Assembly: GCA_902776365.1 (NCBI GenBank) | Contig: CACYPU010000004.1 | Coordinates: forward strand, 1-64,000 | Length of the DNA: 64,000 bases | Source: an uncultured Bacteroidota bacterium | GTDB taxonomy: Bacteria > Bacteroidota > Bacteroidia > Bacteroidales > P3 | Reading direction: 5' to 3' | In this document: positions 1-64,000 of the stretch, piece after piece | How the letters are laid out: each line of letters starts with the position of its first letter | Position numbering within the stretch: the first letter of the stretch is position 1 | The notes under the pieces: generated by a model | What the model was told of the DNA's origin: nothing | The model's database searches: none | What the model saw: only the letters and a program-made list of their open reading frames with translations | Program-made: the position numbers and the translations under genes

Positions 1-1176
1 GCCGGCATGGGCGAAGGCCTTGTCGAGGCTGGCCGCAAGAACGAGAATGTCGTCGCCCTGAGCGCCGACGTGAAAGGCAGCGTCAAGATGGACGGCTTCG
101 CCAAAGAGTTCCCCGAGCGCTTCATCCAGTGCGGCATCGCCGAGGCCAACATGGTCGGTATTGCCGCCGGCCTGAGCCTCTGCGGCAAGGTGCCCTTCAT
201 CGGCGGCTTCGCCGAGTTCGTCACCGGACGCGTCTACGACCAGATCCGCCAGGTGGTCTGCTACTCGAACAAGAACGTGAAAATCTGCGGCTCGCACGCC
301 GGCATCTCGCTCGGCGAGGACGGCGCCACGCACCAGACCATGGAGGACATCGCCCTGATGAAGGTGCTGCCCAACATGACCGTGCTGGTGCCCGCCGACT
401 TCAACCAGGCCAAGGCCGCCACGCTGGCCGCCGCCGAGCACGTCGGCCCCGTATATCTGCGCCTCGGCCGCTCCAAGATGCCCTGCTTCCTGCCGGAAGT
501 CGAGAAGTTTGAAATCGGCAAGGCCCAGCTCCTGAGCGAGGGCACCGACGTCACCCTCTTCGCCTGCGGCCACCTTGTATGGGAAGCCCTGCAGGCCGCC
601 GAGATGCTCGAGAAGGTCGGCATCAGCTGCGAAGTCATCAACATCCACACCATCAAGCCGCTCGACGTGGAGGCCATCGTGGCCAGCGCCAAGAAGACTG
701 GCGCCGTCGTCACCTGCGAGGAGCACCTCTTCAACGGCGGCCTCGGCGACAGCGTGGCCCAGACCCTCGCCCTCCACTGCCCCACACCGATGGAGTACGT
801 GGCGGTAGATGACAAGTTCGGCGAGAGCGGCACCCCCGACGAGATGCTCACCAACTACCACCTCCGCGCCGCCGACATCATGGCCAAGGTCTATGCCGTC
901 CTCCAGCGCAAGCCCGGCGCCCCCAAGCAGCGTTACTGTCAGAGCTGCGGCATGCCCCTCACCGACGAGGTCACGAGCGACAACCCCGACTACTGCAAGT
1001 ACTGCTTCGCCGACGGCCACTTCACGCAGGACTGCACCATGGAGCAGATGATAGACTTCTGCGTCCAGTTCGTCGACCAGTTCAACCAGAACACCGGCCA
1101 GAACCTCACCGCCGAGGAGTACCGCGAGCAGCTCCGCCAGTACTTCCCCCAACTCAAACGCTGGCAGAAGAAATAA
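1..1176 (+). CDS. Transketolase C-terminal subunit fused to a zinc ribbon (5' partial)
   Basis: This is the second half of a split transketolase (pyrimidine-binding plus C-terminal domain). It pairs with a separate ThDP-binding subunit, expected upstream of the window, to move two-carbon ketol units in the pentose phosphate pathway. The frame is open to base 1 and family members begin a few residues earlier, so the true start is outside. The catalytic Glu is in QCGIAEANMVG, and SHAGISLGEDGATHQ is typical. The C-terminal domain (GHLVWEALQAAEMLE, TCEEHLFNGGLG) ends near residue 300. After a short linker comes an unexpected module with CQSCGMPLT, YCKYCF and FTQDCTMEQMI, which matches the stand-alone putative zinc-ribbon family (Zn_ribbon_2). 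The join is in frame. Transketolase assignment is secure; the role of the zinc ribbon is unknown. Confidence 0.93.
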   Translation, partial: AGMGEGLVEAGRKNENVVALSADVKGSVKMDGFAKEFPERFIQCGIAEANMVGIAAGLSLCGKVPFIGGFAEFVTGRVYDQIRQVVCYSNKNVKICGSHAGISLGEDGATHQTMEDIALMKVLPNMTVLVPADFNQAKAATLAAAEHVGPVYLRLGRSKMPCFLPEVEKFEIGKAQLLSEGTDVTLFACGHLVWEALQAAEMLEKVGISCEVINIHTIKPLDVEAIVASAKKTGAVVTCEEHLFNGGLGDSVAQTLALHCPTPMEYVAVDDKFGESGTPDEMLTNYHLRAADIMAKVYAVLQRKPGAPKQRYCQSCGMPLTDEVTSDNPDYCKYCFADGHFTQDCTMEQMIDFCVQFVDQFNQNTGQNLTAEEYREQLRQYFPQLKRWQKK

Positions 1177-1189
1177 CCCCTGGGCAACA

Positions 1190-1221
1190 TTTCGGCGCGG
1201 CGGCAAGCCGCCGCGCCGAAA
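1190..1221 (+). terminator. Perfect GC-rich hairpin after transketolase
   Basis: Arms TTTCGGCGCGGCGGC (1190-1204) and its exact complement (1207-1221) make a 15-bp stem with a two-base spacer, 13 bp after the stop codon. No T-run follows, so it is either a hairpin terminator of the Bacteroidota type or an mRNA 3' stabiliser. Confidence 0.7.
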
Positions 1222-1269
1222 CAAAACCCCTCCGAAAGATTGATGCATAACATATAATATAAAAGGTAT

Positions 1270-1746
1270 ATGAAGAAAGCTTTTTTGCCCATCGTAGTGC
1301 TATGCTGCATCGGGCTGATAGCCGGCTGCAACAAGGAGAGCGATAACGCTGAACTCATAATAGGGAAATGGCTGACCGAATATGGATATATTGAGAAATT
1401 CAATGACCAAGGAGTTTGCATTGGTACGGAGAGGCGGGAACCACAAGGAGACAGGTTTGTTACGGAGTTCTCCACAGACGGGAAAGTCAATTCCTACAAG
1501 TATGGAGAAGAGCCGACAAGCGACAATCAAAATCGTACCTATCATATAGATGGAAAACAGCTAATAATACAAAGCCATCCATATGACAATACGGAATTCA
1601 CTTCGACACTTGACATCAACGTTCTAAACAAGAAAACCTTAGATATTTCAAGCGATGTTCATGTATCAGACTATGATAGTCCGGAACCACCGCAAGACCC
1701 TGATGTGAGAACACAGAGACACCATACTGTTTTCAAGAGATTATAA
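1270..1746 (+). CDS. Small lipoprotein, lipocalin-like
   Basis: A 158-residue exported lipoprotein. Residues 1-20 form a signal peptide ending in the lipobox IAGC, followed by CNKESDN, so it should be acylated on Cys20. ELIIGKWLTEYGYIEKF resembles the start of the lipocalin-like lipoproteins common in Bacteroidales (xxIVGKWxx), and the end HTVFKRL resembles the last strand of that family. Base composition is clearly more AT-rich than its neighbours (ATA, AAT and AGA codons are frequent), which suggests recent acquisition or weak selection. It has a shorter paralogue-like neighbour at 1911. Function unknown. Confidence 0.75.
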   Translation: MKKAFLPIVVLCCIGLIAGCNKESDNAELIIGKWLTEYGYIEKFNDQGVCIGTERREPQGDRFVTEFSTDGKVNSYKYGEEPTSDNQNRTYHIDGKQLIIQSHPYDNTEFTSTLDINVLNKKTLDISSDVHVSDYDSPEPPQDPDVRTQRHHTVFKRL

Positions 1747-1774
1747 TTCACATAATTTCTAACCAATAAATATA

Positions 1775-1849
1775 ATGTATATGGAACTTACCGCACAGAT
1801 TCCCGACATCACCGTCAGCCGCGCCGCCAACGCGCCGCACTACTACTAG
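1775..1849 (+). other. Possible 24-codon open frame or gene remnant
   Basis: ATG at 1775 opens 24 codons ending in TAG at 1849, between the two lipoprotein genes. The second half has GC-rich, C-ending codons like the chromosomal genes, unlike the AT-rich surroundings. It has no recognised motif. It may be a remnant of a former gene or a chance frame. Confidence 0.2.
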
Positions 1850-1910
1850 CGCGGTGAAAATGCACAAATGAAACAACAGATTGCAGTCAAACAATAAACA
1901 CACAAACACG

Positions 1911-2345
1911 ATGAAGAAGATATTATTAGCCTGCGCGGCGATGGCCGCCCTGCTCGTCTCCTGCAGCAAGGGCAACGACGAACTCATCGTTGGCAAATGG
2001 CAGAAGGCTAGCGAGAAATTCATTCTATACTATGACGACGGCAGTGACCCTTTAGTCGAAACTTCTGACACAACCACTGGAGGATGGGTCTTCAACGCCG
2101 ACGGGACCGGACACTCTTACTCACTCGCCGACGGAAGGGAAAGCGTAGCCGCCCAACTGACATATACCGTCACCGACGATTCCATATTCGTATCGTATAG
2201 CCAATCCCCTGTCTCCATTTGCTGGAAAATCGAGACCCTGAACAAACGGGAACTACGTGTTTCCCAGCGAGGAATCACCCTTATTGACCCAGACGGGGAC
2301 AAGATTGGAACTGTGGATATGTTCTTGTACTTATTGCGGAAATAG
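1911..2345 (+). CDS. Small lipoprotein, paralogue of upstream lipoprotein
   Basis: A 144-residue lipoprotein. I chose ATG 1911 over a TTG 30 bp upstream because it starts directly at the signal peptide MKKILLACAAMAALLVSC, lipobox LVSC. The mature start CSKGNDELIVGKWQKA matches the neighbour's CNKESDNAELIIGKWL, so the two are probably diverged copies of one lipocalin-like family. The body is beta-rich (GGWVFNADGTGHSYSL, TYTVTDDSIFVSYS). It ends 7 bp from the convergent esterase gene. Function unknown. Confidence 0.75.
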   Translation: MKKILLACAAMAALLVSCSKGNDELIVGKWQKASEKFILYYDDGSDPLVETSDTTTGGWVFNADGTGHSYSLADGRESVAAQLTYTVTDDSIFVSYSQSPVSICWKIETLNKRELRVSQRGITLIDPDGDKIGTVDMFLYLLRK

Positions 2346-2352
2346 CCACCCC

Positions 2353-3369
2353 CTATCTCACCCTCAGACGCTTGCCAATCTTAAGTTTGGTAGTGGTCTT
2401 GATGCCGTTGAGAGAACAGAGTTTTTTCACCGTAGTGTGATAGCGACGCGCCAGCTTGCTGAGCGTGTCGCCTTTTTTCACGGTGTGGTATTGGGCAGCG
2501 GAGCTCTCCGAATCATCGGAATTCTCTGAAATATCAGCATTCTCCGAACCGGAGACAGCCTGGTCGGATATCACCTTGTTGCCACCATTGCGTGCCTCGC
2601 GGTAAACATCGCGGTTGTTGAGTTCCTCGACGGTGATGTCGTAGTCGCGGTTCACCGTGCGGTCACGGTCGGCGAGGCTGTGGGAGAAGAGCCACTCGTA
2701 GGTTTTCTGCAGGTAGAAGATGCGAGCCAGACGACCGTGGTTGGCGCCCTTGAGGGGTGTCCAGATGAGACGTGCAGCGGAATCGCAAGCCTCCATGGCA
2801 TCGACCACACGCTGCGAGGCGCCGATGCCCACAGCACGGTCGGCGGTGCCGTGAAGTATCCACAACGGCATGCGGTTTAGCCCACAGAGCTCTTTGAGCG
2901 TGCTGCCGCCACAGAGGGCCATAGCGGCGGCAAAACGGTCGGGGTAAGTACCCGCCACGTCAAGCGTACCATAGCCACCCATGCTCATACCTATGAGGTA
3001 AACGCGGTTGGTGTCGACAGCATAGTGCTCCACGGCCCAGTCCACCAACCGCATCACCCGCTGAGGGGTCCATCCATTTGAGGTCTGAGGGGCTATCACA
3101 TAGGCGTCGATATGCATGCCCATCTCGAGGGCATTGATGGGGCCGTAGCGCTTCACACGGTTGAGGTTCTTCCCACTGAGGCTTTTGCCATGCAAGAAGA
3201 CCACCATCGGCTTCCTCTGCTCAGCGCTGTCGGTGGGTGGCTCGTAGAACCAGAAATTATAGGCATCTTTCACGTCGCCACGATGTGCCGTGAGATGCTG
3301 GGCATGGGAATCTGAAAATTGACAGTTGAAAATTGAAAATATCGTTGCTATGATTAAAATCTTTCTCAT
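2353..3369 (-). CDS. Secreted alpha/beta hydrolase (esterase-like) with C-terminal LysM
   Basis: A 338-residue exported protein. Residues about 1-23 are a signal peptide ending in SHAQ. Residues about 30-230 are an alpha/beta hydrolase of the esterase/PHB-depolymerase type: oxyanion region VVFLHGKSLSG, nucleophile elbow GMSMGG, acidic residue in ILHGTADRAV, catalytic His in KGANHGR. A Ser/Glu/Asp-rich linker (about 265-290) leads to one LysM domain (YHTVKKGDTLSKLARRYHTT, then LCSLNGIKTTTKLKIGKRL). LysM binds peptidoglycan or GlcNAc polymers, so this is probably a wall-tethered periplasmic or surface esterase. Linker and signal peptide both contain short repeat words found elsewhere in the window. 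It is divergent from the helicase gene and shares its palindromic promoter. Confidence 0.85.
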   Translation of the reverse strand: MRKILIIATIFSIFNCQFSDSHAQHLTAHRGDVKDAYNFWFYEPPTDSAEQRKPMVVFLHGKSLSGKNLNRVKRYGPINALEMGMHIDAYVIAPQTSNGWTPQRVMRLVDWAVEHYAVDTNRVYLIGMSMGGYGTLDVAGTYPDRFAAAMALCGGSTLKELCGLNRMPLWILHGTADRAVGIGASQRVVDAMEACDSAARLIWTPLKGANHGRLARIFYLQKTYEWLFSHSLADRDRTVNRDYDITVEELNNRDVYREARNGGNKVISDQAVSGSENADISENSDDSESSAAQYHTVKKGDTLSKLARRYHTTVKKLCSLNGIKTTTKLKIGKRLRVR

Positions 3370-3422
3370 TATATATCAAGTTTCTACTTTATCACCTTAC
3401 TTCTTTTAACTCAACAATGAAT

Positions 3423-3463
3423 TTGCAAAGATACGAAAAAAAAATTTTTTCGTATCTTTGCAA
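3423..3463. promoter_or_regulatory. Palindromic divergent promoter pair
   Basis: Two 19-bp arms (3423-3441 and 3445-3463) are perfect inverted repeats separated by AAA. Each carries a -7 element: CAAAGATA at 3426-3433 (minus strand TATCTTTG, for the esterase) and TATCTTTG at 3453-3460 (plus strand, for the helicase). The two boxes are 19 bp apart, so each lies where the other promoter's -33 contact should be. Confidence 0.75.
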
Positions 3464-3481
3464 TCTGAAAAAGAGACCGCA

Positions 3482-5359
3482 ATGGTGAATACTGGCTCAT
3501 ATTTCAGCCATTTACGCGAACTGGTGACACTCGAGCTCCGCGAGGAGCAGCAGGCCTACCAGAGGAGCCTCGAAGCCAAAGGTGCCTCGCTGACGGGCAG
3601 CATCCAGGAACCCTCCTGCCGCTACCCCGTGCAGCTGGGCAACACAGCCTACAACGCCCTCGGACAACTCACCCTTGAACTGCGCTATGAGGTGGCCGAA
3701 GACGAAGTGGAGCTCGATTTCGAACCCGGCAAACCCGCCACCGTTTTCTACCTCACCGATGGTGGAGCCAAAGAGTTGCCCTACCAGTGCTACATCGAGC
3801 TGGTAGGCGACGGCGTGATGAGCGTCAGCCTGCCCTCAAAAAGTGCCTACCAGAGCATCAAAGACCTCGGCGAGCGTCACCTGCTGGGCGTGCAGCTGGG
3901 GGTGGACAACACCAGCTACCGCGTGATGCAGGAGTCCCTCTCCGAAGCCGAACGCAAAGAGGACGAGCGTTTCGTACGCCTTCGCAATGTCCTGCTGGGC
4001 AACGCCGAGCCCTCCTTCCGCCGCCTCCCTCCCCTCTCCTTCCCTTGGCTCAACCGCAGCCAGAACGATGCTATACAAAAAGTGGTCGAATGCCAGGAGG
4101 TCTCCATCGTCCATGGCCCTCCCGGCACTGGCAAGACCACCACTCTGGTGGAGGCCATCATCGAAACCCTCGAGCGCGAGACGCAGGTGCTCGTCTGCGC
4201 CCCCTCCAACGCCGCTGTCGACTGGATTAGCGAGCAGCTCATGCGACGCAGCATCAATGTGTTGCGCATCGGCAACCCCTTGCGCATGAGCGACGAGATG
4301 CTCGACTGCAGCTACGAGCGCCGCTATTCGGCGCACCCCGATTACCACGAACTGTGGAATATCCGCAAGGCTCTCCGCGAAGGCGCCAAAGGTGAACAAG
4401 CCCACCGCCTCCGCAACCGCGAGACGGCGCTGGAAATTAAAATCAACGCAGACCTCTTCGACCAGGCACGAGTGGTGAGCTGCACCCTCATCGGCAGCGC
4501 CTACCGTCTCATGGAGCGGCGCCATTTCTCCACCCTCTTTATCGACGAGGCCGCCCAAGCCCTCGAGCCCGCCTGTTGGGCCGCCATCCTCAAGGCCGAC
4601 CGCGTCGTGATGAGCGGCGACCACCAGCAGCTACCACCCACGGTGAAAAGCGTGGACGCCATGAAAGGTGGCCTTGCCAACACCCTCATGCAGAAACTCG
4701 TAGCCTTGCACCCCCGCTGCGTCACCCTCCTCACCACGCAATACCGCATGAACGAGGACATCATGTCCTTCTCCTCGCACTGGTTCTATCACGGCCGTCT
4801 GCAAGCCGCCCCCGAGGTGGCGCACCGCCAAGTCTCCCCGCTCGACACACCGTTGACATGGCTGGACACTTCGGAGAATTTGGAACATTCCGAACTCCGA
4901 ACTAAAACCAGTAGCATTACCAACGCCCAGGAAGCACGACTGGTGATACACACCCTCAGAGACTACATCGAGATGATATCGCCCCAGAAGATTGAGAGCG
5001 AGCGCATCGACTTCGGCATCATCACCCCCTACCGCGGCCAGGCGCGCCTGCTGCGCCGTCTGCTCAAGATGCAGCACTATTTTAGAAAACTCAAGCGCCA
5101 CATCACCGTCGGCACCGTCGACGGCTTCCAGGGACAGGAGCGCGACGTCATCGTCATCTCACTGGTGCGCGACAACGCTGACGGCAGCATCGGCTTCCTC
5201 CGCGACCTGCGCCGCATGAACGTCGCCATGACCCGCGCACGCATGAAACTCATCATCGTAGGCAACGCCCAGACCCTCTCCCGCCACCGATTCTATCGCG
5301 CCCTCATCGAGCATATCAAAGAAAGAGGCGACTTCATCGAAGCCGCCCCAAACTCTTAA
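3482..5359 (+). CDS. SF1 DNA/RNA helicase, UPF1/IGHMBP2-like
   Basis: A 625-residue ATP-dependent helicase of superfamily 1B (UPF1/SMUBP-2/DNA2 type). The N-terminal region is a beta-barrel-like extension. Walker A is HGPPGTGKTTTLVEAI, motif Ic region APSNAAVDWI, Walker B FIDEAAQALEPACW, motif III SGDHQQLPPTVKS, motif IV TTQYRMNEDIMSF, motif V TVDGFQGQERDVIVIS and motif VI NVAMTRARMKLIIVG. All motifs are intact. ATG 3482 is preferred over an in-frame TTG 24 bp upstream, because the TTG lies on the promoter -7 element. This would give a leader of about 17 nt. LDTSENLEHSELRTKTSS (coded around 4863-4915) is a short repeat-word insertion. Confidence 0.93.
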   Translation: MVNTGSYFSHLRELVTLELREEQQAYQRSLEAKGASLTGSIQEPSCRYPVQLGNTAYNALGQLTLELRYEVAEDEVELDFEPGKPATVFYLTDGGAKELPYQCYIELVGDGVMSVSLPSKSAYQSIKDLGERHLLGVQLGVDNTSYRVMQESLSEAERKEDERFVRLRNVLLGNAEPSFRRLPPLSFPWLNRSQNDAIQKVVECQEVSIVHGPPGTGKTTTLVEAIIETLERETQVLVCAPSNAAVDWISEQLMRRSINVLRIGNPLRMSDEMLDCSYERRYSAHPDYHELWNIRKALREGAKGEQAHRLRNRETALEIKINADLFDQARVVSCTLIGSAYRLMERRHFSTLFIDEAAQALEPACWAAILKADRVVMSGDHQQLPPTVKSVDAMKGGLANTLMQKLVALHPRCVTLLTTQYRMNEDIMSFSSHWFYHGRLQAAPEVAHRQVSPLDTPLTWLDTSENLEHSELRTKTSSITNAQEARLVIHTLRDYIEMISPQKIESERIDFGIITPYRGQARLLRRLLKMQHYFRKLKRHITVGTVDGFQGQERDVIVISLVRDNADGSIGFLRDLRRMNVAMTRARMKLIIVGNAQTLSRHRFYRALIEHIKERGDFIEAAPNS

Positions 5360-5373
5360 CTAATAACTATTAT

Positions 5374-6735
5374 CTACACATCTATCTCTCCGCTGATACG
5401 GTCGTCGCCCCAGACAGAGTACATATTCGAGCGACCCTCGTTCAGCGTCATCTTGCCCTGCGCCTCGAGGTGCAGGCGGTAGAAGACGCACTGGTGCAGG
5501 TCTGACTTCTCGCACACCACATCGGTAGCGAAAGCCTCGCAGGTGGGAGCGCCACACACGCCGCAGTCGATTTGCGGCAGGTGGGTTTTCAACTTCTCGA
5601 TGCGCTCCATCTTCTCGAGGGCTTTCGATATATTCTCGTCGAGTACCATCATCGAACGAGGCTGCACCTCATCGACAAGGGAGTTTTCAATCAGATAGTC
5701 CTTGTACTCGTCTATCTCGCGGTCGCGCGGCATCTCGCCGTTGCGCTCGCGTTCGGCGGCGCGGCGGGCGCGGGCGTACATACGCTCACCGCAGAGGAAT
5801 CGGTTGTCACACGAGAGCAAGGCTCCGGCACATCCCTGGTCGCAGGCTCGGAGCTCGAGAAACTCCACACCCTCCACCTCGTCGTTCTCCAGCTTGTCGA
5901 GAAAGTCCATCACATTGTCGATACCGTCGATAGCGTAGCTGCGCTTGGCCGAGCAGAGACGCCGCTCGCCGTTGGTGAGAGTGGAGAGCACAGCGTCGGC
6001 ACTGAGGCGGTGGCGCGTGACGGGCGGATACTGGTGATTCTTGCCCATATCCTTGATGTGCTTATAGACACCGTTGTAGAGCATATTCATGTTGATGACA
6101 CCGTCGATGATACTCTTCTCCTCACCCACGGGAGCCTTCACAGCCGCCACCTTGGCGGCGCAGGGGGTGATGTAGAAGAGACCTATCTGCTCACGCGGCA
6201 CACCACGTTTCTCAAGTTCCTTGATGGCATACATGGCGCTGAGGTCCAGTGGCACCTTGATGGGCATCACGTTCTCGGCCAGCGAAGGATATTTAATCTG
6301 TATCAGGCGCACGATGGCGGGGCAGAACGACGAAATCAAGGGCCTCACGTCGGGGTGCTCACGGGCATAACTCTCCTTGGCCTCCTTGTACACCAACGCG
6401 GCGCTCTCCACCTCCATAACATGGGCGAATCCCAGCTCGTAGAGGGCGGCGTAGACCTTCGACACACCAATTTCGTCGGGAAACTGTCCCAGAAACACCG
6501 ACGGCAACAAAGCCACCGAATGGGGGTACTTCCGGAACATTCCAAAGTCGTCGTCCTTGATGGCGATAGCCTGTGCGGGACACACCTCGTAGCACTTGCC
6601 GCAATCGATGCAGCGGTGCTCCTGGATTTCGGCTTTGCCGCCATGAATGCGGACAGCCTCCGTCGGGCATATCTTCATGCAACGCGAGCATCCGATGCAG
6701 CGCGGTTCATCTATCTGGAGAGCGTGGTAAAACAT
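5374..6735 (-). CDS. [FeFe]-hydrogenase-like iron-sulfur protein, sensory type
   Basis: A 453-residue protein; ATG 6735 lies 1 nt after the stop of the upstream ATPase gene. Residues 13-52 carry two [4Fe-4S] motifs (CIGCSRCMKICP, CIDCGKCYEVCP). The middle is an [FeFe]-hydrogenase large-subunit domain. The four H-cluster ligand positions appear kept: SSFCPA (C138), TPCAAK (C192) and RACDQGC (C298, C302). The residue before C138 is Phe137, where active hydrogenases have the proton-transfer Cys of TSCCP. The C-terminus carries an extra Fe-S motif (IDCGVCGAPTCEAFA). No maturation genes are nearby. A redox or H2 sensor feeding the neighbouring RsbW-like ATPase is more likely than a high-turnover hydrogenase; that is inference from residues and context. 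Confidence 0.82.
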   Translation of the reverse strand: MFYHALQIDEPRCIGCSRCMKICPTEAVRIHGGKAEIQEHRCIDCGKCYEVCPAQAIAIKDDDFGMFRKYPHSVALLPSVFLGQFPDEIGVSKVYAALYELGFAHVMEVESAALVYKEAKESYAREHPDVRPLISSFCPAIVRLIQIKYPSLAENVMPIKVPLDLSAMYAIKELEKRGVPREQIGLFYITPCAAKVAAVKAPVGEEKSIIDGVINMNMLYNGVYKHIKDMGKNHQYPPVTRHRLSADAVLSTLTNGERRLCSAKRSYAIDGIDNVMDFLDKLENDEVEGVEFLELRACDQGCAGALLSCDNRFLCGERMYARARRAAERERNGEMPRDREIDEYKDYLIENSLVDEVQPRSMMVLDENISKALEKMERIEKLKTHLPQIDCGVCGAPTCEAFATDVVCEKSDLHQCVFYRLHLEAQGKMTLNEGRSNMYSVWGDDRISGEIDV

Positions 6736-6736
6736 A

Positions 6737-7150
6737 TCATACAAAATTTACTTCCATCTCGACCGTGGTGCCGACGCCCACCTCGGAGGTGACGTTCAGC
6801 TTGTCGACATTCTTCTGCATGTTCGGCAGGCCCATACCGGCACCGAAGCCCATGTCGCGCACTTCGGGACGCGCCGTAGAGTAGCCTTCCTGCATGGCCA
6901 ACGCGATGTCGGGAATGCCTGGTCCCTTGTCGGCCACCACCATACGAATCTTGTCCGTGTCAATGTCCACCTCCACCTTGCCGCCATAGGCATGGGCGAT
7001 GGCGTTCACCTCGGCCTCGTAGAGCGCCACGACGACGCGCTTCACCACCTGAGGGTTCACGTTCAGCTGCTTCAGCGTCTTCTTCACCGACGACGACGCC
7101 TTGCCGGCATTCACAAAATCTCCTTCTACTACTATATATTCTTGATGCAT
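6737..7150 (-). CDS. RsbW/SpoIIAB-like ATP-binding regulatory protein
   Basis: A 137-residue GHKL-fold ATPase of the anti-sigma factor / serine kinase type. The N box is YEAEVNAIAHAYGG, G1 box DKGPGIP, and G2-like box GFGAGMGLPNMQ. There is no sensor or phosphoacceptor domain, so it must work with a partner. It is sandwiched between the DRTGG protein and the hydrogenase-like protein. The same three-gene order is known next to hydrogenase genes in anaerobic Firmicutes, which points to a conserved redox-response module. Its target (sigma factor or another protein) is not visible here. Confidence 0.82.
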   Translation of the reverse strand: MHQEYIVVEGDFVNAGKASSSVKKTLKQLNVNPQVVKRVVVALYEAEVNAIAHAYGGKVEVDIDTDKIRMVVADKGPGIPDIALAMQEGYSTARPEVRDMGFGAGMGLPNMQKNVDKLNVTSEVGVGTTVEMEVNFV

Positions 7151-7162
7151 TTCTTCTTCGTT

Positions 7163-7504
7163 TTAATAAAGAGGTTTCATTCCGAGGTCCCAGAGCAGGC
7201 CGCAGGTCTTGAACATCGAATAGGTACTGCATATGAGCACCATATCGTTGTCCTCGGCCAGCTCAATCATATCCTCCGTCGGCTTTTTGTTGCGCACGAA
7301 GATGACCACGTCGAGGTTGGCCATATCGCAGGTGCGGATAGTCTGCACGTTGCACAGACCCGTCACCAGCACAGGCGTATCCTTCAGCGTCAGCACGTCG
7401 CTCATCAAGTCCGAGGCGAAGCAATGATCCACCTCCGTATCCAGCCGCTCGGCGCCCAAGGCCACCGTAGCACCCAGTTTGTCTACAATCTCTCTTAATG
7501 TCAT
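7163..7504 (-). CDS. DRTGG-domain protein
   Basis: A 113-residue protein consisting only of a DRTGG domain. MTLREIVDKLGATVALGAE is the typical start, with DLMSDVLTL and PVLVTGLCNVQTIRTCDM in the core. ATG 7504 is chosen over an upstream in-frame codon that would add AT-rich coding from the promoter. DRTGG domains are found beside CBS or nucleotide-binding domains and are thought to sense ligands. It is first in the cassette with the ATPase and the hydrogenase-like protein and has its own promoter at 7529-7559. Confidence 0.82.
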   Translation of the reverse strand: MTLREIVDKLGATVALGAERLDTEVDHCFASDLMSDVLTLKDTPVLVTGLCNVQTIRTCDMANLDVVIFVRNKKPTEDMIELAEDNDMVLICSTYSMFKTCGLLWDLGMKPLY

Positions 7505-7528
7505 AATGATTTCATTTTTTTCAAAGTG

Positions 7529-7559
7529 CAAATTTACGAAATAATTTTTACATGGCAAA
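7529..7559 (-). promoter_or_regulatory. Promoter of the DRTGG-hydrogenase cassette
   Basis: Reading the minus strand: -33 box TTTG (7556-7559) inside TTTTGCCATGT, 19 bp, then -7 box TAAATTTG (7529-7536) followed by CA. The gene starts at 7504, giving a leader of about 20 nt. Confidence 0.7.
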
Positions 7560-7599
7560 ATTTATTTTCATCACCCCCCCCTTTTCGCCCTTGTCAAGT

Positions 7600-7705
7600 A
7601 GTGCATTTGTACGATTGTTGTACGATACTTGTACGATACTTGTACGATGATTTATCGGACAACTATCGGACAACTATCGTACAAATAACGTACAAGGGAT
7701 TGATT
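7600..7705. repeat. 89-bp mirrored iteron element, copy 1
   Basis: The core at 7607-7695 has four left 11-bp units (7607, 7618, 7629, 7640; type TTGTACGATAC), a GATTT centre (7649-7653), then four right units (7654, 7665, 7676, 7687; type ATCGTACAAAT or ATCGGACAACT). Right units are reverse complements of left units, so the whole can fold as one long imperfect hairpin. Flanks AGTGCAY and GGATTRATT are shared with the second copy at 29373-29478. It lies between the phnW terminator and the DRTGG cassette promoter. Confidence 0.85.
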
Positions 7706-7733
7706 TGATAGGTTTTACTTGGGTGGAAAACGA

Positions 7734-7767
7734 GCCGCCCGTCCCACTTCGGGGTGGGACGGGCGGC
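7734..7767 (-). terminator. Terminator of the phosphonate operon
   Basis: A perfect 14-bp stem, GCCGCCCGTCCCAC (7734-7747) with its complement (7754-7767) and a 6-base loop, begins 20 bp after the phnW stop. On the minus strand it is followed by TCGTTTTCC, as in an intrinsic terminator. Confidence 0.8.
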
Positions 7768-7786
7768 AGTTGGTGAAAAATTCGTC

Positions 7787-8887
7787 TTATAGGCTTTCGA
7801 TGGCGGCTTTCAGCACGGGGATGAAAGCGTGGATGTCGTCCTCGTCGATGGCGCCGAGGGAGCAGAGGCGGAAGGTGTTGGTGGTGCTGATTTTGCCCGG
7901 ATAGATGGTGAAGCCACGCTCGTAGCAGTAGTCGTGCACCTTCTCGAAGTTCCAGTTGGGCATGTCGGGGTAGAGCACCGAGACGACGAGGCCCGACTGC
8001 AGTTCGTCGCGGATGGCTTCCTTGAGGCCGAGGGAGGCGATGCCTTCCTTGATGGCGCGGTTCACGCGGAGGTGGCGTGCCCACTTGGCCTCCTCGCCTT
8101 CGGCGAAGTACTCCTTGAGGCCCTGGATGGCAGCGTAGATGGTCTGCACGGGGGGCGTGAAGTGCATCTCGCCGGTCTTCTCGAAGTTCTCATATTGCAT
8201 ATAGAGGTTGCAATAGTAGGAGCGCGTGGGATAGTCTTTGGAAGCCTTGACGATGTCGGTCTTGCCGATGATGAACGAGAGACCCGACATAGCCATGATG
8301 CCCTTCTGGGCGGAGGCCATGCAGAAGTCAACGTTGTCCTTCTCCACATCGATGGGAATCATGGCCAGCGACGAGGTGGTGTCGAAGACCGAGATGGCGC
8401 CGTACTTGTGGGCCAGTGCGCCAATTTCGCGGATAGGGTTCAAGACGCCCGTACCGGTCTCGTGGTGGGTGGTGTAGACGAGGGCGATGTCGGGGTTCTC
8501 CTGAAGGGTCTTCTCCACCAAGGCGAGGTCGGGACGCTCGAAGACGCTGGACTTGAGATCGATGTGCGGCAGATGGTAGTACTGGCATACCTCGACGGCA
8601 CGCGACGAGTAGGCGCCGTTGTTGACGATAAGGGCCTTCTTGCCCTCGGGGAGGAGGGAGTTGAGGCAGATGTCGATGTTGATGGTGCCAGAGCCGGTGA
8701 AGAGGACAGAGGTGTAGTCCTTGGGGTCGGCATGGACAATCTTCAGCAGGTCGGCACGGAGGCCGTGCATGAGGCCGGCGAACTCTTTCTCGCGCGGGCA
8801 GATATCGGGCACCACCTGTGCCATTTTCACAGTGTCGGTCGTCGTGGCGGGACCGGGATTGAGGAGGACGTTACGTTTAATATTCAT
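7787..8887 (-). CDS. phnW: 2-Aminoethylphosphonate-pyruvate transaminase
   Basis: A 366-residue PLP-dependent class-V aminotransferase. It interconverts phosphonoacetaldehyde plus alanine with 2-aminoethylphosphonate (AEP) plus pyruvate. NVLLNPGPATTTDTVK and PDICPREKEF are family signatures. The cofactor region includes FTGSGTINIDI, FDTTSSLAMIPIDV and the Lys in CMASAQKGIMAMSGLSF, the expected Schiff-base position. In this operon, with PEP mutase and decarboxylase, it works in the biosynthetic direction. Its ATG overlaps the decarboxylase stop (ATGA), so the two are translationally coupled. It is the last gene of the operon. Confidence 0.95.
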   Translation of the reverse strand: MNIKRNVLLNPGPATTTDTVKMAQVVPDICPREKEFAGLMHGLRADLLKIVHADPKDYTSVLFTGSGTINIDICLNSLLPEGKKALIVNNGAYSSRAVEVCQYYHLPHIDLKSSVFERPDLALVEKTLQENPDIALVYTTHHETGTGVLNPIREIGALAHKYGAISVFDTTSSLAMIPIDVEKDNVDFCMASAQKGIMAMSGLSFIIGKTDIVKASKDYPTRSYYCNLYMQYENFEKTGEMHFTPPVQTIYAAIQGLKEYFAEGEEAKWARHLRVNRAIKEGIASLGLKEAIRDELQSGLVVSVLYPDMPNWNFEKVHDYCYERGFTIYPGKISTTNTFRLCSLGAIDEDDIHAFIPVLKAAIESL

Positions 8888-10023
8888 TTCTTTAAAAAAT
8901 TCATTAATGCTTCCTTGTTCTGGATGGGGGTGGTGGTGGGACGGCCGAGGTCGGCGCGGTTGCCTTTGTGGACCTTGACTTCGAGCAACACCGGGCCCTC
9001 GCTCACCGAAAGCTGGGAATTGAGTATTGAGAGCTGTTTCTCCAATTCCTCTTTGGTGCTGACGCTATAGGCGGCTTTGTAGCCGACGGCGCGGGCGACG
9101 GCCGGGAGGTCTATCTTGAGACCCACTGTGGGCTGGCCACCCACGCTGTCGTGGGCACCGTTGTTGAAGACCACATGGAGGTAGTTCTTCGGGGCTTTCT
9201 CGGCCACAATGGCCAAAGAGCCCATGTGCATGATGGTGGCGCCGTCGCCGTCGAAGCACCAAACACGGCGGTCGTGCTTCTCGAGGGCGATGCCGAGGGC
9301 AATCTGCGAGGCATGGCCCATGGAGCCGACGGTGAGGAAATCGCGCTCATGGCCCTGACCCTTGGCGGCGCGGTATTCGAAGAGCTCGCGGCTAATCATG
9401 CCGGTGGTGGAGACCACGACATCCTTCTCGCCCATGGCGGCGGCGACGGTCTGGATGGCCTCTTCGCGCGAAAGGGGATAGTCGTTCTTCTCGACATTCT
9501 GCAGCTTGTAGCTGTCGAAGGTGTCTTTCTCGATGACCAACGCGAAGACTTCACCGGTCTCCTTCATGGCTTTTACGGCTTTGGCAATCTGCTTCTCGGC
9601 CTTGTCCTCTTCCTTGCTGAGTACCTCGTAGTTGATGCCCATGACATTGAGGAGGCCTGTGGTCACCTTGCCCTGCTTGACATGCTGAGGCTCGTCGTGG
9701 ACGCCAGGGCGGCCGCGCCAGCCGATGAGGAGCAGCACGGGGATGTTGTAGACCTCACGGTCGGTGAGCGAGGCGAGGGGATTGATAATATTGCCCTCGC
9801 CGGAGTTCTGCATATAGACGACACCTATCTTGCCGGTGGCGAGGTGGTAGCCGGCGGCGAGGCCGACGGCGGCACCCTCGTTGGCGGTGATGATGTTGTG
9901 GCTGGCGTCGACATTGTCGGCGATATAGGCGCAGATGTTCTTCAGCAGCGAGTCGGGGACGCCGGCATAGAAGTCGATGTCGTTCTCTTTCAGCTTCTCG
10001 ATAAAGAATTTAGGAGTAATCAT
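8884..10023 (-). CDS. aepY: Phosphonopyruvate decarboxylase
   Basis: A 379-residue thiamine-diphosphate enzyme that decarboxylates phosphonopyruvate to phosphonoacetaldehyde, the irreversible step that pulls the PEP mutase reaction forward. FYAGVPDSLLKNICAYI is the family start, NEGAAVGLAAGYHLATGK holds the conserved Glu for ThDP activation, and WCFDGDGATIMHMGSLA is the ThDP/Mg motif (GDG...). The stretch LSILNSQLSVSEG (coded around 9003-9043) is an in-frame copy of a short repeat word seen elsewhere in the window. It sits on a surface region before the final strand GPVLLEVKV. Start ATG 10023; 3 bp after PEP mutase. Confidence 0.95.
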   Translation of the reverse strand: MITPKFFIEKLKENDIDFYAGVPDSLLKNICAYIADNVDASHNIITANEGAAVGLAAGYHLATGKIGVVYMQNSGEGNIINPLASLTDREVYNIPVLLLIGWRGRPGVHDEPQHVKQGKVTTGLLNVMGINYEVLSKEEDKAEKQIAKAVKAMKETGEVFALVIEKDTFDSYKLQNVEKNDYPLSREEAIQTVAAAMGEKDVVVSTTGMISRELFEYRAAKGQGHERDFLTVGSMGHASQIALGIALEKHDRRVWCFDGDGATIMHMGSLAIVAEKAPKNYLHVVFNNGAHDSVGGQPTVGLKIDLPAVARAVGYKAAYSVSTKEELEKQLSILNSQLSVSEGPVLLEVKVHKGNRADLGRPTTTPIQNKEALMNFLKK

Positions 10024-10026
10024 GGA

Positions 10027-11340
10027 TTATTTCTTTTTCGTTCCGGGGATGAGGTTGAGGATTTCCTTGATGGGCATGCAGTAGTCGGCGGAGGCTTCCT
10101 GGCAGCGGTGGTGCTCGAGGATGCTCTCGGCGCACTTCACCATGGCGGGATAGGCGCTGCGAAGCATGTGGTTGGCGTAGATGACGATATTGATGCCCCA
10201 GTCGGCGAGTTCCTCTTCGGTGAACTGGGCGTAGGTGGTGGGGACAGCCACGATGGGGGTGTGGGCGTCTTTCTGGCGGAAGCGCTGGCAGAACTCCTTG
10301 ATGTCCATGCCGTCCTTGTTCTTGGAATGAATCATGATGCCGTCGGCGCCAGCCTCGACATAAGCAAAGGCACGTTCGAGGGCGTCCTCGACGGGCTTGC
10401 CGGCGATGAGGCTTTCGATGCGGGCAATAATCATGAAGTCGCGGGTGACCTGCGCCTCCTTGCCGGTGCGGATTTTGTGGCAGAAGCCCTCGATGGTGTC
10501 CTGTGTCTGCACGGCGTCGGTGCCGAAGAGGGAGTTCTGCTTGAGGCCCACCTTGTCCTCGATGATGACTGCGGAGACGCCGAGACGCTCGAGGGTGCGG
10601 ACGGTGAAGACGAAGTGCTCGACCTTTCCGCCGGTATCGCCGTCGTAGATGACGGGCTTGGTGGTGACCTCGAGGGAGTCGTTGAGGTCGTGGAGGCGCG
10701 TGGTGAGGTCGACGGCCTCGATGTCGGGCTTACCCTTGGAGGTGGAGTCGGTGAGCGAGGAGGCCCACATGCCGTCGAACTCGCGGGTGGCGTCGCCCTC
10801 CTGAATCTTGGTGTGTTCGATGATGAGGCCCGTGAGGCCGCAGTGGCTCTCCATGATGCGGACGATGGGCTTAGCGGTGATGAGGCGGCGCAGGCTCTTC
10901 ATGCGGGCTTCCGGCGTGGTGCCGAGGGCCTCGATTTCGGAGGCGAGACCCGAAGAGGTGATGCCCTTGGTGTAGGGGATTTCAATCACCTTGCCGCCGA
11001 GCTTCTCCATGGTGGCGAAGACCTCGTCGCGGATGTACTTGTCGGGGCCTTCCAGCCAGTCGTCGCCGTGGATGATATAGTCGGGCTTGTACTTCAGGAG
11101 GTTGGGGACATAGCTCCATTCGTCCTGGGGGACGACCTCGCTGACGCCGTTGATGTGCTCGACGACGGTGCGACGCTGTTCATAGGTGAGGTAAGGCAAG
11201 CGCTTGTGGGTAGCTATCGCCTTGTCGGTGAAGAGGCCGATGACCACGTCACCATATTTGGCACCCTCGTTGATGATGTTGATCAGGCCGGGGTGCATGA
11301 TGTCGGCAATCATGCCGAGGTAGACTTTCTTGTTTGCCAT
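10027..11340 (-). CDS. aepX: Phosphoenolpyruvate mutase with N-terminal nucleotidyltransferase-like domain
   Basis: A 437-residue enzyme that converts PEP to phosphonopyruvate, forming the C-P bond. The C-terminal domain (about 140-437) is an isocitrate-lyase-type barrel with YDGDTGG for metal binding and the PEP-mutase signature EDKVGLKQNS. The N-terminal domain (1-135) looks like a cytidylyltransferase (KVYLGMIADIMHPGL, VIGLFTDKAI, YEQRRTVVEHI), but the HxGH active-site motif reads HPGL (His16, Leu19). ATG 11340 is chosen because the upstream in-frame stretch is only the repeat-rich intergenic sequence. It follows the flippase fusion after 47 bp of repeat-word DNA. Confidence 0.94.
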   Translation of the reverse strand: MANKKVYLGMIADIMHPGLINIINEGAKYGDVVIGLFTDKAIATHKRLPYLTYEQRRTVVEHINGVSEVVPQDEWSYVPNLLKYKPDYIIHGDDWLEGPDKYIRDEVFATMEKLGGKVIEIPYTKGITSSGLASEIEALGTTPEARMKSLRRLITAKPIVRIMESHCGLTGLIIEHTKIQEGDATREFDGMWASSLTDSTSKGKPDIEAVDLTTRLHDLNDSLEVTTKPVIYDGDTGGKVEHFVFTVRTLERLGVSAVIIEDKVGLKQNSLFGTDAVQTQDTIEGFCHKIRTGKEAQVTRDFMIIARIESLIAGKPVEDALERAFAYVEAGADGIMIHSKNKDGMDIKEFCQRFRQKDAHTPIVAVPTTYAQFTEEELADWGINIVIYANHMLRSAYPAMVKCAESILEHHRCQEASADYCMPIKEILNLIPGTKKK

Positions 11341-11348
11341 GTTTATAT

Positions 11349-11396
11349 TGCTTGAATGCTTGATTGTTTGATTGTTTGATTGCTTGATTAAATTAG
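11349..11396. repeat. TTGATTG-type word repeat
   Basis: The stretch has near-tandem 8-mers of the type GCTTGATT and GTTTGATT, in the gap between PEP mutase and the flippase fusion, running into the end of the latter. Related words lie inside tilS (31150-31186) and upstream of the Usp gene (52450-52475). Confidence 0.6.
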
Positions 11397-13157
11397 GATA
11401 TGCTCTTCGGCGTACTTCAGGTCGTCGTCGTCGTCGATTTCGTACCACTGGAGGCCTTCCATCTTCATGACGTGCATGGGGGTGACACGCTGGGAGACAT
11501 CGAGGAGCATGAACTCGTAGCCGAGCTTGGGTTTCTCGTCGACAATCTTCTCGTATTCGGAGCAGAGAATCTTGTAGAATTGGTTGCTGACCTTGTGGAT
11601 GCCCACGAGTTCGCCAGAGGGTTCGATGTCGTCAGCGTTGGTGGAGCAGTTGACCAGTTCGGCGTGGTCGTTCATCTGGACATAGTACTGGTCTTGGAAC
11701 TTGGTCACCGGGGTGATGAGCATGGCGGAGTCGAAGGGGCAGGTCTTGAGGGAGTCGATGGCGGCCTTCTCGAAGACGAGGTCGGACTCGAGGAGCACGA
11801 AGTCGTTGTCGCCGATAGCCTGACGGCAGTTCCAGAGGGTGTACATGCTGTTGGTCTCGGCGTAGCGGGGACTGAAGACGCACTCGACAAAAGGATGATA
11901 TTTCTTTGCCAGCTCCTCGTAATATTCCTTGTGGTATCCGGTGCCGATGATGATACGGCGGATGCCGCAGCGGATGAGGGTGCGGATAGAACGCTCGACC
12001 ATGGGAACCCCGTTGAAGGGGATGAAGCCCTTGGGCATCACCTTGGTCTTGTCACCGAAGCGGGTACCCATGCCCGCGGCCATGATAACAGCTGTTTTCA
12101 TTTTCACTTTCTGATTGATTTTCATTAATACGAGGCCCACGATAATCCAGAAGATTTCCCTCACACGGCAGAAGACACCGATGCAGAGGAGCGCTTCGGG
12201 ACCATTGTTTCCCTTCATGAAGCCCAACATGGCGAGGCCGATGGCGATGCCACCCTCCTGACCGCCCAGCTGCATGGGCAGGAAGCCTAGGAGGTTGGAC
12301 ATGATGGTGGTGACGGTGAGGATGACCACGGACTGGAGGTAGAGCATCCAGAGGTTGTCGGAGCCCGCACCAGCGAGCTGTAGCATGAAGAAAATCTCAA
12401 GGCTCTGCACCATGCGCGAGAGGAACTCCACCGCCAGGCTTCCATAGAAGGTTTTCTTGTCCTGCTGGTTGAGCATGCGTATCTGCTCGTCGATGTTCAT
12501 GAACGTATGGCCATGTCGACGGAGGATGCGGAGCACCCGCTTGCCGAGTCCCGGAATGCGTCCGAAGAGTTTCACTATTTTGAAGACCAGACCATGCTTA
12601 TAGCCCATTAGGAAGGCATAGATGCCGAAAGCGATGATGACGGTGGTGACAATGGTCATGATGGTGACACCCGTGGAACATTCGGCCATACCCGCCAACA
12701 CCATCACCACAAAGATGGCGATGCCGACGAGCCAGAAGATGAAGTGCGCCAAGATGTGCGTCATCACGTAGAGGATGACGGAGGAGGTGGCACGCTGGTT
12801 GCCGATATCCCTGGAGAGTTCCATGATGCGGTAGGGCTCACCGCCGAGTCCCGCCACGGGAGTGGTATAGTTGAGGGCATAGCCGGAGATGGTGAGCTTG
12901 TAAGTGCGCCAGACACCCACGCGGTGGTGCTTCTGCTTCACATTGTTGGTAATCATGCCCCACGACACCGCGTTCATGCCATAGATGAAAATCCAGAGAC
13001 CCAGGATGGGAATCAGCCAGTAGCCCGCGTCGCAAATGCGCTTCCAGAGGTCGGCGAAACTCATGTCGAACGAGAAAAACATGACCACCACGGCCACCAC
13101 GCCGATGACGAAAAAGAGATTTGTGACCCTTTGTTTAGTCCATTTCCACTTCTTCAT
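11388..13157 (-). CDS. Flippase-like membrane protein fused to CTP:phosphonate cytidylyltransferase
   Basis: A 589-residue two-part protein. Residues 1-350 are a multi-pass membrane domain of the lysylphosphatidylglycerol synthase TM / UPF0104 type (helices such as VTNLFFVIGVVAVVVMFF; conserved NYTTPVAGLGGEPYRIMELS). Residues 353-589 are a LicC/PntC-like nucleotidyltransferase: MKTAVIMAAGMGTRFG, then KVMPKGFIPFNGVPMVER, metal-binding LLESDLVF and a C-terminal EIDDDDDLKYAEEH. In this operon the second half should make CMP-AEP from CTP and AEP, and the membrane half may move the product or its precursor across the membrane. The frame is continuous across the join, with no clear internal start signal. 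The substrate of the membrane half is inference. Confidence 0.88.
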   Translation of the reverse strand: MKKWKWTKQRVTNLFFVIGVVAVVVMFFSFDMSFADLWKRICDAGYWLIPILGLWIFIYGMNAVSWGMITNNVKQKHHRVGVWRTYKLTISGYALNYTTPVAGLGGEPYRIMELSRDIGNQRATSSVILYVMTHILAHFIFWLVGIAIFVVMVLAGMAECSTGVTIMTIVTTVIIAFGIYAFLMGYKHGLVFKIVKLFGRIPGLGKRVLRILRRHGHTFMNIDEQIRMLNQQDKKTFYGSLAVEFLSRMVQSLEIFFMLQLAGAGSDNLWMLYLQSVVILTVTTIMSNLLGFLPMQLGGQEGGIAIGLAMLGFMKGNNGPEALLCIGVFCRVREIFWIIVGLVLMKINQKVKMKTAVIMAAGMGTRFGDKTKVMPKGFIPFNGVPMVERSIRTLIRCGIRRIIIGTGYHKEYYEELAKKYHPFVECVFSPRYAETNSMYTLWNCRQAIGDNDFVLLESDLVFEKAAIDSLKTCPFDSAMLITPVTKFQDQYYVQMNDHAELVNCSTNADDIEPSGELVGIHKVSNQFYKILCSEYEKIVDEKPKLGYEFMLLDVSQRVTPMHVMKMEGLQWYEIDDDDDLKYAEEHILI

Positions 13158-13163
13158 GAGGTC

Positions 13164-14147
13164 TTATTTTAGTGATTGGGCGATGCGTTTGCAGAAAGCC
13201 TCGTGGCGATGGATGGCATACCATTCGATGAGGCTGATGATGATTATCTCGAAGAGGAAGTAGAGCACGGGGATGTCGAGGAGGCAGAAGATAATGAGGA
13301 AGAGGGTGCGGAAATTGAAGACGAGCATGAAATTGAACAGCATCACCTTGCGGCTCTCACGATGGATTTCCTCGCGGATGTCGGCAGGGGTGTCGTTGGC
13401 GTTGCCGAACTTCTCCTTGAGGCGTACCATGAGATTCTGGAACTGGGGAGTGCGGCGTTCCTGCTGCTTGGTGTAGGTGATATAGGTCTTCTGGATGAGT
13501 CGCTCAATCCACGAGGTTTCGGGACCCATCTGGTCGTAGATTTCCTGCTGCTTGACGGAGTTGTCGAGTTCGGCACCTTTTTCGCCTTTGAGGAAGAAGA
13601 GGTGCACCTGGATGTAGTAGTCGGCCGTGCGCTGCTGGCCGGCGAGACAGATGATGCCCGAGATGGCGGCGAGGACGAAGGCTACGCCGGCGGCGATGAG
13701 CGAGGCCGATTCGCTGTCAGTGATTCCCAGCCAGCCGAACTCGAGGTCGTGGTGGGTATAGAAGCGATAAATGAGGGCGGCATAGATGGGGATATACCAA
13801 GCGTAGCCTGCGGCGCCGTCGAGGATACGGCCAAGTTTGCTTTTCTTACCCGTCATGCGTGCCAACTGGCCGTCGGTGCAGTCGTAGACATAGGCCCAGA
13901 AGAGCAGGAGGATGCCTATGATGTTCATCCACAGTCCAGCACACTGCTCATAATAATAGCTGCCATGGGCGAAAAAGATACAGCTCGCGGCACCGATAAT
14001 CATGGAGATGACGGTGACGGTATTGGGATGCATGCCTATTTTGGCAAATAATTTGGCCCAAAGGTAGCCCATCGGACGCACTACATGGTAGTCGAACCAA
14101 TCTTCTGTCTCAGAGGATTTGAGGGTAGACGATATAGTCTCTTTCAT
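13164..14147 (-). CDS. CDP-alcohol phosphatidyltransferase family protein
   Basis: A 327-residue integral membrane enzyme, first gene of the phosphonate operon. It has at least five hydrophobic segments. The family motif is present as D89-x2-D92-G-x2-A96-R97-x8-G106-x3-D110, but the fourth acidic position, usually the catalytic Asp, is Gly114 (DGAAGY). In this context the expected reaction moves the AEP-phosphonate group from CMP-AEP to an alcohol, for instance diacylglycerol to give a phosphonolipid, or a lipid-linked glycan. Soluble loop about 210-280 includes QKTYITYTKQQERRTPQF. The missing Asp leaves the mechanism open. Promoter at 14225-14255. Confidence 0.87.
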   Translation of the reverse strand: MKETISSTLKSSETEDWFDYHVVRPMGYLWAKLFAKIGMHPNTVTVISMIIGAASCIFFAHGSYYYEQCAGLWMNIIGILLLFWAYVYDCTDGQLARMTGKKSKLGRILDGAAGYAWYIPIYAALIYRFYTHHDLEFGWLGITDSESASLIAAGVAFVLAAISGIICLAGQQRTADYYIQVHLFFLKGEKGAELDNSVKQQEIYDQMGPETSWIERLIQKTYITYTKQQERRTPQFQNLMVRLKEKFGNANDTPADIREEIHRESRKVMLFNFMLVFNFRTLFLIIFCLLDIPVLYFLFEIIIISLIEWYAIHRHEAFCKRIAQSLK

Positions 14148-14224
14148 GCTCGTTTAATAATATTAATTTTTGTTAAACGTTCCTTTATAGTTATTTACGC
14201 GTGCCTAAATAATAATAAGATTTG

Positions 14225-14255
14225 CAAAAATACAAAATAAAATTCACACGGCAAA
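14225..14255 (-). promoter_or_regulatory. Promoter of the phosphonate operon
   Basis: Minus strand: -33 TTTG (14252-14255) within TTTTGCCGTGT, 19 bp, -7 TATTTTTG (14225-14232) then CA. The leader to ATG 14147 is about 70 nt and AT-rich. Confidence 0.72.
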
Positions 14256-14276
14256 ATATTTTTTCCAGAAAAAAAA

Positions 14277-14308
14277 TTTGGCCATGTCGAACAACTTTCG
14301 TATCTTTG
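14277..14308 (+). promoter_or_regulatory. Promoter of the deacetylase-kdsC-rlpA group
   Basis: TTTG at 14277-14280 followed by GCCATGTCG, 20 bp, then TATCTTTG at 14301-14308 and CA. The start codon is at 14318, leaving a leader of only about 5 nt. Confidence 0.75.
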
Positions 14309-14317
14309 CATTTTGAT

Positions 14318-15643
14318 ATGCTGCTAATTCATGTCCCAAAACTGACTAATCGGCTGGGCTACACACTGAAAGTGGTGTTCAACCACCTGCTTCATGCCGA
14401 GTACAGCATCACCACCGATGCACAATATTTTTTGCAATACGGTGATGCAAAACTCAGTTACGGACGTGAACGCCTGGGAGACAGCCTGTTCATCAAATCC
14501 CACAGACTGCTTTTCGACACCACCATCGAAGACCAAGAACCCCGTGCCGAATGCACTGACGGACAGTGGATTCTCTTCCCTGTCTACGGAAGGGACCTGG
14601 ACTTCTCTTTCGACCCCCTGGCGGCTGTTTTCTACATGGTATCGCGCTACGAAGAATACCTCCCCCACCATAAGGACGCCCACGGCCGCTTCATGTCGAG
14701 CGAGAGCCTGGCTTTTCAGAAAGGATTCCTCGACCAACCCGTTGTGGATCAGTGGGCTCGGATGATAAAAGAGAAAATCGCGGAGCGTTATCCCGACTAC
14801 GAGATGCCACACCAGAGCTACCTCTTCGAGCAGACGGTGGACATCGATGCCGCCTGGGCCTACCTGCACAAAGGCGTCTACAGGAGCACACTGGGATTCA
14901 TGCGCGATTTCTTTGCCCGTCGAGACCTCTCCGAGGTGGCCCGCCGCTTCCGTGTACTATGTCACCGTGAACCAGACCCTTACGATTCTTTCGACTACAT
15001 CCTCAATTCTCCCCATCGCGCTCCGGGAGAGCATCTTATCTTCTTCGCCCTGCTGGCCGATTACGGACCCTACGACAAGCCCGCCTCCTACCTCAACCGG
15101 CACATGCGCGAACTGGTGCAACACCTTGACGACTACGCCAAACTGGGCATCCATCCCAGCTACAACACCTTGGAGCGCCCTTTGTCGGCCGACCAGGAAA
15201 TCAAACGGTTAGGAGACATCATCCACCGTCCCATTATACGCAGCCGCTTCCACTTCCTGCGCTTCCAACTGCCTGTCTCCTACCGCATCATCCAACGTGC
15301 CGGCATCAGCGACGACTACTCGATGGGCTTTGCCGACGCCGTGGGATTCCGCGCCGGCATCAGCGTCCCCTACCCTTTCTATGACCTCGAGCGAGACCAT
15401 GAAAACGAGCTGCTCATCCACCCCTTCTGCGTGATGGACACCACACTGAAGAAATACCTGAACCTCAGCCCAGAAGAAGGTCTCGAGCAATACAAGCGCC
15501 TCATCGACAGCATCCGTGCCGTCGACGGCACCTACACCTGCATCATCCACAACCAGAACCTGACAGACCTTTACGGATGGGCTGGCTGGCGCGAGGTGTA
15601 CGAACAGATGGCCGACTACGCCAAACAAGAGGTGACAAAATAA
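14318..15643 (+). CDS. Polysaccharide deacetylase family protein
   Basis: A 441-residue protein of the large Bacteroidota deacetylase-like group with a long N-terminal domain (residues 1-150, LIHVPKLTNRLGYTLKVVFNHLL, ILFPVYGRDLDFSFDPLA). The C-terminal NodB-like barrel shows DIDAAW, the GIHPSYNT motif with conserved His, HRPIIRSRFHFLRF, and DYSMGFADAVGFRAG. Such proteins act on N-acetylated sugars of surface or wall glycans. The start at 14318 is chosen because the frame upstream is promoter DNA. No signal peptide is seen, so it is probably cytoplasmic. It is followed by kdsC and rlpA on the same strand. Confidence 0.8.
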   Translation: MLLIHVPKLTNRLGYTLKVVFNHLLHAEYSITTDAQYFLQYGDAKLSYGRERLGDSLFIKSHRLLFDTTIEDQEPRAECTDGQWILFPVYGRDLDFSFDPLAAVFYMVSRYEEYLPHHKDAHGRFMSSESLAFQKGFLDQPVVDQWARMIKEKIAERYPDYEMPHQSYLFEQTVDIDAAWAYLHKGVYRSTLGFMRDFFARRDLSEVARRFRVLCHREPDPYDSFDYILNSPHRAPGEHLIFFALLADYGPYDKPASYLNRHMRELVQHLDDYAKLGIHPSYNTLERPLSADQEIKRLGDIIHRPIIRSRFHFLRFQLPVSYRIIQRAGISDDYSMGFADAVGFRAGISVPYPFYDLERDHENELLIHPFCVMDTTLKKYLNLSPEEGLEQYKRLIDSIRAVDGTYTCIIHNQNLTDLYGWAGWREVYEQMADYAKQEVTK

Positions 15644-15675
15644 TGATAAAAAAAACATAACAGCAAAATAGCAAT

Positions 15676-16197
15676 ATGATTAACTACAAGGAAAAACTGG
15701 GAGATGTGAAAGCCTTTGTTTTCGACTTCGACGGGGTGATGACTGACGGAAGCGTGTGGACCTTCGGCGACGGCGAGACGGTACGTTGCGGCAACATCAA
15801 AGACGGCTTCGCCATACAATATGCCGTGAAGAAGGGCTACATCGTCGCCGTCATCTCGGGAGCCACCTCGAAGAGCATCGACAACCGCATGGCAATGCTG
15901 GGCGTGACACAGGTTTATACGGGTTGTGGCGACAAAATCAAGACCTACGAGCAGTTCCTTTCCCACAACAACCTGACAGACAACCAAGTGTTATTTATGG
16001 GAGACGACATCCCCGACTATCCCCTCCTGCAACGCGCCGGCGTGGCCACCTGCCCCGCGGATGCCTCGGTGGAGGTGAAAGAAATTGCAGACTATATCTC
16101 CATCCATCCCGGTGGACGAGGATGTGTCCGCGACGTGATAGAGCAGGTGCTGCGTCTTCACGACCAATGGTTTCACCAAGACGCTGTGGTATGGTAG
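15676..16197 (+). CDS. kdsC: KdsC-type HAD phosphatase
   Basis: A 173-residue haloacid-dehalogenase phosphatase matching 3-deoxy-D-manno-octulosonate 8-phosphate phosphatase, which supplies Kdo for the LPS core. The HAD motif I is FDFDGVMTDGSV, motif II VISGATSK, and motif IV MGDDIPDYPLL. The length equals that of typical KdsC. NIKDGFAIQYAVKKGY is the usual tetramer-specific region. It overlaps the next gene by 7 bp (ATGGTAG), implying coupling. Confidence 0.92.
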   Translation: MINYKEKLGDVKAFVFDFDGVMTDGSVWTFGDGETVRCGNIKDGFAIQYAVKKGYIVAVISGATSKSIDNRMAMLGVTQVYTGCGDKIKTYEQFLSHNNLTDNQVLFMGDDIPDYPLLQRAGVATCPADASVEVKEIADYISIHPGGRGCVRDVIEQVLRLHDQWFHQDAVVW

Positions 16198-16760
16198 CAT
16201 CCGGGAATCCCAGACGTTCAGGAAAACACTTCCCACCGCTTGTGATTTGCACAAGTCTGCTCCTCCTTTTTCTCGCCTCTTTTTTCAATTCTCTTCGAGC
16301 TCAAACCTACGACCCCAACGACACCGTGACGGAATATTCGTTGCGGGGCACCATCTACCACCACCGCTTTGAGGGGCGCAAGACCTCCAACGGCGAGATT
16401 TTCGACCACAACCTCTTCACAGCCGCCCACCACAAATTCAAATTCGGCACCCTGCTGCTTGTCACCAACCCCGAAACCGAGCTCTCAGTGATAGTGAAAA
16501 TCAACGACCGCTGCGCCGGCAAAAGAGTCGTCGACCTGACCAATCGTGCCGCCAATGGCATCGGCATCAAAGGCAGACACCAGGTGACGGTTCGGGTTTT
16601 GCCCCCCAGCTATGCTGACGAGTGGGCTGCCCAAGACGCGAAATTCGACTCCGTACCCTCACGTCTGGCCACAGGGAAATATGCCTACCAACACCATTCC
16701 CAAGCGAAAAAAACATTCAGAAAATCGACACGGAAATCGCACCGAAAAAAGAAGAAGTGA
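16191..16760 (+). CDS. RlpA-like double-psi beta-barrel protein
   Basis: A 189-residue exported protein starting at ATG 16191, inside the kdsC stop. The signal segment HFPPLVICTSLLLLFLASFF ends near RAQT. The barrel shows LRGTIYHHRFEGRKTSNGE, LFTAAHHKFKFGTLLLVTN and VKINDRCAGKRVVDLT, matching septal ring lytic transglycosylase RlpA. RlpA cleaves or binds naked glycan strands at the septum. The C-terminus has a very basic tail (KKTFRKSTRKSHRKKKK) instead of the SPOR domain of Proteobacteria. Whether it keeps lytic activity cannot be told from the sequence. Confidence 0.85.
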   Translation: MVASGNPRRSGKHFPPLVICTSLLLLFLASFFNSLRAQTYDPNDTVTEYSLRGTIYHHRFEGRKTSNGEIFDHNLFTAAHHKFKFGTLLLVTNPETELSVIVKINDRCAGKRVVDLTNRAANGIGIKGRHQVTVRVLPPSYADEWAAQDAKFDSVPSRLATGKYAYQHHSQAKKTFRKSTRKSHRKKKK

Positions 16761-16778
16761 AAAAAAATTTTTAAAAAT

Positions 16779-16811
16779 TTTGCATTATTTAAATAATTAT
16801 TATTATCTTTG
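16779..16811 (+). promoter_or_regulatory. Promoter of the T9SS core operon
   Basis: -33 TTTG (16779-16782) in TTTTGCATTAT, 21 bp, -7 TATCTTTG (16804-16811) then CA. Transcription should start near 16816, about 73 nt ahead of porP. Confidence 0.72.
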
Positions 16812-16888
16812 CACAATCATTTCCAAGTGACAGAAACACTATGGAGACTGAAAACTAAAGTATATAAAAGACTAAAAAACAGGCCATT

Positions 16889-17932
16889 GTGGCAATAGAA
16901 AGAAGACAGGGAACTAAACGATGGGCGCGAAAAATAGTGTCATTTTTCATGACAATGATGCTATTTTCCGCTGTATGTACTGCTCAAAACGAAGGTCAGT
17001 ACACCCATTTTATGTTCAACCGGCTTAGTTATAACCCCGCATATGCTGGCAGCTCGGGAGCCATTTCCTTCACCCTGCTTTACAACAAGCAATGGCTCGG
17101 CCTGACCCTCCAGTCGCCCGTGCCCAATGTCAAGCCCGGCGTCACTCCCACCAACTACCTCTTCTCTTTCGACATGCCCATTTCGTGGCTCCACGGCGGC
17201 GTGGGTCTCCTGTTCAACTCCCAGTCCCTCGGCTATCATAACAATACCACCATCAATATTGACTACGCCTTCCGCCTCTACTGGGGCCCCGGCAACCTCT
17301 CCGCTGCCGTCGAGGCCAACCTCTACAGTTTTGGGTTCAACACCGAAAACCTCTATGGTTGCGACGACCTTACGGGCGACCCCGCCAACCCCACCGGTGG
17401 TGGCGGCGACCCGTCGGTCAACGGACAAGACCTCTCAGACTTCATGATTGACTTCTCCACGGGTCTCTACTACCAGGTGCCCGGCGAATGGTATGCCAGC
17501 CTCTCGGTCAAGAACCTGCTGGGCTCGAAGAGTGACAAGTTGCACTACGAAAACGCTCGCACGCTCTACCTCATGGGCGGCTACGAATACACCTTCCCCT
17601 ACAATCCCTCCTTCAAACTCAAGCCCTCCGCACTCATCAAGACGGCAGACTTCTCGGTCTTCTCGGCCGAAGCGGCTCTGCTGCTCGACTACGAAAACGC
17701 CTTCTGGGGTGGCCTCGGCTACCGCATCGGCGACGCATTCACCTTCATGGGTGGCGTCAACTGGAAATGGCTGCGCGTCGGTGTGGCCTACGACCTGACA
17801 ACATCGAAACTGGGCACCATGAAATCGGGCCGAAGCTTCGGTACCGTCGAACTCTTCCTCAACGGAAGCTTCCGTATAGACAATCCCAAACAGAAACCCA
17901 CGGTGTCTCGCAACACCCGTTATCAACTATAA
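16889..17932 (+). CDS. porP: PorP/SprF family T9SS outer-membrane protein
   Basis: A 347-residue outer-membrane beta-barrel protein of the PorP/SprF family, which anchors cargo or the ring to the cell surface in T9SS. No ATG lies in frame upstream; GTG 16889 is the best start because the basic stretch before the hydrophobic core (KIVSFFMTMMLFSAVCTAQ) is then included. The mature start QNEGQYTHFMFNRLSYNPAYAGS is the family hallmark. Alternating strands follow and the protein ends in an aromatic-poor tail RNTRYQL. First gene of the operon with porKLMN. Confidence 0.92.
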   Translation: MAIERRQGTKRWARKIVSFFMTMMLFSAVCTAQNEGQYTHFMFNRLSYNPAYAGSSGAISFTLLYNKQWLGLTLQSPVPNVKPGVTPTNYLFSFDMPISWLHGGVGLLFNSQSLGYHNNTTINIDYAFRLYWGPGNLSAAVEANLYSFGFNTENLYGCDDLTGDPANPTGGGGDPSVNGQDLSDFMIDFSTGLYYQVPGEWYASLSVKNLLGSKSDKLHYENARTLYLMGGYEYTFPYNPSFKLKPSALIKTADFSVFSAEAALLLDYENAFWGGLGYRIGDAFTFMGGVNWKWLRVGVAYDLTTSKLGTMKSGRSFGTVELFLNGSFRIDNPKQKPTVSRNTRYQL

Positions 17933-18017
17933 TAATATATAGAATATTCTAAAAAAAGGGAAAAAACGAAACATTTTTGAAAAAAATACGTTTAGTAAAT
18001 AATAAAACATTGATAAT

Positions 18018-19382
18018 ATGAAGAAGTTGTTTTTCATCCTCGCCGCATCGACCGCACTCCTCTGGAGCTGCAAGTCGTCAAACTCCAATGGCGAATTGGT
18101 AGGCGTCAACGACCGTCCCTACTTCGAGGATATCGACCTCAAGGGCATGGTTTTCATCAACCAAGGCAACTACACCATGGGTGCCGGTGTGCAGAATGTC
18201 ACCTACGGACGTACTCCCCAGCCCCGCAAGATGCAGATTGGATCGTTCTTCATGGACGAGACTGAGATCACCAACAACGAATACCGTCAGTTTGTGGCCG
18301 CAGTCAAAGACTCCATCGCCCGCCGCATCCTTGGCGAAGCCGGCGTGGAAGGCTTCCTCATCGAAGAAGACCAGTATGGTGAGCCCCTCGACCCCCCGAC
18401 GCTGAACTACAAAACCGAAATCGACTACTCTAATCCCGAAATCCGCCAGTACCTCATCGACGGTGGGTTTTACATCGTGGACATCTATCACCGCCGTGTC
18501 GTCGATGTTGCGAAACTCAACTATGAATATTATTTCATCGACTACACCCAGGTCTCCGAGAAAGAGAACGGCGTGCAGGCCAAAGACGAGCACAAAGGCA
18601 CCTCCTTCGCCGTGCGTCCCAAAGGCCTGAACAACCGTAACTCGCAGATTCAGCGCGAATACGTCAACATCTACCCCGACACGCTGTGCTGGGTGCATGA
18701 CTATGCCTATAGCATGAACGAGGACTATTCCCGCAGCTATTTCTCCTCGCCCGCCTATGACAACTATCCCGTTGTCGGCGTCAGCTGGCGTCAGGCCCGT
18801 GCCTTCTGCGTGTGGCGTTCCAACATGCTCAACAACTACCTCGAGAGCATCAACTACTCGCAGCTCAACGACTTCCGTCTGCCCACCGAGAGCGAGTGGG
18901 AGTTCGCTGCCCGTGGCGGCATCGCCAGCGAGTCCTATCCCTGGGGTGGCCCCTATGTGCGCAACCCGAACGGATGCTTCCTGGCCAACTACGAGCCCCT
19001 CAAAGGTGCCTATGACGATGACGGCGGCGTGAGGACCCTCATGGTCGGCCACTACGCCCCCAACGACTACGGTCTGTACGACATGGCTGGCAACGTCAGC
19101 GAGTGGTGCCTCGACGCTTTCAACGAGTCAACCTACATCGTGGCCAACGCCATTACCCCCTACTACAACTACAACGCCAAAGACGACGACCCGCTGGCCA
19201 TGAAACGTAAAGTGATTCGTGGTGGCAGCTGGAAAGACCAGAAATACTTCATCCAGGTGCAGACCCGCGACTTTGAATTCATGGACACCGCCAAGTGCTA
19301 CATCGGCTTCCGCTGCGTCCAGCCCTATCTGGGTCGCGTGAAGGGCGACAACCTCCGCACCGCCTCCAACGTCGCACGCTAG
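18018..19382 (+). CDS. porK: T9SS ring lipoprotein PorK/GldK
   Basis: A 454-residue lipoprotein (signal MKKLFFILAASTALLWSC, Cys18). With PorN it builds the large periplasmic ring under the outer membrane. The fold is the formylglycine-generating-enzyme type: GMVFINQGNYTMGAG, FFMDETEITNNEYRQFV, WRQARAFCVWR, RLPTESEWEFAARGG, MAGNVSEWC, and VIRGGSWKD. It has GldK-specific insertions (residues about 95-210) and is used structurally, not as an enzyme. It lies 85 bp after porP. Confidence 0.96.
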   Translation: MKKLFFILAASTALLWSCKSSNSNGELVGVNDRPYFEDIDLKGMVFINQGNYTMGAGVQNVTYGRTPQPRKMQIGSFFMDETEITNNEYRQFVAAVKDSIARRILGEAGVEGFLIEEDQYGEPLDPPTLNYKTEIDYSNPEIRQYLIDGGFYIVDIYHRRVVDVAKLNYEYYFIDYTQVSEKENGVQAKDEHKGTSFAVRPKGLNNRNSQIQREYVNIYPDTLCWVHDYAYSMNEDYSRSYFSSPAYDNYPVVGVSWRQARAFCVWRSNMLNNYLESINYSQLNDFRLPTESEWEFAARGGIASESYPWGGPYVRNPNGCFLANYEPLKGAYDDDGGVRTLMVGHYAPNDYGLYDMAGNVSEWCLDAFNESTYIVANAITPYYNYNAKDDDPLAMKRKVIRGGSWKDQKYFIQVQTRDFEFMDTAKCYIGFRCVQPYLGRVKGDNLRTASNVAR

Positions 19383-19459
19383 AAACAACTCTTCAAAAGC
19401 ATATAACACAAGCAAGTAACACATTATATTAACAAGCAACACAAAAAAATATATATATT

Positions 19460-20329
19460 ATGAGCTTCATCAACAATCTCGTTCGTAGTAAAGGTTATAA
19501 AACCTTCATGGCATATCTTTATGGTTGGGGTGCATCCGTGGTTATCGTCGGTGCCCTGTTCAAAATCATGCACTGGCCCTTCGCCAATGAAATGCTTATC
19601 GCCGGTATGAGCACTGAAGGTATCATCTTCTTCCTCTCAGCTTTCGAACCGCCTCACAAGGAGTGGGACTGGAGCCTTGTCTATCCCGAACTGGCCGGTA
19701 TGGTCGACGAAGCCGCACTGGATGCCGGTGAGGTGGAGTACGACGAAAACGGCAATCCCATTGAGAAAGCCCCCGTCAGTGACGACCCGCTGACCGCCAA
19801 ACTCGACAAGATGCTCGAAGACGCTCATATCACCCCCGAACTCATCGACCGCCTGGGTCAGGGCATGCAGAACCTTGCCGACAGCGCCAACTCGATGAAC
19901 AACATGGCCAGTGTCACCGCCGCCACCGACAAATTTGTCAGCAACCTGGACGGCGTGGCCAACCAGGCCGGACGCCTGCTCGAAAGCATGCAGGGTGCTC
20001 CCGAGGCCATCTCCACCCTCTCCACCATCTATCAGGAGACCGCCCAGTCTCTCAGCGGCGAGGTGTCCTACGCCGAGGAGATGAAGAAGATGTCCGCCAG
20101 CCTCAGCAGCATCAACGCCATGTACGAGATGCAAATCAACAACGCCTCCACGCAGATGACCCTCAACAAGGAATTCGAAGAAAAGATGGGCACGATGCTC
20201 GCCAACTTCTCCGATTCCGCCGACGGCATCAAGAAATACAAAGAACAAGTTGACGCCCTTACCCGCAAGGTTGCCGAACTCAACAATGTCTACGGCAACA
20301 TGCTGGCCGCTATGCAGACCCGCATCTAA
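19460..20329 (+). CDS. porL: T9SS motor subunit PorL/GldL
   Basis: A 289-residue inner-membrane protein that forms the proton-driven motor with PorM. Two membrane helices are at residues about 17-60 (TFMAYLYGWGASVVIVGALF, EGIIFFLSAF). The conserved FKIMHWPFANEMLIAGM loop and FEPPHKEWDW follow. The rest is a cytoplasmic helical region with coiled-coil character, rich in Ala, Ser and Met. Length and features match the family. Confidence 0.96.
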   Translation: MSFINNLVRSKGYKTFMAYLYGWGASVVIVGALFKIMHWPFANEMLIAGMSTEGIIFFLSAFEPPHKEWDWSLVYPELAGMVDEAALDAGEVEYDENGNPIEKAPVSDDPLTAKLDKMLEDAHITPELIDRLGQGMQNLADSANSMNNMASVTAATDKFVSNLDGVANQAGRLLESMQGAPEAISTLSTIYQETAQSLSGEVSYAEEMKKMSASLSSINAMYEMQINNASTQMTLNKEFEEKMGTMLANFSDSADGIKKYKEQVDALTRKVAELNNVYGNMLAAMQTRI

Positions 20330-20345
20330 CCATAGTTACCCTACC

Positions 20346-20386
20346 CTTTAACCTTTAAACTTTAACCCTTAAACTTTAAAAATAGA
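20346..20386. repeat. CTTTAAA-type word repeat
   Basis: Near-tandem words (CTTTAACC, CTTTAAAC) fill the gap between porL and porM. The same family is found ahead of mutA at 60573-60610. Confidence 0.6.
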
Positions 20387-20388
20387 CT

Positions 20389-22065
20389 ATGGGCGCAACA
20401 AACTGTCCGGAAACCCCGCGACAAAAAATGATTACCATGATGTACCTCGTGTACACCGCCATGTTGGCTCTGAATGTCTCCGCAGAGGTCATCCAAGGCT
20501 TCAAGAGTGTGGGTACGGCATTGCATGAGTCAAATAAAAACTTGGAGTTCAAACTAAAAGACTCTTACGAAAATTTCCGTATTGCCGACAGCCTTAACAA
20601 CGGCAAATACGACTCTCTCTACACTATCGCCTTGGAGGTCCGCGACCTCTCCAACGACATCAAGTCTTACATCGACAGCATCGAATGCGACTTCATCGGC
20701 TCCAAGGTGGCCAGCTCCGTGAGTTACACCGACCCGAGGACCAACAAGGAATGGGCTCTCCAGTTGCGCGATGAGGGCGGCAGAGCACAGATTGAGAACG
20801 TGCGCACCGCACTCGACAGCATCGGCTTCGCCTGGTTCACAGATAAACAGCTCGAAGACAACCACGGTCCCGCACAGTATTTCATCGGTCCCGATGTGAA
20901 GAATCCCGACCCCAACCTCGCCGCCATCCAAATCAAGAACAAGATTATTGAGTTCAAACAGAAGGTCAACGAGGTGCTCGGCATGGACTCCATCAAGGTC
21001 CAGCCCGCCATGAAAGAGCTTAACCTGTCCGATGGCTACAACAAAGAAGGCGAACTGGTGCCCTGGGAGGTCAACACCTTCAACGAGGTCATCACGGGCG
21101 CAGCCCTCGTCACCCTCACACGTCTGAAGACCGAAATGATGAACGCCGAATATGCCGTCGTCGAGGAACTCTTCAAACAAGTGTCGAAGGGCGACAAGAA
21201 GTTCAGCAACATCGCTATGATTTCGCGTCCCCGCGCCACCTACATCCTGCAGGGAGGCACCTACGAGACACGTATCAACGTGGCCGCCTACGACTCGAAG
21301 CAGAAATTCACCGCCACCGTCAATGGCCAGCACCTGACCAGCGGCGACAGCGGCACTGTCATCTTCCGCACCACCTGCAACACCCTCGGTCCCCAGCGCA
21401 TCACTGGTACCGCTTATGTGACGGGCGACAATGGTGTTGAGGAATATCCCATCAACGACGTCTACTTCGTGGCCAAACCCGCCGGCGTGGTGCGTCTCGA
21501 CGGTCTGCAGGTCATGTATGCCGGCCTTGAGAACCCCGTCACCATTTCTGCCGCCGGTGTTGATGCCCGCAGCCTCAGTCTTTCCATCGAGCCTGCCGGA
21601 CAAGCCGAAATCATTAAATCCGCCACCGAAGGCAGCTTCATCGTCAAACCCCGTCCCGGCGCCAAGAAACTCACCCTTTCCGTTAACGCCACTATCGACA
21701 AACGAACCACCACCATGGGTTCGCAGAGTGTCGTCGTGAAAGACATTCCTGCTCCTATCATCAAGGTGGCCGGTGTTGAAAGCGGTGGACGTCTCGACAA
21801 GAAAGAACTGACAGCCAGCACCGTGGTCATCCCCATCAAGAACCCCGACTTCCTGCTGAAAATCGACAACCGCAGCATACGTATCATCAAGATGCTTGTC
21901 TCCGTGGGCGCCAAGGAAGAGACCGTCAACGGCCCGCGCTTCAACGAGAGCATTGCCTCCATGATTAAGAAAGCCACCAAGGGCGAGAAACTGGTCATCC
22001 AGGCCGACGTGATGATGCCCGACGGCAAACCCAAGTCTGTCACCTACACCGCAACCCTCAGATAG
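20389..22065 (+). CDS. porM: T9SS motor subunit PorM/GldM
   Basis: A 558-residue protein anchored by one N-terminal helix (KMITMMYLVYTAMLALNVSA) with the rest in the periplasm. PorM dimers pass torque from PorL to the PorK/N ring. The N-terminal helical domain (about 30-215) is followed by beta domains D2-D4 (MISRPRATYILQGGTYETRI, GTAYVTGDNGVEEYP, AGLENPVTISAAGVDARSLS, ATLR at the end), as in solved GldM/PorM structures. The gene starts at the first ATG after the word-repeat gap. Confidence 0.96.
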   Translation: MGATNCPETPRQKMITMMYLVYTAMLALNVSAEVIQGFKSVGTALHESNKNLEFKLKDSYENFRIADSLNNGKYDSLYTIALEVRDLSNDIKSYIDSIECDFIGSKVASSVSYTDPRTNKEWALQLRDEGGRAQIENVRTALDSIGFAWFTDKQLEDNHGPAQYFIGPDVKNPDPNLAAIQIKNKIIEFKQKVNEVLGMDSIKVQPAMKELNLSDGYNKEGELVPWEVNTFNEVITGAALVTLTRLKTEMMNAEYAVVEELFKQVSKGDKKFSNIAMISRPRATYILQGGTYETRINVAAYDSKQKFTATVNGQHLTSGDSGTVIFRTTCNTLGPQRITGTAYVTGDNGVEEYPINDVYFVAKPAGVVRLDGLQVMYAGLENPVTISAAGVDARSLSLSIEPAGQAEIIKSATEGSFIVKPRPGAKKLTLSVNATIDKRTTTMGSQSVVVKDIPAPIIKVAGVESGGRLDKKELTASTVVIPIKNPDFLLKIDNRSIRIIKMLVSVGAKEETVNGPRFNESIASMIKKATKGEKLVIQADVMMPDGKPKSVTYTATLR

Positions 22066-22097
22066 TATACCTTTTTGAAATAAAAACCTTTAATCAT

Positions 22098-22994
22098 ATG
22101 AAAAGAGTCCTGTTAACTGTGCTTGCAATCATAGCCTATTGCACAGCGACCAATGCACAAAGCATCATCGACGGTAACGACCAGCGCAACCCCAACGACT
22201 TCTACCAGAAAGGTATCGTCGTGGGCAAGAAGGCCATGCCGTATCCCTCGGTCAGAGAGAATGATGTGATTTGGGAAAGTGTCATCTGGAGAGAGATTGA
22301 TTTCAACGAGAAATTCAATCAGTTCTTCTACTTCCCGAAAGATGCAGAGCAAAGCACTCAAGGCCGTATCAGCCTCGTCAACCTCATCATGCGCGGCGTC
22401 CGCAACGGCGAAATTCCCGTCTATGAAGACGACGATATGGAAAAAGAGCTCGACTTGAACGATGCACTCATCCAACTCGCCGGTGCTCCCTACACCGTGG
22501 AGGAAGAAATCACTGACGAATACGGCAACCCCATCTATGATGACGAGACCGACGAAATCAAGAAGAGAAGCGTCACTAAGACACGCTCGTTCGACAGCAC
22601 GTCGGCAGTGAAAGTCAAGCTGAAAGAGAAGTGGTACATCGACAAGCAAGACACCCGCCAGAAAGTCCGCATCGTTGGCCTCAGCTTCTACTACCAGAAA
22701 GAGAACGCCACGGGTGAGAGAAACTACACCTGGTCGTGGTGGATTCCCATGGACGACATGCGCGTGCGTCAGGTCTTCGTCAACGCCAACGCCTACGACG
22801 AGAACAACGACGTGGTGGAACGTTCCTATGACGACATCTTCATCCAGCGCTATTTCGACAGCTACATCATCCGCGAGTCGAACGTCTACAACCGTTCCAT
22901 CTCCGACTATGCAGCCGACCTGGATGCTGTCATCGAGTCGCAGCGTATCGAAGACAAAATCTTCGATATCGAGTCCGACATGTGGGAATACTAG
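22098..22994 (+). CDS. porN: T9SS ring protein PorN/GldN
   Basis: A 298-residue periplasmic ring partner of PorK. The signal peptide ends at TNAQ. Characteristic segments are DQRNPNDFYQKGIVVGKKAMPYPSVREND (split here: PYPSVREND then VIWESVIWREIDFNEKFN), FYFPKDAEQS and IPVYEDDDMEKE. The C-terminal motif IFDIESDMWEY recurs almost unchanged in the next gene. It is followed by a hairpin with a T-run. Confidence 0.95.
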   Translation: MKRVLLTVLAIIAYCTATNAQSIIDGNDQRNPNDFYQKGIVVGKKAMPYPSVRENDVIWESVIWREIDFNEKFNQFFYFPKDAEQSTQGRISLVNLIMRGVRNGEIPVYEDDDMEKELDLNDALIQLAGAPYTVEEEITDEYGNPIYDDETDEIKKRSVTKTRSFDSTSAVKVKLKEKWYIDKQDTRQKVRIVGLSFYYQKENATGERNYTWSWWIPMDDMRVRQVFVNANAYDENNDVVERSYDDIFIQRYFDSYIIRESNVYNRSISDYAADLDAVIESQRIEDKIFDIESDMWEY

Positions 22995-22995
22995 T

Positions 22996-23036
22996 CTGGA
23001 ACTAAGAACTAAGAACTAAAACTAAGAGTTAAGAGT
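22996..23036. repeat. ACTAAGA-type word repeat
   Basis: Words of the type GAACTAA and AGAGTTA follow the porN stop and contribute the left arm of the terminator there. Related words are seen at 5351-5385, 43745-43770 and 43998-44025. Confidence 0.55.
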
Positions 23037-23059
23037 TCATGGCTCTTAACTCTTTTTTT
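23024..23059 (+). terminator. Hairpin plus T-run between the two porN-like genes
   Basis: AAGAGTTAAGAG (23024-23035) pairs with its complement (23043-23054) around a 7-base loop and runs into a T-tract ending at 23059. This looks like a rho-independent terminator. The next start codon is at 23062, two bases further on. Confidence 0.75.
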
Positions 23060-23061
23060 CG

Positions 23062-23937
23062 ATGAAAAAGACGCTGCTCATAGCCTGCCTCTCGTTATTG
23101 CTGACCCTGTCGGCGGTGGGGCAGACTGTGGAGCATAAGGACCCCAACAACTTCCACGTCTCACAGCCACAGGGATACGCCAAGCCTATCCCTTTCCCCT
23201 TCCTGCGCGAGGACGACATCGTGTGGTCCAACACCCTATGGAAAACCATCGACTGCAACGAACTCTTCAACCAATTCTTCTACTTCCCTAGCGACGAATA
23301 CATCAACTTCGGGAAAAAGAGCCTCGCTTACATCCTTTGGGACGCCATGGTAGCCGGCGAGATACCCATCTACGAGGACGACGCCCTGAAAGTGCCCCTC
23401 GACAACCAAACCTTCTTCGAACGCTACACCCGCGCTGACACCATCCTCCTCGAGATAGGCTATGACGACGATGACAACGAGCTCTACGAAACCGTCATCA
23501 AGCCTCGCTTTTTCGACGGTTCCGAGATTTTCGCCTACAGCCTGCGCGAGGTGTGGTTCATCGGCCGCCAGGATAGCCGTCAGGACTCACGCCGCATAGC
23601 CCTGGCGCCCCTCAAAGAGACCTACCGCGTCGTAGGCAACGGCGTGCCCGACATCTACCTCGGACGTCTGCCCATCTTCTGGGTCCCCATGCAGAACCCA
23701 CGCGTACGCAACCTCCTCGCACGATACACTGCCTATGTAGACCCCAACAATATGGTCAACCAGCCCTCCTGGGACTGGATTTTCCTCAACCAGCACTACA
23801 CCGCCTACACCACGAAAGAATCCAACATGCGCGATATCAGCATCTCCAGCTATGCCGCAGGCAACGACGCCATCATTGAAGCGGAATTCATCGAGGAGAA
23901 GGTCTTCGAGATAGAAAACGAGATGTGGGAATATTGA
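23062..23937 (+). CDS. Second PorN/GldN-like ring protein (GldO-like paralogue)
   Basis: A 291-residue paralogue of the preceding gene. The signal peptide is MKKTLLIACLSLLLTLSAVG. It shares the layout PFPFLREDDIVWSNTLWKTIDCNELFNQFFYFP, here given in parts: FLREDDIVWSNTLWKTID and CNELFNQFFYFPSD, then IPIYEDDALKVP, VWFIGRQDSRQ and the end VFEIENEMWEY. Flavobacterium carries a similar pair, gldN and gldO, with overlapping function. Its start codon sits immediately after a terminator-like hairpin, so its expression may depend on read-through or attenuation. Confidence 0.92.
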   Translation: MKKTLLIACLSLLLTLSAVGQTVEHKDPNNFHVSQPQGYAKPIPFPFLREDDIVWSNTLWKTIDCNELFNQFFYFPSDEYINFGKKSLAYILWDAMVAGEIPIYEDDALKVPLDNQTFFERYTRADTILLEIGYDDDDNELYETVIKPRFFDGSEIFAYSLREVWFIGRQDSRQDSRRIALAPLKETYRVVGNGVPDIYLGRLPIFWVPMQNPRVRNLLARYTAYVDPNNMVNQPSWDWIFLNQHYTAYTTKESNMRDISISSYAAGNDAIIEAEFIEEKVFEIENEMWEY

Positions 23938-23970
23938 TAAATTGAGAATTGAGAATTGAAAATTAAATAA

Positions 23971-24075
23971 TACGACGGAACAAACCCCAGCGGCCTCCTC
24001 GGCGGCCTGATGCCGATTTCCACCGGTCAGGAACTTTGGGCCACCAACACCGAAGCTTTCGGCACCGGCTGGTAA
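23971..24075 (+). pseudogene. Possible 3' remnant of a lost gene
   Basis: After the second porN-like gene and an AATTGAGAATTG word repeat (23938-23968), a 34-codon open stretch with normal codon use runs to a TAA at 24075. It reads ...GLLGGLMPISTGQELWATN..., with no gene-like start. It ends 2 bp before the convergent RluD stop. It looks like the tail of a protein whose body was deleted; I do not recognise the family. Confidence 0.35.
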
Positions 24076-24077
24076 AA

Positions 24078-25115
24078 CTAATGGGTGTGCGCCGTGTAGC
24101 TGCGCCACTTCTCTATGCACTGCTGCATGTCGTCGGGCAACGGGCTTTCGAAGTGCATGTGAGCCCCCGTGGTGGGGTGCTCAAAGCCCAGCACGCGGGC
24201 ATGTAGCGCCTGACGCGGCAGGATGTCGAAGCAGTTGTTGACGAACTGCTTGTAGCGCGAGAAAGTGGTGCCCTTGAGGATGGCGTCGCCGCCATAGGTG
24301 ACGTCGCTGAAGAGAGGATGGCCTATATAGCGCATGTGGGCACGAATCTGGTGCGTGCGCCCCGTCTCGAGGACACACTCCACCAACGTGACATAGCCGA
24401 AACGTTCGAGGACACGCCAATGGGTGACGGCATGCTTGCCACGCTGCAGCTCCTCGGGAAGGCCCTCCTGGTTGGGATAGACACACATCATGCGTCGGTC
24501 CTGCGGCGAACGACCCAGATTGCCAGTGATGGTGCCGGCGTCCTCCTCGAAATCGCCCCACACGAGGGCTGTGTATTTCCTTTCAATGGTATGATAGAAG
24601 AACTGGCGCGCCAGCACGGCCTGCGCATCTTCGTTCTTGGCCACCAAGAGGAGCCCGGAGGTATCCTTGTCGATGCGGTGGACAAGTAAGGGTTTTGCTT
24701 CTCCTTGAACTCCCTGAAAATAGAACAGCAACCCGTTGACCAACGTCCCCGTCCAGTTGCCGACGCCGGGGTGGACCACCAGGCCGGCGGGCTTGTCAAC
24801 GACGAGGACATCATCGTCCTCATAGACGATATTCAGGGGAATCTCTTCGGGGACGAGTTCGAACTCATGGGGTGGCTCGGGGAGCAGGACACTGATGACG
24901 TCGAGGGGCTTGACGCGGTAGTTCGACTTGACAGGCTTGTCGTTCACCATGATACAGTCGGCCTTGGCAGCCGCCTGTATCTTGTTGCGCGAGATGCCCT
25001 GCAGGTGCATCTGCAGGTAGCGGTCGATGCGCAACATCTCCTGCCCACGGTCAACGGTGATGCGATGGTGCTCGTAAAGCTCCTGCTGTTGTTCCTCGAG
25101 ATCAATGTCTTCCAT
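24078..25115 (-). CDS. rluD: RluD-family 23S rRNA pseudouridine synthase
   Basis: A 345-residue enzyme with an N-terminal S4 RNA-binding domain (LRIDRYLQMHLQGISRNKIQ) and an RsuA/RluA catalytic domain. The catalytic Asp lies in HRIDKDTSGLLLVAK, and GRTHQIRAHMRYIGHPL is the second family motif. RluD modifies helix 69 of 23S rRNA. Its start overlaps the end of the T9SS cargo gene by 14 bp, in one run PASTA protein, cargo, RluD. Confidence 0.9.
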   Translation of the reverse strand: MEDIDLEEQQQELYEHHRITVDRGQEMLRIDRYLQMHLQGISRNKIQAAAKADCIMVNDKPVKSNYRVKPLDVISVLLPEPPHEFELVPEEIPLNIVYEDDDVLVVDKPAGLVVHPGVGNWTGTLVNGLLFYFQGVQGEAKPLLVHRIDKDTSGLLLVAKNEDAQAVLARQFFYHTIERKYTALVWGDFEEDAGTITGNLGRSPQDRRMMCVYPNQEGLPEELQRGKHAVTHWRVLERFGYVTLVECVLETGRTHQIRAHMRYIGHPLFSDVTYGGDAILKGTTFSRYKQFVNNCFDILPRQALHARVLGFEHPTTGAHMHFESPLPDDMQQCIEKWRSYTAHTH

Positions 25116-27051
25116 GAATAATCAGTTTTTCGGTGTGGGAGGTGCCGTCGGGGGTTATGGCGCGGAGGAGATAGAGGCCAGGTGAAAGGTGAAAGGTGAA
25201 AGGTGAAAATTGAAAATTATTGTTTGTGTAGACACGGCGGCCGGAGGCGTCGTAAAGTTCGATGCGGGAGCCGGCGGGAAGCCCTTCTATCGTCACATGG
25301 TCACTCGCAGGATTGGGGAAAAGGTGAAAGGTGAAAGGTGAAAGGTGAGAGGTATCGATGCCCACGGTGGCGGCAGCGCCGAAGCAGGGGCGCATCATGA
25401 GGGAGCCGCTGAGGATGCTCTGCTGCCACTCGGTAGAGGTAAGGTAGTAGATGCGGTCGGCGGTGTTGTAGCTGCGGTCGAAGCCGAGGTTAATGAAGTA
25501 GTTGTTGGTCTGCTCGAAGCCGACGAAAATCGAACCGTTGACGACAACAGCATTTTCCAGCACATAACGCTGGTAGCTGTTGAGGCTGTCGAACAGCGGT
25601 CGGCGGTTGCTGTGGTCGCGATAGAGCACGGCGCCGGGTTTCCCGTTCTCGGCCTGCCAGACGGTGATGAGGAACGGTACCTGCTCGTTCTCGCCGTCAA
25701 GGGTGCGGTTAAAGTAGAGGTCGAGGGCGGTAAGGGTGTCCTCCTCGTTGAGGTCGAAGCGGTAGGCGAGGTAGAGGTGGCTGGCCGTGGAGGTGAGGCC
25801 GTAGCCGTTCTCAGCGGTGCCGTCGTCGTAGGCATAGTAGTTGTCGAAGACCTGCTGGTAGCGCACCGTGTCGTTGCTCCCATAGTCGTCGCCTCCGACG
25901 CCCTCACGCACGGTGTGGACGATGGTGAAGGTGAGAGGTGAGCTGAAAGAAGGGAAAGCGAAAGAGACGGGGGGGTGGGCGTGGTCAGAGGCCTGCTGGT
26001 AGGTCTCGCCGGGGAGGAACGGCGGCGCGTTCTCATAGCCGCCGTCATAGCGATAGAGGGTGTCGCCTAGGGGGTCGAGCACGGCATAGGCATACTGCGT
26101 GGCGAGCTCGGAATTGAAAAGGTTGGTGATGGTCATGTCGAAGTTCGTGGCCATATCGGAAGCCCTGTACTGGCGAGCAGGCATGGCCCTGTAGGCGGCA
26201 AGGGCCGAGGGTGCCGGAGCGACAAAGGCCACATCGCGGAACACCGGCGGGGCGGCAACGCTGCGGTTGGTGTCGAGGAGGATATAGTCGAGATGCCAGA
26301 AGTCGCAATTACCGACGAGGCCGGGCTTGGCGGACGTGCTCAGGCTGCAGAAATTGCGGAAGCGGAACTGGAAGAGGCTGTCGAAATAGACAGAGTCGAC
26401 CACAGGGATGGCCACATACTGCCAGTGGAGCCCTGTGGCAGACACCAGCGAGTCGACCTCCACGCCGCCACGCGACCATACAACGACCCATATGCTGTCG
26501 GCAGGACGATAGAACTCCAGCAGCAGGGAGTCCTGCGGGTCGGGGGTGTCGCCGACACGTTCCCAAAGGTTGCCCTCCCCTCCCCCGGGAAGGTAATAGA
26601 AGCTGAAAACCAGCGAGTCGGAGGGAGCAAGACTGTCGAGGCGGATGGGAAGCGAGGCCAAGGTGTCGGCCGGGAAAATCGATGTGGAAGCGTGGGGATA
26701 GAGGTTGCCCTCAGCATCGAGGGCGTCGAGCGTCGCAACACCCACGGTGGGAGGAAGAAGACGGGCGCCATCGGAAAGGTGAAAGGTGAAAGGTGAAAAG
26801 TGAAAATTTTGGGCGGTGACAGCGGGAGAGGAGAAGTCGTCGAAGAATGGCAGGGAGAGGGATGTTGAGTGTTTAGTGGTTAGTGTTAAGTTGTTTTTGA
26901 AAGGCCTCGTCTGCAACGGCAGCAGCACCTCCTGCCCTTCCGAGGTGAAAGGGGAAAGGTGAAAGGTGAGAAACAGACAGACGCAAACGATTTTGCGCAA
27001 GCCACTGACCACCGACCCCTGACTACTGACCACTTTATTCCCTCCTACCAT
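25102..27051 (-). CDS. T9SS type-A cargo protein with in-frame repeat words
   Basis: A 649-residue secreted protein. The N-terminus begins with a repeat word (VVSSQGSVVSG) before the hydrophobic signal KIVCVCLFLTFHLSPF. The C-terminal sorting domain (about 570-649) shows LFPNPASDHVTIEGL, IELYDASGRRVYT and GLYLLRAITPDG, matching the Por secretion tail (TIGR04183 type). The middle is beta-rich with jelly-roll-like parts (NCDFWHLDYILLD; ENGYGLTSTASHLYLAYRF). SPFTFHL-type words occur in at least four places. The protein length contributed by such words is not conserved-looking. Its ATG overlaps the PASTA gene stop (ATGGTAG). Role at the surface unknown. Confidence 0.85.
   Translation of the reverse strand: MVGGNKVVSSQGSVVSGLRKIVCVCLFLTFHLSPFTSEGQEVLLPLQTRPFKNNLTLTTKHSTSLSLPFFDDFSSPAVTAQNFHFSPFTFHLSDGARLLPPTVGVATLDALDAEGNLYPHASTSIFPADTLASLPIRLDSLAPSDSLVFSFYYLPGGGEGNLWERVGDTPDPQDSLLLEFYRPADSIWVVVWSRGGVEVDSLVSATGLHWQYVAIPVVDSVYFDSLFQFRFRNFCSLSTSAKPGLVGNCDFWHLDYILLDTNRSVAAPPVFRDVAFVAPAPSALAAYRAMPARQYRASDMATNFDMTITNLFNSELATQYAYAVLDPLGDTLYRYDGGYENAPPFLPGETYQQASDHAHPPVSFAFPSFSSPLTFTIVHTVREGVGGDDYGSNDTVRYQQVFDNYYAYDDGTAENGYGLTSTASHLYLAYRFDLNEEDTLTALDLYFNRTLDGENEQVPFLITVWQAENGKPGAVLYRDHSNRRPLFDSLNSYQRYVLENAVVVNGSIFVGFEQTNNYFINLGFDRSYNTADRIYYLTSTEWQQSILSGSLMMRPCFGAAATVGIDTSHLSPFTFHLFPNPASDHVTIEGLPAGSRIELYDASGRRVYTNNNFQFSPFTFHLSPGLYLLRAITPDGTSHTEKLIIHGRH
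25178..25352. repeat. GGTGAAA word repeats inside the T9SS cargo gene
   Basis: Two clusters (about 25178-25218 and 25320-25352) of the 8-mer AAAGGTGA, the first running into AATTGAAAATT words. Further clusters in the same gene are at 25925-25945, 26775-26808 and 26944-26972. In frame they read SPFTFHL, flanking the sorting-domain strands and the signal peptide. Confidence 0.85.
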
Positions 27052-27935
27052 ATATCATCGTCATTGTTATCGTCAAAGGTCTCGGGGTCGGGCAACTCGG
27101 GGATAATCTTGCTGGAGTCGACCTTGAAGTCGGAAATCATCTTTGCCACGTCGGCATCGCTGGCATCGATGTACCACAGCTCGATGGCGGTGCCGAAGGG
27201 GTATTTGTTCACACCGGTATAGTCGGGTTCCTGACGATAGACCACAGCGGAAGCCTTATCCCTCACGCCATTGAAATGCTCCCTGCCGATATTCAGCGAG
27301 AGGGCATAGATGTCGCGACGGGCCTGCTCGGAATTCTTGCCGATGAGGAAAGGCACAGGAACGCCGCCGCTACCGTCACCATTACCGACGACGAGGTCGA
27401 TGACGGTGCCGGGAGCCACCTTCTGACCGGCATAGACAGAACGGCCGTTGGCGCGCTGCTCTTTGACATTGTTCTTGAAGGGGTCGTCGACGAAAGTGAG
27501 ATTACCCACCTTCAACCCACAGGCATAAATCTCGTTGACCGCCTGGCGCACCGAGAGGCCCGTCAACTCGGGCATGATGATATCGGCAGCGTTGGCAGCG
27601 GCAACAGAGACATACACCTTGCGGCCCTTCTTGACCATAGTGCCTCCCTTGGGGTCCTGCGTAAGGATAATGCCGGCGCTGACGCCGGGAGTGTAGATGG
27701 AGTCGAGGATGACAAACTCAAGGTCGAGGTCGTTGGCGGCCATAGCCTGCTCCACCGTCTTACCCTGCGTGCCTTCGCTGACGGCAAACTGCGGCATGGT
27801 GAACTCTTTCCCCTGACGGGCATATAGCTTAATAATCAGTGAGATTAGCAAAATAAGCACAATAGAGATAGCCAACATCCACAACAGATGCTTCACCCAC
27901 GGATGTTTTACGAAGAATGCTTTTATTTTTTCCAT
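27045..27935 (-). CDS. PASTA-domain membrane protein
   Basis: A 296-residue protein with one N-terminal membrane helix (HLLWMLAISIVLILLISLII) and a periplasmic part of three PASTA repeats (MPQFAVSEGTQGKTVEQAM; IIMPELTGLSVRQAVNEI; GVPVPFLIGKNSEQARRDI). PASTA domains bind peptidoglycan or muropeptides. No kinase or transpeptidase domain is attached. It ends in an acidic tail (DDNNDDDIW). Genes of this type stand next to RluD in many Bacteroidota, as here. Confidence 0.88.
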   Translation of the reverse strand: MEKIKAFFVKHPWVKHLLWMLAISIVLILLISLIIKLYARQGKEFTMPQFAVSEGTQGKTVEQAMAANDLDLEFVILDSIYTPGVSAGIILTQDPKGGTMVKKGRKVYVSVAAANAADIIMPELTGLSVRQAVNEIYACGLKVGNLTFVDDPFKNNVKEQRANGRSVYAGQKVAPGTVIDLVVGNGDGSGGVPVPFLIGKNSEQARRDIYALSLNIGREHFNGVRDKASAVVYRQEPDYTGVNKYPFGTAIELWYIDASDADVAKMISDFKVDSSKIIPELPDPETFDDNNDDDIW

Positions 27936-27965
27936 ATATAAAGTGATAACGTCGAAACCTGTTTT

Positions 27966-29294
27966 TTATTGCACGAGCTCGCCGAGGAGTGTCGCCTGGG
28001 TGCAGGCGTTGACCTTGACGCGGCGGTAAGAGCCCAACTCGGCATCGCCCCTGTCGAACACCAGCACCTTGTTCTGGCTGTTGCGGCCGAAGAGCTGCTG
28101 CTTGGAGCGGTGGCTCTCGCCCTCGACGAGGACCTCGTATTCGCGCCCCACCTCAAGCTGGTTGTTCTCCAGAGCTATCTCGCCCTGCAGGGCGATAATC
28201 TCGTTCAGGCGGCGCTTCTTGACCTCCTCGGGGATGTCGTCGGCCAGATGCTTCCAGGCATAGGTGCCCTCGCGGAGCGAATACATGAACATGTAGGCGT
28301 AGTCGTAGCGCACGCGGCGGAAGAGGTCGAGCGTGGCTTGGTGGTCCTCTTCTGTCTCGGTGCTGAAGCCGGCGATGACGTCGGTGGTGATGGAGCAGTC
28401 GGGCAGGTAGCGACGGATGGCGTCGACGCGGTCGAGGTACCACTCGACGGTGTACTTGCGGTTCATCAGTTTGAGCATGCGGTTGCTGCCACTCTGCACA
28501 GGCAGATGGATGCAGCGGCAGATGTTGGGATGTGCGGCCATCACCTCCAGCAGGCGGTCGCTGAGGTCCTTGGGATGCGACGTGGCAAAGCGCACCCGCA
28601 AGGCAGGGTCGATGCTCGCCACCCTCTCCATCAGCTCCGGAAAACCACAGCTATTGTCCTGCACTCCCCAAGAATAACTATTCACATTCTGTCCCAGCAA
28701 CGTCACCTCGCGGTAGCCCTGCTCGAAGAGGGTGCGGGCCTCGTGCACGATGGTCTCGGGGTCGCGCGAGCGCTCGCGGCCGCGCGTATAGGGCACCACA
28801 CAGTAGGCGCAGTAGTTCTGACAGCCACGCATGATGCTGATATAGGCGGAGATGCCGTTACCAGAAATGCGCACGGGCTCGATGTCGGCATAGGTCTCCG
28901 TCTCGCTCAGCTCCACCGCCGCAAGGCTGCCGTCGCCATTCGTCCTCACCCCTCTCATCAGCTCGGGAAGCTTCCTATAGGCATCCGGCCCGCAGACGAA
29001 GCTGACGTTGTCCTCTTCGGCCATGAGGCGGCTCTGAAGGCGCTCCGCCATACATCCAAGGACGCCCACGCGCAGCTGGTGGCGCCTGTTCTGCAGCGCC
29101 CGCAGCTCGCGCACGCGGTGGCGCACCCTCTGCTCAGCATTGTCGCGGATGGCGCAGGTGTTGATAAGGACGAAATCGGCCTCCTCGGCACCCTCGCAAA
29201 CAGCATATCCAGCCCTCGTCAGGATGGCCGCTATCACGTCGCTGTCGGCGAAATTCATCTGACAACCATAGGTTTCTATATATACTTTCTCCAT
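27966..29294 (-). CDS. miaB: tRNA-2-methylthio-N6-dimethylallyladenosine synthase MiaB
   Basis: A 442-residue radical-SAM methylthiotransferase that modifies A37 of UNN-reading tRNAs. The N-terminal UPF0004 domain begins VYIETYGCQMNFADSDV, and other cluster Cys lie in NTCAIRDNAE and GCMAERL. The radical SAM motif is CQNYCAYC followed by VVPYTRGRERSR. The C-terminal TRAM domain is at about 375-440 (YEVLVEGESHRSKQQLFGR). The length is normal. It diverges from the plug-protein gene; the 89-bp iteron element lies between them. Confidence 0.95.
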   Translation of the reverse strand: MEKVYIETYGCQMNFADSDVIAAILTRAGYAVCEGAEEADFVLINTCAIRDNAEQRVRHRVRELRALQNRRHQLRVGVLGCMAERLQSRLMAEEDNVSFVCGPDAYRKLPELMRGVRTNGDGSLAAVELSETETYADIEPVRISGNGISAYISIMRGCQNYCAYCVVPYTRGRERSRDPETIVHEARTLFEQGYREVTLLGQNVNSYSWGVQDNSCGFPELMERVASIDPALRVRFATSHPKDLSDRLLEVMAAHPNICRCIHLPVQSGSNRMLKLMNRKYTVEWYLDRVDAIRRYLPDCSITTDVIAGFSTETEEDHQATLDLFRRVRYDYAYMFMYSLREGTYAWKHLADDIPEEVKKRRLNEIIALQGEIALENNQLEVGREYEVLVEGESHRSKQQLFGRNSQNKVLVFDRGDAELGSYRRVKVNACTQATLLGELVQ

Positions 29295-29317
29295 CGGTCA
29301 GTCACAAAAATAAAATG

Positions 29318-29325
29318 CAAAAATA
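29318..29325 (-). promoter_or_regulatory. -7 element of miaB
   Basis: Minus strand TATTTTTG followed by CA, 24 bp upstream of ATG 29294. No TTTG is seen at the usual distance. Confidence 0.5.
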
Positions 29326-29372
29326 CGAAAAAATCCCCATACCGCCCGACCAAAACCAAAAAAAGTTCAACC

Positions 29373-29478
29373 AGTGCACTTGTCCGTTCGTTGTACGATA
29401 CTTGTACGATACTTGTACGATGATTTATCGTACAAGTATCGTACAAATAACGTACAAATAACGTACAACGGATTAATT
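29373..29478. repeat. 89-bp mirrored iteron element, copy 2
   Basis: The core at 29380-29468 has left units at 29380, 29391, 29402 and 29413 (TTGTACGATAC type), a GATTT centre (29422-29426) and right units at 29427, 29438, 29449 and 29460 (ATCGTACAAGT to AACGTACAAAT). The two inner units on each side form a perfect 20-bp stem (29402-29421 with 29427-29446). It has the same length, unit count, centre and flanks as copy 1. It lies between divergent miaB and the plug gene. Confidence 0.88.
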
Positions 29479-29523
29479 ACGTGTCTTTTGGGGCGATACT
29501 CCCCAAGGGTGAAAAATATTTCG

Positions 29524-29531
29524 TATCTTTG
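29524..29531 (+). promoter_or_regulatory. -7 element directly before the plug gene
   Basis: CGTATCTTTGCA with the -7 box at 29524-29531 and the ATG at 29536, so transcription should begin at about the start codon. A small hairpin (TTGGGG 29488-29493 with CCCCAA 29501-29506) lies just upstream. No TTTG is at the standard spacing. Confidence 0.6.
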
Positions 29532-29535
29532 CAGC

Positions 29536-30795
29536 ATGAAAAGGATGTTGATTTTTCTAATGGTCGGCTGTCAGTGGCTGATAGTCAGCGGGCAACGTGT
29601 GGAGACAGATTCGGCGTGGAGGGGGAACGTGAAGACGGTGACGCTGACGCGCGAGGGGGTGGAACTGGAGCGGCCGGTGCTGACGATGGGCCGGGGGGAG
29701 CGGATGCTGCTGCAGTTTGACCTGCTGGCCGACGAGGCACAGAACCTGCGCTACAGCATAGCCCACTGCGATGCCCATTGGCTGCGTGACGACCTGGAGC
29801 CCTACGAGTTCATGAACGGCTTCGAATACGGCGAGATTGAGAGCTACGAATTTTCCTTCACCACGCTGCGGCCCTACATACACTATCACCAAACCGTTCC
29901 GGCGAGATATGCGGAGTTCACGCATTCGGGCAACTACCTGCTGGCGGTGACCGACGAGGAGGGCGACACGCTGCTGACAAGGCGTTTCTGGGTGACGGAA
30001 GAGGCCGTCAAAGTGGAGGCCGAAGTGACGAAAGCCTACGACGGGATGGATCTCCTGAAGCGGCAGGAGGTAGATGTGAAAGTGGCCAGTAGTCAGTCGT
30101 CAGTCGTCAGTTGTCAGCTGCGGCCGGAATGGGAGCGCGTGCGGGTGGTGCAGAACGGCAGGGAGGACGACGCCCGGTGGCTGGAATTCAGCGGCTATGA
30201 CGGGATGGCGCTGTGCTACCGCTACCGCCCGAGCAATGTTTTCTGGGGCGGCAACACCTTCCGCTTTTTCGATTGCAGCAACCTCCACACGCCGATGTAC
30301 AACGTGCAGCAGGTGGAGGAATACGGCGGCGAACAGTTCGTCATCCTGCAACCCGAGGAGGACCGCTCGAAGAAGCATTTCCTCAGCGAGAAGACGCTCA
30401 ACGGGGGCATGAAGGTGAACATCCAGGAGCGTCAACGGCCGGCGATAGAGGCCGACTACGTGTGGGTGAACATCAGCCTGCCTATGGCCCAGCCTTGGCT
30501 GGACAAAAGCGTTTATGTGGTGGGGGATTTGACGGATTGGAAACTCGACTCGACGAGCCGCATGGATTACAACCCCAAATTCAAGGCCTACGTGAAGCGG
30601 CTGCTGCTGAAGCAGGGATACTATTCCTATCAGCTGTTAGTGGCTAGTGGGGCGTGGAAAGAGGAGAGTGCGACGGAGACACTGGAGGGTGACCACTGGG
30701 AGACGCCCAACACATACACTATCTTTATTTATCATCGCGAGCCGAGCGACCGGGCCGACCGTCTTCTGTCAGTTCGACAAATCCGTCAGCATTGA
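29536..30795 (+). CDS. Type IX secretion plug protein (DUF5103)
   Basis: A 419-residue periplasmic protein. Residues 1-20 are a signal peptide that contains a repeat word (GCQWLIVSGQR). Hallmarks of the family are NLRYSIAHCDAHWLRDDLE, YEFMNGFEYGEIESYEFSF, GNYLLAVTDEEGDTLLTRRF, RFFDCSNLHTPMYNVQQ and the end TYTIFIYHREPSDRADRLL. This family includes the plug that closes the periplasmic side of the SprA translocon. ATG 29536 starts exactly at the signal peptide. VASSQSSVVSCQL (coded around 30086-30120) is another in-frame word. The last 71 bp overlap tilS on the other strand. Confidence 0.9.
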   Translation: MKRMLIFLMVGCQWLIVSGQRVETDSAWRGNVKTVTLTREGVELERPVLTMGRGERMLLQFDLLADEAQNLRYSIAHCDAHWLRDDLEPYEFMNGFEYGEIESYEFSFTTLRPYIHYHQTVPARYAEFTHSGNYLLAVTDEEGDTLLTRRFWVTEEAVKVEAEVTKAYDGMDLLKRQEVDVKVASSQSSVVSCQLRPEWERVRVVQNGREDDARWLEFSGYDGMALCYRYRPSNVFWGGNTFRFFDCSNLHTPMYNVQQVEEYGGEQFVILQPEEDRSKKHFLSEKTLNGGMKVNIQERQRPAIEADYVWVNISLPMAQPWLDKSVYVVGDLTDWKLDSTSRMDYNPKFKAYVKRLLLKQGYYSYQLLVASGAWKEESATETLEGDHWETPNTYTIFIYHREPSDRADRLLSVRQIRQH

Positions 30796-31936
30796 CGGTG
30801 AGGAGGAGGTGCTGGCGCTCAATGCGCGAGAATCCTTGGTCTTTGAGGTAGTCGCTGAGGAGGCGGGTACCTTTTTTTGTTTTGATGCGGTCGCCGGGTT
30901 GGGGATGGCGTCCGGGGGCGGGCTCCACATTGGAGGCGATGAGGAGGCGGTCAGCGTGGAGTTCGGCGACATGGGTCGGGGAGTAGAAGAGTTTGCCATT
31001 TTCGGTGGCGGCGAGGATATCGGCGACGGTGGAGGCGTTGAAGCCGTAGGGGCGGAGAAGCTCGAAAAGTAGGGAGTACTGGGGAGTGCCGGGGAGTGCC
31101 GGGGAGTGCTGGGACAATAGCTGAGAAAGGTCGAGGCAGAGGATTTGGGGTGTTTGATTGCCTGATTGCTTGATTGCTTGAGTAGCGTAGGGGGTGATGA
31201 GTTGGGAGCGGAGTTTTTCGATGAATTCTTTATAGATGAGTTCGGTGTCGTAGAGGCGCTCGATGTTGGCGGCCATAGTGGTGTCGACGGAGGGGTAGAG
31301 TTCGCGGAGGAGCGGCATGAGGCGATGGCGTATCTGGTTGCGGCGGGCGTCAAGTTCGCTGTTGGTGCTGTCCTCGACATATTCCAGATGGTTTTCCTCA
31401 ATGTAAGCATCAATCTCGGCCCGGGAGAAAGGCAACAACGGCCGAACAACCTTTAATTCAAAGTTCTTGATTCTTAAATCCGAGACGGGTCTGATGCCGT
31501 GAAGTCCGGCGATGCCGGTGCCGCGGAAAAGGTTGAGGAAGAAGGTCTCGATGGAGTCGTCGCGGTGGTGGGCCGTGGCGACGATTTTTGAGGGAGTGAG
31601 AGGGAGGAGGGAGGCGAAGTATTCGTAGCGGAGGCGGCGTGCGGCTTCCTCGATGCTCTCGCCTGTGGCGGCGGCGACGGCGCGGGTGTCGAAGTGGGTC
31701 ACATGGCAGGGGACGCCGTAATGGTGAGCCCTCTGGCGGACGAAGGCCTCGTCGCGGTCACAGTCGCCAGGGCGAAGGTGGAAGTTGCAGTGGGCGATGG
31801 CGAAGGGGATGGAGGCCTGGTGGAAGAGGTGCGCCATGCAGACGGAGTCGCGGCCGCCGCTCACGGCGAGCAACACCTCTTCCCCAGGGGAGAAGAGGTG
31901 TTGCTGCGTGATATAGTCTTTAAAGCGAGTTAACAT
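30725..31936 (-). CDS. tilS: tRNA(Ile)-lysidine synthase TilS
   Basis: A 403-residue PP-loop ATPase that converts the C34 of tRNA-Ile(CAU) to lysidine. The PP-loop is LLAVSGGRDSVCMAHLF, and CNFHLRPGDCDRDE and TAHHRDDSIETFFLNLFRGTG are family motifs. The start is ATG 31936 (MLTRFKDYI). Three in-frame repeat words are visible: DLRIKNFELK, ATQAIKQSGNQTPQ and SPALPGTPQYS (coded at about 31451-31480, 31150-31186 and 31071-31113), all in linker regions. The stop lies inside the plug gene on the opposite strand. Its start is 7 bp from the stop of the giant cargo gene. Confidence 0.93.
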   Translation of the reverse strand: MLTRFKDYITQQHLFSPGEEVLLAVSGGRDSVCMAHLFHQASIPFAIAHCNFHLRPGDCDRDEAFVRQRAHHYGVPCHVTHFDTRAVAAATGESIEEAARRLRYEYFASLLPLTPSKIVATAHHRDDSIETFFLNLFRGTGIAGLHGIRPVSDLRIKNFELKVVRPLLPFSRAEIDAYIEENHLEYVEDSTNSELDARRNQIRHRLMPLLRELYPSVDTTMAANIERLYDTELIYKEFIEKLRSQLITPYATQAIKQSGNQTPQILCLDLSQLLSQHSPALPGTPQYSLLFELLRPYGFNASTVADILAATENGKLFYSPTHVAELHADRLLIASNVEPAPGRHPQPGDRIKTKKGTRLLSDYLKDQGFSRIERQHLLLTVNADGFVELTEDGRPGRSARDDK

Positions 31937-31942
31937 CAAGCG

Positions 31943-34900
31943 TTAGCGGAGAATCATTTTCTTCATCAGACGCTGGCCTTCGACCTCGATGCCATAGTAG
32001 TAGATGCCCGAGGAGTAGGCCTCCATGTCGATGGAGATGGTCTGCTCGCCGGCATCATAGTAACGTGAGAAGCTGTTGACGATGTGGCCCATGGCGTCGA
32101 CGATGAAGAAGCGCACATTGGCGGACTCGGGCAGCGAGAAGGGGATGGTGGTGCGGCCGGAGAAGGGGTTGGGATAGTTCTGCTCGAGGGAGATGAGCGG
32201 GCTCTCGACCGTGGGAACACCTTCGACGTGGTTGACCACTTCGATGAGGTTGGTCTCGTTGTTGTCGCCGTTGCCGTCGCCGCCGAGGGTCACCCTACCC
32301 GTACCGCTGTAGGAGCGGGTGAAGCTCTTGGGTATGTGGCTGTCGAACTCGACATGAATGGTCTGTCCGGGTTCAATGCGGCGAGCGACAGAACCGACCA
32401 CCTGGTTGCCGTTAACATTAGCTCTCACAGACAGTGGCACACTGGGGAGGAGCGACTTGTTACCGTTGTTGCGGAGAACCAGGAAGACGCGGCAGTCGGG
32501 TTGGGCCGTTTCCTCGACGATAACCTTCACAGCCTCGATGTCGAGGAAGTACCTGGCAGTGGCAGTAGTAGTGTCGTTGGCGGGGTCGTTGTCACCATCC
32601 ATGTGTACGAATCCCGTGATATTGTGATAGCCGGCGGGTCGCGTAGGCAGCGTCACATCGAACATGTGATAGCCTGTGGAGAGTGCCGGTAGAGGCAGAT
32701 CGCGGCTATAGACATCACGATAGATGGTGGAGGTGTCGTTGTCGATGTAGAAGCCCACCTCGAAGCCATTGGCACCACGGGCACCACGGTTCTCGATGAC
32801 GAGCTGGAATCGCACCTCGGTGAATCCGGAGCTATCGACAATCATGGCACCAGCGGCAATGTCGTTGACCGAGGAGATGCCCTCGACACGCTTGCTGATG
32901 GTGTCGTTGTAGATATAATCGTTACTGTCGCTCTTGATGATGCCGACAATCTTCATAATACCCATGTTGGCCCTGATCTTCTGGTGGAAGGTGTAGTTGA
33001 AATACTGCATGGAAGGCAGGGGTTCTCCCATGAGTTCTACAAAGTCGATATCCTCGTCGACACGGTCCATACCATTGACGATATAGGAGGCTCTGGCGTG
33101 ATAGATGGGGTTGACACCGAAGTTGCGGATGCGCATGGTGACTTGGACGTTGGTGTCGCCAGCGATGACGCTGTTGAGGGGGTAGATGAAGGAGTGGGCA
33201 CTAATGTCGTTGGCGAGGGGAGCGAGCGGGAAGGACATCGAGAGGCTGTCGTTGTCGCGGAAGATGTCGCCATCGAGTTTGGTGAAGGTATGGATGTAGA
33301 AGGTGTCGGGGAAGTCGCTGGTGACAAGGAAGGGCGAAGTGAGTGCTATGGTGTCTTCGGCTCCCGGGGCGATGTGGCATGTGGCGCTGGAGAGCTTGGG
33401 CATGTAGGTGCCATAGTGAGTGTAGCCGATGGTGATTTCATTGATGGTGTCGGTACCATAGTTATGGACAACCACCTCGGGATAGATTGTCTGGCCGTAG
33501 GAAGGTGCTGTGGGCTGGGTGATGGCCACGACACCGGCATCGTGGTTGATGGGGGCGCGACCGATGCAGAAGTCATCGACAGCACAACCCTCGCCATAAG
33601 CGCTGGCGGACGAGGAGCCTATCGGCGTGGCATAGACCAGGCGGAACTGGAGGTACTGCGGGAAGTCGCCGGAGATGCGATTGCCGTTAGTCGGTATCCA
33701 ATAGCGGCCATAGGCGGTACCGGGAGTGGTATTGTCGAAGACCCGGTCGTCGGTGTTGTTGTACCATACCATGGCGGAATCCCAGTCGAGTTTAACCCAC
33801 TTGCTGTCGGTGTTGTAGAACTCGACATGCAGCGAACTGCCGTTGGTGAGGTTGCGACGGAGGAAGAACGAGATGGTGTCGGCCTTGATTTGTGCGATGT
33901 TGATGATGGGGCTGTAGAGGTAGCTCACATTGCCACGCGTACCCGTAGAAATCACCGAATGGAGGTCGGTGACCCAAGCGGTGGAGTCGGAGTAGGCGGC
34001 ATTGAGTTTGGCCTTGGTGGGTGTGCCACGCTCCCAGTAGTTGTGCGAGTAGGCATTGTATCCGGTGGGAGCATACCATCTGTTCTCGCCCTCGAAGTCG
34101 TCGTTGAGGGTAAGGGTGATGATGTGGAAGCGGTTGTATTCAAAGAGGAGCGTGTTGTTTTCGGTAATGGTGTCCTGCGGGTCCTCATAAACGATAGTCA
34201 ACGAAGTCACACCGTAGTTGAAAGCATAAGGCGGCAGGCTGACTACAGCACTGGTGCCGGGTGCGAGGGTACCATTGTAGGTCACGGTGCCAGTGGTAGA
34301 GCCGGCGCCATGTTCGTTGATTAAGTTATAGCGGAACTGCGGCATCGACACCGGCGAGGCGCCCTTGTTGGCGATGCGGAAGCGGACAACTTTCTCAATG
34401 CCGTCGCGGATGAGGTAGCTGCGGGGAGCGTCAATCTGTGTGACAGCGATGTCATGGTCGGCAGTCTCCGAGTCGACAAAGAGGAGGAAGTCGAGAGTAT
34501 GACCGTTTTTGTTCGATGGAATACCCGTGCTGGGAGAAGTGGTTTCGGTGTTGAATTCGTCGTAATTACCCACCGCGATACGCATTCTCATGTAACCATA
34601 GGAGGCGTTGGGAGAAATGGTGACCTGTGAGGAGAAGAGTTCCTCGTCATAGAAGGAGGCGGCGCTGACGACCTCTTCGTCGGGAGAGAAGATGCCGTCA
34701 CGGTTGAAGTCGATGAAGGCCCAAATCTTGCAACGGCTGGTACGCTGGGAGGCGTCGAGCGGCGTCACCTGGACGAGGAGGGTATCGACAGTGCCACGGG
34801 TGACATGCAAGACGGGATAGTCGGGGTTGTTGTAGGAGGCCAGGTCGGTGAGGCCACGGCCCAGCGGAGGCAGGTCGAAGTCAATCTCGTTGTACGAGAC

Positions 34901-37900
34901 CCTCGTCACATCGAAGGTGGGATGGCTGGAGCCCTGCGGAGAATAGGTGTTCTCGGCCAGGGAATGGAAGAGGTGGGGAGTGCGCAGGGTGTCGTTGCGA
35001 CGAGTGCCGTCGGTGGCCAGGTCGGTCCAGATATTGAGCGAGTAGTTCTGGTTGCTGATGGGGGTAGTGATGTTGAGCAACTCATCGAAGGTGTAGGTGT
35101 AGTCCTGTCCGGCAGGGATGGTGGCAGTGCAGATTTCCGTCACCGTCTGCACAATGGTATTACCTTTCTTGAGCTGGTAGGTGATGGGGACGTTGGTTTG
35201 CGAGGCGGTGCCGAAGTTGGAGATAATGATGCGCACGGTGTCATTCTCCATGTAGACTCTGTGGCCCAGCGGTGCAAGGACCTGCTTGATGGCCATGTCG
35301 TTGGGAATGCGAGGTGCCACATGTACCGTGACTTCGGAGAAGTGGCTGGCGCAGTTATGGTCAGAGAGGCAGTTGAGATAGTAGGTGGAGTCGTGGAAAT
35401 ACTGCGGAGTATTGTTCCAAACGCGCGAGAGGTTGTAGTTGTTGCCTGTGAAGAAGGGAGCCTGCGTGGAGTCGCGATACCAACGGATGGGTCGCGTGTT
35501 GATTTGCGAGGCACGCACCGCACCCCAGGTGCCATAGGCCAGCGTGGTGTCGTATCCAATCGGGGGATCCGGGGTGTAGTAGGAGTTAATGACGCTGCCG
35601 TTGGTGGTGTCGTTGGCGGGCGACACATCGAGGTCGTGGTGGCACCATCCGCGAATCTGAATCTTCAGGTTTGTGAAGGTGCCGGTGGGATAGAGGTTGA
35701 CAGGCGTGGGCAGGCTCAGGAGTGTCGTCTGGTTGCACAAGAGGTTGGATGTCAGAGTGACACTATCCTCGACAATGGTAGGCATGGTGTAGATGGTCGT
35801 GCCGGCCGGCTGGGTGATGGTGGGTTTGAAGCCAATCTTCAATCTGGTTCCGGCAGGAATGTCCTTGAATCCGACATTCTGCACCGTGAGCTGGAGGGTG
35901 GTGTTCTCCCTATAGCAGCCCTCGGTCGAAGCCGTGGAGGTTCCCGTAGCCTTGAAGTTGTATGCCGGGGCGAGGAAGACCGGGGCAAGACGGTCGAGGC
36001 TCTCGGGCGAGCAGTCGTCATTGCTGTTATTGTAAACGATGACCACATGCACGTTATGTCTGTTGATAATGCCAAGCGAAGTGGGCATCATCACCGAGTC
36101 GATTTTCATCTGCGAAGGATTGAAGGTGCCGAGGCTGCGGTTGGGCGTCCTGGTGGTTGACTCGTAGCCTTCGAGGTAGGCATACCACTGCACGTTGGGC
36201 TCAACGGCGAGACCGTTGTTATAGAAGTGAGCCACAATGCTGATGGAGTCGCCCTCGATGTTCGGCGGCATCTTGTTGGGATAGGAGAAGCTGGTGTCAG
36301 CAGGAACAAACGGCTTGGTAACTTCGACGACCGACATGTCGTGCGTGCAGGAAGACATCTCGTCGGCACCGATGGTGGGGGCGGGAATCTGGCTGCGGAT
36401 GATGTTGTCGATATCGTCGGTGACATCGGTGGTGTACTGGGCCAGACCGACGAAATTGGTCATGGCCAGATGCAAGTCGCTGTCGTCGATAAAGTAGGGA
36501 CGCTCGAACACCGAGTTGGCATCGTCGGAGTTGGCAGCCTGCAGTTCTGCCATCGAGGCGCGGTACTGCTTCCAGAAGAGGGGGCGCTCACTGAGCGTGT
36601 AGTAGGCATTGAAGTTGGAGAGGCTCACCGTGTTGAGTTCCGTGACATAGTAGGCATAGCCCTTCATGAAATTCGAGAAGATATTGTTCATCACGTGGAT
36701 GCTACTCACCGTGGCACCGGTGAAGAAGGAGCAAGTGCCCTCGTTGAACGTCGCCGAGGCGGCAACGGTGCCGCACTGCAGACGGACGGAATTGTAGTAC
36801 ACATTGAGGTTGGTGGAGGTGCTGTCAATCCAGATGCCCGCGGGTTTCAATCCCGACAGGTCAGCAACACCGGTACCGGAGCAGCCAATCATATTGTTGA
36901 CCACATAGCCCGGATCGGCGGAGGTGCAGTTGACGTTCTCCAACTGAATACCTATCTTTCCACCTTTCTTATTATCGTTAAGGTAGATGTGGTTCTTCTC
37001 CACAAGGAAGGTTCCAGCCATCTGTGCGAGATACAGACCCTTCAGGGAGCGGTTGTCCAGGTTGTTCACCGTCACTCCGGATTTGATGTAGTTCTTACTG
37101 ATGCTGACATTGGTCACCGCACGCAGGTTCACACCCACCTTCCAGAAGTGCTGGAATACATTATTATGTATTACTATATTATTATAGCCTTCGGTGCCGA
37201 GTGTACGGAGGGAGAAGAAGCCGCTGTCGACAACATTGTTCGTGAAGGTGAGGTTGCTGATGTTGCTACCCAGCAACACACACGAGGCGTTGGCATTGTT
37301 GATGGTGCCTTTCACCCGGATGGTGCAGCTGTCGATAACGATATTTGCACCTTTCTGCATCACCAGCGCATGACCAAAGTTGACATTGTTCGCCGGACGG
37401 GAGACAATCTGGATATTCCTCAGCGTCACATTCGAAGCGCTGTCGAGGAAGAAGACATAGTTGTTGGCCTGGCTCGTCGCTGCCCTGAGAATGACGCTGT
37501 CGCCGACACCGGTAAAGCCGATGGTGTTGGTCTGCGACGATCCCGGGATGGTATTCAATACCACTTGCTCATTGTAGATTGCATTCGACACATTGAACAT
37601 CACAGGGCCTTCCACACCCACAGCATTCAAAGTATCGATAGCCTCGCCGAACGAATGGTAATCGGCTCCCGTGGGAGCAATGGTGTAGGTACCTCCACAG
37701 AAACGCACCACAAAACCTCGGCGTATCGTGTCGTTGCTGGAAATCAAATCGCCCGTAGCGGCGGCCACAGCCGTCAGCATGTGGCGTCCAGGCGCCATTC
37801 TTTGCTTCAGCAACAACGTGTTGTTGAGAACGCCCGGTACCATCGTCGTGGTAACCTCCACACTGTCCACAGGATCGTTGTCGAGAATGTAGTATATCTT

Positions 37901-40900
37901 CATCGTGTCCACATCGAGAGCGCCTTGGTTCCGCAAATCGACATGGAACGAGATGCTGTCGCACGAGTTATAGTCTATCGTATCCATACCCTCGGGCCAC
38001 ATAATGGCCATATCCACGGCCGGAATATTGATAAGATTCACCGTGTAGGGGGTCATCGAGCTTTGGCAGCCGTATGCCGTGGAGAAGAAGCGTATATTGG
38101 GACGGTTGCCACCCTTGGTTCCCGAACCCACATAATTCATTGTCGAGGGCGAAAGGTCGCTGTCGCCACTCTTGTACAGCGTCGTGTTGGCCTTCGCCGT
38201 ATATCCGCTCTTCACACCCGAGGTGACCTTGGGGTTGATATAATGTACCAACTGCACCACCACACTGGAAACACCATCCCAGAAGAACGGAGTGTCGAAA
38301 TGCAGCGGCACCCAGTTGTTGCAATCGGTGTTGTAAATCACCAACGGCGCACTGTGGAACACCTGCGTAGTGGTCTTCCAATCCGACGCACTGGCGAAAA
38401 TGGTGTCGCTAGTCAATCCCATCGACACATAATAGTCGTTGAACGAGATGGAGGCCGGGGCGCTGTTCCCAACGAACTGCCTCAGGTCGAAAGCAATCGA
38501 GTCGATATACCCGCGCTCCATACCCATCGCATGCAATTCGCTGGGCGAATAGATAAACTGCTGCTTGGCATACTTGCTGCCAGGCTGGTACGGCGACGGG
38601 AAGGCTGTGTTGCCATTGGTAGAGGTTCCCGTTCCTACCTGTCCCCAATGGGCAAACGTGGCCATCTGGCCCATACCACGGGTACCTCCCATATACAATA
38701 TCTCACTTATTCCCGTGTAACCCGTGTCAACGACACTGCCGTTATAGTCATACCATACAGGAACCAGTCCCGCCATCGGCGCCACCGTCACAGTGTCCCG
38801 TGTCGCATACTCCACTGTCCGCGCGTCCAAAGCCGCCGGAGCTGCAGGCGTATAGAGTGACAGCACACTCGTGCTACTCGTGTCGTTGGTGTGCACGGGG
38901 TCGCTCGCCACCGAGTCGGCCCACACCCTCACCGTCACCAGCGAATCCTGCGCGAAAGCCAGATTCAATGGCGTCGAGAAGGTGAAGTTCATCATTCCGT
39001 TGCTCGCCAGCGTATCGGTAACATTCTCCGTCACCGTGTCACCGCCAGCGGTGTAGTTCATCACCAGACCCGTCACAGGCTGGATACCATAGTTGCGCAC
39101 TTTCACCGTCACATTCTCCATTCCCAGACCGCAGCTCGTGGCAGGCAGCTGGGGAGCACTCACATCGATATCCACCGTCGGCGGCGCTATCATGATTACC
39201 TGCGCTGTTGCAAACTCACCCTCGCAGCCATTGTCCACATATCTTATCCAACTCGGGTCATTCGCATTCAGCATCATCGGGTTGTCGTTCGTCGCAATGC
39301 GCCAGTCGTTCAGATTACCCACAAAATTCACCCTCACGATACCTGCCGACGTATTGTAGCCCGTCATATTCACTCCACCTCCCGTCCACACATACGACGG
39401 CGCACCGTGGTTGCTCACCGAGTTCAACACCACGGCATCCTCTATCACCCCCTTGTGCTTGTACAGGAAAGCAATATTACTATTGTACGACACCGTCAAT
39501 CCACTCAGCGGGGTACCCGTGTGAATCGTATTCACCGGACTCACCGACGTACCCGTCGCACCCTGCAGGATGAGGCTCTGCCCGGGCTCTATAAAGATAC
39601 TGTCAGTGAAATGATACACTTTGTCGTTAAGGTTGTTCGTCGGGCTCACCGTCACAATCGAGTCATCGTAGAGACAAGCCCTCTCGTCGCCGATATTCGT
39701 CAACTGGATAGCCACCTTGCGGTTCGAGACCAGCCAGTAGGGCGCGTTCGGCGTCTCGCCTGTCGTAGCATTCGCTCCCGTTCCTCCGCGCTTAATCTCC
39801 AACTGAGTAATCCTCACTATCGGCTGCGCACGGCGCTGACGGAAATAGAACGTCGTGTCCTGACGCAGCGTATCCGTCGTCAGCGTCGGACCCACAAAGA
39901 ACGGGTCGGCATCCAGCGTGTCGTGGTACCAATAAAGCGTCGACGGACGTTGCGGCGCTGCCGTGTGCGTATACACAGTCCACGTGTCCACACCCGACGT
40001 CGGCGTCACCGCAGCCGTCGTCGCATACGGTATAATCACATTCACATCCGACGGCGCAGCAGGGTGATACTTGCTCACCACGGTAAACACATTCGTGTCG
40101 TTCGTCGCGTTCGGGTCCGCGGCAAAATTTGTCCACACCCTCACCGTATAAGTCACATCGTTCGTACCGCTTGGCGGCAGCGACAGCATCGCTCCCGTAT
40201 GGATGATCGCAGTATTGTCGGCTGGCACAGTATCCGTCACCGCAACAGTGTGCACAGCGGTATTGTTCACCTTGTACGACACCGTCAACCCACTGCCCGT
40301 ATACACACTCGTGCCATTATTCCTAATCCTCAGCACCAGCTCCGTCTGCGCCGGCATATAACACGTCACAGCAAGCGGATTCAGCATCGCCTCGGGCTCG
40401 AAATCGTAGCCCAGCGACACAAACTCGAACGCACCCGGGCAGGTCGCCGAATCACTACGTACACTGTCGAAAATATCTGTCGTCACCGTCGTCAGCGGAA
40501 TACCTATACCCTTCACCTGACGGTTGAACGTACGCAAATCCACCAGCGAACCATTCAAGAAATTGGGATTCACCTTCACCGACAGCGAGTCCGCAGGCTC
40601 CGCCGTCATCCAGTCCGTCATGTCGAAATAACGGCCCGCACCTTTCTTATTCATCGTCGTGCCCATCGAATAATACACATTGTGTCCCACCTCGTTCGTA
40701 ACATCGCCGGCGGGAATATAATTCAGTGCATAATTCAGATTGTCCAGACACACCACCACATTGTTCAGGAAGCGGCTGTTCGTCAGCGTGCCGCCGCCGA
40801 ACGTCGCTGCAGCGATATTGCTACGCGTCGGCGCTACCATCTTCACCGAGTTATACACCACATCGGCATAATTCGCCTGGATTATGTTCAGCGGCGAACG

Positions 40901-43723
40901 CATCAGCGACGCAGTACCGTTATCCTCGCTCACCACCATATTGTTCGCTATGACAAAACGGTTCGTCGCCGTGCCCACGGCCATGCTCACACCCATTGCT
41001 CCGGCTCCGTGGCTCGTGTAAATCTTGTTCGACACAATCCTCGAATTGCCATAGCACTCGCTCACCAGCAACACATAGTTCGTATTGCTCAGCACATCGT
41101 ACATCTCGTTCTTCTCCACAACGGCATTCGTCTGGTTCTGCACACTCACTGCATTCTCATACTGATTATAGAACACGCTACCCCTCACCGTATTGTTCTG
41201 CGAACGCGCATCCGATGCCATACCCTTTATCTCCACACCTATCTTGCCGCCCCTGAACGTGCAGCCCTCCACAGTGATATTGTCGGCATAACCACTGCTA
41301 ATCAGCGAATTGATGCGCAATGTCGCCACAGGGTCCACCACCTCGTCCACAAACTCACAACCCTCGAAACGGCAATTCAACGAGCTCATGCCCAACCTCA
41401 CCATACTCGGGTACGAAATACCGGCCACAGCCTCGTGACGCACAAACTTGATATTGCGGAACACCACATTCGTGGCCTGTTCCATATTCACAATCACACT
41501 CTCCCCACTCGCCGGCTCCGGCGCCATTACCATCGACACATTGTTCGTCAGCGGCTTGAACACCACATAATTACTCGTCGATGAACCCGGAATCACCGGT
41601 ATCGTGCACGGCGGATACTCTCCCGGTGCCAGTTTCACCACCAAACTGTCGTCAACGCCGCAACTGCTCAGCGCAAACAGGAACTGGTCCATCGTCGCAA
41701 AATTCGCTCCGTTGCCGCCAATCTGACGCACACCGTGCATCGGACCGTCGCACACTACGAACGGCGAGTAAATCGTATCGTTATACGGCTCGTGGTCGCG
41801 CCAGCGCTGGCCTCCTGACGTCAGCGAGTCCTCCACCCACACTCTCAACGTATGGTAGCCCGCCGCCAGCGGCACATTCGCCGCTATCGTCACCACCTGC
41901 GTCGCACCCCCTGCCAAGTTACCGTTCCAATCATAATAGCCATTCACACTGCCGTCGATACTGTAACTGATGCGGATGGCATTCGCCGTCAACGCACCCC
42001 AGTTCTTCAACCTCACCTGCACTCCGTGGTTGCCCGTCGTCATCGGCACACTCCCACTCGGCGCCACCAAGCCATACTCCGACGACGAAACCACAGTGTC
42101 AAATCCCATATCGTATAGCAACGGCAGATTCTTTCTCGCCGTTAACACAAACGCCGGACGTTTGGCGACGCACATATCAGCCGTCGCCCACTCCGTGTTG
42201 GTATACGGGTCTGCACCCATACTCGCATCGCCTCCCATAAGCCTGTAAATCGACTTCTTGTTCGGATGCGACGGCACAGCACGCACTTTCGTCGGGGTCT
42301 GATAGTTCGACGTACCACGGTAAATCACCTGCACCACCAAATCCTTGCCCGCATAGTAAAACGAATCCTGCAATCCTATCGTGTACGTCTGACCCTGGTT
42401 CATCTCAGGAATCGTCAACGTCGAATCATACACCACATGCATATACGACGTCGTGAAATAGTAATTGCTCATAAGCGACGTATCCACCTCGTAATTCGTA
42501 CCCACATTCTTCATCCTAATCTGCAGGTTCGGTCGCGACACCGTCGCCGTATACCAGTCCGTTGTCAACCGCATCGCCGTAATCGTACCCGGTCCATACC
42601 CGGCCTCGGCCATCATCGCCGAGTCATACACCCACTCGCTGCGACCCACAGCCTGAATGTAGAACGGTACCTCCGTAATACCCTGTCCGGGCGTACCCGT
42701 GAAACCGGGCGTCAGAATACCTGGCTGCTCCACGCCCCTTACACACCTGTACTCCTGCCACGACCCTATCGACGCAGGGAATCTGTTCTCGTTCGCATTG
42801 CTCGTCGCATCCTTTATCACACAATAAAATCTCATCAGCGTGTCATACCCGAAGAATGGAATCTCTCCACGGTAACGGTTCCCGCTCACGTGGCTCAGAT
42901 TCATCTTCACCGGCGCTCCATTGGTACCCACACGGTAAAACAGATACACCGAATCCGGATTGATACCCGCCGACAACACCGTCGACGCATTCAACTCTAT
43001 CCGCGCTCCACGGCTGCTCGGGTGATAGTAACCGTCCGGATACACAGCCATCTTCAGCGTCGGCTTCACCATCATCTCCGAGCTCGACGTCACACGGATA
43101 TTGTCAAAACGCCACTTACCCATGGCCGTCGTACCAGCCTTTTGCCTGATAACAAACTTTATCAGCACCTTCCTCTCCTCAGGCGCCAAGCCCGAATGAA
43201 GCACATTGTTCAGGTCGAAGCGCTCCCGCTTCCACATATCATTGCTCGTCGTCGTCGTATTCCACTCGTCATACGTACGGTTGTTGAACGCCGAAAGCGA
43301 CTGGAAATTCCTGCTGCCGCCCTCCGTCATGTTGTAGTACGACTGACCCATCAGTGTCCACGACCCATCGCCCTGGTTCGCACGTTTCCAATAGAGCTTG
43401 CCCATCAACCTGTCTTCCGGATTTATCGGAATCTGGCAAATATGGTCAAACTCCAACGTGATGTACCTCAACGTCAGGTCATTCGTAAAATCCAACGTAT
43501 CCAGGAAAATCGTCACATCTTCCGTCGACTGCGTCACCTCCAACGAACGGCTACCCGCCGAATGATACGCCGTCGAGTAACTCATACTCGTCGACGGATT
43601 CGTCGTCACTCGCGACACCTCACCACTCTCGAATCCCTGGTACAAAATTTCCTGTACCTGCCCCCGTGCCACAAGCCCGGAAAACACAAAAAAGACTCCT
43701 GTCAGCAAAAATCTCAGTTTCAT
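31943..43723 (-). CDS. Giant T9SS surface protein, 3,926 residues
   Basis: A single uninterrupted 11.8-kb gene. The signal peptide is MKLRFLLTGVFFVFSGLVARG. By approximate residue: 25-215 jelly-roll-like domain (LTLRYITLEFDHICQIP); 345-520 adhesion-like module; 545-655 CARDB-like; 660-1030 parallel beta-helix (VEGCTFRGGKIGVEIKG, VVEKNEMYDVLSN); 1300-1430 lamin-tail-like; 1675-1900 second adhesion-like module; 2010-2420 second beta-helix (NNIVIHNNVFQHFWKVGVN); several CARDB-like repeats; 2970-3085 GEVED domain (WAFIDFNRDGIFSPDEEV); 3205-3390 MAM/jelly-roll-like; two more CARDB repeats; 3845-3926 sorting domain (LEQNYPNPFSGRTTIPFS, ending GQRLMKKMILR). It is a T9SS type-A substrate, probably a surface adhesin or glycan-binding fibre. 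Codon use differs between its two halves. Confidence 0.93.
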   Translation of the reverse strand: MKLRFLLTGVFFVFSGLVARGQVQEILYQGFESGEVSRVTTNPSTSMSYSTAYHSAGSRSLEVTQSTEDVTIFLDTLDFTNDLTLRYITLEFDHICQIPINPEDRLMGKLYWKRANQGDGSWTLMGQSYYNMTEGGSRNFQSLSAFNNRTYDEWNTTTTSNDMWKRERFDLNNVLHSGLAPEERKVLIKFVIRQKAGTTAMGKWRFDNIRVTSSSEMMVKPTLKMAVYPDGYYHPSSRGARIELNASTVLSAGINPDSVYLFYRVGTNGAPVKMNLSHVSGNRYRGEIPFFGYDTLMRFYCVIKDATSNANENRFPASIGSWQEYRCVRGVEQPGILTPGFTGTPGQGITEVPFYIQAVGRSEWVYDSAMMAEAGYGPGTITAMRLTTDWYTATVSRPNLQIRMKNVGTNYEVDTSLMSNYYFTTSYMHVVYDSTLTIPEMNQGQTYTIGLQDSFYYAGKDLVVQVIYRGTSNYQTPTKVRAVPSHPNKKSIYRLMGGDASMGADPYTNTEWATADMCVAKRPAFVLTARKNLPLLYDMGFDTVVSSSEYGLVAPSGSVPMTTGNHGVQVRLKNWGALTANAIRISYSIDGSVNGYYDWNGNLAGGATQVVTIAANVPLAAGYHTLRVWVEDSLTSGGQRWRDHEPYNDTIYSPFVVCDGPMHGVRQIGGNGANFATMDQFLFALSSCGVDDSLVVKLAPGEYPPCTIPVIPGSSTSNYVVFKPLTNNVSMVMAPEPASGESVIVNMEQATNVVFRNIKFVRHEAVAGISYPSMVRLGMSSLNCRFEGCEFVDEVVDPVATLRINSLISSGYADNITVEGCTFRGGKIGVEIKGMASDARSQNNTVRGSVFYNQYENAVSVQNQTNAVVEKNEMYDVLSNTNYVLLVSECYGNSRIVSNKIYTSHGAGAMGVSMAVGTATNRFVIANNMVVSEDNGTASLMRSPLNIIQANYADVVYNSVKMVAPTRSNIAAATFGGGTLTNSRFLNNVVVCLDNLNYALNYIPAGDVTNEVGHNVYYSMGTTMNKKGAGRYFDMTDWMTAEPADSLSVKVNPNFLNGSLVDLRTFNRQVKGIGIPLTTVTTDIFDSVRSDSATCPGAFEFVSLGYDFEPEAMLNPLAVTCYMPAQTELVLRIRNNGTSVYTGSGLTVSYKVNNTAVHTVAVTDTVPADNTAIIHTGAMLSLPPSGTNDVTYTVRVWTNFAADPNATNDTNVFTVVSKYHPAAPSDVNVIIPYATTAAVTPTSGVDTWTVYTHTAAPQRPSTLYWYHDTLDADPFFVGPTLTTDTLRQDTTFYFRQRRAQPIVRITQLEIKRGGTGANATTGETPNAPYWLVSNRKVAIQLTNIGDERACLYDDSIVTVSPTNNLNDKVYHFTDSIFIEPGQSLILQGATGTSVSPVNTIHTGTPLSGLTVSYNSNIAFLYKHKGVIEDAVVLNSVSNHGAPSYVWTGGGVNMTGYNTSAGIVRVNFVGNLNDWRIATNDNPMMLNANDPSWIRYVDNGCEGEFATAQVIMIAPPTVDIDVSAPQLPATSCGLGMENVTVKVRNYGIQPVTGLVMNYTAGGDTVTENVTDTLASNGMMNFTFSTPLNLAFAQDSLVTVRVWADSVASDPVHTNDTSSTSVLSLYTPAAPAALDARTVEYATRDTVTVAPMAGLVPVWYDYNGSVVDTGYTGISEILYMGGTRGMGQMATFAHWGQVGTGTSTNGNTAFPSPYQPGSKYAKQQFIYSPSELHAMGMERGYIDSIAFDLRQFVGNSAPASISFNDYYVSMGLTSDTIFASASDWKTTTQVFHSAPLVIYNTDCNNWVPLHFDTPFFWDGVSSVVVQLVHYINPKVTSGVKSGYTAKANTTLYKSGDSDLSPSTMNYVGSGTKGGNRPNIRFFSTAYGCQSSMTPYTVNLINIPAVDMAIMWPEGMDTIDYNSCDSISFHVDLRNQGALDVDTMKIYYILDNDPVDSVEVTTTMVPGVLNNTLLLKQRMAPGRHMLTAVAAATGDLISSNDTIRRGFVVRFCGGTYTIAPTGADYHSFGEAIDTLNAVGVEGPVMFNVSNAIYNEQVVLNTIPGSSQTNTIGFTGVGDSVILRAATSQANNYVFFLDSASNVTLRNIQIVSRPANNVNFGHALVMQKGANIVIDSCTIRVKGTINNANASCVLLGSNISNLTFTNNVVDSGFFSLRTLGTEGYNNIVIHNNVFQHFWKVGVNLRAVTNVSISKNYIKSGVTVNNLDNRSLKGLYLAQMAGTFLVEKNHIYLNDNKKGGKIGIQLENVNCTSADPGYVVNNMIGCSGTGVADLSGLKPAGIWIDSTSTNLNVYYNSVRLQCGTVAASATFNEGTCSFFTGATVSSIHVMNNIFSNFMKGYAYYVTELNTVSLSNFNAYYTLSERPLFWKQYRASMAELQAANSDDANSVFERPYFIDDSDLHLAMTNFVGLAQYTTDVTDDIDNIIRSQIPAPTIGADEMSSCTHDMSVVEVTKPFVPADTSFSYPNKMPPNIEGDSISIVAHFYNNGLAVEPNVQWYAYLEGYESTTRTPNRSLGTFNPSQMKIDSVMMPTSLGIINRHNVHVVIVYNNSNDDCSPESLDRLAPVFLAPAYNFKATGTSTASTEGCYRENTTLQLTVQNVGFKDIPAGTRLKIGFKPTITQPAGTTIYTMPTIVEDSVTLTSNLLCNQTTLLSLPTPVNLYPTGTFTNLKIQIRGWCHHDLDVSPANDTTNGSVINSYYTPDPPIGYDTTLAYGTWGAVRASQINTRPIRWYRDSTQAPFFTGNNYNLSRVWNNTPQYFHDSTYYLNCLSDHNCASHFSEVTVHVAPRIPNDMAIKQVLAPLGHRVYMENDTVRIIISNFGTASQTNVPITYQLKKGNTIVQTVTEICTATIPAGQDYTYTFDELLNITTPISNQNYSLNIWTDLATDGTRRNDTLRTPHLFHSLAENTYSPQGSSHPTFDVTRVSYNEIDFDLPPLGRGLTDLASYNNPDYPVLHVTRGTVDTLLVQVTPLDASQRTSRCKIWAFIDFNRDGIFSPDEEVVSAASFYDEELFSSQVTISPNASYGYMRMRIAVGNYDEFNTETTSPSTGIPSNKNGHTLDFLLFVDSETADHDIAVTQIDAPRSYLIRDGIEKVVRFRIANKGASPVSMPQFRYNLINEHGAGSTTGTVTYNGTLAPGTSAVVSLPPYAFNYGVTSLTIVYEDPQDTITENNTLLFEYNRFHIITLTLNDDFEGENRWYAPTGYNAYSHNYWERGTPTKAKLNAAYSDSTAWVTDLHSVISTGTRGNVSYLYSPIINIAQIKADTISFFLRRNLTNGSSLHVEFYNTDSKWVKLDWDSAMVWYNNTDDRVFDNTTPGTAYGRYWIPTNGNRISGDFPQYLQFRLVYATPIGSSSASAYGEGCAVDDFCIGRAPINHDAGVVAITQPTAPSYGQTIYPEVVVHNYGTDTINEITIGYTHYGTYMPKLSSATCHIAPGAEDTIALTSPFLVTSDFPDTFYIHTFTKLDGDIFRDNDSLSMSFPLAPLANDISAHSFIYPLNSVIAGDTNVQVTMRIRNFGVNPIYHARASYIVNGMDRVDEDIDFVELMGEPLPSMQYFNYTFHQKIRANMGIMKIVGIIKSDSNDYIYNDTISKRVEGISSVNDIAAGAMIVDSSGFTEVRFQLVIENRGARGANGFEVGFYIDNDTSTIYRDVYSRDLPLPALSTGYHMFDVTLPTRPAGYHNITGFVHMDGDNDPANDTTTATARYFLDIEAVKVIVEETAQPDCRVFLVLRNNGNKSLLPSVPLSVRANVNGNQVVGSVARRIEPGQTIHVEFDSHIPKSFTRSYSGTGRVTLGGDGNGDNNETNLIEVVNHVEGVPTVESPLISLEQNYPNPFSGRTTIPFSLPESANVRFFIVDAMGHIVNSFSRYYDAGEQTISIDMEAYSSGIYYYGIEVEGQRLMKKMILR

Positions 43724-43818
43724 ATTTAAACAATTTTTTTATTTCTTAACTATTATCTACTAATTATCAACTCCTTACAACACCAGCACACCCTCTCTCG
43801 AAGGAGCATAATCAAACG

Positions 43819-43852
43819 CAAATATACAAAGTTTTTTTTATATACACGCAAA
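43819..43852 (-). promoter_or_regulatory. Promoter of the giant cargo gene
   Basis: Minus strand: -33 TTTG (43849-43852) in TTTTGCGTGTA, 22 bp, -7 TATATTTG (43819-43826). The leader is about 90 nt. The 293-bp gap to the RlmB gene also holds an upstream element at 43914-43946 resembling one before the other large cargo gene, and the RlmB terminator. Confidence 0.65.
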
Positions 43853-43913
43853 AATATATAAAAAACTCTTTTCTTCACTCACTACTCCCCCCTACATATA
43901 AGACGCCGAGCTA

Positions 43914-43946
43914 CCATTTTCGGGTCACACTTTTAACATTTTTTTC
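43914..43946. promoter_or_regulatory. Conserved block upstream of giant cargo gene
   Basis: GGGTCACACTTTTAACATTT matches GGGTCATATATTTAACATTT at 49313-49332 (17 of 20 bases), upstream of the 858-residue T9SS cargo gene in the same orientation. It could be a binding site or a second promoter class. Confidence 0.4.
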
Positions 43947-43953
43947 TCCCAAT

Positions 43954-43990
43954 AAAAAAGAAAGCGCTGCAAATCACGACTTTGCAGCGC
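43954..43990 (-). terminator. Terminator after rlmB
   Basis: GCGCTGCAAA (43964-43973) pairs with TTTGCAGCGC (43981-43990) around a 7-base loop; on the minus strand it is followed by TTTCTTTTTT. It is 27 bp past the rlmB stop and ends the hutI-lolD-rlmB run. Confidence 0.85.
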
Positions 43991-44016
43991 CCCCAAAAAT
44001 TCTTAATTTTTAACTC

Positions 44017-44766
44017 TTAACTCTTACTTTTCATCCTCTGCTCCAGCGCCTCATACAGAAAGACGCCAGCAGCCACCGACACATTCAGCGAAGCCACTTC
44101 CCCAACTATAGGTAGTTTAGCTCGCACATCGCTCATTTTCAGTAACTCAGAACTGATTCCCGTCTCCTCATTCCCCATAACCAGGAGCGTCGGCTGGCTA
44201 AAATCAACCTCACGATAATGGACAGCCCCCTTCTCTGTGGCGGCAACGACCTGATAACCATACTGTTTCGCGAGATTCACAACCGTCTTGAGGTTTTGCT
44301 CCCTACAGACGGGAATCCGCAGCAACGCCCCGCTGGAGGTCTTCACCGCATCCTCGTTCATGGCGGCGGAGCCATGGTCGGGGACCACAAGGGCACTGGC
44401 TCCCGTACACTCGGCCGTACGGGCAATGGCGCCCATATTGCGGACATCCGTGATATGGTCGAGCATCACCACCAGCGCCTTCTCAGGCAATTCCTCCACC
44501 AACTCCATGAAGCTGTGATACTTCACCGCCGCGATGGTGGCCACCACACCCTGATGGTTCCCCATGGTCATCTTGTTGAGTTTCTCCACCGGGACGTACT
44601 GGAAGGGCACATCACGTTCCTTCAGCTTGGCTCTCAGTTCGTTGAGCAATGAACTGTTCAGTCCGTTCTGAATCAGGACACGCTCCACCTGCTGGCCGCT
44701 GCCCAGCGCCTCTATCACCGGCCTTAAGCCATAGACAATCTGTTGTTTATTCTGTGTTTTTTCCAT
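44017..44766 (-). CDS. rlmB: TrmH/RlmB-family 2'-O-methyltransferase
   Basis: A 249-residue SPOUT methyltransferase with an N-terminal substrate-binding domain ([20 protein letters not shown]). The catalytic core has [31 protein letters not shown] and the knot motif [23 protein letters not shown]. This matches 23S rRNA Gm2251 methyltransferase RlmB. The start overlaps the end of the LolD-like gene by 20 bp. Confidence 0.9.
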
Positions 44767-45400
44767 CGATAATCGTTATTTTACGGTCTGCCATCGCTGC
44801 AAGCTCCTCGTTATGGGTCACGATGACAAATGTCTGCTTGTATTGCTCGCGGAGGGCGAAGAAAAGCTCGTGGAGCTCGCGGGCATGCTGCGAATCCAGG
44901 TTCCCCGACGGCTCGTCGGCAAGGACAGCCATCGGATTGTTCATCAGCGCCCTGGCCACGGCCACACGCTGCTGCTCGCCGCCGCTCATCTGCGAGGGCT
45001 TGTGCTTCGCCCGTGCTTCGACCTTCATAAAACTCAGCAACTCCATCGCCCGCTCCTCAGCCTCCTTCATCGCCACTCCTTTGATCAGGGCAGGAATGCA
45101 AACGTTCTCTACAGCTGTGAACTCAGGCAGCAGATGATGAGCCTGAAAGACAAAGCCGATATGCTCATTCCGGAAACGTGCCAAGTCTTTTTCTTTCAAA
45201 CTATTGACATCGACATCACCATAGCACACCGTGCCACTGTCCGGATGGTCGAGCGTGCCTAGAATCTGCAACAGGGTGGTCTTGCCGGCCCCCGAGGGAC
45301 CCACAATACTCACCACCTCGCCCTGCTCAATGCTGATACTCACATCCTTCAGCACATGCAAGTCGCCATAACTCTTGTTGATATTTGTCGCTTTAATCAT
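44747..45400 (-). CDS. lolD: LolD-like ABC transporter ATPase
   Basis: A 217-residue ABC ATPase of the MacB/LolD group. Walker A is [15 protein letters not shown]-loop [15 protein letters not shown], signature [15 protein letters not shown], Walker [13 protein letters not shown] and H-loop VIVTHNEEL. It starts at ATG 45400, whose bases overlap the HutI stop (ATGA); a longer upstream frame only reads through hutI. LolD drives lipoprotein release to the outer membrane with LolC/E, but no permease gene is adjacent, so the partner is inferred. Confidence 0.85.
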
Positions 45401-46632
45401 ACTTCTTTGCCGTTGAGGAAGACGCGCTCCACCTTGTTCTCGCCGTAGGCGTAAGGCATATACTCGTAGCTCGCCATCGGCTTGGAAATGTAGAAGTTGG
45501 CCTTCTTGCCGACGGCAATCGAACCCACCTCGTTGCTCACACCCATGGCATAGGCCGTGTTGAGGGTGGTGGCGTTGAAAGCCTCCTCCGGCGTCAGTCG
45601 GTAGCGGATGCAAGCCATCGAAAGGACCAGCTGCATATTGCCCGACGGCGAGGTGCCGGGATTGTAGTCCGAGGCCATGGCCACCGACAAACCCGCTTCT
45701 ATCATCTTGCGGGCTGGCGATAGCGGCAGGTTGAGGAAGAAGGCGCAGCCCGGCAACACCGTCGGCATGGTATCGCTACCCTTCAAGCACTCTATCTCCG
45801 CGTCGCCCATCTGCTCCAAGTGGTCCACGGAGATGGCCCCGTATTTCACGCCCACCTGCACGCCGCCCGAGACAGCCATCTCGTTGGCATGGATCTTCGG
45901 CCGCATGCCGTATTTGATGCCGGCCTCCAGGATACGCTCGGTATCCTCAACGGTGAAGAATCCCTGGTCGCAGAACACATCGATGAAATCGGCCAACCCT
46001 TCGGCCGACACCTTTGGAATCATCTCGTTGATGACCAAGTCAACGTAGTCCTCCTGGTGGCCGCGATATTCCATCGGGATGCCGTGGGCGCCAAGGAAAT
46101 TCGACTTGATGGTCAACGGCGAGGTCTCCCTGAGACGGCGGATGACACGCAGCAGTTTCAGCTCGCTCTCGGTACTCAGGCCATAGCCGCTCTTTATCTC
46201 GACGGCACCTGTTCCCATCCGCATCACCTCCTCGAGGCGCCGCCAAGCCATATCGTAGAGTTCCTCCTCCGAAGCCGCCGCCGTCGCCTTGGCCGAGTTG
46301 AGGATACCCCCTCCCCTCTTCGCTATCTCCTCATAGCTGAGGCCGCGAATCTTGTCGACAAACTCATGTTCTCGCGAGTTGGCATAGACGATGTGTGTGT
46401 GCGAATCGCAGAAACTCGGGAACACCATCCTTCCCGTGGCATCGACCACAAGGTCGGCGTTACCCTCCTTCAATTCCTTCATCTCGCCGAAAGCCCTTAC
46501 CTTGCCGTCCTCGATAACCAGATAGGCATCCTTGACGGTCTCCAGCACAGCCATTTCCCTGCCCTCTTTCCGCTGCTTCGGCGAGGTCTCCACCCCCACC
46601 AACTCTTTGATATTCTTAACCAGTGTTCGCAT
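45397..46632 (-). CDS. hutI: Imidazolonepropionase
   Basis: A 411-residue amidohydrolase that opens the imidazolone ring in histidine degradation. Metal ligands are visible in [30 protein letters not shown] and the Asp in [28 protein letters not shown] and [11 protein letters not shown] are typical of HutI. No other hut gene is in the window. Instead it is coupled by ATGA overlap to lolD. Confidence 0.93.
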
Positions 46633-46656
46633 ATTTTACAACTATTAATTTGGCTG

Positions 46657-46687
46657 CAAAAATACGACAATTATTTCACATGGCAAA
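46657..46687 (-). promoter_or_regulatory. Promoter of hutI-lolD-rlmB
   Basis: Minus strand: TTTG (46684-46687) in TTTTGCCATGT, 19 bp, TATTTTTG (46657-46664) then CA. The leader is about 20 nt. The -33 region lies next to the stop of the upstream cargo gene. Confidence 0.72.
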
Positions 46688-46689
46688 AC

Positions 46690-49266
46690 TTATTTTAGGA
46701 GTAGCACTGTTCCAACGACTTTCTGAAGCTGGGAGGGTTTGTGGCTGGTGCGATAAAAAAGCACCCAGACATAGGCTCCCTGCGGGCAGGGTGTACCGTC
46801 ATGCGTGCCATCCCATAAAGGATTGTCCCCTTTGATATGAGCCACGAGCAGCCCCTGACGGTTATAGATATAAAGTTCCTCGGCAACACTCTCGTTGAGC
46901 ACCGGGGCAAAGAGATTGTTGTCGGGGCCTCCGGGAGTGAAAACATTGGGTGCCCACACAACAGCGTGTGTTATCGGAATAACGCGTACAAGGGTGTCGG
47001 CACAAGCCTCGTTGACAGCCACTAACGTAAGCAGCAGACTATCTTCCAACGCATTTCCCCTATCATAAAGCACCGACTCGTCGCCAGCGTATCGACCGTC
47101 GACCCACCAGTGACGAGTGGTTGCATTGAGGCTATGGTCATAGGCTTCAAAGTCGAGATGGTCGACGCTGAGCACCTCGGGTAGCACCGTCATATCGGCC
47201 ACCGGCCAGGAGATGGGCTGAAGTATGAAGGAGGTATCGAAGGGACAGCGGCCCTCGATGGCGAAACGATAGGTAGTGGTGGTCGATGGCGAAAGGCTGA
47301 GGCTGTCCCACGGCTGCCCTGCGAGGGTAGCGTCGGGCGGCGTAGCCTGCCACTCAAGGGCATAGCCCGTGGTGTCGCCCACAAAGGTGCCGAGGATGCT
47401 GTAACGGTAGTGCTCGCAGTCGGTTTCTAGGGTAAAGGAGGGCCGCGGGACATTCAGAACGGTGAGTTGCAGGGAGACTATCGAATCGCACCCGGCCACG
47501 GTCTGCAGCGTGTCCGCGAGTGGGAGGCCACCGCTTGTCACCCATTGCCCATGCCAGAGAAGGCTGTCGCCGGCACAGACAGTGTCGGCCTCATAGCCGG
47601 AGTAGACTGGGTTGACGATGATACACGCCGTTTTCTCTATCCCCAACGGCGATATTGTCCCTGTCACATAGTGCTGCCCCTCGCTGTCGAGGACTACGCG
47701 TATCGAGTCGTCGGTTGTGGCGAGCGGGACACCGTCGAGTTCCCAGCTCACGCTGAGGCTGTCATTGTCAAAACGGACAGCAACGCAGACAGTGTCGCCG
47801 GGACAAACGGAATAACGGTCGGCCTGCAGGAAATAATCGATTTTTCTCAATGCCGTACTGGCGATGTAAGCGTATGACTCCGCGTCTCCCAACCCATATA
47901 AGGTGGCGACGAAACGGCCCGAGTCGGCGTCAACGACATGGACGCCTGTGTCGATGACGAGCCTCGCCCAGCTGATTCCTTCCGCCGCGGGGGTGAAGTC
48001 GGATGCTATGCTCTGTCCGTCAATGGTAACCAGCGAAGTGTCCCTGTCGGGTGCCAGGATGTTGAGATAATGGTTATGCGTACGTCCCGTATTGTAAGCG
48101 GCGACTACGGCGTGGTGGACACCCTGTTCGATGGGAGGCACCACCACCATGGCCGGATCACCGGGAAAGCCGCCAAAGTTGATTCCGCTGATGTAAAAAG
48201 ACACCGTGGCGGGTTCCGAGGTGTTGACGGACAAAGCATCGCTCTGATAGAAATCCCAGTCCAAAGCGATGGCAATGATTGGCTGATAAAAATCAAAACC
48301 ATACACTTCCTGCGGCCGATTGGCGAGGAGGAAATGGTAGGACTCGCCGGCGGCGAGGGTATCGGCCACGCGGTCTCCCACCGTGACCACGCAGTTGTCG
48401 TTCAATGCCGTCACCCTTACCATGTCGCCCATGCAGTTCCCGGCCGTGTCACCATAACCTATGATGTTCCCCAACGAGTCCATGATTTCTTCGCGGTAGA
48501 CACTTCTATCCGTAGTTGGCATCACGACGAAATGCTGCCCCCAATATTCGGTGGGGATGCATTGTTCGTAGAGATGGTCGCAGGCGGCACTGCCATAGGG
48601 GACAGTTGCACAAACATGGCCCTGGAACACCGCTATAGGCTTGTTCGCCGCAAAACGGCAACCGTCGAGACCCTGGCGGCCCTGGAGAAGGAAGACATCT
48701 CCGCGCATAAGCGTAACATGCCGTGTTTGACCGCCATGGATGACCGTATAATTATTCGGATCGAGCAGGTTACCGGCCAAGTCAAATTGTAAACGTGTGC
48801 TGTCGTATGGGGCCACGATGGCCACTTCCTGATTGCTGCCGGCGTCGTAAGACTGCGTCATGTACTCCCGTCGCAACGTCGAGGTGGGCAAAATAGCCGT
48901 AATGTCATGGGATGCTGATTTAAAATTGGAGGCATAGACGCTGGCGGGAGCCGACGTAGTGATGTGCCAACTGCAGTTCAGCCTCCGACCACCGTAGACT
49001 GTTTGAATGTCTGGCCTTGGCACATATACACTTTTCACCTGGTTGGCGGCGACAGACGTGGTGGTGCTCCACGACGAGTCTGCGTTTACTATATGCACGG
49101 TGCAGCCCTCGGCAGAAGCAATCCAGATATAGTGAGCCCCAACGTTATCATAATTCGGCATGAAGGAGACCCAGAAATCGGTACCCGACAGGCTGGGAAC
49201 AACCTGCTGGGTGCGCACCACGAAGGACAACAGCACCGAGAGCGTGAGAAGAACGGCTTTTTTCAA
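46690..49266 (-). CDS. T9SS type-B cargo protein with IgGFc-binding-like domain
   Basis: An 858-residue secreted protein. The signal peptide is MKKAVLLTLSVLLSFVVRTQ. Residues about 25-470 resemble the IgGFc-binding protein N-terminal domain (SGTDFWVSFMPNYDN, NCSWHITTSAPASVYASNF, CATVPYGSAACDHLYEQ, YWGQHFVVMPT). The middle has gliding-motility-type Ig-like repeats (TVCAGDSLLWHGQWVTSGG, VAGCDSIVSLQLTV). The end is a type-B sorting domain: VVWAPNVFTPGGPDNNLF, YIYNRQGLLVAHIKG, WDGTHDGTPCPQGAYVWVLFY (TIGR04131 type). Proteins with this tail are exported by T9SS and usually need a PorP/SprF partner; one such gene is in this window. The ligand is unknown. Confidence 0.88.
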   Translation of the reverse strand: MKKAVLLTLSVLLSFVVRTQQVVPSLSGTDFWVSFMPNYDNVGAHYIWIASAEGCTVHIVNADSSWSTTTSVAANQVKSVYVPRPDIQTVYGGRRLNCSWHITTSAPASVYASNFKSASHDITAILPTSTLRREYMTQSYDAGSNQEVAIVAPYDSTRLQFDLAGNLLDPNNYTVIHGGQTRHVTLMRGDVFLLQGRQGLDGCRFAANKPIAVFQGHVCATVPYGSAACDHLYEQCIPTEYWGQHFVVMPTTDRSVYREEIMDSLGNIIGYGDTAGNCMGDMVRVTALNDNCVVTVGDRVADTLAAGESYHFLLANRPQEVYGFDFYQPIIAIALDWDFYQSDALSVNTSEPATVSFYISGINFGGFPGDPAMVVVPPIEQGVHHAVVAAYNTGRTHNHYLNILAPDRDTSLVTIDGQSIASDFTPAAEGISWARLVIDTGVHVVDADSGRFVATLYGLGDAESYAYIASTALRKIDYFLQADRYSVCPGDTVCVAVRFDNDSLSVSWELDGVPLATTDDSIRVVLDSEGQHYVTGTISPLGIEKTACIIVNPVYSGYEADTVCAGDSLLWHGQWVTSGGLPLADTLQTVAGCDSIVSLQLTVLNVPRPSFTLETDCEHYRYSILGTFVGDTTGYALEWQATPPDATLAGQPWDSLSLSPSTTTTYRFAIEGRCPFDTSFILQPISWPVADMTVLPEVLSVDHLDFEAYDHSLNATTRHWWVDGRYAGDESVLYDRGNALEDSLLLTLVAVNEACADTLVRVIPITHAVVWAPNVFTPGGPDNNLFAPVLNESVAEELYIYNRQGLLVAHIKGDNPLWDGTHDGTPCPQGAYVWVLFYRTSHKPSQLQKVVGTVLLLK

Positions 49267-49277
49267 AACACAACAAT

Positions 49278-49297
49278 CCGTCTTTCTATAAAGACGG
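49278..49297 (-). promoter_or_regulatory. 5' leader hairpin of the type-B cargo gene
   Basis: CCGTCTTT and AAAGACGG form a perfect 8-bp stem with a 4-base loop, 12 bp ahead of the start codon. The 262-bp gap 49267-49528 further holds the conserved block at 49305-49338, TTCTTCCATTG word repeats (49409-49440) and a ruvB-tail-like sequence (49482-49511). Confidence 0.5.
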
Positions 49298-49481
49298 CAA
49301 AACTCCGTTTTTGGGTCATATATTTAACATTTGTTAAGATTTTTTAACATTTCGGTCTATTTTTACATCACTGTAACCCCCTTGCAATCAACCATTTCAA
49401 CCTCTGTTCTTCCATTGTTCTTCCATTGTTCTTTCATTTAAATGGGAAAACAATGGTAGAAGTGTGGTAAAACACAGGTAG

Positions 49482-49511
49482 TTAGAATAGCTCCTGCCGG
49501 GAGCTCTGCTT
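49482..49511 (-). repeat. Duplicate of the ruvB 3' end
   Basis: Thirty bases match the last nine sense codons and stop of ruvB (51352-51381) at 24 positions. Translated in the same frame it reads KQSSRQELF then stop, against KQGSQQELF in RuvB. The copy lies 18 bp beyond the stop of the 603-residue gene. Confidence 0.6.
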
Positions 49512-49528
49512 ACTCTGTGATATTATGG

Positions 49529-51340
49529 TTAATATTGCTCGTCGTCGCTGTCGAAGGGAAGCGTCGGGTCGGCAAGTTCTATCAGGAACTTGCAGAAAGC
49601 CCTGTAGGTCCAGAAAAGCGGGTTGATGGGCCGATGAGTGTAGTAAGGGTGATTGTAGTCGTTCACCACGTGGTAGGCCTCTGCGGTGCGGTGCTCTACA
49701 TGATAGATAGCCGGAGGCGAGGTGAAGTAGTCGTTTTCGAGATGCAGGGTGTCGATTCCTGCCGCATCGGCGAGGTCCTGCAGGCGCTGCCATTCCTCGG
49801 CGGTGAGTCGCCGCTCGCCCTCGCTACGGATGCCATGGCGGAATAATTCTAGGTCAGGATAGGTCTCGTAGTCGATTTCCTTGGCCACACGCCAAGCAAT
49901 GCGAGCCTCTGCACCGTCGAAGGTCACCTTGACCAGTACCGGCGATGTATTATCTCTATAGCGTCCCCTCAGCATCAGCAGACGCCATTCCTCCCGGATA
50001 CCCTGAGGCAAAGGCTCATGGAGGTCGCCCTCGCCGAAGCCACGGAGGTGGTACGACACCTGGCGGCAGCGACGGATCACATGCTCTCTGTCGGCCTGCT
50101 GTGACGGATCCAGTTCCTCCGGCTGCACAAACAGCACAAACTCAGGGTTCTTCTCCTGTACAATCTTGGGGTTGTGCGGACGGCCCAATTCCTGCTCCAA
50201 CGCGACAATCTCTGGATAGAGTTTCTCGTGGTCTCCAGTCATGTCCCAGTATTGGTAATAGTACTTCAACGCGCTGTCGCCCAGTGTCGTGAAGTAGTGA
50301 TGCTGGTAGAGCAGCGAGTCGCCGAACAGTTGACAGAAGTAGTCCTTGTACTGCCGCTCCATGGCCGTGGTATCGGCGATATATTCCATCCAGTCATGAT
50401 AGGTGAGGAGATATCGGTTTATAAGATATTTCATGTGCCCCGAGACGTCGTCTTCCTCGAGTATTCTTCCTTTCGCATATTCCCCGATGTCCGGTCCCCG
50501 GGTCGGCCCCTGCAGGGCTCGTTCCTCCTCACTAGCATAGATGATTGGAGTCAACTCCCATTCCAATCCTTCTATTTGTTTTCCTTGGCTGTAGAGCACA
50601 TTGAAACGCGGCACCTTCTCCAGCGCACGGCGCACAGCACGTTCCTGCCTGCGCGACTCCCCGTTGATTTCCACCTTCTTGATGCGGCCGTCGCCATCCA
50701 CCTCTTTCACGAGCACCTGCACGTAGGTGTGCCTCTCTTTGGGGGCTAGGCCGCTGTAGTCGATTTGCTGCTCCACGAAGGTTTGCAACAGACAGGCCGA
50801 CAAGCCGCCATGTTCGTCGGAATAGGGCAGGAAGGTCTTGCGGTTGTCGAACACCTGCTTCTCCTTCACAATGCCTTGTCGCACGATGTGGTTGATGTCG
50901 AATTCGTATATTGAGGCATAGCCCATGTGGATGTAGTACAGACACTCACCGGCGACACAAGTAAGGGTGTCGTTGACCCAGTAGGCGAAGACTCCGTCCG
51001 TACCGGTCTGATAGCCGAAGAGCCTTTCCAATGGGTAGAAGTCGGAGCTGTCGCCCCTCTCGCCAATCCGGATAGCGGTGAGGAAGAGGCTGTCCTGCCT
51101 CAGCTCGAACGTGGCCTGGTAGCCACGATAGCAGGCGGTGGAACCCAATCCATACATGTCGTCCGGCCTCGGATGTGCCGCGTCGAAATAACCCTCCAGA
51201 GGGTTGCAGAACAAGGCCAACGTGTCCCCGCCCACAATCAGCAAATCGGGTATCTGCCCTGTGGCACGTGCCGTGCCGGACATCCCCAGCATCAACACCA
51301 CAGTCAATATTCCGAGAATCCTTTTCATGAGCACGACCAT
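49529..51340 (-). CDS. Exported protein of unknown function
   Basis: A 603-residue protein I do not recognise. ATG 51340 or 51328 (MKRILG) both precede the signal peptide RILGILTVVLMLGMSGTARA. Residues about 205-270 (YVQVLVKEVDGDGRIKKVEI, AVRRALEKVPRFNVLY, IEGLEWELTPIIYA) resemble a TonB C-terminal-like fold. The second half is soluble and rich in Tyr, Asp, Glu and Arg, with no transmembrane segment. It ends in an acidic tail (DSDDEQY) and no T9SS tail is visible. It follows ruvB after 11 bp, so it is probably co-transcribed; a duplicated ruvB end beyond its stop suggests that it was inserted there. Confidence 0.75.
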   Translation of the reverse strand: MVVLMKRILGILTVVLMLGMSGTARATGQIPDLLIVGGDTLALFCNPLEGYFDAAHPRPDDMYGLGSTACYRGYQATFELRQDSLFLTAIRIGERGDSSDFYPLERLFGYQTGTDGVFAYWVNDTLTCVAGECLYYIHMGYASIYEFDINHIVRQGIVKEKQVFDNRKTFLPYSDEHGGLSACLLQTFVEQQIDYSGLAPKERHTYVQVLVKEVDGDGRIKKVEINGESRRQERAVRRALEKVPRFNVLYSQGKQIEGLEWELTPIIYASEEERALQGPTRGPDIGEYAKGRILEEDDVSGHMKYLINRYLLTYHDWMEYIADTTAMERQYKDYFCQLFGDSLLYQHHYFTTLGDSALKYYYQYWDMTGDHEKLYPEIVALEQELGRPHNPKIVQEKNPEFVLFVQPEELDPSQQADREHVIRRCRQVSYHLRGFGEGDLHEPLPQGIREEWRLLMLRGRYRDNTSPVLVKVTFDGAEARIAWRVAKEIDYETYPDLELFRHGIRSEGERRLTAEEWQRLQDLADAAGIDTLHLENDYFTSPPAIYHVEHRTAEAYHVVNDYNHPYYTHRPINPLFWTYRAFCKFLIELADPTLPFDSDDEQY

Positions 51341-51351
51341 GTCAAATTAAA

Positions 51352-52368
51352 TCAGAACAGTTCCTGCTGGGAGCCTTGCTTAATCTTGCCGAGGTGCTGG
51401 TAGGCGAGCATGGTGACTTCGCGGCCTCGGGGGGTGCGCATGAGGTAGCCCTCCTGGATGAGGTAGGGCTCGTAGACCTCCTCGACGGTGCCGGCATCCT
51501 CGCCGACGGCGGTGGCGATGGTGTTGACACCCACGGGACCGCCCTTGAACTTGTCGATGATGGTGGTGAGGATGCGGATATCCATATCGTCCAATCCGTT
51601 ACGGTCGACATTGAGAGACTGGAGGGCGTAGCGGGCGATGTCGAGGGTGATGGTGCCGTCGCCCTTCACCTGCGCGAAGTCGCGCACACGGCGTAGCAGG
51701 CGGTTGGCGATACGGGGGGTGCCGCGTGAGCGGCGTGCTATCTCGATGGCGCTCTCGGAGGTAATCTTCACCTGAAGGAGGCCCGCCGAGCGGTTGACAA
51801 TCTTGGTAAGCGTCTCGGTGTCATAGTATTCCAGACGACAGTTGATGCCGAAGCGGGCACGTAGCGGAGCCGTGAGCATGCCGCTGCGGGTGGTGGCACC
51901 GATGAGGGTGAAGGGTTTGAGGTTCAGCTGCACACTCCGGGCCGCCGGGCCGCTCTCAATCATTATGTCGATGCGGAAATCCTCCATGGCGGAATAGAGA
52001 TATTCCTCCACCACGGGCGAGAGGCGGTGGATTTCGTCGATGAAGAGCACGTCGTTGGGTTGCAGCGAGGTGAGGAGACCCGCCAAGTCGCCAGGCTTGT
52101 CAAGCACGGGCCCCGAGGAGGTTTTAATGCTGACTCCCAACTCATTGGCGATGATATTCGAAAGCGTGGTCTTGCCCAAGCCGGGAGGGCCGTAGAGGAG
52201 CACGTGGTCGAGGGGCTCGCCACGGTCCTTGGCGGCACGCACGAAGACCTTCAGGTTCTCCACCACCTGCTTCTGGCCGGCGAAACTGTCGAACCCCGAG
52301 GGGCGCAAAGCGCGCTCTATATCTTTCTCTTGCGCAGAGATACTTCTACTATCGAGACTGTCATTCAC
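51352..52368 (-). CDS. ruvB: Holliday junction branch migration helicase RuvB
   Basis: A 338-residue AAA+ motor that drives branch migration with RuvA. Walker A is [14 protein letters not shown], Walker [12 protein letters not shown], sensor 1 [20 protein letters not shown] and sensor 2 [16 protein letters not shown]; the winged-helix end has [11 protein letters not shown]. The start is GTG at 52368; no in-frame ATG lies near and the family starts here. The -7 element TATCTTTG ends at 52373, so the transcript should begin about at the GTG. Confidence 0.96.
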
Positions 52369-52372
52369 GGTG

Positions 52373-52380
52373 CAAAGATA
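52373..52380 (-). promoter_or_regulatory. -7 element of ruvB
   Basis: Minus strand TTCGTATCTTTGCA, with the -7 box TATCTTTG at 52373-52380, four bases from the GTG start. AATTAAG word repeats (52388-52410) lie directly upstream, in place of a recognisable -33 box. Confidence 0.65.
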
Positions 52381-52477
52381 CGAAAAAATTAAGAATTAAG
52401 AATTAAAAAAAAAAATTATATAAAATAAAAATATCAAAATGCCGTTACACAAGCAATCAAACATTCAAACAATAATA

Positions 52478-53317
52478 ATGAAACCTATCATTGTTGGAAC
52501 CGACTTTTCGGAAGGCTCATACATGGCCTTGGAACTTGCCATCGATGTGGCCAACCGCTTCCAGAGCGACATCATCCTCATCTGGGCGCGTCGAGAGAAA
52601 CTGCTTTTCAACGACGAGCAGCTGAGCGTGATGACCAACCTCGCCGAGGACAAACTTCAGTCGCTCTGCGACAAATACCAGCCTGCCCTGACATACGGCA
52701 AGCTGCGCTGGCAGATTACCAACGGCAAGGTGGCCCCCGCCCTGTCCACCACGGCCACCCGCGAGCTGGCCTCGATGATTATCATCGGCACCAATGGAGC
52801 CTCAGGCTTCGAAAAATACTGGATGGGCAGCCAAGCCGTGCGCATCGTGCAGGACTCGCCGTGCCCCGTGCTCACCGTGCGCCAGGGCTACGACTTCCAC
52901 AAGCAACTGGAGCGCATCGTGGTGCCTATCCGCATCAACGCCAACTCGCGCCAGAAGGTGCCGCCGGCAGCCTCCATAGCCAAGATTTTCGACTCCGAAG
53001 TGCGCATCCTCGGACTCCTCGACATGAAGGAGGACGAGTCGGCCCTGCGCACCTACGTGCAACAGTCGGTGGACTACCTTGAGAAAGAGGGCATCCGCTA
53101 CCAGACCGAGATTCGCCCCTACTCCAACTACTGCGACACCGTGATGGCCTACTGCGACGACATCAAGGCCGACCTCGTGGTCATCAATACCGAGCAGGAC
53201 CGCATCATCAGCCAGATTTTCCTCGGCACCAACGCCCAGCAGATTGTGCACCGCTCGCAGATTCCCGTGCTCTGCATTCACCCCGCCGACTATATCAACG
53301 TGGCAGCCAAGGTGTGA
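52478..53317 (+). CDS. Tandem universal stress protein
   Basis: A 279-residue protein of two UspA-like domains. The first starts KPIIVGTDFSEGSYMALELA and ends IIIGTNGASGFEKYWMGSQA and SPCPVLTV, close to the ATP-binding G-2x-G-9x-G(S/T) motif. The second (from about residue 140, RIVVPIRINANSRQ) ends LVVINTEQDRIISQIFLGTN and QIPVLCIHP. ATG 52478 is chosen; the frame upstream only covers a repeat word. Such proteins respond to stress and growth arrest. It is coupled to the next gene by a TGATG overlap. Confidence 0.88.
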   Translation: MKPIIVGTDFSEGSYMALELAIDVANRFQSDIILIWARREKLLFNDEQLSVMTNLAEDKLQSLCDKYQPALTYGKLRWQITNGKVAPALSTTATRELASMIIIGTNGASGFEKYWMGSQAVRIVQDSPCPVLTVRQGYDFHKQLERIVVPIRINANSRQKVPPAASIAKIFDSEVRILGLLDMKEDESALRTYVQQSVDYLEKEGIRYQTEIRPYSNYCDTVMAYCDDIKADLVVINTEQDRIISQIFLGTNAQQIVHRSQIPVLCIHPADYINVAAKV

Positions 53318-54573
53318 TGGACTACGACGTGATTGTGGTGGGTGGCGGCGCGGCCGGACTGATGGCCGCCTGCACGGCGGCGGAGCGTGGCAAGCGCGTG
53401 CTGCTGCTCGAGAAGATGGACCAGGCCGGGCGCAAGTTGCGCATCACCGGCAAAGGCCGTTGCAACCTCACCAACACCAACCCTCTGCGCGACACACTGC
53501 CTCACATAGGCTCTTCCACCGCCGGCACCACCAAGAAACCCGGCCAGACGGGCGGCGTGTGGCTGAGAAACGCCTACGGCCGCTTCTTCGCCCCGGAACT
53601 CATGGAGTGGTTCGAGCGGCGCGGCGTGGAACTGACGGTGGAGCGCGGCAACCGCGTCTACCCCGCCAGCGGCAAGGCGCTCGACATCTTCCTCGCCCTC
53701 ATCAACGAGCTGGAAGGCAATCCCAACGTCACTATCCGCAAGAACGTCACCGTCAAGAGTGTCGAGACCTTCGAAGGACAGGCCACCGCTGTCATCCTCG
53801 AGCGTGGCGAGCGCATCGCCTGCCGCCACATCATCCTCGCCACAGGAGGTCTCTCCTACCCCACCACCGGCTCGACGGGCGCCGGCTACCGCATCTGCCG
53901 CGAACTCGGCCACACCATCGTCGAACCCGTGCCTTCGCTGGTGGCACTCAAGTGCCAGGAGAAAATCCCCGAGGAACTCGTCGGCTTCCAACTGAAGAAC
54001 GTACAGTTGACAGTTTGCGGTAAAGCCTTCTTCGGCGAAATGACCTTTGCCAACGACGGGCTCGCAGGTCCCATCGTTCTCAGTGCCAGCCGTATGGCCA
54101 GCTGTACCTTGCATAGCGGTGAGACCCTCACGGCCTCGCTGGACCTCAAGCCTGCACTCACGCCCGAACAACTCGACCGCCGCCTGCTCTCCGACATCGA
54201 CGCCAACGGCACCCGCATCTTCAACGACGCCCTGCGCCTGTGGCTGCCCGCTGAGCTGATACCACTGGCACTTCCCCAATTACATATAGAATATTATAAG
54301 CGTCTCCACCAAATCACTGGCGAGGAGCGCCGCCGTCTGCGCGACTGGCTGAAAGGTGTAAGATTCACTATTACAGGCACCCACGACTGGAACGAGGCTG
54401 TGGTCACCCAAGGCGGTGTGTCGCTGGCCGAGGTAAACCCCAAGACCATGGAAAGCCGCCTCGTCAGCGGTCTCTACATCGTCGGCGAACTGCTCGACCT
54501 CGACGCCGACACCGGCGGATACAACCTACAGATAGCCTTCTCCACCGGCCACGCCGCCGCCGAAGCGGTATAA
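53317..54573 (+). CDS. HI0933/YhiN-family FAD-dependent oxidoreductase
   Basis: A 418-residue flavoprotein. The FAD-binding Rossmann motif is VIVVGGGAAGLMAACTAAER, followed by the family mark GRKLRITGKGRCNLTNT. LATGGLSYPTTGSTGAGY and the ending GLYIVGELLDLDADTGGYN are also typical. The biochemical substrate of this family is not known. ATG 53317 overlaps the Usp stop (TGATG); a GTG one codon earlier is possible but less likely. The stop lies 1 bp from the stop of the convergent ABC-F gene. Confidence 0.9.
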   Translation: MDYDVIVVGGGAAGLMAACTAAERGKRVLLLEKMDQAGRKLRITGKGRCNLTNTNPLRDTLPHIGSSTAGTTKKPGQTGGVWLRNAYGRFFAPELMEWFERRGVELTVERGNRVYPASGKALDIFLALINELEGNPNVTIRKNVTVKSVETFEGQATAVILERGERIACRHIILATGGLSYPTTGSTGAGYRICRELGHTIVEPVPSLVALKCQEKIPEELVGFQLKNVQLTVCGKAFFGEMTFANDGLAGPIVLSASRMASCTLHSGETLTASLDLKPALTPEQLDRRLLSDIDANGTRIFNDALRLWLPAELIPLALPQLHIEYYKRLHQITGEERRRLRDWLKGVRFTITGTHDWNEAVVTQGGVSLAEVNPKTMESRLVSGLYIVGELLDLDADTGGYNLQIAFSTGHAAAEAV

Positions 54574-54574
54574 C

Positions 54575-56479
54575 TTATTGTTCGGCAGCGATAACGGCCT
54601 CTTCCCACTCTGACATCTTTTGGTCGAGTTGGTCTTTCAAGGACTGGTATTCTTTGTAGAAGTCCGGCGATTGTGCCTCGCCGGTGGCAAGTATCTCTTC
54701 TTTAGCTGCTATCTCGGCCTCAAGGGCTTCGATTTCCTGCTCTTTTTGCTTCACGACGTTCTGCAGCTTGCGGCGCTCGCGTTCGCGCTCCTTGCTCTGC
54801 TCGTAAGCCTGTTTGGAGGCGGTGGGGGCTTTAAGGTCTTTAGGGTCCTTAGAGTCCTTAAGGTCGTTAAGGTCCTTTGCCTGGTCCAAGAACTCCATGA
54901 TGTCGCCCTTGAACTCGTGGACCGCGCCGTCGCGGAACTCGTAGAGCTCGTCGGTGAGGCCGCTGAGGAAGTCACGGTCGTGGGAGACCACGATGAGGGT
55001 GCCGGTGTACTGCAGGAGGGCATTCTTGAGGATATCCTTCGAGTTCATGTCCAGGTGGTTGGTGGGCTCGTCGAGAATGAGGAGGTTGCTGGGCGTGAGC
55101 AGCAGCTTGGCCAGTGCCAGACGGGCTTTCTCGCCACCGGAGAGCACCTTGACCTTCTTGTCGATATCATCGTCACCGAAGAGGAAGGAGCCTAGGATGT
55201 TACGTATCTTGGGCCGTATGTCGCCCTGGGCGATGTCGTCGATGGTCTCGAAGACGGTCTTCTCGAGGTTGAGCATGGCGGCCTGATTCTGAGCATAGTA
55301 GCCCAGCTGGACACCAGCGCCGAGGCGGAAGGTACCGGTGTAGTCGTTGATGTCGCCCACGATGATTTTGGCCATGGTGGACTTGCCCTCGCCGTTGCGG
55401 CCCACGAAGGCCACCTTTTTGCCCGCGGTGAGGAGGAAGTCGACACCGTCGAACACCTGGTTGTCGCCGTAGGCCTTGCCGAGGTGCTGCGCCTCGACAA
55501 CAATTTTGCCGCTGTGGGGCGCCGGCGGGAACTGGAAGTGGATGCTCTCTGTGGAGACCTCGTCGACCTTGATTTCTTCCATGCGCTCGAGCATCTTCAC
55601 ACGGCTCTGCACCTGCTTGGCTTTGGTGGCCTTGTAGCGGAAGCGTTCGATGAAGGCCTCGATTTGCGCCACCTGGCGCTGCTGGGCCGACAGCTGCGCC
55701 ATCTGGCTGGCGCGACGCTCCTGCATCTGGACGACATATTCGCTATATGGGCATTTGTAGTCGTAGATGCGGCCGGCGGTAATCTCGATGGTGCGCTTGG
55801 TGATATTATCCAAGAAGGTGCGGTCGTGCGAGACGAGGACCACGGCGCCGGAATAGGAGGAGAGATAGTTCTCGAGCCATTGTATAGAGACGATGTCGAG
55901 GTGGTTGGTGGGCTCGTCGAGGAGGAGGAAGTCGGGGTGGCGCAGGAGCAGTTTGGCCAGCTCGACGCGCATCTGCCAGCCGCCGCTGAAGACGGCCACA
56001 GGGCGGTCGAAGTCGCTGTGCTTGAATCCCAGGCCCAGCAGCACCTTCTCGGCCTGTTCCTGCCGACGGCCGCCGCCAAGGAGGGCCAAGTGTTCGGTCA
56101 GCTCGTTGTGGCGTTCCAGAAGGCGTGTATATTCTGCACTCTCATAGTCGGTGCGATCGGCGATTTCAGTGGTGAGGCGTTCCTGCTCTCGCTCGAGGTC
56201 GTCGAGGGCGCTGAAAGCGGTGAGAGTTTCCTCAAGGACGGTACCGATGGCGTCGGGCACCATCTCCTGAGGCAGGTAACCCACGGTCTGGCCCGCCGCC
56301 ATGACGAGGGTGCCGCTCTCAGGCTCCTGCCAGCCGCAGAGAATCTTCAAAAGGGTGGATTTGCCGGCCCCATTCAAACCAACAAGGCCGACCCTGTCGT
56401 GGTCGGCGATGTTGAATGTTACATTCTTAAAGAGTTCGGTACCAGTAAACTGAACCGATAGGTTGTTGACGCTAATCAA
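54575..56479 (-). CDS. ABC-F family ATPase
   Basis: A 634-residue soluble protein with two ABC domains and no membrane segment. Site 1: GLNGAGKSTLLKIL, FSGGWQMRVELAKLL, FLLLDEPTNHLD. Site 2: GRNGEGKSTMAKII, LSGGEKARLALAKLL, LLILDEPTNHLD. The inter-domain linker carries the P-site tRNA interaction region (YVVQMQERRASQMAQL). The C-terminal coiled coil (about 570-630) follows the linker KDLNDLKDSKDPKDLKAP, encoded by a TAAGGTC/TTAGGGTCC word repeat. ABC-F proteins act on ribosomes, for instance in stalled translation; the subtype is not resolved here. Confidence 0.92.
   Translation of the reverse strand: MISVNNLSVQFTGTELFKNVTFNIADHDRVGLVGLNGAGKSTLLKILCGWQEPESGTLVMAAGQTVGYLPQEMVPDAIGTVLEETLTAFSALDDLEREQERLTTEIADRTDYESAEYTRLLERHNELTEHLALLGGGRRQEQAEKVLLGLGFKHSDFDRPVAVFSGGWQMRVELAKLLLRHPDFLLLDEPTNHLDIVSIQWLENYLSSYSGAVVLVSHDRTFLDNITKRTIEITAGRIYDYKCPYSEYVVQMQERRASQMAQLSAQQRQVAQIEAFIERFRYKATKAKQVQSRVKMLERMEEIKVDEVSTESIHFQFPPAPHSGKIVVEAQHLGKAYGDNQVFDGVDFLLTAGKKVAFVGRNGEGKSTMAKIIVGDINDYTGTFRLGAGVQLGYYAQNQAAMLNLEKTVFETIDDIAQGDIRPKIRNILGSFLFGDDDIDKKVKVLSGGEKARLALAKLLLTPSNLLILDEPTNHLDMNSKDILKNALLQYTGTLIVVSHDRDFLSGLTDELYEFRDGAVHEFKGDIMEFLDQAKDLNDLKDSKDPKDLKAPTASKQAYEQSKERERERRKLQNVVKQKEQEIEALEAEIAAKEEILATGEAQSPDFYKEYQSLKDQLDQKMSEWEEAVIAAEQ
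54832..54880. repeat. TTAGGGTCC-type word repeat inside the ABC-F gene
   Basis: Five 9-bp words (TTAAGGTC or TTAGGGTCC type) encode the linker DLKDSKDPKDLK between the second ABC domain and the C-terminal coil. Confidence 0.7.
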
Positions 56480-56488
56480 GGCTCTCCC

Positions 56489-57184
56489 TTACTTGAGGTT
56501 GAAGTTGACAGGCAGGTTGAACTGCACACGGACAGCTTTGCCGCGCTGCTTGCCGGGAGTCCACTTAGGCATGGCCTTGACGACGCGGATAGCTTCGGCG
56601 CCACAACCACCACCGATGTCACGGAGGATCTTGGGGTTGGCGATGCTACCGTCGCGCTCCACCACGAAGGTGATGTACACCTTGCCGGTGATGCCGTTGT
56701 CGCGAGCCAGCTGAGGATACTTGATGTTCTCGGCGAGGTACTTGTAGAGTGCGTCAGTACCACCGGGGAATTCGGGATCTTTCTCGACGACGGTGAAAAT
56801 CGGCTGTTCTTCCTCTTCCTTTTCTTCCTCAATGACCACAGGAGTGATTTCAGTGTTCTTCACCTCTTCGAACTCCTCAATCTTCACTTCCTGTTCAATC
56901 ACCTTCGTATCTTCAACAACCGTAAGCTCTTCCATGTTCAGCTCGGGTTCTGCGGGAGGTGGTGGGGGAGGAGGAGGAGTGTCTTCCACATCGGTGTTCA
57001 GAATCTCGTCCATCTGTTCCACTTCTTCCGCTGGACCCTGGTTGCCTTCAGAAGAGTCGTCTTTGTCGTACGACCTGATGCTGAAAGCGCACAGGCAAAC
57101 CGCAAGAATGACCACAAGGCCAATCTCTAGGAAGAGTCCTTTGCGTTTTTCGAGGTCCGCTTTGGGATTTTTCTTCTGTTCCAT
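56489..57184 (-). CDS. tonB: TonB-family energy transducer
   Basis: A 231-residue protein that passes proton-motive energy to TonB-dependent outer-membrane transporters. It has a single membrane helix (GLFLEIGLVVILAVCLCAF), a Pro-rich and very acidic periplasmic spacer (DTPPPPPPPPAEPE, VIEEEKEEEEQP) and the C-terminal domain FPGGTDALYKYLAENIKYP, with GKVYITFVVERDGSI, AMPKWTPGKQRGKAV and VQFNLPVNF. ExbB and ExbD are not adjacent. It is 9 bp from the ABC-F gene. Confidence 0.92.
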   Translation of the reverse strand: MEQKKNPKADLEKRKGLFLEIGLVVILAVCLCAFSIRSYDKDDSSEGNQGPAEEVEQMDEILNTDVEDTPPPPPPPPAEPELNMEELTVVEDTKVIEQEVKIEEFEEVKNTEITPVVIEEEKEEEEQPIFTVVEKDPEFPGGTDALYKYLAENIKYPQLARDNGITGKVYITFVVERDGSIANPKILRDIGGGCGAEAIRVVKAMPKWTPGKQRGKAVRVQFNLPVNFNLK

Positions 57185-57297
57185 ATATTTGTATCTTAAT
57201 TGTTTATTTCAATATCGAGGGTTTTTTCCGCCCTCTTTTTTCACCGCTAAAATACAAAAAAAAATTGAATTACAAACATTTTTTTGTTAAAAAAGTT

Positions 57298-60200
57298 TTA
57301 AACAGGCACCTGACGGACCCTGATTTGCGGTTGCAGGAAGACCAGCCAGCCGCTGACGGCGGGGTAGCCCATGTCGGTGAGGGCACGGCAGTAGTGCTGT
57401 ACCTGCTTGTTGTATTCATCCACCAGGTCGGCACCCGTCTTAAAGTCCACCACCCAGGTCTCGTCGGGGGCGAATACCACACGGTCGGGACGGCCTGAAA
57501 CGGTGCCGTCGGTAAGGTCGCACTCGTTCTTCACCTTGTAGGCGGGGTCGAAGAAACGTGCCGTGGCGGGATGCGACACCACTTCATGGGCCAGCGTCTC
57601 GAGGCGCTGCCGCTCCTCGTCACCGAGGGGCTCCTGCGACGCGTAGCGCTCCACGGCGGCAGCCACGTCGCCGGCATGCTCCACCCCCGCCATCAGGGCA
57701 TGGGCATGGATGCCGAAGCGCACACGCTCTTCCATCAGGGGGGTGAGGGCTTTCTCCGACTGCGAGACTGTCTTCACCTTGTCGGTCCAGTCGATATAGG
57801 AAAGGCGACGGATGAAGACCTCCTCCAACTCTTTCTCCTCCCGCTTCTTTTCTTCTTCCACATGAGAAAAATCGGGGTCACCGTAGTCGGCGTCGCCCTT
57901 GGTATACTCATACAGCAGCGAGGCATAGCTGACCGTCGTGCCACCCAACTTGGGTTGCGGCGCCACGACGAAGAGCTGCTCCTGCGGACGCGTGAAGGCC
58001 ACATACAATATATTAAGGTCGTCGACCGTCGCCGCTTCCTTCTCGCGGTCGCGGTCGACGTCGAAGCGCGTGGAGGAGTCCTTGGTCAGGGTGACGTAAG
58101 CGGCGGGGAGCGACTTCTCGTAGGGAGCATAACGCTCGGCAGCATTCACCCAGAGGTTCATCCGGTGCGTGCCGGACTTGAAGAAGGGGCATATCACCAC
58201 GGGAGCTTCCAAGCCCTTGGCCTTGTGGATAGTCATCAGTCTCAGGGCATTGCCTTCCGACGAAGAGGCGGCCGAGAGGTCGGAATGCTCGTCAAACCAC
58301 TCCAGGAAGTCGCCGATGCCTTGGGGATGACGCAGAGAGAAGGAGGCCACCTTGTTGAGCAGCGACGCCACATAGGGCACATCTATCTGGTCGAGCCGCA
58401 GACGGCGCACCAGCTCCTCGCAACAGTCGTAGAGGTCGGTCGAGAGCATCTGTCCGACGTTGAAGTCGATACCTTCGCCCGCCAGCGCCTGCCGCAAGTC
58501 CACCTGTCCTTTTGTCAAGAAGACCTCATCGTGGCTATCGCGGATAATACCTAGCGAATAGAGCCTGTGCAGCAACTCGGCGGCGGCCTTGCGGTCAGCG
58601 ACGTCGAACAAGCATCGCAACGCCGCCACAATCGTCAGCACGGCCTGGCTGCCACGCAGGTAGAACGACTCGGCGGAGCACTGTTCATACTTGCTGTTGG
58701 CCAGCAGGTAGCCGCCGACTACCGTCAGGTCGGCCTTGTTGCGACCCAGAATCATGATGTCGCGGACCTGATAGCGCAACTCGCCGACCAGCCGGTCGAT
58801 GATGGCGAGCACCTCCTGGCAAACAGCCTCGGGATTCTCGGCGTCGACAAAGCGCACGCCCACATGGCCAACCGGCCGCTGGGCCTTCTTTTCGTTGTGC
58901 TTCTGACGGAGTTCCTCCTCACCTTCCGGGCAGTTGCCGGCGGGACCGAGATAGATCCTGCGTGACAAGTCGTTACCGTAACGGTTGCGTACCAGCCACG
59001 AAAAGAAGTCGTTATTGAAGTCCACCACGGCATCGGCGGTGCGGAAGTTGACATCCAGGTGCTGCAGCTGGTAGTTGCCAGACTGCGAGAGGGCGGTGCC
59101 GTGGTGCGGCAGACCCTCCACCTTGGGCAGCGCCACAAACTGGCGCACATCGCCCTGACGGAAGCGGTAGATGGCCTGCTTGCCGTCGCCCACCACCAGC
59201 GATTCATAGCCCTGCCCCACCCCGTTGTCGAGCAACGGCACCAGATTGTGCCACTGCAGCACCGAAGTGTCCTGGAACTCATCAATCAAGAAGTGGTGGT
59301 AGCGGTTGCCCAGACGTTCATAGATAAACGGCGCGGGTTCATCCTGCACAATATTGTTTATCAATCGGTTAAAGTCAGACAGATGCACCACCTCGTTCTC
59401 CTCGGCATAGCCGTGCAACTGGCGGTCGAGCTCGCCCAGCAGCGCCATGGAATAGAGCTCACGCAGCAACACGGTGCGGGTGTTATATTCGGTCATGGGC
59501 TCGCCCTGCATCTTCACCAACTCATTGAATATCTGTCTCAAACGAGGGGCAATTCGGTCGGCCTCTCCCAGCAGGCTTTTGTCTTTGCACAGGGTGGCGC
59601 CGCTGTAATCCACCGACTCGAACAGCTCCGTCATCTTTGCGTTGGGCTTGTAGGTCAGCCTGTCGCGCAGGGTCTGTTCGAAACGCGACATCTTCTGGAA
59701 AAAGGCGAAGAAACCCGTCTTCCCACCGACACAGCAGTCTGCACTCATGCCCACCGATTCCAGCAGGTCCATGGCCTCCTTGCCGAGGGCCTCCATCTTC
59801 CTCAAGAAAGCGCGGTTGTCGTCCTCATAGCGGCGATGCATCTCGACATACTCGTCCATCGAATAGTCGCCGAGTTTTTTCAGGTATTCGTCGGTACCCT
59901 CGGAGAAAAGTTGCTTGGCCAACTCGCGCAGCGACCACTCGATTTCGAAACCTTTCTCGTCCTCCATGCGGCTCACGGCATAGCGCTGCACCACGTTGGT
60001 CAGCGGTTCGTTGTTCTCGGTGCCCACCAGCGACATCAGGCGCGCCACCGCCTGGTCTATCAAGTCGTCCTTCTCTATCATCACCTCGAAATTCACCGGT
60101 TGCCCCAAGTCGTGGGCGAAGGTGCGCACCACCCGGTGCATAAAGCTATCGATAGTGCATACCGAGAGGTCTGAATATCTGTGCAATATAGCGCCACGGA

Positions 60201-60534
60201 GCCTCGCTGCCATCTGGCGGAGCTGGCGCTCGTCAACTGGTGGCAGTCCCGCTGGACGCTCGGCATTCAGAGCCTCCAGCAACGGCTCACCCATCTTCGA
60301 CTCTTCGGGGTCGACACCATAGGCCTCTATCTGGCCGAGGTATTCCATAATCCTCTCTTTCATCTCGTTGGCGGCCTTGTTGGTGAACGTGATGGCCAAG
60401 ATGCCGCGGAAGCGGGTATCCACACCCGCCAACCCGCCGGCCATCGCAAGCTTCAGGTACTCCTTCACCAGGTTGAAGGTCTTGCCCGAACCCGCTGCCG
60501 CCTTGCAGATTACGAAAGGATTATGCGCACTCAT
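57298..60534 (-). CDS. AddA/RecB-like UvrD helicase with PD-(D/E)XK nuclease
   Basis: A 1078-residue recombination enzyme of the AddA type. Helicase motifs: Walker A KAAAGSGKTFNLV, motif Ia ITFTNKAANEMKERI, Walker B HFLIDEFQDTSVLQW, motif III VVGDGKQAIYRFRQGD, motif IV LDVNFRTADAVVDF, motif V LMTIHKAKGLEAPVVI, motif VI ILYVAFTRPQEQLFV. The C-terminal nuclease has GRPDRVVF and TWVVDFKTG. It should process double-strand breaks with an AddB-like partner, which is not in the window. Its -7 element lies at 60554-60561. Confidence 0.92.
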   Translation of the reverse strand: MSAHNPFVICKAAAGSGKTFNLVKEYLKLAMAGGLAGVDTRFRGILAITFTNKAANEMKERIMEYLGQIEAYGVDPEESKMGEPLLEALNAERPAGLPPVDERQLRQMAARLRGAILHRYSDLSVCTIDSFMHRVVRTFAHDLGQPVNFEVMIEKDDLIDQAVARLMSLVGTENNEPLTNVVQRYAVSRMEDEKGFEIEWSLRELAKQLFSEGTDEYLKKLGDYSMDEYVEMHRRYEDDNRAFLRKMEALGKEAMDLLESVGMSADCCVGGKTGFFAFFQKMSRFEQTLRDRLTYKPNAKMTELFESVDYSGATLCKDKSLLGEADRIAPRLRQIFNELVKMQGEPMTEYNTRTVLLRELYSMALLGELDRQLHGYAEENEVVHLSDFNRLINNIVQDEPAPFIYERLGNRYHHFLIDEFQDTSVLQWHNLVPLLDNGVGQGYESLVVGDGKQAIYRFRQGDVRQFVALPKVEGLPHHGTALSQSGNYQLQHLDVNFRTADAVVDFNNDFFSWLVRNRYGNDLSRRIYLGPAGNCPEGEEELRQKHNEKKAQRPVGHVGVRFVDAENPEAVCQEVLAIIDRLVGELRYQVRDIMILGRNKADLTVVGGYLLANSKYEQCSAESFYLRGSQAVLTIVAALRCLFDVADRKAAAELLHRLYSLGIIRDSHDEVFLTKGQVDLRQALAGEGIDFNVGQMLSTDLYDCCEELVRRLRLDQIDVPYVASLLNKVASFSLRHPQGIGDFLEWFDEHSDLSAASSSEGNALRLMTIHKAKGLEAPVVICPFFKSGTHRMNLWVNAAERYAPYEKSLPAAYVTLTKDSSTRFDVDRDREKEAATVDDLNILYVAFTRPQEQLFVVAPQPKLGGTTVSYASLLYEYTKGDADYGDPDFSHVEEEKKREEKELEEVFIRRLSYIDWTDKVKTVSQSEKALTPLMEERVRFGIHAHALMAGVEHAGDVAAAVERYASQEPLGDEERQRLETLAHEVVSHPATARFFDPAYKVKNECDLTDGTVSGRPDRVVFAPDETWVVDFKTGADLVDEYNKQVQHYCRALTDMGYPAVSGWLVFLQPQIRVRQVPV

Positions 60535-60553
60535 GAATCTCTGATTTTGACTG

Positions 60554-60561
60554 CAAAATTA
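60554..60561 (-). promoter_or_regulatory. -7 element of the addA-like gene
   Basis: Minus strand TAATTTTG then CA, 20 bp ahead of ATG 60534. It is divergent from the mutA promoter; CTTTAAA words (60573-60610) separate the two. Confidence 0.55.
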
Positions 60562-60614
60562 CAAAAAAAATTAAAAACTTTAAACTATAATCTTTAAACT
60601 TTAAACTTTTTTCG

Positions 60615-60622
60615 TATCTTTG
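60615..60622 (+). promoter_or_regulatory. -7 element of mutA operon
   Basis: CGTATCTTTGC with the -7 box at 60615-60622; the leader to ATG 60659 is about 32 nt. The position of the -33 box is filled by word repeats, without TTTG. Confidence 0.6.
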
Positions 60623-60658
60623 CCTTTTACAATAGAAACAAATAAACGATACAACATA

Positions 60659-62521
60659 ATGGAAAACAACAAATTGTTCAGCGAATTCCCACCCGTCTCC
60701 ACCGAGAAATGGGAAGAGGTGATTAACAAAGACCTCAAAGGTGCCGACTACGAGAAGAAACTCGTCTGGAAGACCATCGAGGGCTTCAAGGTGAAACCCT
60801 ACTACCGCGCCGAAGACCTCGAAGGCCTCGAGTACCTTGACAGCAACCCCGGCCAGAAACCCTTCACCCGTGGCAAGCATGCCGACAACAACGTGTGGGA
60901 AGTGCGCCAAGACATCCGCATCCACGACCTTAAGGAAGCCAACCGCATCGCCCTCGACGCCGTCGAACGCGGAGCCACCTCCCTGGGCTTCTGCGCCAAG
61001 GGCATCAAGAGCATCGACGACATGGCCACCCTCCTCAAGGGCATCTATATCAACGCTGTCAGCATCAACTTCATGTGCTCCGAGGATTATCTCTCTCTCC
61101 TCAAGCTCTATGTGGAGTATGCCAAGCAGCAGGGCTTCAACCCCGCCGACCTGCAGGGTTCCTGCGCCTTCGACCCCTTCCGCTATGCGCTGAAGCACGG
61201 CCGCTTCCACCGCGGCGAGGAAGGCGACTTCCAGATGGCCAAGGAACTCGTGGACTATGGCCACGACAACCTGCCCAAGTTCCGCGTCCTCACCGTCCAC
61301 GGCAGCCTGCTCCACAACGCCGGCGCCAATATCGTGCAGGAACTCGGCTTCAGCCTCGCCGCCGCCAACGAGCTGGTGGCCCGTCTCACCGACCTCGGCG
61401 TCAAGGCCCACCGCGTGGCCTGCCGCATCGAGCTCAACGTCGGCATCGGCAGCACCTACTTCATGGAGATGGCCAAAATCCGTGCCGCACGCCTGCTCTG
61501 GAGCAAGGTCATCGAGCAGTACCAGCCCGAGTGCGACTGCGCCTACAACCTCTTCATCAACGCCACCACCAGCGAGTGGAACCAGTCGCTCTACGACCCC
61601 TATGTCAACATGCTGCGCTCCACCACCGAGGCCATGTCCGCCTGCATCGCCGGCGCCGACAGCATCTCCGTGCTGCCCTTCGACAACGCCTACAAGGAGG
61701 CCGACGACTTCGGCTACCGCATCGCCCGCAACCAGCAGCTGCTGTTGAAAGAAGAGTCCTATCTCGACAAGATTGCCGACCCCGCCGCCGGCAGCTACTA
61801 TATCGAAAACCTCACCGACCAGATTGCCCGTGGTGCCTGGGAGCACTTCCTCAAGGTCGAGGAACTCGGCGGCTACTGCAAAGCCCTCCGTGCCGGCCTC
61901 GTACAGGACGAGGTCGAGAAGACCGCCCAGCAGCGCGACCTCGACATCGCCACCCGCAAGACCACCATCCTCGGCACCAACCAGTACCCCAACCTCCTCG
62001 AGAAGATGGGCGACAAGATGGCCGAAGAGCCCCATTGCTGCTGCAACTGCGAGAAAGGCGACGAAGTGCGCATCCTCAAGCCCTACCGTGGCGCCGAGCC
62101 CTTCGAGCACCTGCGTCTGGCCACCGAGAAGGCGGCCCACCGTCCCAAGGTGTTCCTGCTGACCTACGGCAACCTCGCCATGCGCAAAGCCCGCGCCGGC
62201 TTCGCCACCAACTTCTTCGGCGTGGCAGGCTACGAAATCATCGACAATCCCGGCTTCGCCACTCCCGAAGAGGGTGCCAAGGCTGCCCTTGAGAGCGGCG
62301 CCGACGTCGTGGTGCTCTGCTCCTCCGACGACGAATACGCCGAACTCACCCAGCCCGTCTGCAACCTCCTCAAAGGCAAAGTCAAGAGCCTCGTCCTCGC
62401 CGGCTTCCCCAAAGAGATGGTCGAGACCTACAAAGGCTACGGCATCGACGAATTCATCCACGTCAAGACTAACGCACTCGAGTGCCTCACTAACTTCCAG
62501 AAGCAATTCGGTATCCTCTAA
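60659..62521 (+). CDS. mutA: Methylmalonyl-CoA mutase small (beta) subunit
   Basis: A 620-residue protein of the mutase family. FPPVSTEKWEEVINKDLKGA and WKTIEGFKVKPYYRAEDLEG are typical of the Bacteroidota small subunit. The barrel spans about 30-430. In the C-terminal flavodoxin-like domain the cobalamin-binding DxHxxG is absent (KARAGFATNFFGVAGYEIID), which marks it as the non-catalytic subunit that needs MutB. ATG 60659 is used; an upstream in-frame codon lies next to the promoter. Unexpectedly mutB does not follow: the next gene, an LptF/LptG permease, begins directly after the stop. Confidence 0.92.
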   Translation: MENNKLFSEFPPVSTEKWEEVINKDLKGADYEKKLVWKTIEGFKVKPYYRAEDLEGLEYLDSNPGQKPFTRGKHADNNVWEVRQDIRIHDLKEANRIALDAVERGATSLGFCAKGIKSIDDMATLLKGIYINAVSINFMCSEDYLSLLKLYVEYAKQQGFNPADLQGSCAFDPFRYALKHGRFHRGEEGDFQMAKELVDYGHDNLPKFRVLTVHGSLLHNAGANIVQELGFSLAAANELVARLTDLGVKAHRVACRIELNVGIGSTYFMEMAKIRAARLLWSKVIEQYQPECDCAYNLFINATTSEWNQSLYDPYVNMLRSTTEAMSACIAGADSISVLPFDNAYKEADDFGYRIARNQQLLLKEESYLDKIADPAAGSYYIENLTDQIARGAWEHFLKVEELGGYCKALRAGLVQDEVEKTAQQRDLDIATRKTTILGTNQYPNLLEKMGDKMAEEPHCCCNCEKGDEVRILKPYRGAEPFEHLRLATEKAAHRPKVFLLTYGNLAMRKARAGFATNFFGVAGYEIIDNPGFATPEEGAKAALESGADVVVLCSSDDEYAELTQPVCNLLKGKVKSLVLAGFPKEMVETYKGYGIDEFIHVKTNALECLTNFQKQFGIL

Positions 62522-63613
62522 ATGTTCGAACTGAAACGACTTGATCGATACATTTTGGGCAAGTACCTCAAGACTTTCTTGCTGGCACTTGCCCTTATTA
62601 TCATCATCGTCATCACCTTCGACATCTCCGAGAAACTCGACGACTTCCTCGAGCACCATGCCTCTCTCTGGCAAATCATCTCGGTCTACTACCTCAACTT
62701 CATCCCCAGCTTCGTCATCCTCTACAGCCCCCTCTTCATCTTCATCGCCGTCATCTTCTTCACCTCCAAGCTCGCCGGCAACAGCGAGATTATCGCCATT
62801 CTCAGCTCCGGCGTGCGCTACCGCCGCATGCTGCGGCCCTACCTCTTCGGTGCCCTCATCGTGGCCTTCGTCATCCTCATCCTCGGCAACTTCGTCATCC
62901 CGCGCTCCAACCGCACCCTCATCGACTTCGAGGAGCACTATGTCAAGTCCAAGGCCACCAACTACTACTCCAACCTCCACTTCCAGGCCGAACAGGGCGT
63001 CCAGATCTATGCCGAGAGCTACGACGTCCTCAACCGCACCGCCATACGCTTCTGCCGCGAAAAGATGGCCCCCGACGGTCGCATCACCCGTCGCGAGACC
63101 GCCGGCACCATCGTCTTCGACACCGCCAAGAACCTCTGGCGCTGCAACAACTACACCCTCCGCACCATCGACAGCCTCCACCGCGAGACCCTCACCTTCG
63201 AGGTCAACAAGGAGGCCGACTTCCACATCTCACCCGAAGACCTCAACCTCCTCTCCACACGCGTCGAGACCATGACCTCGCCCGAACTCATCCGCTACAT
63301 CCAGCGCGAGGAGATGCGTGGCACCGGCACCGTCAAGACCGCCAGAATCGAGCTCTACCAACGTCTCATCAACCCCTTGGCCATCATCGTCATGACCTTC
63401 ATCGGCGTGGCCATCGCAGCCCGCAAGACCCGCGGCGGCATCGGCGTGCACCTGGCCATAGGCATCTCCATCGCCTTCGCCTTCATCGTCTTCATGAAAA
63501 TCACCACTGTCTTCGCCACCAACGGCGACCTCTCGCCCTTCATGGCCGTCCTGCTGCCTCAGATTATCTTCAGCATCGCCGCCGTCTGGCTGATTTATAA
63601 AGCACCAAAATAA
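62522..63613 (+). CDS. LptF/LptG-family permease
   Basis: A 363-residue inner-membrane protein of the LPS transport complex LptB2FG, which extracts LPS from the inner membrane. The start FELKRLDRYILGKYLKTFLLA is the family N-terminus. Membrane helices are seen at about 20-40, 60-85, 100-125, and three more at the C-terminus (LAIIVMTFIGVAIAARKTRG, IAFAFIVFMKITTVFA, LLPQIIFSIAAVWLIYKAP). A periplasmic beta-jellyroll lies between. The start codon directly follows the mutA stop (TAAATG). Confidence 0.92.
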   Translation: MFELKRLDRYILGKYLKTFLLALALIIIIVITFDISEKLDDFLEHHASLWQIISVYYLNFIPSFVILYSPLFIFIAVIFFTSKLAGNSEIIAILSSGVRYRRMLRPYLFGALIVAFVILILGNFVIPRSNRTLIDFEEHYVKSKATNYYSNLHFQAEQGVQIYAESYDVLNRTAIRFCREKMAPDGRITRRETAGTIVFDTAKNLWRCNNYTLRTIDSLHRETLTFEVNKEADFHISPEDLNLLSTRVETMTSPELIRYIQREEMRGTGTVKTARIELYQRLINPLAIIVMTFIGVAIAARKTRGGIGVHLAIGISIAFAFIVFMKITTVFATNGDLSPFMAVLLPQIIFSIAAVWLIYKAPK

Positions 63614-63614
63614 T

Positions 63615-64000
63615 ATGTCAATAAAAGAAATAGAACAGCAAATCATCGACGAGTTCGCCAATTTCGACGAATGGCTCGACCGCTACGCCTACCTCATCGA
63701 CCTCGGCAAGGAATGCCCCGTCATCGACGAGAAAGACAAGACCGAGGAGAACCTCATCCGCGGATGCCAGAGCCGTGTGTGGCTCAGCTGCGAGCAGCGC
63801 GACGGACGCCTCTACTTCCGCGCCGACAGCGACGCCGTCATCACCCGCGGCATCATCTCCCTCCTCATCCGCGCCCTCGACGGACAGACGCCGCAGGACA
63901 TCCTCGATGCCGACCTCGCCTTCATCGACGCCATCGGCCTCAAGGAGCATCTCTCCCCCACCCGCTCCAACGGCCTCACCTCCATGGTCAAGCAGATGAA
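63615..64000 (+). CDS. sufE: SufE-family sulfur acceptor (3' partial)
   Basis: At least 128 residues of a SufE protein, which takes persulfide from the cysteine desulfurase SufS for Fe-S cluster assembly. Motifs: FDEWLDRYAYLIDLGKECP, then NLIRGCQSRVWL containing the active Cys, and ITRGIISLLIRALDGQTPQD. It starts one base after the permease stop and runs off the window end near SPTRSNGLTSMVKQM, close to the usual C-terminus. Confidence 0.93.
   Translation, partial: MSIKEIEQQIIDEFANFDEWLDRYAYLIDLGKECPVIDEKDKTEENLIRGCQSRVWLSCEQRDGRLYFRADSDAVITRGIISLLIRALDGQTPQDILDADLAFIDAIGLKEHLSPTRSNGLTSMVKQM

Follow-up and report, generated by a model that had tools for sequence, protein, structure and literature searches.

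Described repeat systems and the array element

MITEs, ERIC sequences and similar elements are palindromes of approximately 90-130 bp that lie between genes and consist of imperfect inverted repeats, and the boxes of OmpR/PhoB-type regulators are tandem 11-bp direct repeats that are read by protomers in a row. Two further systems join repeats to a protein gene. REPIN-RAYT has palindromic repeats outside genes, with a distinct repeat family beside each resident protein gene and several distinct protein genes in one genome (PMC3116915). ParR-parC has rows of repeats (11 bp in plasmid R1) that are bound by a small protein and are situated upstream of the par genes (PMC9426499).

The element considered here was found in a 64,000-nt stretch of DNA (the window) from a Bacteroidales genome of 2.23 Mb (G000, the source genome), and is an array of four units, a 5-nt centre and four reverse-complement units, with an 11-bp period. 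One of its 22 copies in the source genome lies in the leader of a gene for a 233-aa protein, here called X. Like MITEs and ERIC sequences, the arrays are imperfect inverted repeats of similar size between genes, but no convincing target-site duplication, the mark of the MITE of a DDE transposon, was found at them, and they have a constant 11-bp period, a word that changes with the species and a linked protein gene. The 11-bp direct repeats in a row recall the OmpR/PhoB boxes, yet the 49 X proteins searched had no response-regulator match in Pfam, nor any other convincing one. With ParR-parC, whose adaptor is a ribbon-helix-helix protein with a ParM partner, the arrays share rows of 11-bp repeats upstream of a protein gene; however, parC consists of direct repeats on plasmids, whereas the X arrays are mirrored rows scattered over a chromosome, and X had no sequence match to any solved chain in the PDB. 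Structured RNAs differ in that the 22 source copies had no covariation and the window had no Rfam match. The greatest likeness is to REPIN-RAYT: an array family lies beside X (66 of 72 loci read) and is also dispersed in intergenic DNA (the 22 source copies), and several partner genes with separate families occur in one genome. The differences are that PF01797 (Y1) was absent among the Pfam matches of the 49 X members at E up to 0.1, as judged by sequence only, that the arrays are rows of four 11-bp units around a 5-nt centre rather than two spaced REPs, and that an array lies in the X leader, with unit words that follow the residues of X. X and its arrays would appear to work like REPIN-RAYT, but are not a member of it by the tests made.

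Arrays in the source genome

The earlier note on the window, made from its letters, had described an 89-bp element present twice, and its account of the two copies was accurate. Copy 1 (7607..7695, plus strand) has a left arm of four TTGTACGAT units with an 11-bp period (7607..7648), a GATTT centre (7649..7653) and a right arm of four reverse-complement units, two of them with G for T at the variable position (7654..7695). Copy 2 (29380..29468, plus strand), also of 89 bp, has a left arm (29380..29421), a GATTT centre (29422..29426) and a right arm (29427..29468) of the same four-unit kind, and the flanks AGTGCAY and GGATTRATT are common to both. The count of two was correct for the window and not for the genome, in which BLAST found 22 array places, each matched on both strands, a lower bound because the assembly of 18 contigs is 89.65% complete. 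This is a real, symmetric, multi-copy element, and as further copies turned up both in this genome and in congeners, the note's reservation that there might be none elsewhere fell away.

The 4+5+4 build was present in all 22 copies and the GATTT centre in 19, and the array on contig C8 had a fifth left unit. The pattern TTGTACGATN{20,45}ATCGTACAA had 39 + 39 matches in the source genome, and its reversed form, used as a control, had 0 + 0. When up to two mismatches were allowed, 134 adjacent unit pairs were counted against the 132 expected from 22 complete copies, so that lone half-elements, in the part of the pair list inspected, seem rare or absent. All 22 copies lie between larger ORFs as called by a simple ORF caller; three are inside ORFs of 94-96 aa, which we took to be chance ORFs. 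(The longest ORF in the window by far, of 3926 aa, occupies 31943-43723 on the minus strand.)

Each unit consists of a 9-bp word, usually of the frame TTnnnCnnT, and two spacer bases. Over the 176 source units, positions 1, 2 and 6 were invariant and positions 3, 4, 7 and 9 constant in 174, while position 5 was A in 130, C in 44 and T in 2, and position 8 was A in 125 and T in 51. Position 5 is thus nearly always A or C and position 8 is A or T, with G at neither. Seven near-fixed positions out of nine is the pattern of a recognised motif, unlike that of neutral decay. The inverted symmetry extends weakly beyond the array ends, and the mean pairwise identity of the source copies, 0.88 within the array, drops to 0.48, then 0.33, then 0.30 with each 10-nt step leftwards. 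In the congener G071 the corresponding fall is from 0.98 to 0.77, 0.61, 0.41 and 0.30, with a tail of ~70 nt on the right side at an identity of 0.4-0.7. Based on this drop, the arrays were held constant while their surroundings diverged. In most of 20 G071 arrays (L266-L285) the right-hand tail of ~70 nt is gap-free and ends in ACCCCTCGT or GGGGGTCGT; the tails are strongly diverged between copies, the arrays there being 98% alike, and a profile of the tail had no significant relative elsewhere.

The note's further supposition, that units spread by copying within the element, had a mixed outcome: neighbouring units were not correlated in the source genome, and the units of one element did agree in G112 (0.72 versus 0.30 by permutation, 24 elements). 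Its statement that no named family fits held up, with no convincing candidate from Rfam, PDB, Pfam, PHROGs, NCBIfam or PADLOC; exact-motif scans of viral contigs and genome contigs had no match, and the titles and abstracts searched, mostly outside subscription journals, yielded no description of such arrays or of X.

Protein X and its upstream array

X was reached by comparing the genes beside the copies, among which a single gene was preceded by an array in five species. In the source genome this gene is at C5:64045-64743 on the minus strand, outside the window. Of the 120 congeners searched, 67 had homologues, frequently more than one in a genome; the 53 congeners with no match imply that X is dispensable or was missed there. 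Outside the genus, X was found in 2 of 393 sampled genomes of the order, belonging to one other genus in another family, both with array-like units in front of X, and in the sample of the phylum there was one weak match (G637) among 395 genomes. None was found in viral contigs, phages or plasmids. X appears, by its sequence, to be a protein family without known function that is found almost only in one Bacteroidales genus. The source X matched no Pfam family at E up to 1, and its invariant residues held no recognised catalytic signature; a PADLOC match of one of the 49 members to AbiEi (E 6.5e-4) and single NCBIfam and PHROGs matches (E 0.004 and weaker) were taken as chance. The surroundings of X vary, in that only 29 of 1225 pairs of 50 loci have a neighbouring ORF in common.

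The upstream array was seen at 47 of the 51 loci read first, a set to which 20 paralogues and one further locus belong, and at 19 of the 21 in the later set, which takes in both genomes of the other family; an array was counted when at least four of the six inner units lay within two mismatches of their consensus. The same test scored 2 of 500 random 440-nt windows from congeners and 0 of 48 windows downstream of X, and a scan that uses no word, only palindrome and internal period, detected arrays of period 11 at 28 of the 30 X loci read initially. Of the six loci without an array, L384 is masked by N, and L412, L414, L432 and L437 belong to a divergent X subfamily with the N-terminus TFVRxxHIxQPRRLxRKQL and no clear upstream array. 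Near two X loci there are palindromes of 8-bp units of the TGCGTTAT type (L382 at 637; L384 at 559 and 946), which are a different kind of repeat from the arrays.

Where the array is clear, its centre is 71-195 nt before the X start codon in the first set, with one at 324, and up to 306 nt before it in the later set, with one at 40. A promoter-like box, TAnnTTTG, was present upstream of the array on the gene strand at 30 of 45 X loci, versus 14 of 45 on the other strand (six of the 51 loci being left out for want of a readable or non-outlying array or for short upstream DNA), and 23 of the 30 boxes are 103-116 nt from the array centre. As none of the 45 loci had a box between the array and the start, the array sits in the leader of X.

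Changing words in related genomes

The exact source word matched in none of 40 relatives, and a lax BLAST of the 120 congeners found the same build with other words: TTGTACAAT in G124, TTGTCC(GA/AG/GC)T in G112, TTGTACAGT in G071 and TTGTTCAGT in both G117 and G058. The word changes between species while the 11-bp architecture is constant. Copy number ranged from 1 to at least 40, with at least 40 array places each in G112, G124 and G071 (46, 72 and 45 candidates at first look) and 3-4 in each of G022, G058 and G053. Three of 20 contigs fetched from G124 (L256, L258 and L259) end at an array; it is therefore probable that assemblies break at these repeats, and the real number of copies may be greater. 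The word-free scan of 30 congener stretches (~594 kb) made 16 hits, 11 of them, from nine stretches, with period 11, although the stretches were chosen with three of these (L336 at 15641, L363, and L364 at 3272) already known, and three (L327, L341 and L361) are weak. It made no hit in 10 stretches of other families and two, both of period 14, in 80 other Bacteroidales loci (695 kb). What recurs across the genus is therefore the period and the symmetry, with a word that differs. In G112 at L323 (2353) there is also a long AT-rich palindrome, which is unrelated to the arrays.

Read by eye, the dispersed word was that of a resident X array in 12 of the 13 genomes in which both were read (G000, G112, G071, G053, G117, G058, G022, G109, G108, G073, G023 and G075), a comparison that omits G002, G010 and G068 (weak elements), G081 and G092 (array-like elements and no X match) and G017, G021 and G072 (X loci outside the set read). 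For G112 the agreement covers two of three word families, the third, TTGTCCAGT, having no X array of exactly that word. The non-agreeing genome, G124, has at least 40 TTGTACAAT places and two detected X loci with other words, and one G075 element (L336 at 15641) also has other words. The source genome has four X genes, each with a different word; at least two more arrays there have units in common with the array on contig C13. A second-family array at L445 ~1430-1560 (G000:C12:110.9 kb) has arms that differ, TTCTTTGTT on the left and TTCTTCGGT on the right. The near relative G096 (96% complete) yielded only a C-terminal remnant of X and has one strong array place. The agreement in 12 of 13 genomes, the separate words of paralogues and the state of G096 suggest that X may help to spread or keep the dispersed arrays.

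Correspondence between residues of X and bases of the unit

In an alignment of X with the words, residues 39-54 change with the word. Whether residue 50 was A or S matched whether base 5 was A in 63 of the 65 cases compared (Fisher p 4e-16, a value that ignores kinship). The first set contributed 46 matches out of 47 and the later set 17 out of 18, the exceptions being L415 and L438 and this general rule having been settled with both sets in view. V at residue 50 accompanied A at base 6 in six of seven cases, L396 being the one without it. When the first-set words of the form TTGTnC were taken alone, A at base 5 went with N43 and A/S50 (6/6), C with N43 and Q50 (10/10) and T with C43 and Q50 (5/5). 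This rule, on residues 43 and 50, is the only one that was fixed ahead of the later loci, two of which have a word of this form: L427 fits the rule and L418 fails.

A tree from which residues 39-54 were left out has seven changes at residue 50, and six of seven independent pairs agree in direction, a test that is weak alone because only three independent pairs are on strongly supported branches. Over 46 proteins, word distance correlated with distance in the N-terminal part of X (Mantel r 0.53; 0.61 for residues 42-62) and, at 0.41, with that in the C-terminal part; in partial Mantel tests the first 62 residues gave 0.40 versus 0.16 for the rest. The residue-base agreement is weakened by the relatedness of the proteins and by a rule partly settled after the fact. 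The earlier note had supposed that a protein could contact every 11-bp unit; for that idea there is now a candidate, X, with a residue-base correlation, and the contact itself would be a prediction from the sequences.

A proposed mechanism and its alternatives

We consider it probable that the two arms of the element are rows of binding sites for X, that the leader array gives X control of its own expression and that the others are dispersed cognate arrays. Each 11-bp unit would hold one protomer or dimer of X, which would read it through its N-terminal part, and four units in line with four mirrored ones could seat about eight X close to the same face of the DNA, as two rows set head to head. 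By occupying the array in its own leader, often ~100 nt past the promoter box, X would probably lower its own expression. The other copies, including both in the window, would be cognate arrays kept between genes in a REPIN-like manner, with X possibly taking part in spreading or keeping them. The homogeneity of the arrays within diverged flanks suggests that they may have been converted or replaced in old sites rather than freshly inserted. No convincing target-site duplication was found at flanks of at least 4 bp in G000, G112 and G124, and an excess of flank matches in G071 (9 versus 4.5 of 20) vanished once the copies were oriented alike, so the flanks held no direct sign of copying.

A possible though less likely explanation is that the arrays form a regulon, with X as a transcription factor that acts on neighbouring promoters through the dispersed arrays. 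TAnnTTTG boxes lie 75-180 nt from the centre and are directed away from the array in 16 of the 22 source copies. In the window these boxes, all matches to the consensus only, are at 7529..7536 on the minus strand for the gene beside copy 1, 115 nt from its centre and directed away; at 29524..29531 on the plus strand for a gene beside copy 2, 100 nt from its centre and directed away; and at 29318..29325 on the minus strand for the gene at 27966-29294, 99 nt from the centre of copy 2. In addition, some intergenic intervals hold an array in more than one congener. Both flanking genes are shared at the arrays of C1:65004 (G112 and G053), C9:103231 (G022, with one flank in G053), C9:62141 (G124, with flanks of no more than 31% and 46% identity) and C1:2489 (G096). 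Four other copies (L040, L042, L044 and L049) have a single flanking gene in common. These counts exclude the locus beside X, which has an array anyway, leave out the weaker matches of L038, L045, L047, L051 and L055, and were made without a random control. At the C1:65004 locus G096 has no array, and the intergenic DNA there has diverged, so that no clean junction is seen. Yet an intergenic element that spares promoters would show the same placement; three copies (L044, L054 and L055) lie between convergent genes without such a box, which argues against a pure regulon; the neighbouring genes look unrelated by eye; and copy number is far from constant between congeners. In box placement the dispersed source copies differ from the arrays of X loci: a box 94-137 nt upstream occurs at a single source copy, consistent with that being the one before X.

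It is unlikely that X and its arrays organise the chromosome as nucleoid or segregation sites, in the way that ParR acts on parC for plasmids. The 11-bp repeats bound by ParR of plasmid R1 (PMC9426499) and a frequency of roughly one site per 100 kb (22 in 2.23 Mb) are consistent with such a role, but the spacing of the sites is irregular by eye, X resembles no solved chain in sequence and 53 of 120 congeners gave no X match.

The proposal that the arrays are ordinary MITEs or REP-type palindromes, moved by an unrelated transposase such as the product of the Y1 gene at C3:64800, with X a bystander, is more doubtful still. The source genome has one Y1_Tnp match (L316 2759-3427, G000:C3:64.8 kb; E 9.8e-8, residues 15-90), and its gene looks RAYT-like. 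That the arrays are dispersed, intergenic, palindromic and without target-site duplication would fit this proposal, as would arrays 1-2 kb from a Y1 gene at L293, L317, L318 and L320 in congeners. Against it, there is no array in 6 kb around the source Y1 gene, 19 of the 20 best Y1 loci have none within ~1.5 kb, G109 has arrays and is missing from the 73 genomes that matched Y1, and neither the arrays in front of X nor the residue-base agreement has a place in such a scheme. A Y1_Tnp/RAYT protein was rejected as the partner of the arrays, its matches in 73 of 120 congeners not being consistently near them.

The least probable is the earlier note's alternative of a long hairpin as the functional form, be it a leader hairpin, a cruciform or a single-stranded intermediate: the predicted folds are strong (z -8.8 as RNA and -7.8 as DNA), 11 bp is the turn of A-form RNA and X arrays lie in leaders, but any palindrome folds well as a single strand, outer pairs agree less often than expected, the arms agree in G112 but no more than neighbours within one arm, and in the 22 source copies paired cells were 87.6% versus 88.7% in shuffles with a covariation score not above that of shuffles, so that, with no arm-to-arm covariation at the variable positions of the source family, a hairpin is not what is conserved.

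Implications

With binding by X as the preferred explanation, we lean slightly towards the further claim that X and its arrays make up a self-maintaining pair of protein and site of a new kind, i.e., a binder that is not a recognised transposase, with a residue-to-base code, arrays in its leader and over the genome, words that drift together with the recognition residues, and paralogues whose words are kept separate. If this is true, the family would hold a natural record of how recognition between protein and DNA has evolved again and again, with dozens of X variants, each with its target word beside the gene and sometimes at tens of further places, and a recognition code that could be read from sequence. 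The persistence and co-evolution of dispersed repeats and their partner proteins would then be testable outside the RAYT family, and the arrays would provide a handle on the X family itself.
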